Below are positions 1 to 64,000 of a stretch of 64,000 nt of DNA, in pieces; position 1 is the stretch's first letter, and each line of letters starts with the position of its first letter. Location: NCBI GenBank assembly GCA_034687125.1, contig JAQGBZ010000057.1:1-64000 (forward strand). Reading direction: 5' to 3'. Source of the DNA: Neelides folsomi (Eukaryota > Arthropoda > Collembola > Neelipleona > Neelidae). The position numbers and the translations under genes were made by a program. The notes under the pieces were generated by a model. The model saw only the letters and a program-made list of their open reading frames with translations. It did no database searches and was not told the origin of the DNA.

Positions 1-628
1 ATTTTAATATAAAATCAACAGTAAATTCCTTTTTGGGCATTTTAAATATAAATATTTAAAGGAAAATGTGATAAAAAATGTGTACTATACGTTGTATATT
101 ATGCGCTTTTGCTATTAACATACAATATGTACCCGGGTACCCGGATATCTTTAAATAAAATTGCTTCACCCACCGGATATCTTTCTGACCCGGATATCTT
201 TCGGGTCCCGGATATCTTTCGGCCAATGACGGTACTCAACTTTTTACTCCTTGCTTTAAAGTGTCGAATGATTAAATAGTGTCAAATCATCTTTACACAC
301 CCACGCGCGAGTTCATCAAATTATCCTTTAAAAACAATTTAACCAAGCTTAAAATGAATTTTAATGAATGAATAACATATCATCAAAAATTAGTTATACT
401 AATAAATTTAGATTGGCTATCTGAGAAATTCCCTGTTAAAAACATAGAAAATTATTTAATCTTAAAGATCAAATCATCAATAACTATACCCAAAGAAGAA
501 ACGTAAAAATGTATCTAATAAGGTTAAAGTCGTTTAAAGATACAAATATAGCCATTTGAGCATTATGTGAAAGAGAAAGGGATCTCTGAGATTTTCTCAT
601 AGAAACATCCAAGGGGACGATTCGTTGT
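1..628. other. Upstream intergenic DNA with no gene seen
   Basis: AT-rich sequence without a convincing open frame. It holds a cluster of short direct repeats (listed separately, 141-219). The upstream part of the UBE2R transcript probably begins after about 600, where the base composition turns GC-richer. Confidence 0.5.
141..219. repeat. Four copies of CCGGATATCTTT
   Basis: The 12-mer CCGGATATCTTT occurs at 141-152, 173-184, 190-201 and 208-219. Start-to-start spacing is 32, 17 and 18 bp. The last two copies are extended to CCCGGATATCTTTCGG. The motif contains the palindrome GATATC. Function is unknown; it could be a decayed minisatellite or a cluster of protein-binding sites. Confidence 0.85.
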
Positions 629-998
629 GTGATATTTTTCTTATTCCATTCTCATTGTAAGATCTCCTTGGGCTGCTTGAGGTTGAGATCCACAGAGGGT
701 GCGGCCAGAGGGAAAGTCTCTGCCGTCCGCCACGAAAATCTTCCTCAGCTGTGTGGAGGAACTACGTCCCCGCCTGGACCCGCCCGCACCCGCCCTCGTC
801 CTTATCTCACGCTTTGCTGACTCTCCTCGACCTCGCCGTCGTCCTTTCGTGGGCCGTCGCGGACAACCAGGCCCTTTGAGCCCATCTGATACTTGCGAGA
901 GGTAATTCCCCCCTTTGGCCCCTCGACAATGAGAAAATGGGCTCATGATCTTTTAATGATCTTGATTCAATTCTGCAGCAGTCACCGTGGCCTTGAGG

Positions 999-2024
999 AT
1001 GAGCGGGGTGAGTTCGTCGTCGCAGAGCTCGAGCGCTGTCCGAGCCCTGGCGATGGAATACAAGGGGATTTTGGACGAGCCAATCGAAGGCTTCCGTGTC
1101 CGACTCCTCAATGATGACAATTTGTTCGACTGGGAAGTCGCGATCTTCGGTCCTCCTGACACGCTTTACCAGGGTGGATACTTCAAGGCACACATACGGT
1201 TTCCGTCGGATTATCCCTACTCGCCTCCAACCGTCAGATTCCAAACCAAAGTTTGGCATCCCAACGTCTACGAGGTAATTAAGAAATAAGAAATTATTGA
1301 TGACCTTGCCAATATCTCTTTGTTCTAATTTTTGCAAATTGTTCAATTTTTTATTTTTGCATTGCAGAATGGGGATTTGTGCATTTCCATATTGCATCCA
1401 CCAGTAGATGATCCTCAGAGCGGAGAGATGCCTTGCGAACGATGGAATCCAACACAGAACGTGAGGACGATTCTCCTCTCTGTTGTCTCCCTCCTCAACG
1501 AGCCGAATACGTCGTCCCCCGCTAATGTCGATGCTTCTGTCATGTACCGGAAATGGAAAGAATCAAAGGGAAAGGACAAGGAATATGAGAACATCATAAA
1601 GTAATTTGTTATATTTATTTTGAATTAATATTTTGATTATTAGCCATAAACCATAAATAAAAATCAGGTGTTATTTATTTTTAATTTATTTTAATACTGA
1701 CCATGAAACAAGTTTAATTTTTATAATATTCAAGTACATTTAATTTTAATGATGCAATCTTATCATTTATTTAATTGTAAAATTTTAAATTGTTATAGGA
1801 AGCAAGTGGCGCTATCGAAGGTAGAGGCTGATAAAGACCTAGTTACGGTCCCGACCACGTTAGAAGACTACATCCTCAAGGCGAAGCCTCCAGAGCATAA
1901 TTTGGAAATGACGGACTTCTACGACGATGATTATGACCTCGACAACGATGATGATGAGGGAGATGAAGGGGAAGAAGCCCCGAACCACTATGATGACGAC
2001 TCAGGAAACGGCGGAGACTCATAA
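999..2024 (+). CDS. UBE2R: Ubiquitin-conjugating enzyme E2 R (Cdc34 family)
   Basis: Cdc34-type E2 enzyme, which passes ubiquitin to substrates of SCF (cullin-RING) ligases. Three exons, 999-1274, 1368-1600 and 1799-2024, join in phase to give 244 residues, close to the usual 236-238. The UBC fold is complete: WHPNVYENGDLC carries the HPN motif and the catalytic Cys, and the family-specific acidic loop insertion [11 protein letters not shown] follows, then [15 protein letters not shown]. The C-terminal tail is strongly acidic ([18 protein letters not shown]), as in Cdc34, where it docks on the cullin basic canyon. I chose the ATG at 999, which opens [11 protein letters not shown]. An in-frame GTG lies 12 bp upstream but is not a likely start. 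A probable 5' UTR intron runs 902-978 (GTAATT to TTCTGCAG). Confidence 0.95.
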
Positions 2025-2576
2025 ATTAAATTATAAATCCACATGCCGAAACACACGCCGGATTCGTCAATTGAAGTGATAAAAAATTTAAAAGTATTCT
2101 TTATTTAACTATCCATAAGTGAAATAAAAAAATCTTTCATTGTCATCCATAATTCATAATTAAAAGCCTCTTTTCCCAAGAAATCTTGTCTATCTGATTT
2201 ATTCGGTCGGGTCACCTCATCTTTGTTCACTCGTAAAATAAATCCAATATATTATAATTATACCAATTTACTATTTTTTAAAAACAATTTATGATAATCA
2301 CTGATTCATGGTCATACTTAAAACATTGTTAAATTTACTCTTAATTTATTTGAAATTATCCAATAATTATAAATTGGTCATTAGCTTGTTAAGGATTTAG
2401 TCGATATACGAAATTGAAAACGCTGTGTAACTTTAATTGTAATTACATTTACCTTTAATTAACTTGAAATATTTGATTGTGGGTTGAATGTATCCGAAGG
2501 AACATTTTTACACTTACTTTTATTTATAAATCAAATTACTCGAATATTTACAAAAATAAAGATTTTAAAAGGTAAA
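2025..2576. other. Intergenic, UBE2R 3' UTR and spacer
   Basis: AT-rich. An AATAAA hexamer in GAAATAAAAAAAT near 2122 could end the UBE2R transcript. I see no coding exon here before the secreted-protein gene that starts at 2577. Confidence 0.5.
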
Positions 2577-3622
2577 ATGAACCGAAGTTGGATCTTATTT
2601 AGTCTTTTGAGCATAATTGTGTCTTTGGACGCTCGGACGAGTAAAAGGTGATAATTTAAACAATATAACAACATACGAGTAATTAAGAATTTTAATTTAA
2701 TTACCACCAACCTTAAATTAACATCAAATTCCTTTTAAATAGGGAAGACGATAAATATGGTCAGTATGAGCTAAGAAAGAAGCGAGATTCAATAGACGAC
2801 CTTCACTCTGTACATATTACAAACCTTTTAATTATTGATTGATTTTGATTACATAATAAAACAATAAACATAAGATATGACTAAAAGAATATTAAAGCTT
2901 ATAGAATTTTTAGCCGACAATAGATCCCTTAGCAGAGATAGCCCTTGGCTCAGCACCAATCTTTCGTCGTAAAAAAAGGGACGGCGATAACGATGAGGTA
3001 AAAATACATAATAATATATAAATATACACATTTGTATAATTTGTATTTAAAATATAAAGTACCATTTTAGTATAAACTTTAGTTAAACCACTTTGTTAAA
3101 CTTGAACAGAACGATGATGAACGGCAATTTCATGAAAAAAAAGCTGCTGGTGATTCAATTAAATCAGCAGGATATTCAATCCAAGCAGCCGCTCACGATA
3201 TTGAAGCCTCATCTGGTCGAGGGTTCAAAGGTCGAAATCAAGAAAGTTACAACACCGAAAACAATTACCGAGAAAACAACGAGAACAACTACCGAGGTGG
3301 CTACCAAACAATGAGAAAAACGATCGTTGACCAAGAATCACAAGAGTCGACAGAAGACGACGACGGCTACTCCAACAATACAGAAGATAGCGAGACTAAC
3401 AATGAGACGAGTAAGAGTCAATCAGACAATGGCCCATTGAATAAAATATTGGCCAAATCCTCGGCATTAGCAGAAGAAATCTCCACAGTTTTTAAAATCC
3501 TCCGAAAACGAGAAGAGCAACTAATGACAGAAATGGAGAATCTGAAGAAAGATGTTAAGAAGGCAATCAGAGTTTTGAAATCAGCGGAAGACGCTGCTTC
3601 AAAGAATAAAAACGAGCAGTAG
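2577..3622 (+). CDS. Secreted precursor with basic cleavage sites, unrecognised
   Basis: I do not recognise this gene. Four exons join in one frame: 2577-2647, 2743-2809, 2914-2997 and 3110-3622, giving 244 residues. All three introns are GT-AG and phase-consistent. It opens with a signal peptide (MNRSWILFSLLSIIVSLDA). Two furin-like basic sites follow, LRKKRD in exon 2 and FRRKKRD at the end of exon 3. The middle is rich in Asn, Tyr, Glu and Gly (NNYRENNENNYRGGYQ), then acidic and Ser/Thr-rich (QESTEDDDGYSNNTEDSET). The last 70 residues look like an amphipathic helix or coiled coil (AEEISTVFKILRKREEQL...). It could be a peptide-hormone precursor, a silk- or matrix-like protein, or another lineage-specific secreted protein. 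The short exons 2 and 3 are the least certain part. Confidence 0.65.
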
Positions 3623-3817
3623 AGAAAAAGATGAGATGAAAGAGATGAAAAAATACAAAGTGTAAAGAGAGAGGTGTAGATCATTTTAATAAATGAAGTA
3701 ATAAAAGAGTAAGAAACGGTCTTGTTGAGATTTGGTTCCTTCGGGGTCAATTCCCTTTGGATTTCATCCGAGTAAAGAGAGATGATGGAAGCGTGGCGGA
3801 AGATGTCTTTTGTACCC

Positions 3818-6800
3818 TCAGAGGCGGTCGAGGCGGAAGGCGTCTTCGGCATTTGGGTCGGAAAGGACGAGGCCGTCGGGGTCGGAGAGGAGATGAAGGC
3901 TGTCTGGGTCAAGGGGTCCAAGTCCCTCACGAAGTGCCAATGCCGCCGCTTCGCTTCCAAAGAATTCTTCAAGCGGTTCGGCTCGCATCTCAGGAAAATC
4001 ACTACCCATGAACTCTTTAAAATTCAAAAACATTCCCATTTAAAACCCCTAACATTCAATGGCTTAAAAATTACAATAAATAAATATTCGCTAATGTTTA
4101 GATCTTAATATTATGCAAATGTGAATAGTCTCATTAACAAGTGGTCATTACCCGTAAAAATAATTTCTGGTATGGAAGAAGGCGTATTTGGAGTTTGAGG
4201 TTGAGGATGATGAGGAGAAATTTGTCCAATACCGGCAGTTGATCCCGTTGGGATCCCTCCTTGGTAAGGGACATAGGGGTAGGAAGAGACCATGCCGCCG
4301 CCCTGAGCAAAACAACGTTAGGTTTTCCTTGCCCTCCCCACCCAATTAATAGCGTAAATAAATAAAAAAAAAAGTAAATTAAAAACCTGCCAAGTTACAG
4401 GCACTCTCTCGGCACAGTTATTATCCATCTAGAGAAATAAGCAGGGTAAGAAGACGACCACAACAACAACCCTCCATGCCTACTCACCATGGAGAAGTGC
4501 TCAAAGTGCTGCTGAAGTGCTTGAGCTTGTTGGCTCAAGTAAAAAGACTCGGAATTTGGCTGTGCTCCTCCTGGACTCGCTGGCCCACTCAGTTGACCAT
4601 CCAATGGACTCCCACTCCGAGGAAACTATTTCATTAGCACAAAATTTTTCAAATCTTATCCAATATTAATAATTAAATCATATTCCTTGAAAAATAAATG
4701 AAAAGTAATAAATGTAAGTTAAAAAAATAAAAGAATTACTGGCGAGGGTGAATTTTGAGGACTAGGTCTTGGAGGTGTCCGATAGGCGTACCTCTACATA
4801 TAATAATAATAATGAACAAATGAAATAAAAAACAAAAGGAACCAACTGATAAAAATATAAACAAAGTTAAATCAAAATAAACTCAAAACACTCCGGCACT
4901 CACATTCGGATTCTGCTCTGCAAAATTGTGGAATGTGGAGGAGGCTGAATTGCTGTTCACACCAAGTCCATCAAGTAGGTTGGGTTGAACGAGGAGCTGC
5001 TGAGGACTCACACTTGTTGGGGAATATGTCACGGAACTCCCCGTGAGCGGACTCTGGAATATTCAAAAAAAAATTCAATAAGATTCAAACATTAAATAGT
5101 ATAACACATTTAACAATAATTTTATTATATTACGAGTTAATTAAATTACCGTTGAGTAAGGTGATTGGTTTTGTGGCTCGTCAATGTCGACTGGATTTTG
5201 GAGCGGTGGCGGGAATTGGAACTGAGTGAGGTCCGGAAGCGAACCAGTCGAAACAGACTGAGGAATCTCCAAAAGACCGCTCATGTCCATTACTTTCTGA
5301 TCAAATGAGTTCTTAATGGATTCATCCGACGAGTCCGGCACCGTCGATGGAATCATAAGGGAGTTGAGAGCCGAGTCAGAATTCGCCCTCCGCCATGAAC
5401 TGTCTAAAATGTCGAAGAAATCGTCTGAAGACAAGAATCTTCATTTTACATCATGTGAGCAAAATCTTTTATATTTCGAACAATTGATTCATTTTATTGT
5501 AAATTGATCTAAATATCTATTCTTATCATTGACCATTATTATCATAATACAATAAATATATAATCAATACCCATAGGGGGTGAGAGGTAGTTGGTCATGA
5601 GCAGGTTGTTCGATCCCGAGTGCCCATGAGACATATTTGGTGAGGCGTAAGGGGTTGCTTCGACTCGGCGGTTTGGTGAAGACCGCACCGGCCCGATTGA
5701 ACTCCGTGATGCATTTCGGGGTGATGAGGAAGGCGTGTAAAGTCGCTGGCCACTCTGGAAAAAATTGATATATTTATTTCATCGTTCTCACTCATTTCCC
5801 TGTTTGCTCTCCTGTGGTTGTTATCATCGCCAATGTACTCAGGTGGGCTCGATGGCCTTCAAAACATCCCTTCTAACCCTACATGAAAAACTCGTTTTCC
5901 TCACTCATACTCTTCTAGAAAAAATGCCATTTATCGCGAATTCAACATCTCTCTTTCAATTTTGTTATATTCGTCACCCATACTCGTGTTAGCTATCATT
6001 TCCAACATTATTGGAAGAGATACAGCTCACTGGGACGTACTTCGTCTCGGGCTCATGACGGGAATAATTGGGATATGTGAGGTAGATGTGCCTTCCTTCC
6101 CCACAACAAAGATTTTTTTGCTAACAGACTCGCTCGTCCGTTTCAAAGAAATCTCTCGCTAATAAAATAAGATGAAGAAATGACCAGGGTCAGACTAAAT
6201 TCCATTAACGCTCATCAAACAAACTCATCATCTATATAATTGTAATACCCCATTTTTCTTGGAATTAAGAAACGTGAATTTGAAAGAGTCTAAGACTAAA
6301 GAAGTTAAAAGTGTTTAATTATCATAACTTAATTACCCTTTTGTATTGTAGAATATTTTGAGAGATACTTTATTAGGTTTGTATCTTATTTGATTATGGG
6401 GTTTTCAGTCTTCTCAGTGTTATAGATATTATACTCTATTGTACTAAAATTAAAAGAACTTAAATTACTAATGACTAACGGGTATTGCGTCTAGTTTAAT
6501 TATCTTTTAAAGTTAGTGGTAAAAGTAAAAAATATTTAAATTTCATGTATGAAAGTGTTAAAATTAAAGATAATACAACCCGGAACATGAGAAACCTTTA
6601 CATAAAATAATCAATTGTAATAGAATAAAGATGAAAGAGAAAAGTTATCTTGTTCATTTTTAGTGAAATGAAGCGAAATCTTAAACTATGAAACCAATTT
6701 ACCATATCATTATTCATATCATCATACATAATCTCTATTCATTTTACTAATCTCGTTATCACCTTTCCACTACATTCGAATTTTTACATAATTCTAATAC

Positions 6801-8595
6801 AATATAATGTAAAACTATAAAGTTAAATGCAGTGAATAATAAAAGAGTGAATGAGAATTCAAAATAATGATAATGATATAAAATAAAATATGTGTATTGT
6901 ATGTTGTATTACCTATGTATACATATTATGTAAGTATGTACAACGCACAAAAATATTATATCGTATTAAATTGTATAACAAGATTTATTATTTGAGTAAT
7001 CCGTTTCATTAAATCAAATTAAACTGAATTGTTGAAAATTGCACCATGTTTGGAATTTCTGAATTTATTAGATAATTCACAATTCCATTTCTTATTATTA
7101 ATTGAGTAAATAGAAAAATATTTCTGCTTATAAAACATAAACCTCCTTGCTCCTTATAAAATAAATATAATATTTAGTCTGTACATTATATTGTATAGCA
7201 AGTTTCATTTTTCAATCGCAGAAGAATTAAATTCTACAACTTTCGTCAGTGTTATTTATCACTCCATCACATGATTTTTATCAATTCCAATAAAGGTAGG
7301 AAATGAAGCCAAGTCGGGCAATCAAAATGATAAGAATCCAGAAAGATTAAAAATTTTGATCCAGCGTGTAGTTGAGGAAAGTGCAATCACACGTACAAGC
7401 AAATGAGATATCATAGTTAAATTTTATTAAAATGATACCCGATTCTTATTTATAACCCTTCAGTAAATAGTTCGCTATACCTGTGTATGAAATGAAAGAT
7501 ATTTCTTTTCATCAAAACACATAATATAAAAGTGTAAAAGAATATAAAGAGAGAATTACCCTTAGAATTAGAATACTTGCCATATCAAGGTCCTTACTAT
7601 TATTTTCAAGGTCATGAACACGAAGAAATTAGCCTATCATTTATCATACATAGGTTGGTGAAGCTCATTACGACGCTCTTTTCCCATCTCTCATTATGCC
7701 TCTCTTTATATTATATGAAAATTTATTATGAATTTATTATAATGTGTTATAAAATCATCAACGTGTCTTTACGTTTGATCCTCAATGGTGGATAAAATGA
7801 GAAATTAATCCTATTACAACAATGTAAATAAGAAGCGAAGAAAGGAAAAGTAAAGTAGGTAATTGGATGAAGGTAATTTCATTTCCTGCCTCATCATCCT
7901 CCTCAAATTATTTTATACACACATGAACTCTTCCTCTACTTCATCATCATTGTCAAGTGCAAAATTGAGTTAAAGTAGGAAATTTAAAGAGTAAATCGTC
8001 CATTAAAGATGTACTATACTACGCATAATCTTGTTAAACCCTCTTAAGCTCCCAGTCTGGGTCTCCCAATCTCCAATCTTCACATTGAAAGATACAGGCC
8101 TTTGGAGTAGGGGGACTCTTCTGTATCAAATTAATCAAACACGCGGCGACCATGTGATAATAAATATTGACCAAACATCGAACAAGTTTCGTTAATTATT
8201 TGAGTAATTTCTGACTAAGAAGAAGAACCATTAATTATGAATTCAACAAGGTTCGGTATTTAAAGGCTGAATTTGAGGGATCAATCGCTTAAATGCGTGT
8301 CGGACTGGAAAAGATAAATAGAAGAATTGGGAGGGAAACGGATCATTTTTACCTTGTCTTGATGATGGGCCATTTGATTGACATTAGGAAGAGATCCACC
8401 GCGGTAGGCTGACAAGTTCGGGAGATGAAGGGCGGAGGCCTTTGGCGGGACGGGTAGTGGGTTCGAAGGCGGGGTTGGCTTTGTCGTGACGTCCATGACC
8501 TCCTTCATGATCTGGTCGAAGGCGGCCTTCTCCTCCGCCTCCCTCTGCTTGTGGAGGGCGATCTTCTCGGAGAACTTCCGAGGATTACTCGCCAT
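3818..8595 (-). CDS. CRTC: CREB-regulated transcription coactivator (CRTC/TORC)
   Basis: Coactivator that binds CREB bZIP and drives cAMP-responsive genes. SIK/AMPK kinases phosphorylate it and hold it in the cytoplasm; calcineurin releases it. Nine exons on the minus strand: 8353-8595, 5571-5754, 5150-5424, 4904-5053, 4740-4793, 4488-4625, 4387-4428, 4152-4302 and 3818-4014. All join in phase and give 477 residues. Seen: the N-terminal CREB-binding helix (NPRKFSEKIALHKQ) with GGSLPNVNQ; RLYTPSSSPRN; the SIK/14-3-3 site SWRRANSDSALNS, matching mammalian CRTC2 Ser171; GSLPDLTQFQFPPPL; a Gln-rich stretch (LSQQAQALQQHFEHF); and the C-terminal activation domain (DPDSLHLLSDPDGLVLSDP, ending FRLDRL). 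Intron 1 is 2.6 kb; the other introns are about 80-150 bp. The gene is head to head with MAIP1. Confidence 0.96.
5755..8352 (-). other. CRTC intron 1 (2.6 kb)
   Basis: By far the longest CRTC intron and strongly AT-rich. I found no convincing coding exon on either strand. Short open frames such as 7577-7795 look like chance. Its size and its position next to the first coding exon make it a place where enhancers or an alternative promoter could sit, but I see no specific site. Confidence 0.6.
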
Positions 8596-8708
8596 CGTGG
8601 GTCAGTGGCGATTCAAAGACGGAGGGTCATCCCTTGTCCTCGGAGGTCACTGTGCCACTGAGCTGCCTCCAACTTCTTCCCTCAATATGGAGGGGAGGAG
8701 GGGGAAAC

Positions 8709-8718
8709 GCGCATGCGC
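8709..8718. promoter_or_regulatory. NRF1-type palindrome GCGCATGCGC
   Basis: The perfect palindrome GCGCATGCGC lies 12 bp before the MAIP1 ATG (8730) and about 115 bp from the CRTC ATG (8595). It matches the core of the NRF1 (fly erect wing) site, which in animals often drives nuclear genes for mitochondria. That fits MAIP1. The site sits in a 134-bp divergent promoter. Confidence 0.65.
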
Positions 8719-8729
8719 CCACTGCCGCC

Positions 8730-9873
8730 ATGACGCTCCTCCGACCCCCGATTCTCCGGGCATTAATTAAACCCGCCGTTACCCGCCGGCTCTTCGCGAC
8801 CCTCCCGCAGCTCATGAACTTCCCCCCCATAGTGGTACCGAAATTGTCAAATAGTCTGAGGAATTGGTTCTTTGTTAACTTCGTCATTCGGCCGTATATG
8901 GATAAGGACTTTACAGTGGAGGATTTTTCCAAAGGCGCCAACCAGGTTCGTCATAAGATCAACCTTTTAACCTTTTTATCAAACTCGTGTTAAGGATCAT
9001 TTATAAGCTATATAGTATGGATCATTTATAAATTGTAATTTGGATCATTGCCTATTTACGATTGTCAAAATAAATGGGTCTTTTTGTTATTCCATTGAAA
9101 AGTGATAAGGATGAGTCACGAAAGAGAGATTACTTTATTTGATCAAAATAAAGAGTTGCATTGTTGCATATGTGTAATTTTTAATTAATGTTTTTATTTT
9201 AGGCGATCTGCATCGTTTCACACAAGTTGGCTCAAGGGAAGTATGATGAATTGGAATCCGATGGCCTTGTCTCGCCTGATGCCATTTCAGAACTTAAGAA
9301 AACCGTCCCACAACTTTCCGTTTCACAACTTAATTACTTACCAATAAATGAAGTAAGCATTTATATAAATTGAACAATTTATTATGCAATGTTAATATAG
9401 AATAAATTGTGCTATACACTTATTAAAAGTTAAAACAATAATGAACAGAGTTAACCTTTTATTTTTCCAGGAAGACATAGTTTTTTCATTTCTTTACCAA
9501 ATTGGAATAATTCTTCCTGATGAACCGCCAATCGAAAGTAATTTCACTACTTAAATTAATCATCTTTAACCACACTATAAACTATAAAATAGTCGCTAAT
9601 TATGTTAAAATTTTAGGAGAAGGTGATAAACCCGCTCAAATTCGTCATGTTGAAATCACCGTCGTCGCTCAGATAATGCGAGATTATAAGGCCAAGTTAG
9701 AGGAGAATAAAGACGCATTTTCATTCATTAAGTACGCTAGTGGTCAAGCGGGCATAAATGATATGGTGATTTGCAACTATCGGTTCTTCCGTAATTTCAC
9801 GGCTGGTGCAACCGACCCTTCTTGGACTATTAATTTAGTTAACCATTTTCTCGTCTCGGATATGAATCAATAA
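8730..9873 (+). CDS. MAIP1: m-AAA protease-interacting protein 1, mitochondrial
   Basis: Mitochondrial matrix protein of the TIM44-like fold. In mammals it helps sort and protect EMRE and binds the m-AAA protease. Four exons, 8730-8945, 9203-9352, 9471-9537 and 9617-9873, join in phase to give 229 residues. The N-terminus is a clear mitochondrial presequence (MTLLRPPILRALIKPAVTRR). Then comes NSLRNWFFVNFVIRPYMDKD, which fits the family's start of the globular domain, and the C-terminal block ends PSWTINLVNHFLVSD, again like MAIP1. The start has a strong Kozak context (GCCGCCATGA). It is shorter than the human protein (291 aa), mainly at the N-terminus. The call rests on motif memory, not on a search. 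Confidence 0.82.
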
Positions 9874-10728
9874 TCATAATTATTAATTAATTTAACAAAT
9901 TGTACATACTATTTTAAACGATTATTTATTACGCAATTCGCGAAGATGATGTGCAAATATGTCATTAAATAATATATCAATGTTCTTCGTAGGACTCTAC
10001 ACAAGAGAATTACATATTTATTTATTTATTTATGTATCATATAAAACGAGATTACAAAAAAGTTGAAATTCAGACGTATATATTACTTATTACGCAATAT
10101 TATATATTTCCTCAAGTTGTAATCATAAAATAATAGTCTATGTAAAGATATATTACAATAATAGTTATTTAACTATTATTCGATTACAAAGCAGTCACAA
10201 TGTAATAAATAAACACAAAGTCTTTTATACAAGTACGCGAATAATCATATGAATTTATTTCTACTTTTGCGCATTGCCTAAACATCAACTTTTACAGTGA
10301 TTAGTTTAATTATGTTAGGAGAAAATATTATGTCATTGTTAGTATTAAGTGTACTCACTCTATCGCATTTTTCATTTAGGCCTCGAAAAGCTACTAGAGC
10401 TAAGCGAAAAAAAATTAGAAGATTTTTTATTTTTAATGAGATTCACCCATCTTGTACATTTAAGTATGTATTTAACTATTTCTATGTTTCTATAAGTGAA
10501 GAAATGAAACCTTTGGTGCATGTTGTCTCGAGAGAGAGAGAGATTACTTTGTACAATGATACTTAATGTCTTTCGGGATTCTTGGAAAGGCACTCATAAT
10601 ATAAAATAAACCTTCTTATTGCTTGAGTATTCGTATTGGAGGCATTTAAAAATCCGTGAGGGCATTTAAATAGTTAATAATAATAAAGTCGACTAGAATC
10701 CCTCAAAATCATATTATGTTCAGTCTTG
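9874..10728. other. Intergenic, MAIP1 3' side to Sema 3' side
   Basis: Between two convergent genes. It holds a TTTA run at about 10018-10033 and an AG run at about 10530-10542. The open frame at 10297-10566 shows no coding character that I trust. Confidence 0.5.
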
Positions 10729-13700
10729 TCATAGATAAACTTTCTTTACTGATCGCCCTGCCGTTCCGTACGCGTCGTAACTATCAAGTCCACGTCTCGC
10801 TTCTTGGGATCGCAATGTGCCAAAACTTTCTCCAACTCTTCCACGACTCATTTCTCCATCAAACCTGAGAATTTGGAATAAATAAATTATTAGAACAAGA
10901 ATTAACAAAAAATTTATATAATAAAATAAAATCAATTAAGTACTAAAGTAATTTTGACAAACCTTGAATAGGGTTCTCTGGGATAATGTGGTTGTTGAAA
11001 ATGAAACAAATTGGTTTCTTGCATAGGAGCCATTGAAGTAGCAAGGGGTTTCCCATCCAAAACCGGCTCTGCATAAGTCGCTTCCTCTTTTCCTTCCATC
11101 AAACGCCTAAAATAAATAATTATTTAATTACTTGAAAATGGTTAATTAGTAAATTGGTTTTTAATCTCGAATAAGCATTTAATCAGTCTTTTATAGTCTC
11201 TATCATAGTCTTTTTGTTAGATTACGAGTTCAAATTCAGATTTTGTCTCTGTTCAAAATAGGAGTAGTCAGTATCAGGATATGGTATGTTGTCCTCATCT
11301 TTCCTCCATCTCCGGCCGCAGAAAAAACCTCCAATGAAACCAAGGAGGATTGCCAAAAGACAACCAATGCCAACAGCAATTGACAATGTTTCTCCTGTAT
11401 AAGTTTCATTTCCTCCTAAAGGCAAACCTTCTTCCATATCCTATAAATAAACAAATACTTAAATCAGTCAATAATTAATAAAAATAAGCAATTAAACTTT
11501 AAATTAAAGACACACAAGTCGATAAACAATATGTTGATTTTACCATATTTTGTTGTGGGACTGGAGAAAAAGTTTCGGTGGATTTCGTTGTCTTTATTGG
11601 CAATTGGGGGCATTCAGAATGAAGGCCGGATCCAACAGCCTGTAAATATTCTTTTTTCCCTGCTCCCGGAATTGGTAAACATTTTTCTTCCCTCTTGTGC
11701 CAACCGCAGTAAGGACTTCGGAGTCCAACACATGCGGCACAAGAGTTCAATTTCGCTGTCCTACATTCTCGGACATTGATAAGAGTAAGTGTGTCGTCGG
11801 AACTGGCGAGGAGTCTCGGATGAGAATCCGTAAGGAGAAGGAGCTGCCGGACAGGAACTCGAGGAGGAAAAACGCGGACTTCTGATACGAAAACACTCGC
11901 ACCTCCGGTTCGCACAAATGTCAAGATCTTTCCTTCCTCTGAAATTATCATTTTCCTTGTTAGTACCAATCAATATAATCAACACCTTATTAATTATAAA
12001 TCAATTTAAATCAATTATTCGATTAAATGTGAAATATGTATGTATGTAATCAAAATTGATTAAGCTTACGAGTTCCAACAAAAATGACGTCCGTTTGAGT
12101 TCCATCGAGAGCGGATACATTGTTGTGGACGGCGATGGCCGTAAGACTTTGCCGAGTCAATGTAATAATTGGTGTCCCCCCAACGCTCCCAACGTTCTCG
12201 TCCATCAAAACGTGATTTTGAACAAAGTGATAATATTCATCGGGAAGAGTTGTGCTGTCATTTTGGCAAACTCCTGGTCTCGGTTCTGGAACTTTCTCAG
12301 GAGAAAGCGGCAACCAATGTGAAGTTGGAGTTTCTTGACCTTTGAACTTCCCATCGAACACGTCGAGAATGTCTCGGAGGGTAAAGGCGCAAACGGCTGA
12401 TCCTCCAATGCTATTCGATCCTGTACGGAAAACTCCGTAGATGACTTTTGATCCCTCGTTTGAGGAAGGGATTATGCCAGACAGAGATTCTAATAAAAAT
12501 TAAATATTCACAATTAAATAAAATTTTCATTAGGTAAGTAAAAATTAACACTTACGAATCTCATTGAAGGAAAATGGGAAGTCTCCTGGAACAGAGCAAT
12601 TAAGAGTGGCTTTGAAAAAACTCGTCCATTTATTTTTTCGCCCTGTTCCCCGATCGCCAGCACAAACTCGTCCAACACGGCTTAAAACTGTCTTTCCGCA
12701 ATTTTTCATTTCTTCAGCAGTTTCACGAAAGAAAAAGAATACAAAATCGTCGTTGACCATCGAACCAACAAAATTCGGAGCTAAAATAAAAAAAATCATT
12801 TAATTTGTCTTCTGTTGGTTAAATACATAATTTAAAATAAGTGAATAATTTAAATATTTTATTAATTAACTAAATTATGAATTACCATTGAGTGAGTTTA
12901 AGTCATATTGCATGGTTCGTAGAGAACCCCAACGATGAATGAGGGGATCAACTTCAGCAAAATCAGCGACGGTACCAGCAAAAACATCACCATTTTTCAA
13001 AACAATTGATGTTGAATTGTGATCAGGATCGTATGGGCAAATGCCTTGACCAGATTTTTCATCTCCATTCTGTCCATAAGTGCTGACTTTCAAAGTGTAA
13101 TTTCGACATCTCGGTTTGTAAGCGTTAGTTCCGCATACAAAAACCGAGCCATCTCCTGTAACGCTCAAGATACGAATGTAGTTCTCACAGCGTACAGGAT
13201 CCTTCCCTTTTGTCAAACACATTGAAATGTCGTGTTCATCTGAATACCACTCAAGTTTCTAAATAAAAATTAAATAATAAAATTATATATGATTATAGCT
13301 TATTATGATTTTTCTTTCTATCATTTAATTTTTAGTTGGGATTTTTGCAGACTTACGCTATTCAACTTAAGCCCAGTTGATGTCAAATTATAAACAGCAT
13401 TTCTGGCTCCGACAAGGACATTCTTTCCATCTCGAACAAAGAGACGAAAGAAGTCTGTGTAACTTCCATTTCCGTTAAATCGAACACTCCCTTCAACTGG
13501 TTCTAAAAATTAAATATTTAAACTAATATTTAATTGTGATTTTAAACAAAAAAATCAGTTTTATCATATTTGACATATGAGCTGCTTATTGGAAGAGGGG
13601 GATTAGCATTTCGAAAATAAGTTGTCAACGTGAATTTCTATATGATTTTACATGCAAATTTTTAAAAATAAACAAATTAATTAATTCTCTAAACCCCTCT

Positions 13701-13864
13701 TCCAATAAGCAGCTCGTATATGAGTAGAAAGTTTGAAAAATTCTTTTGTTTACATTACCTCTATCAGTGACCTTCGGCTTTAAATCTTCTTGCCATCCTC
13801 CGAGAGAAGGAGACGACCCAAGGAGAAGGAAGGCGAATACGCCGAAGATGAACCCACACATCAC
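10729..13864 (-). CDS. Sema1: Transmembrane semaphorin (class 1-like)
   Basis: Axon-guidance ligand or receptor. Nine exons on the minus strand: 13759-13864, 13357-13502, 12886-13258, 12556-12780, 12070-12489, 11544-11938, 11226-11440, 10963-11106 and 10729-10864. All phases agree and give 719 residues. Order: signal peptide (MMCGFIFGVFAFLLLGSS), then the Sema beta-propeller with FFRLFVRDGKNVLVGARNAV, ENYIRILSVTGDGSVFVCGT, FVFFFFRETAEE, FNEIQS and GTPIITLTRQSLTAIAV. A PSI domain follows (CRTAKLNSCAACVGLRSPYC, then GWHKREEKC). Then one membrane segment (LSIAVGIGCLLAILLGFIGG) and a cytoplasmic tail of about 130 residues ending KKVYL. There is no Ig or thrombospondin repeat, which fits invertebrate class 1. 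It is divergent from ERp57. Confidence 0.94.
13574..13719. repeat. Inverted repeat with perfect 22-nt arms in Sema intron 1
   Basis: 13579-13600 (GAGCTGCTTATTGGAAGAGG plus GG) is the exact reverse complement of 13694-13715. The match extends outward with CATAT on both sides, with a 2-nt bulge. The loop is 93 nt and AT-rich. It could fold into a long-loop hairpin. The arm length is small-RNA-like, but the loop is long for an animal microRNA. A small inverted-repeat element is another reading. Confidence 0.85.
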
Positions 13865-14638
13865 AACATCGTTTGTATTATATTGGCAAACATCTTTTGG
13901 ATTTAAATGAGATTACAATACAAAATTTTAAATTAGCTTCAATATTTAAAATAATATCATACAAGAACTTTTCTCCTACGACTGAACTTAAGTAACGCTT
14001 AAGAGTTAATGGCACAAGAAGGTTTAATCATCGACCCTTCACTTTACATGGTTAAATGTAATTTCACGTTCACATGAGTGAACTCGAAGGATAGTTAAAT
14101 GGAGAGAAAGTAAATACTATTTTCGTCTAACTATAAAAGTCCACATGATTATGTAGAACTCTTTCAAAGTTCCCCCAAAGTACTTTAGGATTTATTTAGG
14201 GTCGAATGTTTTCCAGGACGAAGAGAGATATTTGATTACAAGTGAACCAGGGTCAAAGGTCGAGTGTCTAGGGTGAAGACGTGATGAGGGAGTCAAAGGG
14301 TGGAAATGATTCTTTCTCTGACCACGCGCAGTTGTAACCTAACCCCAACACCCCAAATTTACACATCCACGGACTTTCACATTATTTTTCATCGCATCTG
14401 GATGGAAGAAACTAATGGACGTCCGTCTCAGAGATCATGTTCCCTCGAAGACTTTTTTATATGAGGAAAATAAAAAGTTCTTGGTGATCTCTTGTAATCC
14501 CTTGTGGTCAAACAACCTGTTTAAAAATGAAGCCAAATTTTAAGACATGAACATAGGAAAAGCATGTTTTAAATTGGGAGAAAGTCAATTGACACGATAA
14601 TTAAATTCACATGAGATTGCGGGGAATTTGAGTTTTGA

Positions 14639-14657
14639 CCAATAGTATTGGGCCAAG
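14639..14657 (+). promoter_or_regulatory. ERSE-like element CCAAT-N9-CCAAG
   Basis: CCAAT (14639-14643), nine bases, then CCAAG (14653-14657). The ER stress element of animal chaperone genes is CCAAT-N9-CCACG, bound by NF-Y and ATF6, so this differs by one base. It lies about 120 bp upstream of the ERp57 ATG, the expected place for an ER chaperone gene. Confidence 0.55.
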
Positions 14658-14677
14658 TTGCTGGTGTTACTTGAGGA

Positions 14678-14684
14678 CACGTCA
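14678..14684 (-). promoter_or_regulatory. UPRE-like core TGACGTG
   Basis: CACGTCA on the plus strand is TGACGTG on the minus strand, the core bound by XBP1/ATF6 in unfolded-protein-response promoters. It lies 95 bp before the ERp57 start and 20 bp past the ERSE-like site. A CREB/ATF half site could look the same. Confidence 0.5.
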
Positions 14685-14778
14685 CATAGAGACTCTCTCC
14701 ATTTATTTGTCACATTCTAAGCCGGCGAGAGGAGAAGCCACACGACACTCTTCAGGAAGACACCCTCGGAAAAGGATC

Positions 14779-16966
14779 ATGTTAAAGGTTATCTTGTTAA
14801 GTTTGGCCCTTGGAGTGGTAGCCGTAGCAGGCGGAGAATCCGACGTTCTCGTTCTCGGTGATAGCGACTTCAACTCAAGACTCGCAGAGATTGACAATGC
14901 CCTCGTCATGTTCTATGCTCCTTGGTAAGTTAACGACGCGTGGCGTTCATGGACACCTCCAACTAATCTATTTGTCATAACAGGTGTGGACATTGTAAAA
15001 GACTGAAGCCAGAGTTTGACAAAGCAGCTGAGTCTTTGAAGGACGATGACCCCGCAGTCTCTCTTGTGAAGGTATATGGATGGACAAAAGAGCTAATTTG
15101 AATATTCTGAAGGTCATTTTGACAATAAAGCTTAATACGCATTTGACTTTCATTAGGTCGATTGTACCGAAGCTGGAAAAGATACCTGTGGGAAATTCGG
15201 CGTCTCTGGGTACCCGACCCTTAAGATCTTCAAAAACGGAGAAGTCGCTTCAGACTACAATGGCCCACGAGAAGCCAGTGAGTCATTGGCAATTAAGCCC
15301 AATTGGCAATTAGTGGTTAATTAATGGTTGTTACACCCATACTCATGCTATTTTAATTCCAGATGGTATCGTCAAATACATGAGAAGCCAAGTCGGACCA
15401 GCTTCGAAAGAGCTCAAGACCACAAAGGAAGTTGAAGCCTTTACATCAAAGGATGATGTCTCCATTGTTGCCTATTTCGTAAGAATGGATAAATATTTAT
15501 TTTAAAATTTATCACTTTTCTAATCATTTCAATGATGAATGAACTGGCCAGAGTTCTGAATTATTCAGATGAGAAACTAGTTCTAATACACTGAGATTGA
15601 ATAACTAAACTATGATAAAACTGATACTTATGGAAAGTTACAATAATTTTGCAAATAAGCTCCTATTAAAATATTTTATTCATTTATGACCATAGGGAAA
15701 AGACTCAAAGATCGAGACGGTTTACCTCAAGGCTGCTGATAAGCTTAGGGAAACTGCCAAGTTTGGATATTCCAGCGACAAAGACGTTGTGAAGGGAAAA
15801 GAAGATACTATCGTCCTCTACAGACCAAAGCACCTCGCTAACAAATTCGAGCCATCGTCTGTTGTCTATGATGGTGAACTTACGCGTGAAGATATCGAGA
15901 AGTGGGTGAATTCCGAATACCACGGTCTAGTCGGAGTCCGAACTCAAGACAGCTCAAAGAACTTCAAGGCTCCACTTGTCATCGCTTACTTTGCTGTCGA
16001 TTATAAGAAGAACCCCAAGGGCACCAACTACTGGAGAAATCGAATCCTCAAGGTCGCTCAAGGATTCAAGGGAAAATTTGCATTCGCCATTAGTAGCAAG
16101 GACGAATTCCAATATGAAATGAACGAATATGGAATTGACTTTGTTCCTTCTGAGAAGCCCATTATCACCGCCAAGAACAGCAAGAATGAGAAATTCATCA
16201 TGAGTGGAGAATTCTCCGTTGAAAAACTCCAAACCTTCTTGGATGACATTCTCGAGGGCAAATTGGAACCATTCCTTAAATCCGAAGCCATTCCTGAGTA
16301 TAACGATGGAGGAGTCAAAATCGCAGTAGGAAAGAACTTTGACGACATCGTGAAGAACAATGGAAAGGATACGCTTATTGAATTCTATGCTCCATGGTGT
16401 GGACATTGCAAGAAACTCTCACCCATCTTTGATGAGCTTGGAGAAAAGGCAAGAATTTAAAGAATTTAACACGTTTGCCTATTTAATTTAAAATTTTCAA
16501 TGATGAATGAACTGGCCAGAGTTCATAAATATAATGATGAGAAACTAGTTCTAACATATCTGAGATTTATTATATGGAAATATAAAATATTTATGGGATG
16601 TGTTGACTCGTTGTAATTGAATTCGTTTTGGTTTTAGATGAAAGGAGAAGATGTTCAAATTGTTAAGATGGATGCTACAGCCAATGATGTTCCTTCAGAT
16701 TTTGAAGTCAGAGGATTCCCTACTCTTTTCTGGATTCCAAAGGACAGGTAAACTGGGATATGAAATACCTAATGCAAATTTTAAAATATTTGTAAATGGG
16801 TGACTAATTATTTTGATTATGAAATTACAGAAGTGCAAAGGTTGTGAAATACGAAGAAGGCCGTGAGTTGAACGATTTCGTCAACTTCATTGCGAAATCA
16901 TCAACGGAGGAGTTGAAGGGATTCGACCGTTCCGGAAAACCAAAGGATGTAAAATCTGAACTTTAA
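14779..16966 (+). CDS. PDIA3: Protein disulfide isomerase A3 (ERp57/ERp60)
   Basis: ER thiol oxidoreductase that isomerises disulfides in glycoproteins with calnexin/calreticulin. Seven exons, 14779-14924, 14984-15071, 15157-15277, 15363-15478, 15696-16448, 16638-16747 and 16831-16966, join in phase to give 489 residues. Order: signal peptide ([19 protein letters not shown]), thioredoxin domain a with APWCGHCK (split by intron 1), b and b' domains, and domain a' with [14 protein letters not shown]. Both CGHC active sites are intact. The C-terminus is VKSEL, a KDEL-like retrieval signal. Intron 5 has a GC donor (AAG|GCAAGA). Introns 4 and 5 each carry a box C/D snoRNA. Upstream UPR-type sites suggest ER-stress control. 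Confidence 0.97.
15527..15602 (+). ncRNA. Box C/D snoRNA, copy 1, in ERp57 intron 4
   Basis: Box C ATGATGA at 15532-15538, D' CTGA at 15556-15559, C'-like CAGATGA at 15566-15572 and box D CTGA at 15591-15594. A short terminal stem forms from TTCAA before box C and TTGAA after box D. Guide candidates are AACTGGCCAGAGTT before D' and ACTAGTTCTAATACA before D. The second is almost fully complementary (one G-U pair) to the large-subunit rRNA stretch TTAGAACTGGT as I remember it. The sequence recurs in the next intron while the flanking intron sequence does not. Confidence 0.8.
16494..16570 (+). ncRNA. Box C/D snoRNA, copy 2, in ERp57 intron 5
   Basis: Sister of copy 1. Box C ATGATGA at 16500-16506, C' ATGATGA at 16534-16540 (a better match than in copy 1) and box D CTGA at 16560-16563. 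The D' box is degenerate (CATA). The 26 bases starting at the A before box C are identical to copy 1, as is GATGAGAAACTAGTTCTAA. The segment before D' differs. Host intron 5 has a GC-AG border. Confidence 0.8.
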
Positions 16967-17422
16967 TTGTGTCCACCGTGATAAAATAAGCTTTTTCTCT
17001 CCTATTGCGGAACAACAACCGCATTTCTTCCACCACCTCACAACTTGGATACAACGAGTTCTTTCCATGAAAAATAGAAAATGAGAAATAAAAAACATAA
17101 AATGTTGAAATGTAAGAAAAGAATCTTCAATTCATTTTATTTTTTTAAATTAAACATTTTATTTACACAAGCATCCAAACAGGTTCACAATCACAGTTCC
17201 ACTAACATCATTCATAACAATATTATTATAATCTTCATGCGGAATTATTATTCTTCGTCTTGCACATCATTTGTTTTATTTTTTAAATAGAATTGAAGTA
17301 TCGTCGAAAAAATGAATAGTAAATATTTATACATAGTTAACATCATAGTGGATGAAAATAAATTGGAGATAAAAGGCGGCGATTACTTTTTGTAAAGTTG
17401 AAAGGCGTCGGCCGAAGTTAAT
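16967..17422. other. Convergent 3' region of ERp57 and ENSA
   Basis: Between two stop codons facing each other. AAATAAA near 17085 could serve as the ERp57 poly(A) signal. No gene is seen. Confidence 0.5.
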
Positions 17423-18071
17423 TCAATTTGCGAGCTTGGAGGGCTGAGCGATGGAGATTTTTCTTGTGGACACCCCCGACTCTGATGGTGGGACTTCAGG
17501 GGCTACCGACAATATTGGCATTCTGGGTTTCCCTTGGGGAAAATTTCCCAACTGAAATAAAAATCATAAAAGAACCATTAATTTTGTAAACAAATAATTT
17601 AAATCCCACAAGCATTTTACATGTAACTTTTAATAATGATTTAATGCAAAATAATGAGGATTGTAATTTTTTAAATTAACGGTGTAAATGTCAAGTTCAA
17701 TGTCATACCTTTCCTGTTTGCTTCGCCACTTGATAATCACCCGAATCGAAGTACTTTTGACCTTTAGCGAGACGCTTTTGTAGGAAGCCGGAGTGTGCAG
17801 CCATGGGCTTTCCAGGATACTTCGACGCCAACTTGGCCTCTTCACTCTTCTCAACCTCCTATCAAACAAAGAGAAATATTTAAATACCAATTTTACACTT
17901 TTATTACAAATTCGACCGTTAAATGACCGTTGGTTTTATCCACTTTTCTCTTATCGCCCGTTTCGAATAAATCCCATTGTAATAAATGTATTAACCATTA
18001 TAAATTAAAAGAGTTTAAACGTGTCTTACAGCCGGGAGACTCTTCCCTTGATCTTCTTGTTCGCCTGACAT
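17423..18071 (-). CDS. ENSA: Endosulfine / ARPP-19
   Basis: Small, mostly disordered PP2A-B55 inhibitor. Greatwall kinase phosphorylates the FDSGDY serine at mitotic or meiotic entry. Three exons, 18030-18071, 17709-17858 and 17423-17551, join in phase to give 106 residues, near the usual 110-120. Seen: [20 protein letters not shown], then [15 protein letters not shown], the invariant family core. The C-terminal [14 protein letters not shown] corresponds to the PKA site region (RKSS...SKLA) of vertebrate ENSA. It is convergent with ERp57. Confidence 0.95.
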
Positions 18072-20728
18072 ATTTCCCTTGTTTTTGTTGAGGTCGAGGT
18101 CGGATAAAGTCGGTTCCCTCGCGGGAGGAAGAAGAAGGTTTGGCAAGAGAGAAAGCGGCCAAGATGGCTCTGCACACTTCACCATCTCTCATACGCTCTT
18201 CAACAAATCCCCCATATGCACATGTTCTCTTCAACGTTATCTTCAATATATGTTCAATCCACATTTAAATACTTTTTTATTACGTAATATCAACTCTCAT
18301 GTTTACATTTATATTTAAATACTGTTTAGCTTAGCTTACATTTTTATTACAGTCATAGTTAGGTTTAACTCAATGCATTGCCTTCATTATCCAGACGTTA
18401 ACCAGGTAAATTAAATGTGAGAAAGTTAAAATCCGTATGGGTAAATGCATGGAGAAAGTATGGACCGTTATTGTGCATTAAATGAAATTGTTTATTCCGT
18501 GAATAAATATGAGATCTTTTCAAACGAGTTGTTTATTAAATTATTGTTAAATTGTTAAATATTAAAGACCCTTTCGGCTTTCAACTCAAGGAGTCGAAGG
18601 AGCGTTGAAGTTGAAGAGGCTCATTTCCCTTCAAACTTCTCCCTCTAATCTCTCTAATACGAATTTCACACTTAATTCTCTCCTACTTAGCACTTTTCCT
18701 TTAACAATCATTCACATTCCATCTCTTCAATCTCCGATGCGATGGGAAGATTACACAGCATTAGCATAAAGCTCAGGAATTCTTGGGATTCAAAAAACCC
18801 GATTCAATTGGTCCCCTTCTAAATGCATAAAAACAATTGGGGCGAATATTCAGATATTTGAATTATAAAATGAAATTAAATAATTATACAATAAATGTAA
18901 AATGCCACGGTCCGTGCTCAGAACTGGCTTGTGTGTAATCAAAGATTACGGGTAATGTGATGTAAAGTGGAGATTAGTGAAAGGAGACTCCATTCGTTTT
19001 CATTAGTTTATTGACTGCGACCACAAAGTTGGTAAATGCCTGGTCGTTGTTTGGAATATTAAGGGCCTTTTAAGAGAATTCTAATTGGCACTTTAGAGTA
19101 ATGCCGAGGTACATAGAGAATATAATTAATTGATTCGAGGGGAATTCATTCATGAAATCTCCCCTTTCCGCCTCTTCCCCCGTCGTCGTCCAAGTCGTTG
19201 TGGTCGAAGGAGGCTAAAAGACTTTCTCGCGTGTTCCTCTGCTCTGAGGGTAATAGAGAAGCCCGAACGAAATAATAAAATAAAAATGATCGCTACTCGA
19301 ATTACCTCCATACCGTCTGTCCCTGATTCCGAGAGAAATATAGGAGTGGAGGGGGTTAAGAGGAATAATTAGGCGGAGATAGAGATCAGGCAAATCCCCT
19401 TTTTAATAATAGGATAAGAGGTCAAAGGGGATTTAGGCAAAGAGAAATATGGAGCATTCGACCATGCATGAATTTATGATTAGAAAACTCTCAAATCCCT
19501 CCTATCCTCATCTCTTAATATACTCCGAGATGGATCTCCGCACCTAATAGATCCACCAATGTTGTAAAACGAGATACGACCTTTACCGTAATGTGATCAT
19601 CGTATTAAAAGTATATAAAAACTGTGTAAGTATTAAGAGGAATCATCTTTAATGCCCATGTTCTTGTATGTTACAACATGAGATATTACCGAAATTACCA
19701 AATTGATATGATACAGTAGATACACTTATGTAACATGTAACTATTACACTCTTATAAGAGATTTGGATAAAGAACAAATGTTCATATATTTTTGTATGAT
19801 GGACAGATATAAAGGATATAGGAGGTGAAGTGTATAAAAATGGGTGTAAAAGGGAGGGCGCAATAAAAGTGATGATGATGTGTTATTTCTCATGTGGGAT
19901 AAATGAGGCTCCCGGGTTTCACCCGGATTCCTTCCCTAAACTATTCCAGACAATTTGAGGATCAATCATGTGGGAAGCTGTGTGTGGTGGAGTCTTATCT
20001 TCCCCTTCTTCCAACACTCATAGAGCAGTAGCAGTGGTTAATGGGACTGAACGGTAATCTTCTCCGCGAGCTAGGTTTAATTGACCGCCTTGGCGGGGGC
20101 GGCGGTGAACATCTGGCCCACGTAAAATCCCCACAAATCCCCCATCATTATTATATATCACATCATCCCTCTCAACCACACCACTCCAGATAATAACAGA
20201 CACTTGGCTCTATCTCTCTCTCTTCACATTTACAATTCTTTTAGGAGAGATGTGGAGCTAAAAAGAGATTTGTCGGATTGAATGGGGATGAGTTCAATTG
20301 AATAAACTCTCATTCTTCATTATTCTCTTCACATTTTCACATTTAATAAAAAAAGGGGTCGAGGTGTGAATGGCTTAGTGCTTGAACATCTTGTATACCA
20401 ACATGGTTTTCGATCCAATGGTGTACAAAATGATTGATCGGTTTAAAAATTATACTACATATACAGATACCTTAATAAATAACCCATTTTCCAAGTATTC
20501 ATTATGCTCTATTTAAAATCTATCTAATATTAAATGTATTTTAATAAATAGGGAAATTATATTTTAGTTTTATTGAATGCATATCTGACTGTGTTAGAAA
20601 TAACAGATGAAAAGTGTGCGAATTTGACCCGGCTCAATTTCATGGGCGGATGAGGAATTTGGAAAATTCTGTACATTTTCCACTCATGAATGCAAGTTCA
20701 GTTCTTTCCAATTAGGTGAGATTTAAAG
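18072..20728. other. Intergenic 2.7 kb, no gene found
   Basis: The first 150 bp are probably the ENSA promoter and 5' UTR. The rest is AT-rich with short GC patches (for example 20070-20120). Short frames at 19130-19372 and 20018-20203 show no recognisable protein and no splice context. Confidence 0.5.
18159..18168. promoter_or_regulatory. YY1-like motif CCAAGATGGC upstream of ENSA
   Basis: CCAAGATGGC lies about 90 bp upstream of the ENSA ATG. It matches the YY1/pho core around AAGATGGC, common near start sites of housekeeping genes in animals. A single short match, so suggestive only. Confidence 0.35.
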
Positions 20729-23478
20729 ATGCTGCTGAGGGTTGTTTTCCTCGTTTCCGTCGCTTTTGCAGCTGAGCCGACGGACTATTCAAGACTTCGG
20801 ACCGACATTCTCCAAGGGTATGATAAGAACGCAAGACCCGCTCAATCGATAGCTAATTCAACTGTCGTTCGTGTCAACGTTCTTCTAAGAGGCTTTGAAT
20901 TCGTAATTTGCACTTATAATTTTATAATACTTGTATAAACATTTCTTGTTAATAACAATCATAATCATTTAATGTTAACATACCTAATATTTATATTTTT
21001 CATCATACTTAAATCCCGAAAACCACTTAACCATAATATTAGTAAATGTAAACTTTGATAAAATAATAATTAAATTATTTTAAAGGACGAAAAACGTCAA
21101 ATTCTCACAATCTTTGCTTGGACTGTAATGGTGAGATTTTTAAATTCAATTACAATTACAATTTTATCTACAATAATGATTTAACAGTTTTATCTATAAT
21201 AATTATGTTCTTTAATTTTTAATTTGAATGGAAACTTGATCATTGAACAATGTAATTGAATTTTTGTAACATCCATTTTCTCTTTAGTCTTGGAAGGACA
21301 CTCACATGAAATGGGACCCAAAGAACTACGGAAATATCACAAAGACTCATTTTGCGGTGAGTTATATTAGAAGGAGGATTAAGAGGATTCATTTCTTTTG
21401 TCACGGGTGTTTACATTGAGGGTTTCTCCACTTTAGGCTCATGAAATTTGGCAGCCGGACCTCTCCGTGTACAACAAGTGAGTGTTTATTAGGAGAGTTT
21501 ACTTTCCCATACGTTTTCCTAAACCCTTCGCTCTTTTCCAGCCTCGATCAAAGCGAAATTGATCATTTTGGAAACACGAGAGTTCTCGCTTTCTCAACCG
21601 GGTCGCTGGTATGGGTGCCTCCTACGAAACTCCAAGTAATTCATCATCGCTCAAACCCCATTTTTTCATTATAACCCTTTTTATTATTGCATTAGAACAA
21701 TTTATTAACCCAGTAACTAGCCAATTATCAATGAGGATTTACACTCTCTCGTTACTTCAACTCGCTCGCTAATTACATTTTAACCGATGACTTTTCCGAG
21801 GGCGAAATTAAAAGTTAATTAGACGTGTTGAGAAGTAGTTTAATGAAAGAGTCAATTGAGCGGATGAGGTTTTATTTTCCTAAGGTTGGATGCTCAACCA
21901 ACTTACGTCGGTGGCCGAACGACGTTCAATCCTGCGTGGTTGTATTGGGTTCTTGGGCCCATGATGGGTCCGCCATCGACTTGCGGCTTTACACGAATGT
22001 TACCTCAGTAAAAACACCACAATTTCCTTTTATACACATCCAACCACATGCATAAACACACAAGTTATGATATGAACAATCACAATTCCATGTTCAAGTT
22101 CATTTATGCTTTATGTGTTAATGCAGATGAAGCTCATTGATTTTGTGGAAAACCGAGAATGGGCACTTGTGGATAATGCAATGGTTCGTCGCGTCACTGG
22201 TAAGTTTTAATTGATGTTGCTTTTAATTATTCGACCAATTGACCGCAAAAACAACTCGATAATTCCCTTTGATCTATACATGCCCACACTTCATAAATCC
22301 CATACATCTATAGCATGATATTTGTAACATAAGGTGTACAATAATAAGGGTCAAATGACTGAATTGTTATTGTTAAATTGTATAGTTTACGCCGGAGCGC
22401 CCGGTGTGTTCTACCCGGATATTCGGATTGCGATGACAGTTGTGCGGCGTGGGTCGTCCCACTCGGCCGCTCTCTTCGTCCCCGCATTGGGCAAGTCGTT
22501 GATGAGGATAATAGAGGCATTTAAGAGGAGAGTAAATGTACAATTGTCCATGGCGTGTTTCGGAAAAGTTGTACTATACAGATATGTGTGTGGAGTTTAT
22601 GAGTAAATGAAAAGGTGAAGGAGATTGAAAGGGGATAAAATTACTTCAGGGTTCATTCGTCGGAAAGTGGATAATTGTCAAAGGGGCCATTGTGGGATTG
22701 TTTGTCGGGGTTTGAAGAGGGTTTTATTCTCATTCAATTTTTCAGCCATTGCGGCGATCCTCCTCATCTCATTCTGGGTCCCGCCGACGAATCCTGAAAG
22801 GGTCGGACTTCTTCTCATCGCAGCGACCCTCAACGCCCTATACTTACAGTATCGGCCCAACTTCACCCATAATAATACTGCTTTATTTTATCGCACTCAT
22901 CTCATTATTAGTTATATCTACGAGAATATCCATATTGCTTCCACTCCTTGTTATTCCCTTCTAAGGTTCGTTTTTATTAGGTTTGTCTACACGGCCATTC
23001 CCAACAACGGAGACTCGGTTCCGCTCATGAGTAATAATAATGGAACAATTAAATGATCAATGATAATGAAATATCCACCACTTTTAAAATACATATCAAG
23101 TTCCCTTTTCTGTATAATTTTCTTTTAATTCTCCTTCCTCTTTTTTTTTCAGTTCTGTTCTTCCGGGACAGCTTGGTGATGGTGACAGCGGCTTTAATTT
23201 GGACGGTGGGATTGAGATATTTAGCGAGCTCTAAAAGAACATCTCCGGTTCCACTCCCGTCAGCCATCACGGGATTCTTATCCTCATGGGTAGCCAAAGC
23301 ATTGTGTTTGGATCCGAGGCCTAGCGGAGGATCAAGTGGAGGAAATGACGATGAGGGGAAATTAGTCGAAGGAGGCGGAAATCAAGCTGATTGGGCCTGG
23401 CTTGCTCATCTCCTCGATAGATTCGCTTTTGCCATTTATTTGCTCATTTATATCATTTTCTGTCTTTCGCTCCTTTGA
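20729..23478 (+). CDS. Nicotinic-type Cys-loop ligand-gated ion channel subunit
   Basis: Pentameric ligand-gated channel subunit. Eleven exons: 20729-20902, 21086-21130, 21288-21356, 21437-21477, 21542-21635, 21885-22007, 22127-22199, 22386-22490, 22746-22848, 22981-23030 and 23153-23478. All phases agree and give 400 residues. Order: signal peptide (MLLRVVFLVSVAFA), extracellular domain with WTVMSWKDTHMKWDPKNYGN, HEIWQPDLSVYN and a Cys-loop of C-x13-C ending PNDVQSC. M1 follows (AIAAILLISFWV), M2 starting PERVGLLLIAATLNALYLQF, M3 after PLMILFFRDS, a short loop, and M4 (FAIYLLIYIIFCLSLL). There is no vicinal Cys pair in the C loop, so it is not an alpha-type subunit. Intron 8 has a GC donor (GGCAAGT). 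Orthology within the nAChR-like family is open. Confidence 0.88.
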
Positions 23479-25637
23479 ACCAGAAATAGTAATTTTACTT
23501 TTCATCCAACTGTATTAAATTGCTTCAACATTATTAAATCCTTACATTACAATACATAACTTATTTAATTGGATTTGAGTCAAAAGTTTAGAGAAGAGTT
23601 TAATAATTTAACCAATGTTGCTTTTAAAATTGAATTAAATAATATGTCAAAAATGTATTTATCAATGTGTGGAGTTTAAAAGATAATAAAGTTTTACATT
23701 CTTGTGCCTTTATTATTGTACGACCATTGAGAGGGTAAATTGAAGAGCGTTGAATGTAATCTATAAAAAGGGGAATTGATTGACAGATTTACTCTACCAT
23801 AAAAGAATGAGTAAGAGAGTGGAAAACATGTCAAGAGCTCCTCCATCCGAATTGACTCAATTGAGTGAATGAAACGTGATTATTCCATCACACACTTTAC
23901 ATATTGAAGATTTATAATATAACTACATATAATAATAATATGCATGATGCATGGTGAAGTTTTTGAGCCTTCTTTTGTGCTCCTCATCGCCCCCTTAATG
24001 ACTCTAAAATGAATCAAGATGATTGGAGAAGATAAAATAATGAAAGTTTTCTTATTATAACAAATCAAATGAAGTCGAGTGAATAAAGCTAACTGTTCAA
24101 TAAACTCCTCTCTGTCTTACAATAATAAACTCTCAACCCTTCAGGCCCTCTCACTTTACTATCACCCATCACACACACACTAACACTTCGACTAAAAAAG
24201 TAATCATACAAAAACTCCTGTCCAACTTTTTCCTATCCTACTTTGTAAATCCCCATGTGTATTTAATAGAATTTCAGATTGGTCTTCATAATCCAGCATA
24301 TGCTTTTTTACCCTTCCTCTCCTGTTTGTGGTATATTTGATATATAGATAAAATACTGGTATATTCACCCAAGGCAATGCTTTTTGATCCGAGTAAAAGA
24401 GTTTACCGAGATGACTTTCGATGAAGTTATAGTGGTGGGCATTATTAAAGGTTTGAGCTCATAATTACCTCTTGGTCGTGACACGTCCCTTTGAAAATCA
24501 CCGTCTCTCTCTCTATATGAGGGAGAGAGGGCCGATGAAATAAGTAAGTAAGTAGCCATCTGAGAACAAATTGTGTCCTGCTCTTGACATCCCCTCTTTT
24601 TCTCCTGGCCGCCCACTCACTTTGGAATTCATCTGGAGGAGATCCCATGGTCCCAGGACGAGAGGAAATCCAAAAGGGTTGCTATGACAGCTATCTCCAC
24701 CAAATGAGTAAAAGTACACAGGGCCCTGTTCATCAATCCTGGCACGAGTCTCATTAAGAGCGGCTCATTTCTCTTCCACACTTCCAAACTTGATGAGACT
24801 CTCGAGCTTTTCATTATTGCCCTCTTCAGCTCGGTCCATTCCCGTAATGTCAATGCTCATGGAGGTTGGGTGGATCAACGCGGCTATTTATGCGTCGATG
24901 ATGTATGAGGAATCAAAGCGGGATTGAAAAGCGGACGATCCCTCGAGGCCTTTTATGCTCCCCATGTTGAAGAGCGAGGATTGAAAGGGGGAATCGTCTT
25001 GTGTGTGTGTGTGTGTGTGCCTGGGCGGGAGACACAATGGAGAAGGGGACCGTAATTAAGTTAAGTGGAGGCTTTGAGTGAGGAAAGTGTAGGTAATTGA
25101 GGGACGAAATTATATTAATTGAAAAGTTATGCCTTCACCTACCGACGCCTACAACACTCCTCAAATACACATCAGTATAACACTTTCACTTCTTTAACCC
25201 TTTAGTATTAATAATCCTCAAATCCCCAGGAAAGAAGGTTATTAAGATACAAAAGAGGATCATTATGTTAAGCGCGAGTTATATTAAATGGGTTTAAATA
25301 AGTAGGTAGGCCTATGAGATGAAAGTAAATATAGTGATTCGCTCATTCTGGTTTCATCAGAGATAGATGAGAGAATGTGAAAGGGTTATATAAATAGTAG
25401 TAAATATATTACATATGACAAGTATTAGGTATATGGGAGTAGTCGCATGGAAGAGGTTTGTTAATGGCCCATTGATCTTTAATTGGGGGCTCCTCTCATT
25501 TTCCCTTCCGGACCCTTTTATTCAGACCGGCCTTATAAAGAGGCCCCCACATCCCACCGTAATTCACTCTGCGGAAACTCTTTTAGCTCCTAATTCCCCA
25601 TTAAACGGTTGAGGGGAGTTAAGTGAGTCAGGGGAAA
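23479..25637. other. Intergenic 2.2 kb with microsatellites
   Basis: No convincing exon. It contains CA repeats near 24167-24182, CT/GA runs near 24505-24530 and a (TG)10 run at 25000-25019. The frames at 24365-24853 on the minus strand overlap each other and look like chance. Confidence 0.5.
25000..25019. repeat. (TG)10 microsatellite
   Basis: An uninterrupted TG dinucleotide run of 20 bp. Confidence 0.95.
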
Positions 25638-26779
25638 ATGAAATTCCCGGCGAGTTGTGCCTTACCTACTGCTCTTTGTCTCCTCTTCTTCACTCTTCAG
25701 GTTCACACTTGACTCAACTGCCTTTAACTCTAATGGGTTAATGGCTATAAAGTTATAATGGATTTACCAATACGATCCAAGTACCTTAATACATATAAAT
25801 ATAGTTCGAGGAACTATTTTGGCATTCAAAGGAGCTTGGGATTAGTAATTAATAAACTCTGAACAGAGCGGAGTGTTTTGCCAAGAGGAGACGTCTTGCA
25901 GAGGAGCGAAGATGAATTTGACGGAGGCCCAAAGGTGTGCTTGTGAGAGTAATCTCTTAATGAAGGTGGGCTAATTAAGGAAGAGATAATAGGGCGGGAG
26001 TTGGCGAGTGTTTGAAGGAAGCCGGGAGCTCGTCCGTGTGGAAGATCCCTCCTGAGAAAGTCTCCGTAAGGAAGAGACGCGGAGTTAATTAAGAGATTAA
26101 TGAGATAACCCCATGTAGTGCTTCAGTCTCTGTCTCTTGGAACGGAAGGGTCTCCTCACTACAATCCGGGCTATTGACGTCGAGAAGGTGAGGGTTTAAT
26201 AAAAAGGACTTGTGGGAGACACGAGGCTGATTGGACGCAGGTGAAGGAGTACATCACAAACGCCGTGGCTGATGGCGAGGCGAGGAAGTTCCTCATCGAC
26301 GGCATCACCTCCTGCATCAAGAAGGACGGTAGCTAATGACCACCCCCAACGTCAATTACTCACTCAATCAATTCTTCATTTTACAGTGGAGCACCTAGGC
26401 CGTCCTGGCATGTCTGATGTGGCTGCATTGATGCAAGGGGATAAAGACAAGCTCTGCTCAAAGTAAATTCAACTAATTCTTCAAACTCTATTTTTTCATC
26501 ATTATAATAATGCATTATTTATTCCACAGGTTCATGGGCGTTGGGATCTGCATACATGAAGTCTTTATCGAAGTAATCATCTAAATTATTAATCAATTTA
26601 TTTATACTTTTATTAATTTGCAATTTAGATTGTTGCAAATATAGGAAGGATTAAGATCTGAAGGATTAAAATAATTTTAATATAAATACAGATATTTTAT
26701 TACATGTCGGACATTTTTATGTTTTTGTTTAAATTGCCCTTAAACAAATATTGATCTTTTACAGGGATGTGTGGACTAA
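25638..26779 (+). CDS. Small secreted cysteine-containing helical protein, unrecognised
   Basis: I do not recognise the family. Exons 25638-25700, 25867-25934, 26127-26187, 26241-26328, 26387-26462 and 26530-26572 join in phase; a last exon at 26765-26779 (GCVD, stop) is likely but less sure. It opens with a signal peptide (MKFPASCALPTALCLLFFTLQ). The mature part has spaced cysteines (GVFC, TSC, SLC, TSC, KLC, GIC). It looks helical: ERKGLLTTIRAIDVEKVKEY, then ARKFLIDGITSCIKKD and MSDVAALMQGDKDKLCSKF. The spacing recalls small helical carrier proteins such as arthropod odorant-binding-like proteins, but I cannot assign it. AATAAA near 26871 may end the transcript. The next gene is another secreted protein on the same strand. 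Confidence 0.6.
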
Positions 26780-27065
26780 CTCCTCTGTTTGCTATGTATC
26801 TTCTTCTCTTCAACTATTATCATAATACCTCATTATCAATGTAAATTATTCATTCTCGGTTGCATTATGGAAATAAAGATATGTGAAAAAAGCAATTGTT
26901 CGTCATTTGATATTCAATGATATAAAGATCCATAAACATTATTTGACAAATGATTCAAACAACCTTCAAGGAATCTTCTCACAATCATTCTTAGAAAAAA
27001 AGGATATGACATTGAGATTTTATTTGAAATTCTTTGGAACTCCCTTCAAATCACGCAGTTGAAAA

Positions 27066-28392
27066 ATGAAGGTCTTGATGATTGTCTCAGTATTTTTGGC
27101 CCTCTCGGCGGCTACCGCCTTTAAGCATGAAGAGGATCATCCTAAAAAGCACCACCAAAATAATCATCATAGACACGGGCTAATTGAATTCGAACCAACC
27201 CAAAGGTCAAAACCAGGACGAAAAACAATGGGAACAACAACGACAACTCCATTGCCAACTTCTACATCAACCATAGCCAGTACAACAGAAATAGCAAGTT
27301 CAACTCTTCCAACGAAGACTTGTCCATTCAACATTATAACACTGAGATTGAACACCGAAGACAAATGCGTAGTTCCATTATCTTCATGCGGTCAAGTAAA
27401 ATTAATTCAATATCTATTAATTCCATATTTAATCTTTGAGGGATCGATCGTAAAAGTGAAAAATGATTGCTTTCACTTTATCCAGGAAAATAATAATTAG
27501 CACTTCTTTTTAAATTAAAAGTTAGGGAAATGAGAGGAAGAGGATTTTGTAAATTATGGATTTAAATTTTGGAAGTTATTTAAGCGCAATAATTAAGTTT
27601 GTCCTCCGGACTGTGTTGAAAAGAGTAATTGAGTTGAAGAGGATGAAGTTTGTGTGATAAGCGGATTAAACTTATTAGTCGAGTGTAATTACCTCTTACA
27701 CGGAGCCTCTCCCTCTCCCATTCATTAAGGACATAATTGACTTATCTTCTCAATTACTCCTGTAAGAGGGGCCTTTCATAATAACGACAATAATTCTCCT
27801 GAAGGTAATTAAATAATAGGTGCGTGTATGTTAAAAGGACAAAGTATATCTGGAGGATCCCGAGGATCCAACCAGGCGTCTCGGATGTTTCTGCGCGTAC
27901 GGGACGATCAGGACATCCAAGTTCCCCCACGTGGGCTTCGTGGGTTGGGTCGAGGGGCAAAACATCACCGGCGGCTGCTTCCCACTCTACCATCAGGTTC
28001 CCTATATAAGAACAAACGGGAGAAAATGAGGCTTCTTCCCTCCTTTATATATACAACTAAAATGTTCAATTCGGCAGGGGCCTTGTGGCAAATCCGAGTG
28101 GCTCGTCCCGGGACGTAGCGAAATGGGAAAATGCGTTGCTCGGCAATGCCCGGAATCCAAGAACTCTTCTCAAATCGCTGTACTCAAAAATAAGAAGTGC
28201 GTTCAAACTGAAACCAAAGATTCGTGCAAAGGACTTGAAATTATGCAATTTGTTGATGAGTATGAACCAGTTTGTGTCATGCCAAACATCGAGATTAAAA
28301 CCATTGGCGGAGTTGGCAATTTACCTTGTCCGAGCGGCTACAGAAAAGCTGCGGATAGCTCAAGATGTTCAAAAATTGGAAGATTTGAATAA
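27066..28392 (+). CDS. Secreted DUF4789-like protein with mucin-like N-terminus
   Basis: Three exons, 27066-27395, 27838-27996 and 28078-28392, join in phase to give 267 residues. The signal peptide is MKVLMIVSVFLALSAATAF. A His/Lys-rich stretch follows (HPKKHHQNNHHRHG), then a Thr/Ser-rich, probably O-glycosylated linker (TTTTTPLPTSTSTIASTTE). The cysteine-rich C-terminal half starts near TCPFN and includes GCFCAYG, GGCFPLYHQGPCGKSEWLV and GKCVARQCPE. The LY-Q-GPC-EWLV and C...QCPE pattern fits DUF4789 secreted proteins of arthropods as I remember them. Function of that family is not known. Reading exon 2 in a different frame gives a longer frame without cysteines, which I rejected because the phase would not fit. 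Confidence 0.75.
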
Positions 28393-30773
28393 AATAACAT
28401 TGGGATTTGGGCAAAATGAATAAAGAATATTATCTAATCATTGGATCATTTTATTTTTAATCTAAGATAAATATAATCACAATTTTAGTTGATCTTTAAT
28501 TGGATTGTTTGCATGAGGGGAAGGGAAAATAAAAAAAGGATCTTCTTTTGATCACAGTGCTGATTTGACAATGGACGATTCAATTGAATTCATTTACTAT
28601 GGAAATTAACTTGTTTGAGGGGAAATGATCAAATTTGGTCTGAATCAAATTTTCAATTTCAATTTCCGACCATTTCCTCTCTCACCCGAATCCGCCTACA
28701 TTTTGAGTAACCTTTTTTATTAATTCTCATTTCCCGGGACGTCATTTTCTGGCAAGTGCGTGGGAGTGTGTTGGATTGAACCCAAAGTTTCCTGTGCGTT
28801 GAAGGAGGATAAAAAAACGTCGGCTTTCTTCCATGTCTTCGCTCCCATGTGAGATTTTTCCGGATTTCAATTTATTTTCTCATTTCATCATTCGACCCCC
28901 TGAGAAAACAATGGCAGGGACTTTATGAAAGAAGGGGAAGTAAAATGAAAGTAATCAGATTAGAGTGGAAGAGTTGTAATATAAATAATCTCATTGCCGG
29001 AGTCCGCTTCATCCTCTTAAACTTCCTCACCCCGTTCCTCTCTCTCTTCAACATACAAAGTCATTACCTTTCATTTACTCCGACAGCCCTCAGCGACCAA
29101 CTTGCCCTTCCATCCTCAACATAATTTAATCTCTATTACTTTTAATAAAATACTCTAACATTAAATGCTCTTAACAAATTGCTCCTACAATACCTCCATT
29201 GATCACCATTGATAGATATTAACTATTAAACCTTTTACTCCATCGTTAATTAAGAGCATAATCTGACTAATGATTGAATCAGTTTTTGGTATCAGTATTG
29301 TTTAAGATCATCTTCATTGAAGATTCACGGATTTCATCATTGGTTGCATAATTATTAATTATGAATTACCATTCTATTTTGTTATTGGATCTTTAATTCA
29401 ATGTCACTCTTAGTTAAAGTTAAAGTTATTACAATGGAATAAATGGAAGGATCAATCGTGACAGGAAAGATTGTACCCATTATGCAAGAGAACTGCGTTA
29501 CGTAAAACAACATGTAAGGAATGAGATCATGGGAGATAAAAAGATGCAGGATGTGTGGAAGTTTGTGAAAAGTATATAAATGGATTTCTATGAGGGTTTA
29601 TGACTCTGTTATTGAAGAGTAAGTGAATTGCGGATTCAATTTGTCTCCTCAATTTCCTCTTCGTCTTTCCCTTCCAGTTTCCCCTTTGGAAGTGAGGAGC
29701 ATTGGAATTGAATTCCCTTTTGACGGCCACCGAAAGGAAAAACTTCCCGATCTTCCCCCGATAAACATGTCAAAAGCTCTTTCTCCCTTTTAATCTTCAA
29801 TAAAGATTCAACTTCACCCATTCCGCCGGTCCAACAATGGGAATTACAGCACACACGCTGTACATTTCATTTTTATACGCCTTCATATCATATGCCCATA
29901 CCTTCATACTTTCCATACAAATATTCTTCATATAACAGAAAAGTATTACATATTTATTATACAGTATACCAGTATACAAGAAATACAAATATTCTTCATA
30001 TAACAGAAAAGTATTACATATTTATTATACAGTATACCAGTATACAAGAAATACAAAACTTCATCAAACCTTAATATTTATACAAAAGAAAAGTATCTTT
30101 GAGGGTGAATCCCAAACATCTCTGACATTTGTCTATACTCTAAACTTATATCACTTGTATCTTGTATGTCTATTCAAATCTTGGTTTACAAAGTACTCGA
30201 ATTTTAAAGTACAAGTTGGTACACAATTCCTGCATAAATGGAAGATGATTTACAATGGTTCATTGAGCCTTTGGAATATTGAGCTAAGGAAGAAGAAGGG
30301 CAGTTAAAGGTGAATTAAATCACATAAAAGGATTCTCACTTGAAATGAAACGAAGAGTGAAGGGAGGTAAAGAGGGGACTAGGAAGGGCCAATCAGCATG
30401 AATAATCTCAACCACCACTTTGCTTACACATACGCACACTTTATAGAAATACTTTACACGTTTACACTCCCCGATTCATAATGGGAGATATCTGGACTGA
30501 GAATAGGTCGGGGTGAGGGAAGAGGATTTCCTATTTGTGAGAATCTAAAAGGTACTTCTGTTATATGTCAAGTAATGTCTATAATGCTATCCACACTATT
30601 ACCAAATTGTATCACATCCACTTTGTGTTCTTTTTAGTTAGGGTCCTTTGGGTGAGCCGGGAGTGTAGATAAGACATATAGTTAAGTATGTGAGAATTGA
30701 AAATCCTTCGTGTTGCTTCTGGTCTACTAATTCACTATACATTTTTTTCATTGCATTTTCCTCATCATTAAAG
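28393..30773. other. Intergenic 2.4 kb, no gene found
   Basis: Mostly AT-rich. Contains the 68-bp tandem duplication listed separately. Frames at 28849-29124 and 29527-29854 have no recognised product. Confidence 0.5.
29915..30058. repeat. Tandem duplication, 68-bp unit, two copies
   Basis: The unit beginning ATACAAATATTCTTCATATA at 29915 repeats at 29983 with no difference that I can see, and the first bases of a third copy follow at 30051. The unit itself holds the short palindromic pair GTATAC-CAGTATAC. The lack of differences suggests a recent duplication. Confidence 0.9.
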
Positions 30774-30796
30774 GTGTCGAGGGCGTGAAGGCCGCA

Positions 30797-32826
30797 ATGG
30801 GCCGATTTAAGGAAAAGACGACCATCGAAGGGAAAATGACCGAACTCCAAACACTCAAAATTCTCCTTTTCGATCAACGGCCGTTTATGGAGGAAAATCT
30901 CCCGCCAAACTTTGCTACCAGTTTGCTCAAATTCGAAGTTAAAGAATGGCGTCGTGGCTTTCATGCATTGAGTGAAAAAGACCGGAAATTCCATACATTT
31001 CTTATGCGGCTTTTGACTAATTTGGCTTTTGAGTCGGTTAGTTTACCAAATTAATATTCAATTAATAATATTTAAATGTTATCTAAATCTATTAGTATAT
31101 TTATTAATTTTTGACGGCTCATTGTTTAATTAATTTCTGATTGGGGTTTATTCATTTAATGGTATAATTGGATTCTTTCATTTCCATCATTTCAGAAGCG
31201 GATTGGAGAGAATCTTCGAGAAGATGGGGAATTGTGGTGGTTGGTTCAAAAAGTGTTGTCTTCATCTCCTCTCATCGTTCCTGTTGGATGTGGGTTGGAC
31301 GAGGTAATCGTGTGCGGATGCGGTTTGCTCAACTCTGTCTGCTACGGGGCGGAGGGTCCGTCCGGAACTTTGACTCTCCTCACCGATCTCCTCCTCACCG
31401 CAAACTTCCTCTTCGAGGCTCAGGCAATTCAGTTTCCCATTGAGTCTGACAGGGAGAATCACTCCAACAATAGCTAAAGAGATGATCGAATGAAAAAAAC
31501 AATTTTCCCCACTTCCCCGCCCTACAAACTTCCCTCAAATGGGATCCCGGAGGCTCCGCTTTTATGACCCTCCATCTGGGAACGAGGCGTTTTATCTTCC
31601 AAATCACACTAAATTGTCTCCTCAAATTGAATCATCAAATTCCGAAATTCCCATCCGCATCATTACATCACAACTCCTCAATTACGCCCTTCATTCAGGA
31701 ACATAATAAATTGAACCATTTATCCTATCAGGGCCCATCAGACAAAAATTGATTCATTTTCCTTCCCAAAATGATAAAAGCAATATTTAATATCTAATTT
31801 ACCCATTCCATTGATCTCGGAAATTCCCATTGAGGTTTTTAAATGTCATTATTCTAAAAAAGTAAACGATTGTTCAATGGAATAGGGGGTTAAAGTAACG
31901 AACGCTTGTTGGAACGAAATCATCCTCTCTATTTCAAATCTCCTCAAAGGGGACAAAGATGGGAAGCGAAGCCAAATCACATATGAACTTATTTTGAAAA
32001 CTCATCGTGGTGTAAGTCATTTTTTCAAATAACAAAAAATTAAGTTAAAAACATTTACATTTTTTTTCATTTTAAACCCTTCGTTCTCAAATTCTTAAAA
32101 AAGTTCATTTTTTAATATTCGTAGTTTCTCCTTCAATTATTTGAAAATTGCATAGAAAGTGCAAATGAGTCGCTCTTGAGCGGTGTTGGTAAATTCCTCG
32201 GGCTCCTCCTCAGCCAGTCGAAGGGAGAATTGAAGGTGGGGAAATTGCTGTTGGACGGAATTCATCTCCGGCTTCTGCCTCCGCAACACAATCCGACTCC
32301 ACTCACCGGTTAATGGGAAATTCATTTATGGGCCCGGCCCCAATTTCCTCTCATCTCTCTCCTCTTTGGTATTATTGCAGAGAGGAACGGCTGGCTTCTC
32401 CTCACCATCCTCTCAATCTCCGCCGCCGAGCAGAGGGGAAACGTCCTTTCTTTGCTCCACAAATTGAACACCATCAGCGAGCTTTCAGAGGACAAAGAAG
32501 CTCTGCTCGCATTTGCCAGATCCAAAATCTATGACCAACCAGAGGTACACCTTCAGATGTTTGTACTCCACTTAAGGGCTAAATCCATTTGCCTATATTA
32601 ATTATTATTTATAAATGGAGTAGCGGGTAGTTACATTAGGAAAAGTATGGAAGTAATAATTAAGGCCGTGTCGTCTTCACTTGAGAATGATAGATAAAAT
32701 TGGTCTGTTTAGGTGTTGGAAGTGTCACTGGATGTGTCAGAAGGACCCCTAGACCTTGAAGTTCACTTTGAAGAAGGGAACGGTTGGTGGACGGCGTTTG
32801 GCTGGCTCCTCGGCTCACCACAATGA
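30797..32826 (+). CDS. Helical-repeat protein, possibly WAPL C-terminal-like
   Basis: Six exons in phase: 30797-31036, 31196-31423, 31886-32011, 32125-32308, 32381-32544 and 32713-32826, giving 351 residues. It is Leu-rich and looks all-helical (ARM/HEAT type). FHTFLMRLLTNLAFES followed by VIVCGCGLLNSVCYG recalls the order RVLLNLTHDN ... RVLGLGLLINLVEYS in the WAPL cohesin-release domain, but similarity is weak and generic to ARM folds. Two points are uncertain. The start could be upstream, because the frame stays open to an acceptor at 30774 (ATTAAAG). The exon 2 end uses a non-GT border (CAG|GCAATT), chosen because it keeps phase. No N-terminal WAPL motifs were found upstream. Confidence 0.6.
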
Positions 32827-33922
32827 CAGACAAGGGAGAGTGAAAAATAAAGAGCTGTTGAAGTGAACTTAATTGCTCTCACCCATTCAAGCTGACTAAT
32901 GAGGATTGTGTCTTCAACTGTCTCCCTTTAATCCTCCACAGCCCTTTACAAATTCCCACGGCCCCCAAACATCTCTCCGACCGAAGGGGGGAAAGGCGGA
33001 GATTTGAATCTCCGGGATTAATTCCTCCGTTGGTTAATATCTGAGTAATGAGATTACGCCTCTTTTTTCCCCTCTTGAGAGTAATCCGACAAAGCTCCTC
33101 TTCCCTCTCATCCGATTAGCCCAATTTGAGGAAAAGGGAACAAATGCCCCTTTAGATAGACATGTATAATTTTAATACTGTTGGAATTCAAGATAAGACC
33201 CAGTTTCCTCCCTGCGATCCAATCCAGACATTTAAAATGAGTTAATTCAAATTCAGTTCACTTTCTTTTTTTACAACACTTGGACCATGATTATCTAAAA
33301 TAATTAATTTAAATCGGAAATAATTTAAAACTTTCTCAATTATGTAAATGGAATTTAACAATTTATGTAGATTAAGATATTTGAATGGTTTTTTAATTAA
33401 TTACTAATTAAAGTATTTTATGATATTTAGCTAAATGATAATATTGGATTGAATATCGATTCATTTGAGCATTTAATGAAATCCTACTGAAAGCATAAAA
33501 GCCCATTATAGGTAGTCATTAGTAAAAGTCTGGAATGTACGTGATTGGATAGGAGTAAGAGATTCATAATATTTAGCTTGAAAATAAATTAATTAAAGGG
33601 ACTGATGAGGGTAAAGAGGTAGGAGGGATCTGAGGCGGATGAGTCAAGTGGATCTGAGGGCAAGGTAATTGAAAATGAAGAGATTAAAGGGGCTGCTGAC
33701 TGCATAAATGAGTATGAGATAGATTGGGCGTGTGTGATGTAGGTAATAAGAGGCTCCTTAATTGACTCGATGGGGAATCGTAATTAGGAGGAACTTTGGG
33801 AGCGAACCTCGCGGAGGAAGGGCGGGGACGGGAGCGGGAGAGGAGGGCGAGGGCGAACAAGCTCCACCTCCTCCTCTCCTCCTTCCTTCATTCGAGGGAC
33901 GGCTGTCGAGGAAGGCGGACGG
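32827..33922. other. Intergenic and Rx 5' region
   Basis: No exon recognised. The GC- and purine-rich part from about 33770 to 33922 is probably Rx 5' UTR or promoter. The open frame 33762-34106 runs through it in a frame other than that of the Rx octapeptide. Confidence 0.5.
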
Positions 33923-36343
33923 ATGGCGACCCTCGACCCGGAAGATCTCTCAGGCCCTCATTCCATTGACGCCATTCTCGGGCTCAAAGGACGGTCAAGA
34001 AAGGACGAACTATCAGGTCAAACCTCTTTTGCCAATTATTGACCCTTTCCTTCATTTTCACCTTTTTCTCATTTATCCCCGGATTGAGGAAAGCGAGGCA
34101 AAGTGAAAGTTCATTAAATTTCTCTTACTCGTTTACTTTGATTTGCAACATCTAAATTCGCAACCAAACATTTAAATTTATTATTTTAAGGATAATTGAC
34201 TGTATTAACTATCATTAAAGTTAATTAATTTAATTTAATTAGCTAAATATTTAAGTCTGGATTTTATATTAGATTGAGTTTTCTTTAATTTGTTTAGTTT
34301 ATAAGTTATTTATGGTATGTCAGTTATGTAATGTTTGTTGTTAGATTTTTATTTTATCATAAGAGTAGTATGAAGTTAGAGGTGTTTTAAGTGTGGTTTA
34401 ATTTGTTAAAATGTAGTAATTTGTTTAAGGTGTGAACGTTTTGTGTTAATTTTGTTTGTTGTTTTGAGTAGAAGGAAGCGCAGACGAGGAGTACGGTTGT
34501 AAGCAGAGAGCGTCTCCCTCAGACACGTCGTCAGATTTTGGTCGCGGGGGCGAAGAGTCGCCGGCGGAGAGCGTGAAGAAGAAGCACCGGCGGAACCGGA
34601 CGACCTTCACGACCTACCAACTCCACGAGCTCGAGCGGGCGTTCGAGAAGTCCCACTACCCCGATGTGTACTCGCGGGAGGAGCTGGCGATGAAAGTGAA
34701 CCTTCCCGAAGTCCGTGTCCAGGTAATTCAATTACCTCCCTCCTCGTCTTCCCTATTAAGAGGAATGGGGTCCGGAATGGGGAACTAATGGGGGAAATCT
34801 CTCCTTTCCCTCACGCGATCCCCGCAATCCATCACACAACACCCGGGTTGACCTCTGGGTTTGTGGTCCTCTCCGGCGGCCCTCGCGTGCCCGATTAATT
34901 TAATTATCGGCCTCTTAATTGTGAGCTGATTTCTCCGGTCTCGCGTGGGTCGTAATGACCACGCGAGGGCCGTTCGGCCACCAAACACTCACGGCATAAT
35001 CTCTTCACCCACTGCCTCGTTTCGCGTATTACAAATTCCTCGGGAATTCCGTGGTCCCCTCATTGAGTCTCATTAAACTCTCGTTGTTCCTTAACTCCCT
35101 GTTAAGATAAAGCTGTGGAGTTGGAGAGAGCGGCGGAGGATTCCGCCCATTTCTTCTCCACCGCCCGCAACTCCCCCCGTAATTGGCCGTAAAAAATCAC
35201 TTAATGGGAATTATGGGGAGGAGATGGGGAGGGAGATAAGCGGACAGGTCTCAATTAACTCCATAATGGACTCGATTATCGATCCAAGTAATGGACAGGC
35301 CGAAACCTTTCAGAGGAGCCCCAATTACCAAACGGCCCATTCCAACACCAGAACAAACACACAATACACATACCAACATCTCAACTTCCTTCACTGCTTT
35401 TTCATTCACCACGTACGCAGCCACACAAATCACAACTTTAATTTCCCCACTCCGACTACACAATGTTACAATTTATTTTATCACCCATCGTTGAACTCTC
35501 CTATGGAGCTATAAACGACTATCACTCCACTTCAACTCCTAAAAATGTGCTAAAGACCTTTAAATCTTCATTTACTAAAACCACAATTTCTCTATAATTC
35601 ATTTCCTAACTTTCCCACGTCCAATCACTGTCTATCTGTAAGTCGAAAGATTAAATTTATTAATTAAGTACCCATTAAATAATTAAACATTAACTCACAT
35701 ACAATTTAAACATTAAATTACGTATATTAAGTTTAATAGCTTTTAATTAAAAAGAGTTAATTGTAATTACAATTAGGTACAATTACATTAAATTGTTAAA
35801 TATGAAATTGAATGGTTGGATTTGGATTGATTTTAAGGTTTGGTTCCAAAATCGGAGAGCCAAATGGCGCAGACAGGAAAAAATGGAAGCTGCCCGCCTA
35901 GGCCTCTCAGATTACCCGCTCTCCGCCCTGACAAGTCGACCTCCAAGTAGCGGCGGCCCCCAGATCTCCTCCGTCCTCGGTGGACCTCATCTCTCTCTCA
36001 TGGACCCATGGCTCGCAAATCCCCTGCTTGGGTCAACGCTCTCACACGCCCTCCCCGGTAATTATGAAAATGTTTTTTAGTTTTTTCATCTTTAATTTGT
36101 CACCGCTCGGTTTCCTCCACCTCCATTGAGACGATGACTAAAATGAAAATTGACTGTATGTAGTGTGTATGTATATGTGTAGGCTTCCTGGCCCACCACG
36201 CCTCCCCGTACCCTTCGTACATCCCATCCGGAGTCTACCCGGTGGAGAAGGAGGAGGCGGCCGAGCGGTCGTCGAGCATCGCGTCCCTCCGGCTTAAAGC
36301 GAAAGAACATCTCGAGTCCCTCAAGTCACTCCCGATCACGTGA
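33923..36343 (+). CDS. Rx: Retinal homeobox protein Rx/Rax
   Basis: Paired-class homeobox transcription factor for eye and anterior brain development. Four exons, 33923-34016, 34472-34722, 35838-36057 and 36183-36343, join in phase to give 241 residues. All Rx hallmarks are present: octapeptide HSIDAILGL, a Lys-rich leader into the homeodomain ([20 protein letters not shown]), [20 protein letters not shown] and [15 protein letters not shown], and the C-terminal OAR motif [17 protein letters not shown]. Intron 2 (1.1 kb) splits the homeodomain between RVQ and VWF, the classic paired-class position. The ATG at 33923 is the first in frame near the octapeptide, but the frame continues upstream, so the N-terminus could be longer. 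It is tail to tail with a homeobrain-like gene 1.7 kb away. Confidence 0.96.
34723..35837 (+). other. Rx intron 2 (1.1 kb) within the homeodomain
   Basis: GT-AG intron between homeodomain residues Q and V. The first 500 bp are notably GC-rich, the rest AT-rich. The open frame 35224-35514 shows no recognisable product. Confidence 0.7.
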
Positions 36344-38061
36344 CGGGATTAATAATTACATAAATACGACGACATCTAAATAACGTTTAATAAAGAGACA
36401 AATTCCCTCACCCTCAATATATTTCATTTCGATTTATTTACCATTTCCTCAATTCCATTTAGATTTTAGAAATTCCGCACATCGTCGACTCATCGTCAAT
36501 TTAAGGATTAATTATGAAAAGAATTCCTCGTTCTGGGATATTACATTTTAAAAGATGACATTCCTGTTGGGTATTTATTAGGGATATTTAGGAATATTTA
36601 AGTAGTATGGTTATCTCGTCAGGACATGTGAGAAAAGGTTCATTAGATGGAAGGCCCAATTGAGATTTAATCCGAATGAATTAGAAAATTCTCGTCCTAT
36701 TGAAGAACAGAAAAGAGCGAGGGAAATGAAACGAGGGAGTTGGTGAAGCAGACGAATGACATTTATCTCCCCGATTAATAATCTCCCGGTGAATGAGGTT
36801 GATATTAAAAGGAAGATTCCCGGTTGTAACTCGGAGAGGACAGAAGGTGCGTTTAGGCGTCTCTCGCATATCAGAGGGAGTCAATTTTAATAAACTCCAC
36901 TTACATCCTTTCATCTCCCATTGTTTACCCACCCATCATTCATGAGCCTTTTGAGCCATGGACGAGTGGAACATGGTCTTCAGCCCCCTTTATCTTTTAT
37001 TCATATACACAAAGGATTCTCGACTATAAACTATAAACGCCTCCAAATATTCCAACGGCGGCAATCACACGGCCAATCCAACTCCAATTTCATCAATTGA
37101 GGATTAAATCACGTTTTACAAATTAGACTCAATAACCTTGCTAATAAGCTGTATATTCACTCTGTCGAAAAAAGTCCTTCTTTTGTTTGGAGTAAGCTGA
37201 GCTACTTATATTTAATATTGACAATCCCTCCCCGTGCGCATTTCTCATCCATTGCACGTGCTGATTGGCAGTCGTTTAAAAGCAATTTGGGAATTAATTA
37301 AATAGAAAAGCCGAGCAATTAATATGAAATGAGACGGAGAGAAAAAAGTTGAAATTGAGTTGAGAATTTATCAGAATCGTCCCTGAATTTGAAGACGAGC
37401 TGTGTGTTTCTTTGAAAGCTGCCGAAGAGAAAATTGAAGTAGAAACGAGTGATTAATTGTGATTGTGGAGTTTAGGAAAAGGGGGATTATCAATTTAATT
37501 TTCTCCTCCCCCGTTTATTTGCTCCTTGTCCTTCCATGAAAGTTTTAATTTCGGCGATGTCATTCCTTCTTCGCCGCGGGACTCCTTCTGCAGCTCCTCC
37601 ACTGGAAGTTCCTCTTTGAAAACATAGACTCATATTCTCCCACTGAATTAGACGCATATAATGGATAAATGGCCTACTATAGGAGTCATATGTAGTTATA
37701 AAGTCTTTTGGAAGATTAAGGGAGAGGTTTGGGTGAGAGATTGTGCAAACAGTGGTGAAAAGTCTCTTTCCCATTCCGGCCCTTCGACTCTCATATTAGT
37801 TCTAACTTCATAGCCTCTCTGCTCTGTAATCCGAAAAGGTAATAAATGCTCTTGGGAAGGAGTGTGCTCCGTCGGCCCGCTTTTATTCACTCAAATTAAA
37901 GAGAAAATGTCACTAAAAATCAAATTAATTGTGAGGACGGGGAAGGAAGGGAAAATATTTGTCTAGTCCTTTAATAAGTGGCAGAGTGTGTGAATAACAC
38001 GAACTCCTCCAACAGCCCCTTATTGCTCTCCTCCCCGTCGGCCGCCGGTCCAATGTAGACT
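36344..38061. other. Spacer between Rx and hbn stop codons
   Basis: 1.7 kb between two convergent homeobox genes. Besides 3' UTRs I see no exon. Frames at 36681-36932 and 37490-37890 (minus) are not recognisable. Confidence 0.5.
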
Positions 38062-40135
38062 TTAAGTTTGGAATGAATTGCGTTTGGCGGCCGCCGCTTC
38101 CATAAAAGCGCGGCAACTTTCCTCCCGGCGACGGACGACGAGGTCCAACGGTCGTTCGTCCTCGTGTCCCCATGATGGGAAAAAGAGATGGTGAAATGGG
38201 GAGAGTGTGGTGGAGTAATGAAAAGGAAATTCCTCCTCTTCGCTCTCGCTCCGTTTTCTCTTCTTCCGCCATTTAGCCCGCCGGTTTTGAAACCACACCT
38301 TTGAAATAAATTACATTTTTTGTACTTGGATTAATAAACCCACTTTGAAGGATAATGTATGGCTAATAGGAAAGGAGTGGCTACAAATAATATACATTTG
38401 AGTATCAAGTTTTTTCTTCAAACTAACTAACAATAAGCACATATCTATTAGTACATGTGAATTGAACATGAGACACAAAGGGGCTCTTGAAATCGTGAAT
38501 AGGATTTAAAATAGGGACGAGAGGAGGACTATCGATGGCAATGAGGAAGGGAAATCATTTTTTCTTAATGGCTTAAATGAAGTTGTGTGAGCGGGGGTAA
38601 TGCGACGTGTAATGGACGAAGGCAGCTGTGAGTCTCCCGGAGATGGGAGGATAAAACTCATTGAGGAGACGACGGTGGGGATGTGAAGGGTGGGTGAATG
38701 GGGGCGCAATTAGGGCCAAGCTCCGATCCTATCACCTCTTTGTCCCATTGTCAAGGCGGCGGATTACCCCCTCAAGAGTGATAATGGGGACGGTAATGCA
38801 GTACGGGTAATTGTCCCGGGCCCTTCGCTCCACAAAGGGCCCACTCAATTACCTGAATCCGAGCTTCTGAGAGTCCGAGACGCGACGCAAGGTCCTCGCG
38901 AGCCCCAACGTCTGGATACTGACCTCAAAATACAAACAGGATTTTAATTAGATTAAATTATATGGTTAATTTCCTAATATCTAAATTGGTGGCCCATTGG
39001 AGTGGAAGGACCCATAAAGGGAAATTAAGGGTAATTGAAATTATCCATAAAACGTGGTTCGGGTATCACGATCAAGAACCTAACATTCATGCAGGAATTG
39101 GATGGAGAAATGCACGTTTATAATAGTTGGTTATCAACGACGCATTGCACAAGGATAAGGGTCTTATTAGAGCACATTAGTAAGAAAAGTGTTTGTTACT
39201 TTGGAGCATAATTTTATTATTCAATAGTGCCTGACTGAGAGTTCTTAAAGTCTGATTGTTCGTCTGCATGTAAACAATGTGAGGTTTCCATTATCAGTCT
39301 CGTCTCGCCGTCCAGAATGATATGCGTGAGGTTTAAGGTAAAATGATCGAAGTGAATGGTGATTATTGGAGAGATAAAGCCCTCACTCACAACAACCCTC
39401 TTGTCCATGAGAGTCCGGGCAAAGGAAGGAAGTTATGATTTTTAAAGGGTCCTAATCCTCCTCCTCTTTGGCATGAGGAATAATTGAGAGAAATGGGCAG
39501 TGGAGCCAGAACCGACCCTTTCGCACCTTCACTCAAGGGACTCACCAACGAGGAAAGAACGCGATTATCACTTCTTAAATACAATAACACTCTGCTTTTA
39601 TTTCCAGACGCTAAAACCTCATGTAAACACTCACCAAAATTCACTTCCACTCAATGCAGACTATTTATTTGGAAAACCAATGAACTCCTTATTTACAATT
39701 GTAAAATTGTTTATTAGATCATTCACTTTACACTCCTTTGTATTTTTCACATCCTATATAATTAATAGGATTTTAGTGTTGTAACGGTAAGTTTAATTAA
39801 ATTACTTTATTCAATTACTTTCTCAAATCTAAGTTTTAATAGAAAAGTTGCATATTTGAGTTGCGAAAGTGAAAAGTATGATAAGAGCAAATTGAATTAC
39901 TGTGTTCCGCTAAATGAATGAGAGCGTTGAAAAGGGTTTTGATTAATTGAAGAGGTGATTGAATAAAAGGATTTTAATTGATCCCTCGACTGGCTAATGC
40001 AATAATGGTTAATTAAAACAAAGAGGGGCTTTTTACTTTTTGAGAACGCGAGTTCTAATTCGGAGAGTTGATAGGTGGAAAAGGTCGTTCGAGATCTTCG
40101 TATCTTCCTCGGGCGTTGGTCTTCTTCCTCCCCGC
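38062..40135 (-). CDS. hbn: Paired-class homeobox protein, homeobrain-like (5' end uncertain)
   Basis: Transcription factor with a complete homeodomain spread over three exons: 40037-40135, 38853-38923 and 38062-38298. The joins are phase-exact: KIRRSRTTFSTYQLSELELA, FSKSQYPDVGAREDLASRL, GLSEARIQ, then [27 protein letters not shown] and LSEAR together fit homeobrain better than Rx, Otp or Arx, and Rx as neighbour supports it. Several positions are unusual (GAREDLASRLG). About 60 residues follow the homeodomain, acidic at first (SESEEEEF), with no OAR motif. Exon 40135 needs an upstream exon ending in phase 1; a candidate is 40463-40499 (MRVPSTAQLPMF), but its donor is weak. No octapeptide was found. 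Confidence 0.82.
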
Positions 40136-41754
40136 CTGAAATTATTAGAAAATGAAGAAAATGAAGATGTATAAATTAATATTAGGAATAATATCTTTTA
40201 TTCTTATATGGGATTAATTAGGATTAATTTAAATTAATTTTCAATTTATACATTTAATGAAAGTTATGAATCAAATATTGTTTTATAACTGTACTAATAT
40301 ATTATTTACCAATTTATTTGTAAAGATAGAAAATGATTTTGAAAAGAAATTCTTACTTGATTCTCTAAATGCTACTTTTTTATCATTTGGGCTGGTGAAG
40401 TGTATTGAATTAGCCATGGAGTAGCAGGAGAGTCGTTGAGCCCTTCGGTTCCTTTCCCGGACTGAACATTGGTAATTGAGCCGTCGAAGGGACCCTCATT
40501 AAAACTCCACACATTTCATTCGCCCCTCTCAGTAAATAAATGGATGAGAGGACGTTGCTCTTCACGCATATCTCATTTCCTTACCTCAAATCAAGACTCA
40601 TAGGCGTCATATTAACCCATAGGGATTGGACCACATGGAGTGAGGAATTAAATAAATTGTACATTAACTTTATCTTTATGTGTTCTCTATGTTGACACAC
40701 TAAATAAGATTGATATGTCTGACGAAGCGAATGAATCCTTCCGCAATAACCGCACCTTATCGGCAATCTTATTGATTAGTAAATGTATTCTTTGTAAGCT
40801 GTAAAACATAAGATATTACTTTAGTATAAAAGTAAACAATTATTACAAATTAATTTCACATTAAAATTACTGTTAAATAATAAATGTGAAACTTCAATGA
40901 TAGCCGAATAAATGGAATTAAACGTTTTTATTTTTAAGTATTATGTTACATATTGTGTAAAGAGTAAAGGTATAATACATATTATGTATTTAATAGTGAA
41001 TAATGTAAAAAGTATTTGTGTATTATTTACACAATTTAGCATAAAAATGAATTAAGCGATTGTTTATTCATCCAAATTCCACGATAAAATTATATTTGGT
41101 ATATATTTAGATGTATAGAATTTATGTAATTTAACACTACTTAAGAATCAATTGATAAGTCAACAACTTGCACCTGAAATCTCGTTCGCCAAATATTAGT
41201 AGATGTTTATTTACATAACATATCCACAGTAGTATTATATGTATTATTAGTATTATATTAGCCATACTAATTATATCGCCGCTTTCGATAAGGATCAATT
41301 CCACATAAAATGAATTTTTTATGAATGAAATTTTATGCAAACAACTATGCAAAAATCTTTAATAAAACTTTACTAATTTTCCCAACTATCTATAATAAAT
41401 ACTTATTTAATATAATATTAAAATTTTCTGCGGTTTTATAATTGCAAATCATTAGAAATTAAAAGAATTTTTTTAAAATTAACATTAAAACGTTGCCATT
41501 AAATGGTTAATTTATATTTATACAGTATTGGATATTAATGCCAATTTATTGTTAGTCGTTCGGCCATCATAAAAACTTTTATTTAAACATTTGCTCCGCT
41601 AATTTGAGAGAATCTAAAAAATATTTTGATATTAAAATAATTTTTAAAAATTATACAATATGCCTAAATACTTTCAAAATAATTGTTAGTTGATTAAAAT
41701 TAAAAGAAAAAATTTTTTTAATAAAAAACAAATCAATGTTAGAAAATATTTTAC
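40136..41754. other. Intergenic, hbn 5' side
   Basis: Probably includes the hbn promoter and perhaps its first exon (40463-40499). From 40780 on it is very AT-rich with no gene that I can support. Confidence 0.5.
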
Positions 41755-42061
41755 CTAAGATGATTTGAGTAATATTTGAATCAGTTATATCCGTTGCATT
41801 TTCAAATTTTCGATTTTGTAAAAAACTGAGAATGTTTGAAGATTGGTTAATCCCACCCGAATTATTAAAAGTGTTATATAATTGTAGAGCAATAAGCCCA
41901 CAAAATGGAAAGAAAAATAAAAGAAGGAAAATGACAAATTCAGGATTTGTGGTAATTGAGTAGAATGGAGCGAGATCTTCCAAATCACCTATTATGTCCA
42001 AACACTCTCCAAAATTCAATAGCACGGATATAAGAAAAAATTGAATAAATATGATATTCAT
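41755..42061 (-). CDS. Short glycosylated membrane or secreted protein, partial
   Basis: I do not recognise it. The first exon starts at 42061 with a signal peptide (MNIIFIQFFLISVLLNFGEC). A hydrophobic segment follows (FVIFLLLFFFPFCGLIAL), then a region with four N-glycosylation sequons (NNS, NQS, NAT, NIT). A GT donor at 41754-41753 ends the exon in phase 1. The next exon is not certain; an acceptor near 41341 would add a few residues and a stop. It lies just downstream of DCST1 on the same strand and could be a separate gene or a pseudogene. Confidence 0.4.
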
Positions 42062-42377
42062 TTTTATTTAATTTATATTGCAATAAATTAATGTATCTAC
42101 TTCCTTACTGATTATCTGAACAATTTTTTAGCAGAATGATACGAACTATTGAAGAATTAACCTAGTTTGAGATATTAAATAAAGAGATGCAATGAGATCT
42201 CGAACAGATTGAACATAATCCTCCTTTCAATATTCATACATTCTACATTAAAGGAATGTACTTAAAGTTAGTTTTAACGTAATCTATGCACATTTTTTAT
42301 TTTAATTGGCAATAAGTATTTTGAACTAATGCAAATGACGATCTCATTTCCAAAATTAAAAAAGCAAATTTCAACCT

Positions 42378-45300
42378 TTAATTTCGTCTTTTAATTAGGT
42401 TAGGTTTCATTTCATTCATATCTTCGTCTGGTTCAGATCCTCTGAAATTAAAATAATCAATAAGAAACTAAAAAATGGGTTATTTTATGTATTTGTTTAT
42501 ATTTTGTTTGGTTAGTTTAAATGATATAAAATTTTCAACCTTTCTTCACTTTCGCCATCATCCTCAAAATGAAAGGACTCCATACATGCAGGACATTTTT
42601 CTTCAAGTTCTTTGAAACAACCAATGCAATATGGAGTCGCACAATTAAAACACTTAACAAAATTAATTTCATCATCTTCGTCTCCTTTTCGGCCACAGAG
42701 AAAGCAATTTACTCCGGATTTGAAACCAAATATTCTTAAAAATCTCAAACAACACGGAGCCCTGTACAATACATGAGGATTTTATTTAAATTATTAAAAT
42801 TAAACAATGCTCATTGCTATATTGATTAAATCATTCATAAAAGTTTGTTATGTATCAAAAATGACAAAATTAAAAAATAATGATTGAAAATGCGTAATCA
42901 TTTATTGATAATTTTTAGTTTTTACATGTGCGTTAGGCGATCTAAAAGCGTGATTTTATATTCTGGATTATTTCTTTCATTCCCATTGAACTTGTCGTTG
43001 AGTTGCCTCCTTGTAAATTGTAAGAAATTGTCTCTTGAAATTAAGATGTGTGTGTAGAGCCAACGGTCTCGTGCAACGATTCTCTCAGGATAGTAGATCT
43101 CACATATAACATGTCGTAGACGAAGTCCATAAGGTTCAAGAAAAGACAAAACGTAACAGAGAACAATAAGAAGAACTGAAAACATTTTTTAAAAACCATC
43201 CTTTGCAATCAATCGCCCTTTGTTAAATTTTAGAACAATAAAAAAACTGCAGTAAATATCAAAATAAACACTTTATATTATATGTATTCATCGATTACTA
43301 TTATCTTAACATGGAAAATACTGTAAAATGTTTAAAATTTTAACTATTATTTTGTATTTTATAAAAACTTAAATGACTTACTAATAAGCTTGTATGTATT
43401 ATAATTTGGAACTGACGGAATTGGCAAACACGGAGTTGTGTCGAGTGGAGGAAAAATATCACCAATTTCGCTTAAGCTCTTTAACATAGCTCTATATAAA
43501 TCAGCAAGAAAGCCTTCGCCTTCAACTTTGATATCTCCAATTACTTCTAATGGATGATAAAATTACAAAGTCAGTAAAAACAAATAAATATCATTTAATT
43601 GTTAAATGATTAATAATTATTATAATATTTATTTCAAACCTTTGAAATCGACCTTTAAAGCTCCATATTCCCTTACAATCAAAAGGAACTGATAAAGTAA
43701 ATAATCCATGTAGACAAAATTTAGGATTTTTCCAGAAGAAAAGGAAACGAGGATGAGAGAGCGATATAAACCAGATTTTTCACTTTGAGCTAGGTTTATA
43801 GACCACGTCTATAATAATTCGGCATTACTAAACTAATATTTACATTAAAATCAGTAATTAATTTCAGATATATTAAAATACTGAGATTATACATACGTCA
43901 ATGTAATATCGAGATTCGTGCGTTTTAATAGGGAAAATAATTTCTTTTCCTAGCTTCCTTCTTTGTCTATCCATCTTAACCATTCCTTTCGTTAGAAAAA
44001 TGTTATCGTGAAAATCCGTTGAAATAAAACGCCATTTGTATCGCCAAGTCCTATTTTATGAAGTTAACACCAATTGTACGTGCATTTAAAATATAATAAT
44101 TTTAATAAAAAGTTTGAATACTCACTTGAATATAAAAAGATAGAAAAAGCCACACGCGATGAAATCAACAATTCGAATGTATTTGAATAGCCATCCAATC
44201 TTAGACCAAATTTCTTCCTTAATTCCGCGAAATATTTCCTTAAATTCTTTTGATCGACTCAGCTCATGTTTAAAGTCGTGGTCCACAGCAAGTCGAATAT
44301 CAAAAAACTCCTTAATCTTTTGGAAAAAGTTCTTAACTTCTGAAAATAAAAAAAATCAATTAATTTAAATAATTGATATCTTGGATTACAAAATTTAAGA
44401 ATTCCATTTGGATTTGGTCATTTCACAATTGGAATAATTTATAAAAATATTTATATAAATACCTTGTTTAATCGGAGAAAAAATTTGTTCTTTGACAAGA
44501 GAAGGAAGCCAACAAAGAACGTCAACAATTTTAGCAACGTGGCACAAATACTTTGAAGCATCGGCCACTGAGCACATCCAATCCATTACAGATCCAAGTT
44601 GATGTTTACAGTCAGCAACTGCTTCTTCAAAAGCCGCTTCACATCTCTCAAATGGAGTGCCTGCGACAGTATTGCAAACTTCTACATTGACTTTTAGCCA
44701 ACGCCAAGCTGATTGAATATCATCAACTAAAAATATTTTACAATAATGTCAATGTGAAGTCATAATAATTTTTTTTAAAAAGTAACATTAAAATAGCTTG
44801 TTCGTATATTAAATATATGTAGATACACAATAATGATGATGGGATGTATTTAATATATGTACCTCCCCAAAAGTTATATTTTACTGGGTAAACTTACGAA
44901 CTGAAATAATTGGATTTACGATTTTCTTTAGCTCAGCTTTCACTTTTTCTGCCATAAGTTTTACTTCCTTAATAATGTTTGCTAAAACGGATTTTAAAAT
45001 TGACCATGGATGCCTCACAAGGTCAATTAAACTTTGACATAATTTCTTCACCAATTCCTTCAAATAAAGGAGTGATTAAATTAACTAATACTACAAACTG
45101 AACGACAACGAATCATGTAAATCTAAAATTAAAGTTTAAATAAGTTTATATACGAACTTGGCCACAAATGAGGGATTCAGAAAGAATTTCCATGTTTTCT
45201 GCAGTATTTCTTGCAGGTCCAGAAAGAGCGAGGATAAGCGAATAAGCTAAAATTCCTGTTCGTCCTCTTCTCGTAAACATTTGGGTTATTAGCAAAAGAA

Positions 45301-45907
45301 GGAAACAGCGACAATCAGCGTTGAACGCCAATCCAAAAGTGCAGAAAAATCCAAACGTTAGAGAAATCCAGAGAGAAATTGAGATCCCGAATCCGAGTTG
45401 AATAATTAAGAAAGCAAGCAAAGAATAAGTCAGAAAAAGGCCACCTTAAATTCAGTAAAGTTTTTATTAACCAAAATCTTAATAAAATATGTAGATAAGT
45501 CAATTCTTAATCTAAGTTTTTTGCTTACTCACAAATCCTAAAAAGCTCGTTAGAACTGTATTGGGAAGCGTTCCAAAAGTAAAAAGCTTGGAACAAAATG
45601 AAGGTTCTTCTCCTTCTTCATTAAAACAGCACCTGTAATATAAAATTAAAATCAATATTAATAAACATAAATTTTGTTTATTCTGCAAATTAATTTAATT
45701 AAATTAATTGAGTAAATCTTAATCTTAAAATTGAGTTTACTTAAATATGAATCTGAATGGGCGTTGATAGCAAGGATAAATAGGCTCGACCCCTATAGAT
45801 CTCCTATAAGCGTTTAACTTGGCTCGTTTCATTTTAGAAATTGCTCGCTTTATTCTACAGGCTTTCAAGACCATGCTTATTGCTGTTAATACTGTAAAGA
45901 AAATCAT
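42378..45907 (-). CDS. DCST1: DC-STAMP domain-containing protein 1 (DCST1/sneaky family)
   Basis: Multi-pass membrane protein. In animals this family acts on sperm in gamete interaction (fly sneaky, worm spe-42/49), and DCST1 has a RING-type end. Twelve exons on the minus strand: 45741-45907, 45529-45632, 45158-45444, 44898-45057, 44463-44726, 44126-44339, 43897-44050, 43640-43808, 43382-43546, 42926-43175, 42540-42761 and 42378-42441. All phases agree, 739 residues. Seen: the hydrophobic N-terminal part, GPARNTAENMEILSESLICG, PFERCEAAFEEAVADCKHQ, the DNIFLTKGMVKMDRQRR stretch, YYPERIVARDRWLYTHIL, and a C4-type zinc finger NCFLCGRK...KCFNC..PYCIGCF..CPAC. Without the last splice the frame ends at 42512 instead (LKILYHLN). 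Head to head with CNDP2. Confidence 0.9.
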
Positions 45908-46263
45908 TGTACTGGAAATGATTTATTCTACTAACGAATTATAATAAACTACACTTGGAGATAGTATTTAAAGCAACTTCACACGTTACACATTACTTCA
46001 AATAATTACATCAAGATGCCTTCAAGATTAATATTAAAGAATTGAGCAATTGAGTTGTATTCTGTATCTTGTGTTAAACGAAATACCAAGCAACATTTAT
46101 GAAAAACTTATGTTAGAATAGGATAAATTATTAATTGATTGATTAATTTAGGAATTTATTTAGGATTAACTATTTTTTTAAGTTTTTGTATATATTTTGT
46201 AATATAATTATATTGGTATAATAGATTATAAGTGCAAATTGAGAGGAGGATCAAAGTTTGACA
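45908..46263. promoter_or_regulatory. Divergent promoter region of DCST1 and CNDP2
   Basis: 356 bp between the two start codons. AT-rich, with no specific binding site that I would name. Confidence 0.5.
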
Positions 46264-48641
46264 ATGGCCGATGAAGAAGAAACGGAAGGAGCGGGAATGT
46301 ATCAAGATTTGCCTCAAAATCTGCTTGCCGTTTTTGAGTAAACGCTTATTCATTAAGCTATTACATAATATTTTAATTAACGTTAAATCATTCATAACAA
46401 TATGGTATATTTGAACAGATATGTAGAGCTGAACAAACCCCGTTACATCAACACTCTGAGGGAAGCTGTGGCCATTCGATCAATTTCATGTTGGGCAGAA
46501 GCGAGGAACGAAGTTCTTCGAATGATCGAATGGACAGCAGTAAAAATGAAAGAAAATGGGATCGAAGTTCAACTCAAGAAAGTTGGAGAACAAGTTAGGG
46601 GCAAAATTACAATATATTTTAATGTATTTTACTCCTGTTTAAAAATAATAATAGTAAAATTCCAAATAAAAAATTTCTAATGAAAGCAGAAACTGTGCAA
46701 TGGAGAAAATATTCCATATCCTCCGGTTATCTTTGGCCAACTTGGGAACGACCCCAACAAGAGGACAATTCTGGTCTATGGACATTTGGACGTTATAGCC
46801 GCAAAGGTTGAAGACGGTTGGAATACTCAGCCGTTTGTGCTGACTGAAGTTCACGGTCAGCTATTTGGTCGAGGAGCAACTGACGACAAAGGTCCAGTGC
46901 TTGGATGGATAAATGCAGTTGAAGCATACAGATCTAACAACATTGAAATTCCAGTCAACCTTAAGTTCATTTTTGAAGGAATGGGAGAATGCGGATCACA
47001 AGGATTAGAAAAACTTTTGATTGATCAAAAAGAAAAATTTCTCAAAGTAAATCTCAAAATATCTTTCAAATCTTAAAGACCAGACATGGAATTTTCATCT
47101 ATTAAATTTAATTTGCTTAATATTTAATATTAAAAAAATACTTTTAAATCTTCGGATTAAACAGGGAACTGATGTGGTCTGCATTTCTGACAACTATTGG
47201 CTCGGACGTCGTAAACCATGTCTCACTTATGGGCTTAGAGGACTGAGCTATTTCCTTGTTGAAGTCGAATGCGCTTCAAAAGATTTACACAGCGGAGTTT
47301 TCGGAGGAGCAGTGTGAGGATAAAACCGATTTCGACAATGTTTTTTAAAATTAATTTTCGATATTAAAAAATGAGAAATCTTGCATTATTTCTATTTCAG
47401 CAAAGAAGCTATGCCAGATTTGATTTGGCTTTTGAATCAACTTACGGATTCAAATGGACGGATTCTTATCCCTAAAGTCAATGACGAGGTCCTTCCTGAA
47501 ACAAATGATGAACGTGGTCTGTACAAAGACATCGAGTTTGAGCTCGATGAATTCAAAAACGAAATTGGCGTCAATCAACTCAGATACCCCGATGACAAAG
47601 TATTCAATCAAATTAAAATTTAACATTTAAAAATCTAAAAAGTTAAATTTAAATGTTTGATAAAATAGATTAAAACTTTGATGAGTCGTTGGCGTTATCC
47701 TTCACTCTCCATTCATGGGATTCAAGGATGCTTCTCTGAGCCTGGCGCTAAAACTGTACATTTATTATTATCTTTTGCATTTATTATTCATTTTAAAGAT
47801 ACCCTCCTTTAATGAAAAGTTTATTGTAATTATAATTATAGGTGATCCCAAGAAAAGTAATTGGAAAGTTCTCTATCAGATTGGTTCCAAACCAGATGTG
47901 AGTTTACGATGTTATTTGACAACCACAAACCCAATCTACCTACATTTGTTTTACATCACTTTTAGACTGCTGTAACAAGAACTGAAACTTAATTTGTTTA
48001 ATTTATTAGGCCAGAGAAAGTGGAGGCTGCCGTGATTGAATTCATTAAAAACAAATGGACAGAAAGAAATTCTCAAAATATCATGAAGGTAGAGTTATAT
48101 TTTAAGTAATAGAGATTAAATCTTTTTATGGGAAAAAATGTGGCTCACATAGGTTTACACTGCGGGCGACGGACTTCCTCCATGGACAGCAAATCCTCGG
48201 CATCCATCATACAAAGCAGCCAAGGCTGCCATGCACAATGTTTACGAATCACATCCTGACATGATTCGAGATGGAGGTCTCATGCTGCCGGTGCTGCTCT
48301 TCCAGGTAGGATCTATAGAATACAACAAACGATTTATTTTAAAATAATTTATCAACATCTAATTGGTGTATTAAAATAAATAATTTAGGAAACAACAAAA
48401 AAGAATGTACTTCTCCTACCAATGGGATCGAGTGACGACGCTGCTCACGATAAGAACGAAAAAATCGACATTCGGAATTTTATCGAAGGGGTAATCGAAA
48501 TTGAATTACTATAAGAAATATTAAAAACTTAAAACTTGCATATTCATGACATTGACTTAATATTAAAATGTTAAATAATAGACGAAAGTGATGGCTTCTT
48601 ACATCTGGGAAGTTGGAAATAGCAAGGAAGATTTCAACTGA
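46264..48641 (+). CDS. CNDP2: Cytosolic non-specific dipeptidase (CNDP2-like), altered active site
   Basis: M20-family metallodipeptidase that hydrolyses Cys-Gly and other dipeptides. Eleven exons: 46264-46337, 46419-46593, 46690-47046, 47165-47313, 47401-47599, 47669-47755, 47842-47897, 48010-48088, 48153-48305, 48389-48490 and 48582-48641. All in phase, 496 residues (human 475). Metal ligands are visible: H and D in YGHLDV, D in RGATDDKG, the second E of the EE pair, D in ISDNYW, and H in [18 protein letters not shown] and [14 protein letters not shown] are also family blocks. The odd point is FEGMGECGS where the family has EGMEESGS: the catalytic Glu is Gly. The enzyme may be inactive or altered. 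Divergent from DCST1. Confidence 0.94.
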
Positions 48642-49185
48642 AAATGTCATGATTCTCGCCTCACATCTGAAAATTGAAAAGTCAATTGTTTATTATTTCT
48701 TAAAAAATTCAAAATCATAATTATTATGTTACACTTAAATATCGTAAGTAAGGTACAATTACCAATATTAACTCACCAATATTTTCCTTTATGGTAATCC
48801 AATATAAATTATGATTGTAATAAAATCGATAATATAATAGAATATAAAAGTTTTTAATCATTCAAAAAGGAAATACTACAGAGTGAGATTTTTCACAATT
48901 CAATTAAAATCAAAATTAAAATGACTCAAAGACATGAAAAGAAATTAAAAAATTATAATAATAAAAAAGGTGTTACACAGTATTTAACTCACTAAAAGTA
49001 GGTTTAGACACATTATAAGATTTAAAAGTTTCATTTATAATTAATATATCAAAAATATAATATTATGTTATATTTATAACAATTTTTGAAAAAAAAAAAA
49101 GAATTTCAAAATCGAGAACAATCCTTCTGAATTCTGAATTAGCTTCAAGGTGCTTTGGATCTTTTTCTTGGATCTGTAACTCTCC
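48642..49185. other. Convergent 3' region of CNDP2 and SMN
   Basis: Very AT-rich. I looked on the minus strand for a further SMN exon with a YG box (Y-x3-G repeats) and saw none. Confidence 0.5.
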
Positions 49186-49990
49186 TCATTCGTTTCCCAA
49201 CGAAGGAAGGAGATCGTTTAAAGCCACTTGAACTTCATTTTCAAAACCTTTGTCAGTAATTATATATTGAAAGTTACACTTTTAAGTAACGCATTGTAAA
49301 TAATAACAAAGTTATTAATTATTAATTAATAAAATACCAATGAGCTGGATGATTGCCAGACCAGATTCCAAAATTTCTATAATTTTAGCTTCGTAAATTT
49401 TTCCATCTCCTTTGTACTGTGTACGACAAGATGATCCGACAGAGAATGACGGTTGTATCGATGAAGCCTCAATTGTGTCAGTCTCAACTTGTTCTTCATC
49501 CTGATTTAACTGAACTTGAATATCTTCTTCGACCTTGTTCTCTGGGATTCGACTGCCACTGATATTGACAGCCTTATAATAACATCGCATCGCCTCGTAT
49601 TCGTCCCACCAATCCCCTTCACTGGAGGGATCTGCCGGAAGTTCTTCGGTGTTTTCGGGGTCAACAACACTCGTCCATTGACCAATCTCCGGAACATCTT
49701 CGCTGTTAATGGCTAATTGCTCTTTTTCTTTTCTCCACTGTTTCAAACCTTTATCATATTGTTTAATAAGTTCAGTATCGTCCCAGACGTCTTCGTTCCC
49801 CTAAAATAAAATTTAAATTAGGGATTGTATCATATCACAATAATTTTATAAAATTAAAGGTAAAATTACAAGTATCATAAATAAATGACATGTTTCATTG
49901 TAGAGAAATTAGGTAATTGAGAGAATTGGTATATTTTCATTCAATAATTTATTACAGATTACAACTTACAAGTTCAATTTGTTCTTCCAT
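49186..49990 (-). CDS. SMN: Survival motor neuron protein (SMN), short form
   Basis: Core of the SMN complex that loads Sm rings on snRNAs. Three exons, 49970-49990, 49338-49800 and 49186-49247, join in phase to give 181 residues. The N-terminal Gemin2-binding helix is clear (GNEDVWDDTELIKQYDKGLK). A long acidic linker follows (DPSSEGDWWDEYEAMRCYYK). Then comes a Tudor domain (GSSCRTQYKGDGKIYEAKII, then LAIIQLIGFENEVQVALNDL), which binds dimethylarginine in Sm tails. The protein stops right after the Tudor domain (LPSLGNE). The Pro-rich part and the C-terminal YG box used for oligomerisation are missing from what I can find. An undetected last exon is possible. Head to head with NPRL2. Confidence 0.85.
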
Positions 49991-50716
49991 TTCAACTGAC
50001 TTGTTATTACACTCGATTTTAAGGGCTAGGGTGTATGAATGTCGATATGTTAAAATTAACAATCTTGGTAAACTTTAATTATTCGTATTCAAACAAAATG
50101 AATTGCTTATTCTATTAATGTTTTTTACTTTTATTCCAAAATAAAGTGAAAGAAAATGAAAAATTACGTTTGGCATGAATATGCCGCGAGTCATCTCATA
50201 CTTTATCCGTTTATAGGGTTCTTCTTTTGTCTTTTCTCTTTCTTTCATTCTTTTGAGCGAAAAGTTATCAATTTAAAGAAGTAAACAATTAGTATCAACA
50301 ATTAATTTATTGACTAATGATATTTATAGAGGCTAATAAATAGTACAAATATTACATCAGTCAAAATAAGAAGTTGTGCAAGAAAAATACTTTAAGCTTG
50401 AGATGATTGAGATTGTTCAAGAAACATATTTAATCTCGGTCCTCGGATGTGTTTGATCTCTTATTATTTTATATTTAATACAATTTTAATATTTAAGCTA
50501 TATATTATTTTTTATCAAAGCTAATAATTACCATCTGATGTTGCTCTTATGTGGAGGTGGATGTATTCAAGCTCAACAAATTTTCATATGGATATAAGGT
50601 AAATATGTTAATATTTTTATTTTACATGCTTTTATATAATATTTGAAACATTTGAGAATTTAATGTGACAATATCTAAAAGAATGTCTGGTTTAGGGAGT
50701 TTTCTGCAAGGTTAAA
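49991..50716. promoter_or_regulatory. Divergent promoter region of SMN and NPRL2
   Basis: 726 bp between the two start codons, AT-rich. A 5' UTR exon of NPRL2 could lie here. I name no specific site. Confidence 0.45.
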
Positions 50717-52537
50717 ATGGCTCTCGTGGACGGAGAAGATGCCGAGAATTTGTTTGAAGGCTGTGGACGGGAAGGGCCGATCCGTGCAATTTTTCTAAGC
50801 GAATTCCATCATATTGCAGGCCCAAAGATTGTTATGCAATATCCACCGGACACAATTTCAAAAGAAATATTTGATGCAATTTCTCCGTACATCATCCCAA
50901 AAACTCATCTTCAAAGGCTGACAATGACGGTGAACGCTCTTGGAAAGAAAATTATAGGATTTCCTATTCAGATCAAGAACGACAAATACGAGAGAAACGC
51001 TTATTATTTTAATACTTGTTTTGTCTGCGACGCTTGGGCAAGAACAGTTCAATACGAACAAGTTCTCGTCAAGTTTGCGGAATATTTCTATTCCTTAGAA
51101 ATTGAACTTGGATTTCTCTCTAAATTACAAGACATCAACGACTTATCGAATATATTTGAGCAAGTTCTTGGTGAACTGAACAGTTCAAAGAGAGAAGCGT
51201 CGATAGTTGTCAAAGAAAGACTTTTGAAATTGAAAGTCGTTCCGGCAGTTCTCGACGACCCCCCAATGATAAGAAATCACCAAGTTCCTGTCTTCATTAT
51301 TGATACAGAACCAAATGAAAAATGGGATTTAACTACACAGCAGATTATTCCCTATGTCAATGGATTTAACCACATATCAAAAATAGGTAAATTCAAGATA
51401 ATAAATATTAGAAGCACAAAAAGTATTATACGTACTTATCTTATAATAAGTGAATTGTTGTGTTAATTATTTTAATTGTTTTAGCAAATTTGGCCGACGT
51501 CGATACAAATTTAGTTAAAACATGTCTTCAAAATCTCCTGTATTACAAAGTCATCAAACTAATTCCGATATTTCAATATGGGAACACATATTGTACCACA
51601 CCTGAAGTTCATACGAAACTTGTGATGGGAGACCACACCTTTAAAAATGATGCTATTAATTTTGTTGCAAGGTCTGACCATGTAAGAAATCGCTAATTTA
51701 AAATAAAATACGCTTGCATGATACAAAATATAATTTGTAAATAAAAATAATATTCAATTTGTTACTTACATTAAAAATATAACGTTGCTTCCATTTAAAA
51801 AATATTTCATTTTTAAAATAATTTAACTTTTCAGCTATTGCTATTATATTTAATTATGTGGTTTATTGAATATTATGTCCGCTTTATTTTGTATATTTTT
51901 AATTTCATTATGCATTGTTAACTAAATTAAATTTTATATCTTTCAGACAAAGCCACATTTTGCAGATATTATTCGTTTCTATTGTGCAATGAAACGTGGT
52001 GTTAGTATCAAAGACCTCTGCTGCAGATTCCGTACGATGCCGGCCACACCTTCATCTAAAACAAGTCTTGCCGAGTCTCGTGCAAGACATTTGTCAGGGA
52101 TGTCACTTTCATCATCTTCTCTCTCAAGAACATCGTCTCATCCAACAACGCCAGTGAAAATGCTGCCGATCAGTGTTTTACCACCAGGAACAGCCAAAAG
52201 TCCAAATCTCCACTTCCTCGATTTCCAATCCATCTTAGGAGTGATCGACGAAAGACGACTTGTTCTGTTCGGCCTTGTTCACGGGCTCATTCGAAGAGTC
52301 GAAAAATATCCACTCCTTCAAACGGCCCTTCATAAAACATCACACAGTCATTTCGATCAATTTGATCATGAGAATCGGGAAATAATGTCAAAACATCGAA
52401 AGAAGGCTTCAACTCTTTATGAATTCTTTGATGGCAATTGGAGCTATGATGAAATTTGCCTCTCGCAAGGAATCTCACAGAGTTATCTTGACGATATCAT
52501 TGAACGAGATCCCGATCTGGTCATCATTTGGAAATGA
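50717..52537 (+). CDS. NPRL2: GATOR1 complex subunit NPRL2
   Basis: Part of GATOR1, which with DEPDC5 and NPRL3 restrains TORC1 by acting as a GAP for Rag GTPases when amino acids are low. Three exons, 50717-51386, 51485-51681 and 51947-52537, join in phase to give 485 residues. The N-terminal longin domain is clear (RAIFLSEFHHIAGPKIVMQY, then FDAISPYIIPKTHLQR). Then NACFVCDA-like NTCFVCDAWARTVQYEQVL and a winged-helix part (GNTYCTTPEV). The C-terminus ends with FDGNWSYDEICLSQGISQSY, then LDDIIERDPDLVIIWK. It is about 100 residues longer than the human protein; most of the excess is a Ser/Thr-rich insert in exon 3 (SLSSSSLSRTSSHPTTPVKM), likely a disordered loop. Confidence 0.97.
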
Positions 52538-55500
52538 ACCATCCGCACTTTTTTTTATTCTGAGATTTTTAACTAATCTGTGATTCCTACTTTATACTCA
52601 AGCTTACAAAATAGTAAAGTTAAACGGTTTCAACTTTTCGTTATTAATTGCTCACTTTAAATCTGTACTTTTATTCAATGTTGTAAAATAACACGACTAA
52701 ATAAATTATGAGTTTTAAATTAATTTTTAATTGCAATATGTACACATAAATACATTGTGATATTTTTATTCAAAGGTTCAACATATACTACTAGTATCTA
52801 GGCCTAGGCTGAAAGTTGAATCATAAATTCCCAATCTTTACTCTCTTAAATAACTGATAATTTCTGTCAAAGCGGCTATGAATCTTTAGCGCTCATAAAT
52901 ACACATTACACATTAAGAATATAACCATCACGAGTTTATTTAAGATGGCTGTATGAACATAGAAGATATTGATAGAGATTTATGGATGCTTGTACTTTGT
53001 AAGAATGATGTGGATAGGGAGTTTTCCATGGAGGGTTCGGAAGTTGGGCTGAAAGGGAAATTCAAAGGTACGTCAGCTAATCATCTCCATTGTGGTCAGA
53101 GAGTTATAAATGCATTTCCTACTACTCCAATTTCTAATTATGATATTGTTACGCACCCGTCCCTCTCCATCTACTCTATTTGTGGGAAGGTGTTTAATGT
53201 TCATGCGGCCGTTTGATGTGCAAATGAGAGAAGCTCATGCTCTGCCCAATGGACCTCTTTAGTACTTCAACCTCCCATTGTCCATTGTATGGTCCATTTA
53301 AGGCTGGCAAAGAAGTCATTACTGCGTTTGTACATTATGCAACCCACGTGAAAGGAGCTTTAGCTTTTAATGGAGTTGCACTGGGAGTTAGTGTGGAAAA
53401 GCATGGTGTTGAACGGCGGGTCATTTCTCATCTTTTGGGAAGCACTTCCTCCACCATCTAAAATATTTGACTTCTTCACCTACTATTATGAACCATGCAC
53501 AGCCGAAAGTCTGAACTTCAATGAACCTATAACGAGATTCCGAAAATGACCCAGTGGAGAGATATGTGCAATCAATTACGCTCAAACCCCACAATTTATC
53601 GCACACTTACTCATGTAAACAAAAAGGGGTTGTAAGGAGAAAGACTTTAGAGGAATATTTATACACGATTCTTGAATTGCTAGAACTATCAAACTCTTAA
53701 ATAGATGATGGAGAAACTGGAGTTGTGCCATTAAATTCATATCTTTTTTATAAGTACCATACATCTTATGAGTACTCTACATACTTCATATCCTACCTTT
53801 ACATATTATTCTATTTGTACCATATAAGTATTTGATGAAAGATCTTAACTTTGATTTTATACATTTCACCAATACTTAAATTTTCATAATATTGTATAGC
53901 GCTTTCGCTTCCATTTTATAATTTTTTGATAATACAATTTATTACAGTTATCTTTGTAGTTATCTTTGATGAAATATCTATTCGAACTACTTTATTTAAA
54001 AGTTTAAAGTTGTTATTTAGACTTTTTTAATTTGCAATTTAAGCTCTTTAAACTACCAAAGAATTCCAAGTGTAGAAAAAGTGAGAATGTGATCGTGTCT
54101 CTCCAAGTGTCTCTCGTTGTGTCGTTATCGAACGATATTGTTCAAGTTTTTGAAATAAATTGAAGTGATGAGGCTCGGATCTCAACTTTAATTTGTCTCG
54201 TCGTGAGATAACGACGGTCTTTAGATGTAAATGAAAGGTGGAGCAATTTGTTGACAAAGTCTTCACATCCTCATCCGGAGATCTTCCCCTAATAATCCGC
54301 GAGGGAGGTCGAGATGGGATCTAAACTATTATGACCTCATTACACTTCGCCGAGACTCGACTCCCCAACAAAGTGAAACAAGGGCCTTTTATATTTAAAC
54401 TCGATCCTTCAGGTATATCATATATGGATATATTGTTTGATATTGATGAGCCTGAGCCGAATTAACTCCTAATGACAATACTAACAATAACAATGAACCG
54501 AAACCTATTACTCCAACATCGGCTAAACAGCGCCCAACCCCAAAACGCACACAATCAGACAGAGAACACAACTGTGTTCATTATTCTTATATGATAGAAT
54601 AAATATATTGTGAACAATTACCAAATTAGATAGATGCTGAAGAGCAAATGAACAAATGAGAGAATGTAAAGTCCGTTGTTGTAATCGTAATAGGATGACC
54701 AAATGAGTTTGCTCTCCCACTTTTCCCCGTGAGAATCAAACAATTCCTTTTTAATGCAATTATTATCCAAAGTAGCAAATAATGTATTCATCCATTGAAG
54801 CCCCTTGTTAGATTATGAAGGACTCACATGTGGCAGATTGAGATGAAGCCTTTGTTTATCGGAATTACCTCGATGTGAGCGGTCATTATGTGATAGAATG
54901 AAGAGTCAATTATAGACTCCTCGTTCGACAAGGGGATTTGAGGATTATCAAACTGTTAATTATCTCCTTCCGACTAACGGACCATGAAACAAAAACGGCC
55001 TTTTATTATGCAATACTCTCTTCATTTTTACAATTAAGTTTCATTAATTATAGCCTTACTTAAGTACGAGCTCGGACCTTGTTTTGTTTGGTAATAATGT
55101 TGATCAGGTTTTGTTCTATTCCTATTTATGTAAAGTACATTGCTTAAGACATCTAATTAAAGAAATGACTTCCCAATGCAATTTAACAATCAATGCAGAG
55201 CCTTGATACTGAGATTACAACTTACAGAACTGTATAGAAACTACATTTAACGAGGATGAAATACAGAGTATATAAAATATATTATATAATATAAAAATGG
55301 TATTTTAATTGAAAACTTCGAGTTGAAAAAAATTAAAAGGTTTATTAATTGTGGGAAAAATTTTATTGGCGTTAATAAAAAGTGAAGTTTTGGGAACCAC
55401 CCACAGCGAACGGTCCATATATGAATTTTTTTATTATATTTTACAATGCTCCGTCGAGTGGATGTATCAAAGTGAGGAGTTTTTTCATTTCTCGCATATC

Positions 55501-57310
55501 GCACTTTTCTCATCATTCCTCTTCTAACATACGGGAGAGGATCATAAGTTTTCATAAGAGAGGAGCTGTGAGCAAGATGAGGACGAGGGTTGACAATACA
55601 GGATAATTTACTCGCGAGACGGAAGAATTGAATTAATCAAGGAAAGGGCCCATCATGTCTTTACAAGATACGAAAGAGCGTCCTGGTATTAAAATACATA
55701 CAACTTGAACAACTTGGTCTTCCGTCACTCCTTCGGTCCCTATTAAGTTGAACGATGGCTTTGATACTCCTGAGATTCACTTGAGGATTAATATACTCCG
55801 AGACCCGACTCGAAAAGACCCACAGTGCGAGCCCCCAATGTTTATACCCATGCCCATATTCACATCCTAAACATGTCCGAACAAAAATGTAGGGGATTGA
55901 CTTTGACACTGTCAAATTTTGATTAATTCTCTTCTCCATTTTTCATTTATTAACTTATCTCTCTCCATCTCATCTTTTCCTTCAATCGATTTGGTTGGGT
56001 TCGTCAATTCTGAGAATAAATAATTACGAGTCCTTTAAGTCCTTCGAATATTCGAATTACAAATCTCTTCAGAAGCATCTCCGTGTGTGACTTAAGGACC
56101 CTTCCAATGTAATATACCTAACTATAAAGTAGGTACATAATTTTAATGAAAGTATAGATATGCCATATTATGTAGGTAGTATGTATATTTATTATGTCAC
56201 ATTGATGTATTATTGATTTGCATATTAAATATCAAGTATTCTAATCATATAAGAAGTTACAATGTATATTTTTTATATTATTTTGGGTCTGAAACATGCA
56301 AGAAGAAATTCATTGAATGAGTTTGATCGAGGAAGGATTTGATCAAGAGATATTTTAAAAAAAGAAATTCATTTTTGTGCCATTAATTTGAAGGACCTTC
56401 ATTTAAAATTCTCCATCATGGAGAAAATGCGTTTACATTTAGTGGAAGATTAAGATAGCCTTCGTTTTTATGCGAGCGTTAAAGGAATGATAATGGAAAT
56501 GAAGAGTTTCCCCTATTTGGATTCTTTCCTTATCACCTCTTTTCATCTCTCCCATCTTCCTTGCAAATCAATGGTGTGAAGGAGAGATGGAGGAAACCAA
56601 GAGGAAAGTTAATGTATGGAGACGACTATTTACCTTTTCTTAATCCTCCCTCCTCGTCTCCCCCTTGTCACTCAGAATTCAAAATGCTCGTTTGAAATTC
56701 CTCGATTTTCAAACCTTCATCTCGTCGTATCTCATCTTGTTGAGAGTGTTAACGACTTTTCCTCGCATTCCCCTCCGAGAATCTGAGGGAGAAAATTCCC
56801 ATTTCCCAACACCCAAATCAAATTACCAATAATTCCGCCTCGACTTTTATTTTATTTACATATGTGTCGAAGATTATTTCCATCTGCCATCGTCTTTCCT
56901 CGCTCGCGCTCCTCCGCTCCACTTTCCTTCTAAAGAATCTCCTTCCTTTTGGGCATAAACTTTCCTAATAGGCATAGTCCTCCTTGCATATTTTATATAC
57001 ATTAATGAAAATCCCTCTTTCCTCCGATTTATATGAATATTTTGGGTCCATTAGGGCGGATTTGAAGTTTGGAGAAGAAATACGATGAAGGGGGAGAAAA
57101 ACGTCCTCAAGGCTTTCCTTTTCCTTAATAGGAAATCATGTTGTTTCGTGTGGAGTCTTCATTGGAAGTAAATGGATCCTTTTTGGAAATGTAGTTTAAT
57201 AAACGTGAGTTAAGTTCCAAGAACCCGCCTGACTTTTATTTCAACGCTAGGCGGCAAAGCTCTTAATCAGTGGAGGAACAAATGTAAAATAATTCAATTC
57301 TTTCTTTCAG
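52538..57310. other. Gene-poor 4.8 kb, no gene supported
   Basis: The first part is the NPRL2 3' UTR. Frames at 52953-53216 and 53237-53461 (+) and several on the minus strand lack recognised domains, signal peptides or splice partners. The stretch has GC-richer islands around 54050-54360 and 56500-57060 within AT-rich DNA. Confidence 0.45.
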
Positions 57311-58251
57311 TTGACGGCCGAGATTCCCGGCACGTCGTTCATTGTCCTCGTTCCCTTATTCGCCCATAAATCTGACTTTTTCCACTCCATGGAATTCTAT
57401 AACCAAATTGAACCGCACAACCTGCTGCTCCTCCCCGACGCTCTTCATAAGTCAGTTAAATGGTCGTAATGAAAAGTCAAAGGAGATTCATTATTTAATT
57501 TGGATTTTCCCCTTTAAACTCATCAACGTCGTTCGCGTATATTATAATTGAAACGACTGGCGGACTTCAAAGGGCTCTTATACATAATTAACTTTACTAC
57601 ATACTTATTCTATCAGTAATGGTTATTCCCAAATGCGAGTCATTTATAACTTGGATAATCGAATTTGAGTCAATTAGATTGACATACATTTGAATAAGAC
57701 GGTAAATAATTCCATTTTCAAAACTCTCCCCATAAATTATGGGAAATTACGATAATTGAAGAGATGGGAAAAGCAAGGATGATAAAAAAGGGAAATGGTA
57801 AATTTAGAGTGGGTAATTTAAAAAGGCTTCTGTTGTTTCTCTTTTGGGGAACGGCGACGGTTCCTTCTGTGTTTGCTCCTCTCATTACGGCATACCTCCT
57901 TTTATTTACCATTGTCTAAAAAGAAATCACAGCAACTCTCACATTTCTCCCATTGTAAACATGTTGGTAAAGTAGCGAGGAACTTCGAGGAGGTGCAAGT
58001 GGGATTATTCTAATTGTACCCTTTACTTCTATTATTATTAAGTATAATTTCCCTACAGCTCCCGGCCAATTCAATGGTGATGGTCTCTGGGCAAATTGTG
58101 AATTGAATAATGAGAGGTTTGGAATCATTACTTAAAGGTCCTAAAGTATATTCTAATTGCAGGTTTACAACCGTTCAGTTGAAATACACAACAAAACTCC
58201 CAGGGCTTCTTTCTCCCCTCCAGCCAGAGGAAATGAAATTAAAGAGATTTT
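57311..58251 (+). CDS. Possible two-exon coding fragment, unrecognised
   Basis: An acceptor (TTTCTTTCAG) at 57310 opens a frame LTAEIPGTSFIVLVPLFAHK...MEFYNQIEPHNLLLLPDALH that ends in phase 2 at a GT donor (57449). After an acceptor near 58161 (TAATTGCAG) the frame continues KFTTVQLKYTTKLPGLLSPL... to a stop. The amino-acid choice looks coding, and the order hydrophobic strand, helix, LLLLP, K-F-T-V-L-Y-T-LPG-L loosely recalls a serpin core. No upstream start or downstream partner was found, so it may be a relic or chance. Confidence 0.3.
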
Positions 58252-61200
58252 GAGTCAAATTAAAAAGTATTTTAAAATCCCACGTCTTGATGTTGACTCA
58301 CTCTGGGTTCCAATCCCGCCGTTTTCATCTTCTCGCAAGGGGAAAATTAAATCAAATGCGCCAATGGATTTTCCATTAGTGTCAGTTAGCATAGAGGAAG
58401 AAAACATTTTACATTGATCGTCATTTGCATCAAGAGTTGAAGGTGGAGAGTCACAGCAGTTCTCACATGTTGACGACGGTGATCCTTCAAGGCACAGATT
58501 TCAGAGATGCCGATTGGAGATTACAAGTCCCTTTGTATCCCCCTTCTGCTCTTGAATACCTCTATAGGGAGAATCTCTCTGACTCCTGTGTTGTTTCCCC
58601 CGAGTCTCAAACTCTCCAAAGGTCGTCACCTTTTTACTCCTGGGTCTAATGTTGAAAAGTGGTAAGTGGGAGAAAAACTCGTGTGATGGTTCTCTTAATG
58701 TGCCATCGAATCGTGTCGTTCTTCTCCACTGGCACAGCAAATGCACCGCCGATCAAAAACTAAAAAACAAAAAGATACATACCATTAAATCCGATGTAGT
58801 AAATTATATAAGTAGCAATGGTGGGGCATGTAATGCTTATAAGATTATAACGTAGGTAGTTATAAGAATAAATGGTGGCTTATATCGATGGAAAAGATCG
58901 ACGGAAGGCTGAGGAATTTAGATTTAAGGACCGAACCACGTAATTACGCAAAGGGGGGATCGAAGGTGATGAACCGGTAACCTAAATATCTCAAGTCGTT
59001 ATATTATAGTTATATGAAAGCAAGGCGGCTCCTGAACTGCCACTCTGTTCCTTTAATATTCCTCCCGCTCTTTATTATCCCCAACCGTTTTTTGACTCTT
59101 TCAATCGGGATGATCTCCCTCATGTTAATTCGTACATGTGGATGGCCCTCCTCCCTCATTGAGAGAAAATCATTTGCATTTTCCCTAATACTGAAAGGTG
59201 AGTGAGAGTAAAGGGAATTTAAGTGGAGTTGACTCCCATTAATTATACGCGTATAAAAGTTAAATTTCTTCCAAGAAGAAAAAACAAAACTCTTGACTCA
59301 CATGCACTTTGGAAAAAGTTAGACATGCAAGAAAGTTGCTCATCGACTCTGCATTTACTGCTCCTTTAGAATTCAAACACTCGGGATTATACAACGTTCA
59401 ATATACTTATTAGATGGATTAGATGGTCACTAATCACACAATCACCTATTCTACACAGAAGCCCCACTAATAGTAAAAGTAGTAAAAAAGCCCAAAACAT
59501 TGTAAGTATTACATATAAGGCAAGTACATAAAATTACAGTAGTATGTACATATTGCATAGCGAGGTTGGAGTAGAAAACTGTGTGAGACACTTACACTCT
59601 TAATAATACGTAATAATACTTTCTCAAATGGTGATTACAGGGTTTAAAACAACATTATATGGAGTAAGAAGGAAAATTGAGGGAGCAATAATGCATAACA
59701 AACGATTTGAAGTCTTCAATCTTACACTTTATATCAACTATATAATTTATTAGACATACATTCCCTTACTCATGTTTCTCCTTCCTTGAGCTGAAGAAAA
59801 AAGTAGAACAATAGAATCAGTTTATTAGAATGCAATATTTTATAACTACAAACTACAATTCTCGAGCTCAGGCAGTGATTCTAATTCCAAGATACGTACA
59901 TACATATACATATGGAAAGTAGTGAATAGTCGACGTGGGGAGATTTTTACATTGCTTTTTAACTCTCCAGATTCTTTGATCCTCCTACTGGAACTCGGGC
60001 CCTGAAATACCAACTTATATTATTATAAAGACTAATAAGGCAAGACATAGGGAATACATAATGGACATATACCAACAGTGCTTTTCCAAATGTTGTATTA
60101 TAAAGTGGATCGTAGTTTGAGAGTTGATGATGAAGTTCTTGAGAGTGAACTTGCTTTTTCTCATATATTATTCCCTTAATAACCCGAACGAACGGGATTG
60201 AAATGAAGTAATAGAAATTTCATATCCTCTTTTTGATATCAGAGATGTGGCGGCATGAGAAGGTTGAACATGAGATGGGCCTTATATACTCTGCCCTATA
60301 TAATATACATGGTAGGTACATAAATAAGAAAAAATTCTTCATCGAGGATATAAAATGTTTTCCGATCCATTTTCGTGATAAAAATGTGGAAAAGCTATTA
60401 AGCTACTGGGTTTGAGACAAATCATCTTACAGGGTACTCCCTTTCTCCTTAGCTCTTTTTTTTGCTTGAGGAGAAGCAACAACTTGAAGTCCCTGCCCGA
60501 ACTTCCTATCTTGTACATGCTTTTAAATATAGGTAAGTATTTCTCTGTTTCAACTGAACTACTCCTGTTTAACATTATGTTCATAGCTCATATAGTTAGA
60601 GTGAAATGGTTAATCTGAAAAAAGATTTCTTATACACATTTTTTTGATGAGCGACCCTTCACTCTTGTCCTTACCTTACTGCTGCTGTCTGAGGGAGGAT
60701 GAACATTTGTATGAGGAGCTAAGGCTTTTAATGGGATTCCCTTCAGCTCCCGCGTCCCGTGGAGAAAAGGAAGGAAAAAATAATTCATTTAACAGAATGA
60801 ATTTAATCGAGAAAAAAATACAGATCGAATTAACCACCAAAGACCAAACTGAAATAAGCGATTTTTTTTAAAATTAAAGTATTTCTCTAATAAGAACAAT
60901 AAAGAAAAATGGATTCATTCGGATTATCTTTATAAAAATTATTTTAATTATATTTATAATTTAAAAATACAATTAATATTTAAATGGCTTTGAAATTAAA
61001 ATGTTTACAATTGAAATGCAGCATGGTCGACCATTTTCATAAACAACGGTTAAAAATTCATAACAAGAAAATGAGGAATAAATGGTCATCATCACTTTAA
61101 TGTCTATGTGTCAATCGTTATTTACAAATGTTCCATTCCCAATTGACGCAACTAATCGGTGGGATGACAAATATTTTCACATGGTTTTACAAAGGACGGA

Positions 61201-64000
61201 TATTGAAAGAGTTAACAAGTTGGTTAGAGAGCGATTTAAATAAATGGGACTAACAGGCCCATTTGTTATTGAAGCAATCAGGGAGGAGTGACGAAGGTTC
61301 AAACATTAGAACTGAACAAGTGGATGAGAAACGAGGAGTGAAAATTAAATTGGAGAGAAACCATGAAATATTCCGAATTGAACCGAGTAATGTGGAGGAG
61401 AAATTAAATATTCTCACACCCTTTGACAAACGAGGAGGAGCTGGAGGGTTCGTGGAAGCGGAGGAATTAGCTTCGCCCAATTTCATCCATCTCATCCAAT
61501 AGTGAAGAATTAAACTCCACTTTGAGCTTCATTTACGGCTGTCAATCAGGAGGAAAGTGAAAATGAGCGAAGCTTTTTATTTTATTATCTCACACCCAAC
61601 CTCTTTTCAACTTCAATGGAAATCACGGGTTTTTAGACACTCAGTGGTCCAACGGGACAGAGAATTTGCCCTACAGAAATTGTTACCTTTATATCTTTTT
61701 TCTCGTACTTATTTCATACATATTTCAAATTATTAAATTAAAACATTTATCCTTGCATATTTAATTTAAAATTTATTATTTGAATTATGTATTTTATTTA
61801 AATTAATCAGATTACATCAATATCTAAATTAAATGTGTTTGTAGTTTATTAACACTAACTAAACGTAACTAACTAGAATAATTTACAAAGAAAAAATTAT
61901 GTTTCGAAGAGAAGCATTTTGCAAGAGTGAGTCATTAAAATATTCTTTGCATCATTTTTCTTCATTGACTCATTGAGTCATCACGAATAAAATTAAGAGT
62001 CTTGAAAGGGCGAGGGAGTCGCACAGACCGTCAGTCGTCAACTGCCCCCGTCCACTTTACCTCCAGAAGTCGTCAGCTGTCTTTGGGAGGAGTGATGGCT
62101 CCTTAATAACAACGATTTCTTCATATTATTATCAAGAGGAGGGGGAATTGTGTCTGAGTGGACTCGGTTCTCAACCAGGAGCCGATAAGTAAAAAATGCA
62201 TTAAAATACCGACAATCTGAGAGAGAGTCGTTGGTTCATAATGGGGCCGTAGTCAGTCTGCTGCTGCTGTTCCTTTTTTCATCCTCCGACGAGCATCGAG
62301 TTGACTTTGAAGGCGAAAAAATCTTGATAACTCTTTTCTTATACCCCGACAAAGTTACAAATCCATTTCATTTCTTTTCCCATACTCTTTCTCTTCCAAG
62401 CCAAGGAGGAGTCCTCGTAAGTGCGGGGGATGGAATGAGTGATACGTAATCAAATGTCTTAATGCACTTTCCACTATGACAACCTCATTTCCGAACTCTG
62501 GTTCTTTTTTCCAGTGTGAATCTCTATGTACTTTGAGACAAGAAGATAACTGAACAATAATGTAAGGTGGAGTATTACGGATAATGGATCATACCAAAAG
62601 TTTTAATAAGATATATGAACTTCCCTATACTTATTATTACATAAGTTCCGTTTCTTAAGTTTTGTTGGTAATGACGTCTAAATGTCTTAATTTCTTCGTC
62701 CTTCTTCACTTGTCATTTTTTCCTCTTTTTCCCTTCAGAGTGGAAGTTGAGAAAAGGATTGTATGGTAAAAGCACCTCTGTCTGATGACTCGTATGGGAA
62801 GAGACCCGACGGAGAAATCCACATTTACCAGCTACCTGACTTCACATATTGTGCCCAATGAGGCCGTCCATCGCCACCATCTCCGACAAGGATAATTTAC
62901 AAATGTATTAAGGGAGGGCTAAGTAGCTATATAACACTCATTGCAACAAGGTAATAAATTTCTGTATCCCAATTACGAGCTCATCGTAAATGGAATCAGG
63001 CGAATGGGAGTTGGCCGTTCATTCTCGGCTCCTTCTCTCATCCAGTTTCACTCACATTACTTTAATACATTCTACATTCTATCTCTTTTCCATCCCAAAA
63101 AGCGAGTTACGCATATAGAGTAACACTTTCCTGATATAACTACCTGTATAAGAGGTCTTTACACGGTTTTATGACTCCGAGTCTCCCACATCCTTTATAG
63201 AAAGACTTTCCTGGTACTTCGGCACAAACATTCTCACCCATTCAACCGAACTGAGAGGAAATTTGGCTTCCTTCCATGTTCAACTCTCTTTTTTCAAAGC
63301 CCCCCGAATTCACACAGGCTCATTTGAATCTATTTGACTACCGAAGAGTCGAGTCAATTGACTCAATTGGGCTCTCATTTTCTTTATTAACCTGTCTGCT
63401 CATTGGGCTTCTTCCTTTAACTCCATTTAACTCCATTTAGCTTCTTTAATAGCTTGGTGTAAATCGTCATTCAAAGAAGCTCTCTGTACAACTTACAAAC
63501 TTAAGATCTTTCTAATAAACAAAGTGTCAGTGTAGTAAAGAGACACAAAACAACTTTTGAACCTCCATTTAACGACCGTAATTTGGATTGGGCTCATTTT
63601 ACAATCCCTATACGCTCATCTGCACACACAAACACAAAATGTAAATTTTGTATGAAAGCTTTTACGTGTGTTATGTTTGTAGATATTTACTACTTATACT
63701 GATATGAAAGAAATCTTATGTGCCATTTTATTACAAGAGGTAAATGTGTAAAAAAGAGGTTAAAGTTTATTTATTCATCTTCATTACCAAACAGGGCAAA
63801 TGAGCCCCAAGTTGAATAGCACACATTATGAGACTTGTTGTATGGGTTTAGTAATAACAGTCAGATAGGCGTAATTGTTTGATTTGAGTTCATAAGAGCA
63901 ATGAAGAAATAAAATAATTCGAATGAATAAATTTCCACACGGTGAACTTTGAATCAGAGTTCATTACATTGAGTCAATGCAACATGTCAGAATTAAAAGA
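58252..64000. other. Gene-poor terminal 5.7 kb, no gene supported
   Basis: Alternating AT-rich and pyrimidine- or purine-rich stretches. Frames at 58157-58649, 60644-60871, 61250-61502 and 62231-62449 were examined; none has a recognised domain or a consistent exon chain. The region could be regulatory DNA or a long intron of a gene outside the window. Confidence 0.45.

What the first reader, a model, noticed from the sequence alone, without database searches (positions are those of the whole stretch)
15527..16570. Sister box C/D snoRNAs in consecutive introns of the ERp57 gene
Introns 4 and 5 share about 50 conserved bases although intron sequence elsewhere does not match. The shared part has box C ATGATGA, a C' box and box D CTGA in the right order and spacing, on the host strand. 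Copy 1 has a clear D' CTGA and a TTCAA/TTGAA terminal stem. The guide before D (ACTAGTTCTAA) pairs with large-subunit rRNA TTAGAACTGGT with one G-U pair, from memory. The D' guide is kept in copy 1 but its D' box is lost in copy 2, so the copies may be diverging in target.
Basis: partly seen in the sequence, partly recalled or inferred. Interest (0 to 1): 0.8.

Follow-up and report, generated by a model that had tools for sequence, protein, structure and literature searches.

The report
Twin intronic C/D snoRNA genes
Two neighbouring introns of an animal's ERp57 (protein disulfide isomerase) gene carry near-identical copies of what looks like an ordinary small nucleolar RNA gene; which RNA it acts on is not settled.

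Summary
Introns 4 (15479-15695) and 5 (16449-16637) of a PDIA3/ERp57 gene share a 60-nt block, 54 of 60 identical, reached by 0 of 1000 shuffles and found at two places only in a DNA search of the 75-Mb genome. All six differences lie within 11 nt around D'/C' (probability 0.00027); box C, the 17 nt before D', the C' core, ACTAGTTCTAA and box D are unchanged. Best reading: two intronic box C/D snoRNA genes made by duplication within one host gene, a known mode. No Rfam family reaches threshold and no terminal stem exceeds chance. The D' element has a correctly registered 9-bp LSU match at chance level (66 of 400 shuffles). Target divergence is not supported: both guide elements are identical. 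The species' rDNA was not found. Ordinary, low interest.

The parts
14779..16966 (+). Host gene PDIA3/ERp57-like, 7 exons, 489 aa, two CGHC sites, ends KSEL
   Evidence: Spliced model; best PDB relative PDIA3 E 1.5e-134; two thioredoxin stretches
15479..15695 (+). Intron 4 (217 nt, GT-AG), host of copy 1
   Evidence: the four introns without the repeat are 59-85 nt
15527..15602 (+). Copy 1: candidate box C/D snoRNA
   Evidence: ends inferred from the boxes and a short stem
15532..15538 (+). Box C ATGATGA, copy 1
15541..15555 (+). GAACTGGCCAGAGTT before D', copy 1; its last 8 nt match LSU AACTCTGG in register
   Evidence: chance level: 66 of 400 shuffles
15556..15559 (+). Box D' CTGA, copy 1
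15566..15572 (+). Box C' CAGATGA, copy 1 (two mismatches to RTGATGA)
15576..15586 (+). ACTAGTTCTAA, LSU-complementary element before D, copy 1 (starts at D+5)
15591..15594 (+). Box D CTGA, copy 1
16449..16637 (+). Intron 5 (189 nt, GC-AG), host of copy 2
16495..16571 (+). Copy 2: candidate box C/D snoRNA
   Evidence: 3' end uncertain, no stem beside the boxes
16500..16506 (+). Box C ATGATGA, copy 2
16509..16523 (+). Segment before the lost D', identical to copy 1
16534..16540 (+). Box C' ATGATGA (perfect), copy 2
16544..16554 (+). ACTAGTTCTAA, LSU-complementary element, copy 2 (starts at D+6)
16560..16563 (+). Box D CTGA, copy 2

Best explanation
Two paralogous box C/D snoRNA genes lie in adjacent introns of an ERp57 gene. 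They probably arose when the snoRNA was copied from one intron into the other, and selection then held the boxes and both antisense elements while linker and flanks drifted. After splicing, each debranched intron would be trimmed to a roughly 75-nt RNA bound by SNU13/15.5K, NOP56/58 and fibrillarin at C/D. Shown: the repeat, the box layout, the host introns and the clustered divergence. Inferred: selection, expression, RNP assembly and nucleolar role. Target: unassigned. The likeliest is LSU rRNA, through the D' element for methylation and/or the ACTAGTTCTAA element as an off-register accessory pairing (about 0.35).
For: Introns 4 and 5 are alike only in this block; 2 places in the whole genome by DNA search. 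Six of six differences fall in 11 nt, P 0.00027 from 200,000 random placements; box C, C' core, D and both antisense elements are unchanged. The host introns are 217 and 189 nt against 59-85 nt for the other four. Of 15 cmscan hits at E up to 10, 10 are families that Rfam types as CD-box, and 9 of these 10 overlap the copies on the host strand, plus one scaRNA family at copy 1 (all far below gathering scores, and two of the nine take copy 2's C' for their box C). Duplication of snoRNAs into other introns of the same host is established (PMC2653536, passages). 95% of expressed Drosophila snoRNAs are intronic (PMC13228274, passages). The D-side conserved run ends exactly where the LSU complementarity ends.
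Against: No expression data. No Rfam family at threshold. Copy 2 has no D' CTGA, and no stem of 3 bp or more within 4 nt of its boxes; copy 1's 5-bp stem is matched by 190 of 1000 shuffles, and the 7-bp stems farther out by 624 and 862 of 1000. Target matches are weak: the D' site is matched by 66 of 400 shuffles, and 80 of 400 shuffled D guides hold a canonical 9-bp site where the real ones hold none; the D duplex is off register. The species' rRNA was not found. No orthologue from a related species could be compared. My first odds were 0.78; the stem control lowered them slightly.
Confidence: 0.75

Rival explanations
1. An orphan C/D RNA that does not methylate: a conserved internal stem GAACUGG/CUAGUUC, or an off-register LSU pairing, makes it a folding helper or regulator.
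For: The 7-bp stem is in the minimum-energy fold of both copies; 8 and 7 of 500 shuffled pairs are as stable. No canonical site of 8 bp or more (at most 1 G-U) for either D guide in recalled rRNA.
Against: Whole-fold z-scores are modest: -2.31 and -1.61 for two stretches around copy 1, -0.58 and -0.96 around copy 2. The LSU duplex (-13.9 and -13.8 kcal/mol) is more stable than the stem (-8.9). Conserved blocks extend beyond the stem. No covariation can be seen with two identical arms.
Confidence: 0.25
2. Copy 1 is a working snoRNA and copy 2 is a decaying duplicate.
For: Copy 2 lacks D' CTGA and any stem of 3 bp or more within 4 nt of the boxes.
Against: Copy 2 keeps box C, both antisense elements and D, and has the better C' box, while its linker and flanks differ.
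Confidence: 0.25
3. Not a snoRNA: paired intronic elements that control skipping or circularisation of exon 5.
For: The elements flank exon 5, which is 753 nt and phase 0/0, so skipping would keep the frame; intron 5 has a GC donor; the copies hold mutually complementary 7-mers.
Against: Box C, C' and D in snoRNA order and spacing are not expected; direct repeats with 7-bp complements are short for this purpose; skipping would remove 251 of 489 residues.
Confidence: 0.06
4. Chance similarity or a dispersed repeat.
For: Box motifs alone are common: 2195 C-to-D pattern places in the genome.
Against: 0 of 1000 shuffles; two places in 75 Mb by DNA search.
Confidence: 0.01

Closest known systems
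Intron-encoded snoRNA paralogues from duplication within one host gene (chicken survey, PMC2653536; passages seen)
   Same: Same host gene, adjacent introns; there too many paralogues vary in sequence
   Different: Here no assigned family or target, and only two copies
U14 (SNORD14) copies in introns of the hsc70 chaperone gene (recalled; one search searched these words and gave a listing only)
   Same: Several copies of one C/D snoRNA in introns of a chaperone gene
   Different: Different sequence and host; U14 acts on 18S (recalled)
Drosophila snoRNA:CD5a/b/c isoforms (PMC13228274, section 6)
   Same: Highly similar isoforms of one family
   Different: There CD5b and CD5c but not CD5a are predicted to guide 18S Am28; here both elements are identical in the two copies
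Arabidopsis C/D snoRNAs with extra pairing outside the methylation duplex (PMC8053127, section 13)
   Same: Extra pairings of 7-15 bp for 45 of 104 sites; three guides sit by a degenerate D'
   Different: Here no primary site is established

Membership tests
Box C/D snoRNA | Box C RTGATGA near the 5' end and box D CTGA near the 3' end | tested here: met
   Both copies
Box C/D snoRNA | Internal C' and D' (often degenerate) | tested here: inconclusive
   Copy 1: D' CTGA and C' with two mismatches; copy 2: perfect C', no D' CTGA
Box C/D snoRNA | Terminal or external stem closing the C/D kink-turn | tested here: inconclusive
   Copy 1 TTCAA/TTGAA near the boxes (190 of 1000 shuffles as good) and TTTATCA/TGATAAA farther out (624 of 1000); copy 2 none within 4 nt, 7-bp ones farther out (862 of 1000)
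Box C/D snoRNA | Lies in an intron on the host strand (usual in animals) | tested here: met
   Introns 4 and 5, + strand
Box C/D snoRNA | Stable 60-90-nt RNA bound by fibrillarin, NOP56/58 and SNU13 | not testable with these tools
   No RNA or protein data
Box C/D methylation guide | At least 9 bp next to D or D' with the target inside the duplex at D+5 | tested here: inconclusive
   D guides: none of 8 bp or more. D' guide: one 9-bp LSU site, but 66 of 400 shuffles do as well; recalled yeast rRNA used, own rRNA not found
   Duplex starts at D+5 (copy 1) or D+6 (copy 2)
Any Rfam 15 snoRNA family | Score at or above the gathering threshold | tested here: not met
   0 matches in 64 kb; best C/D hit in 14700-17000 has 24.1 bits against 44 needed

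The most novel reading that the evidence does not exclude
A twin C/D snoRNA whose conserved 11-nt element pairs with LSU at a register that does not allow methylation, so that it acts as an rRNA-folding helper, using a built-in copy of the target motif (GAACUGG) to keep the element closed until rRNA displaces it.
Probability: 0.08. Interest if true: 0.45.

Novelty: new member of a known kind. Interest (0 to 1): 0.2.

Why it matters
It adds an unassigned pair of C/D snoRNA candidates in a gene for an ER chaperone. Two library searches (snoRNA, intron, PDIA3, host gene, 4 papers; snoRNA, protein disulfide isomerase, introns, host gene, 2 papers; listings only) showed no title or abstract start that treats it as a snoRNA host; most subscription journals are not in that library. 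The paralogue pair separates what is held from what drifts, which makes a target test simple: both copies keep the same two antisense elements. It is a useful annotation rather than a surprise.

Tried and rejected
Rfam at gathering threshold: nothing; at E up to 10: weak hits only. More family members in the genome: a DNA search gave the two copies only. Pattern TGATGA-N2..16-TGGCCAGAG gave 5 places (reversed control 0), the two copies and three others (L012, L015, L016) that I did not examine further. Pattern AGTTCTAA-N0..7-CTGA gave 51 places, fewer than its reversed control (119). The 30 loci fetched for it (L017-L046) were read for a box C within one mismatch in the 110 nt ending at D (one search had read the + strand only; 21 of 51 places not read). 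Besides the two copies, L045 (minus strand) has a perfect ATGATGA and seven loci (L021, L027, L032, L033, L040, L041, L044; L032 and L033 show the same place) have a one-mismatch box; all set aside as chance without further test.

Own rDNA: 5.8S family 0 matches (its control genomes are prokaryotes, so its power here is unknown), recalled 145-nt 25S core 0 matches (the tool notes that an empty answer without a positive control shows nothing), 24-nt LSU pattern with up to 2 mismatches 0 matches. 18S was asked once and not answered. Eukaryotic LSU in viral contigs: 0 in three scans; genome contigs: one, L011. snRNA targets with recalled human U1, U2, U4, U5, U6: at most 9 bp with 2 G-U (U5, D' guide). 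Literature by guide sequence: 7 listed, none a snoRNA guide match judging by titles. Searches on U14/hsc70 and on invertebrate snoRNA duplication gave listings that I did not use.

A simple C/D scan of the window (C' within one mismatch, stem of 4 bp beside the boxes) missed both copies and gave one minus-strand place, 27087-27170, opposite an open reading frame. One search shows that copy 1's C' has two mismatches and that copy 2 has no stem beside the boxes. So the copies are not textbook in every feature.

Full report
Setting. The window is part of a 75-Mb, 840-contig genome, by its genes an animal: Pfam finds homeodomain, semaphorin, SMN and NPR2 domains among the eight sequences scanned. 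The species was not identified. The gene at 14779-16966 (+) splices into 489 aa with two CGHC sites and a KSEL end; its best solved relative is PDIA3/ERp57, E 1.5e-134. Introns are 59, 85, 85, 217, 189 and 83 nt; intron 5 has a GC donor.

Observation. Introns 4 and 5 share a 60-nt ungapped block with 54 identities. Their local alignment scores 44, against 6 to 11 for the eight comparisons of introns 4 and 5 with introns 1, 2, 3 and 6; 0 of 1000 shuffles reach it, maximum 16. A DNA search of the whole genome finds these two places only. Among the 20 of 23 window repeat families shown (30 nt or more), this is one of two pairs of 60 nt or more; the other is a 68-nt tandem duplication.

What is kept. 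Identical between copies: TTTCA, box C ATGATGA, the following ATGAACTGGCCAGAGTTC, the C' core GATGAG, AAACTAGTTCTAA, and CTGAGATT with box D. All six differences in the block fall within 11 nt around D'/C'; random placement does so with probability 0.00027. The 4 (copy 1) or 5 (copy 2) nt before box D also differ, and the rest of the introns aligns only patchily, mostly through A and T. I read this as selection on boxes and antisense elements after a duplication; partial gene conversion cannot be excluded with two sequences.

Class. Box layout, size (about 75 nt), intronic place and host strand fit a box C/D snoRNA. The boxes alone are weak evidence: 2195 places in the genome match a bare C-to-D pattern, against 536 for the reversed control. 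Rfam has no match at threshold. Of 15 hits at E up to 10 in 14700-17000, 10 are typed CD-box and 9 of these overlap the copies on the host strand, with one more scaRNA family at copy 1; the tenth, SNORD12, lies on the minus strand in exon 5. The best has 24.1 bits where 44 are needed, and it and SNORD69 take copy 2's C' as box C. Stems do not help: copy 1 has TTCAA/TTGAA near its boxes (190 of 1000 shuffles as good), copy 2 has none of 3 bp within 4 nt, and the 7-bp stems farther out are matched by 624 and 862 of 1000 shuffles. My own simple scan missed both copies.

Target through D. ACTAGTTCTAA pairs with TTAGAACTGGT (10 Watson-Crick, 1 G-U) at recalled yeast 25S 2102-2112 and in an annelid LSU piece on a public contig (L011), predicted -13.9 and -13.8 kcal/mol. 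The duplex starts at D+5 in copy 1 and D+6 in copy 2. The Arabidopsis survey required 2 and 3 bp on the two sides of the site, found at least nine consecutive pairs for 100 of 104 sites, and remarks on two pairings that start at position 4 (PMC8053127; passages, section 13). Chance: 12 of 300 shuffles of a 20-nt slice ending one base before D and 8 of 400 of the guide up to D with the start limited to D+1..D+6 do as well. In 60 shuffles of the whole copy-1 RNA, 13 hold at least one such duplex and 1 holds two; each real copy holds two, the second far from D and against LSU 3034-3044. In favour of a real contact, the conserved run ends exactly where the complementarity ends.

Target through D'. 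In copy 1 the D' element forms 9 bp (8 Watson-Crick, 1 terminal G-U) with recalled LSU AACTCTGGT in the correct register, pointing at C851 of the recalled yeast sequence; 66 of 400 shuffles do as well, so it is chance level. Its predicted energy is -14.5 kcal/mol. Copy 2 keeps the element but has CATA for D'; guides beside a degenerate D' are known (PMC8053127, section 13). Neither D guide has a canonical site of 8 bp or more with at most one G-U, though 80 of 400 shuffled D guides have one of 9 bp. snRNAs give at most 9 bp with 2 G-U (U5) (recalled human sequences).

Internal stem. GAACUGG before D' can pair with CUAGUUC before D in both copies; 8 and 7 of 500 shuffled pairs are as stable. 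GAACUGG equals part of the LSU target motif and could compete with rRNA, but the predicted LSU duplex is more stable. With identical arms in both copies there is no covariation to test it.

Known kind. In the chicken survey almost all snoRNA paralogues are ascribed to duplication within a host gene (PMC2653536, passages). In Drosophila 95% of expressed snoRNAs are intronic, and similar isoforms need not share predicted sites (PMC13228274, passages and section 6). Two library searches showed no paper that treats PDIA3 or protein disulfide isomerase as a snoRNA host (titles and abstract starts only). I therefore call this a new member of a known kind with an open target.

Limits. Own rRNA was not found (5.8S; LSU; none of these had a positive control in an animal) and 18S did not complete. 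No related animal genome and no RNA data were available.

Noticed in passing
13575-13600 and 13694-13719: 26-nt inverted repeat, 96% complementary, 93 nt apart, beside the minus-strand semaphorin-domain gene.
   Followed up: partly
29898-30033: 68-nt tandem duplication, 88% identical.
   Followed up: no
16449: ERp57 intron 5 uses a GC donor; with intron 4 it flanks a symmetric 753-nt exon 5 whose skipping would keep frame.
   Followed up: partly
L011:1-2000: A contig filed under a tubeworm endosymbiont MAG holds animal-type 28S rDNA interrupted near position 467, apparently at the site where R2 elements insert (site and likeness recalled, not tested).
   Followed up: no
L032:1501 and 1710 (G000:C38:255328 and 255537): Two similar stretches about 209 nt apart holding AGTTCTAATTGACTGA, without a perfect box C; looks like a local duplication.
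   Followed up: partly
G000 (whole assembly): No 5.8S or LSU rDNA came up in three searches: the rDNA may be left out of the assembly, be withheld, or be missed by these searches.
   Followed up: partly
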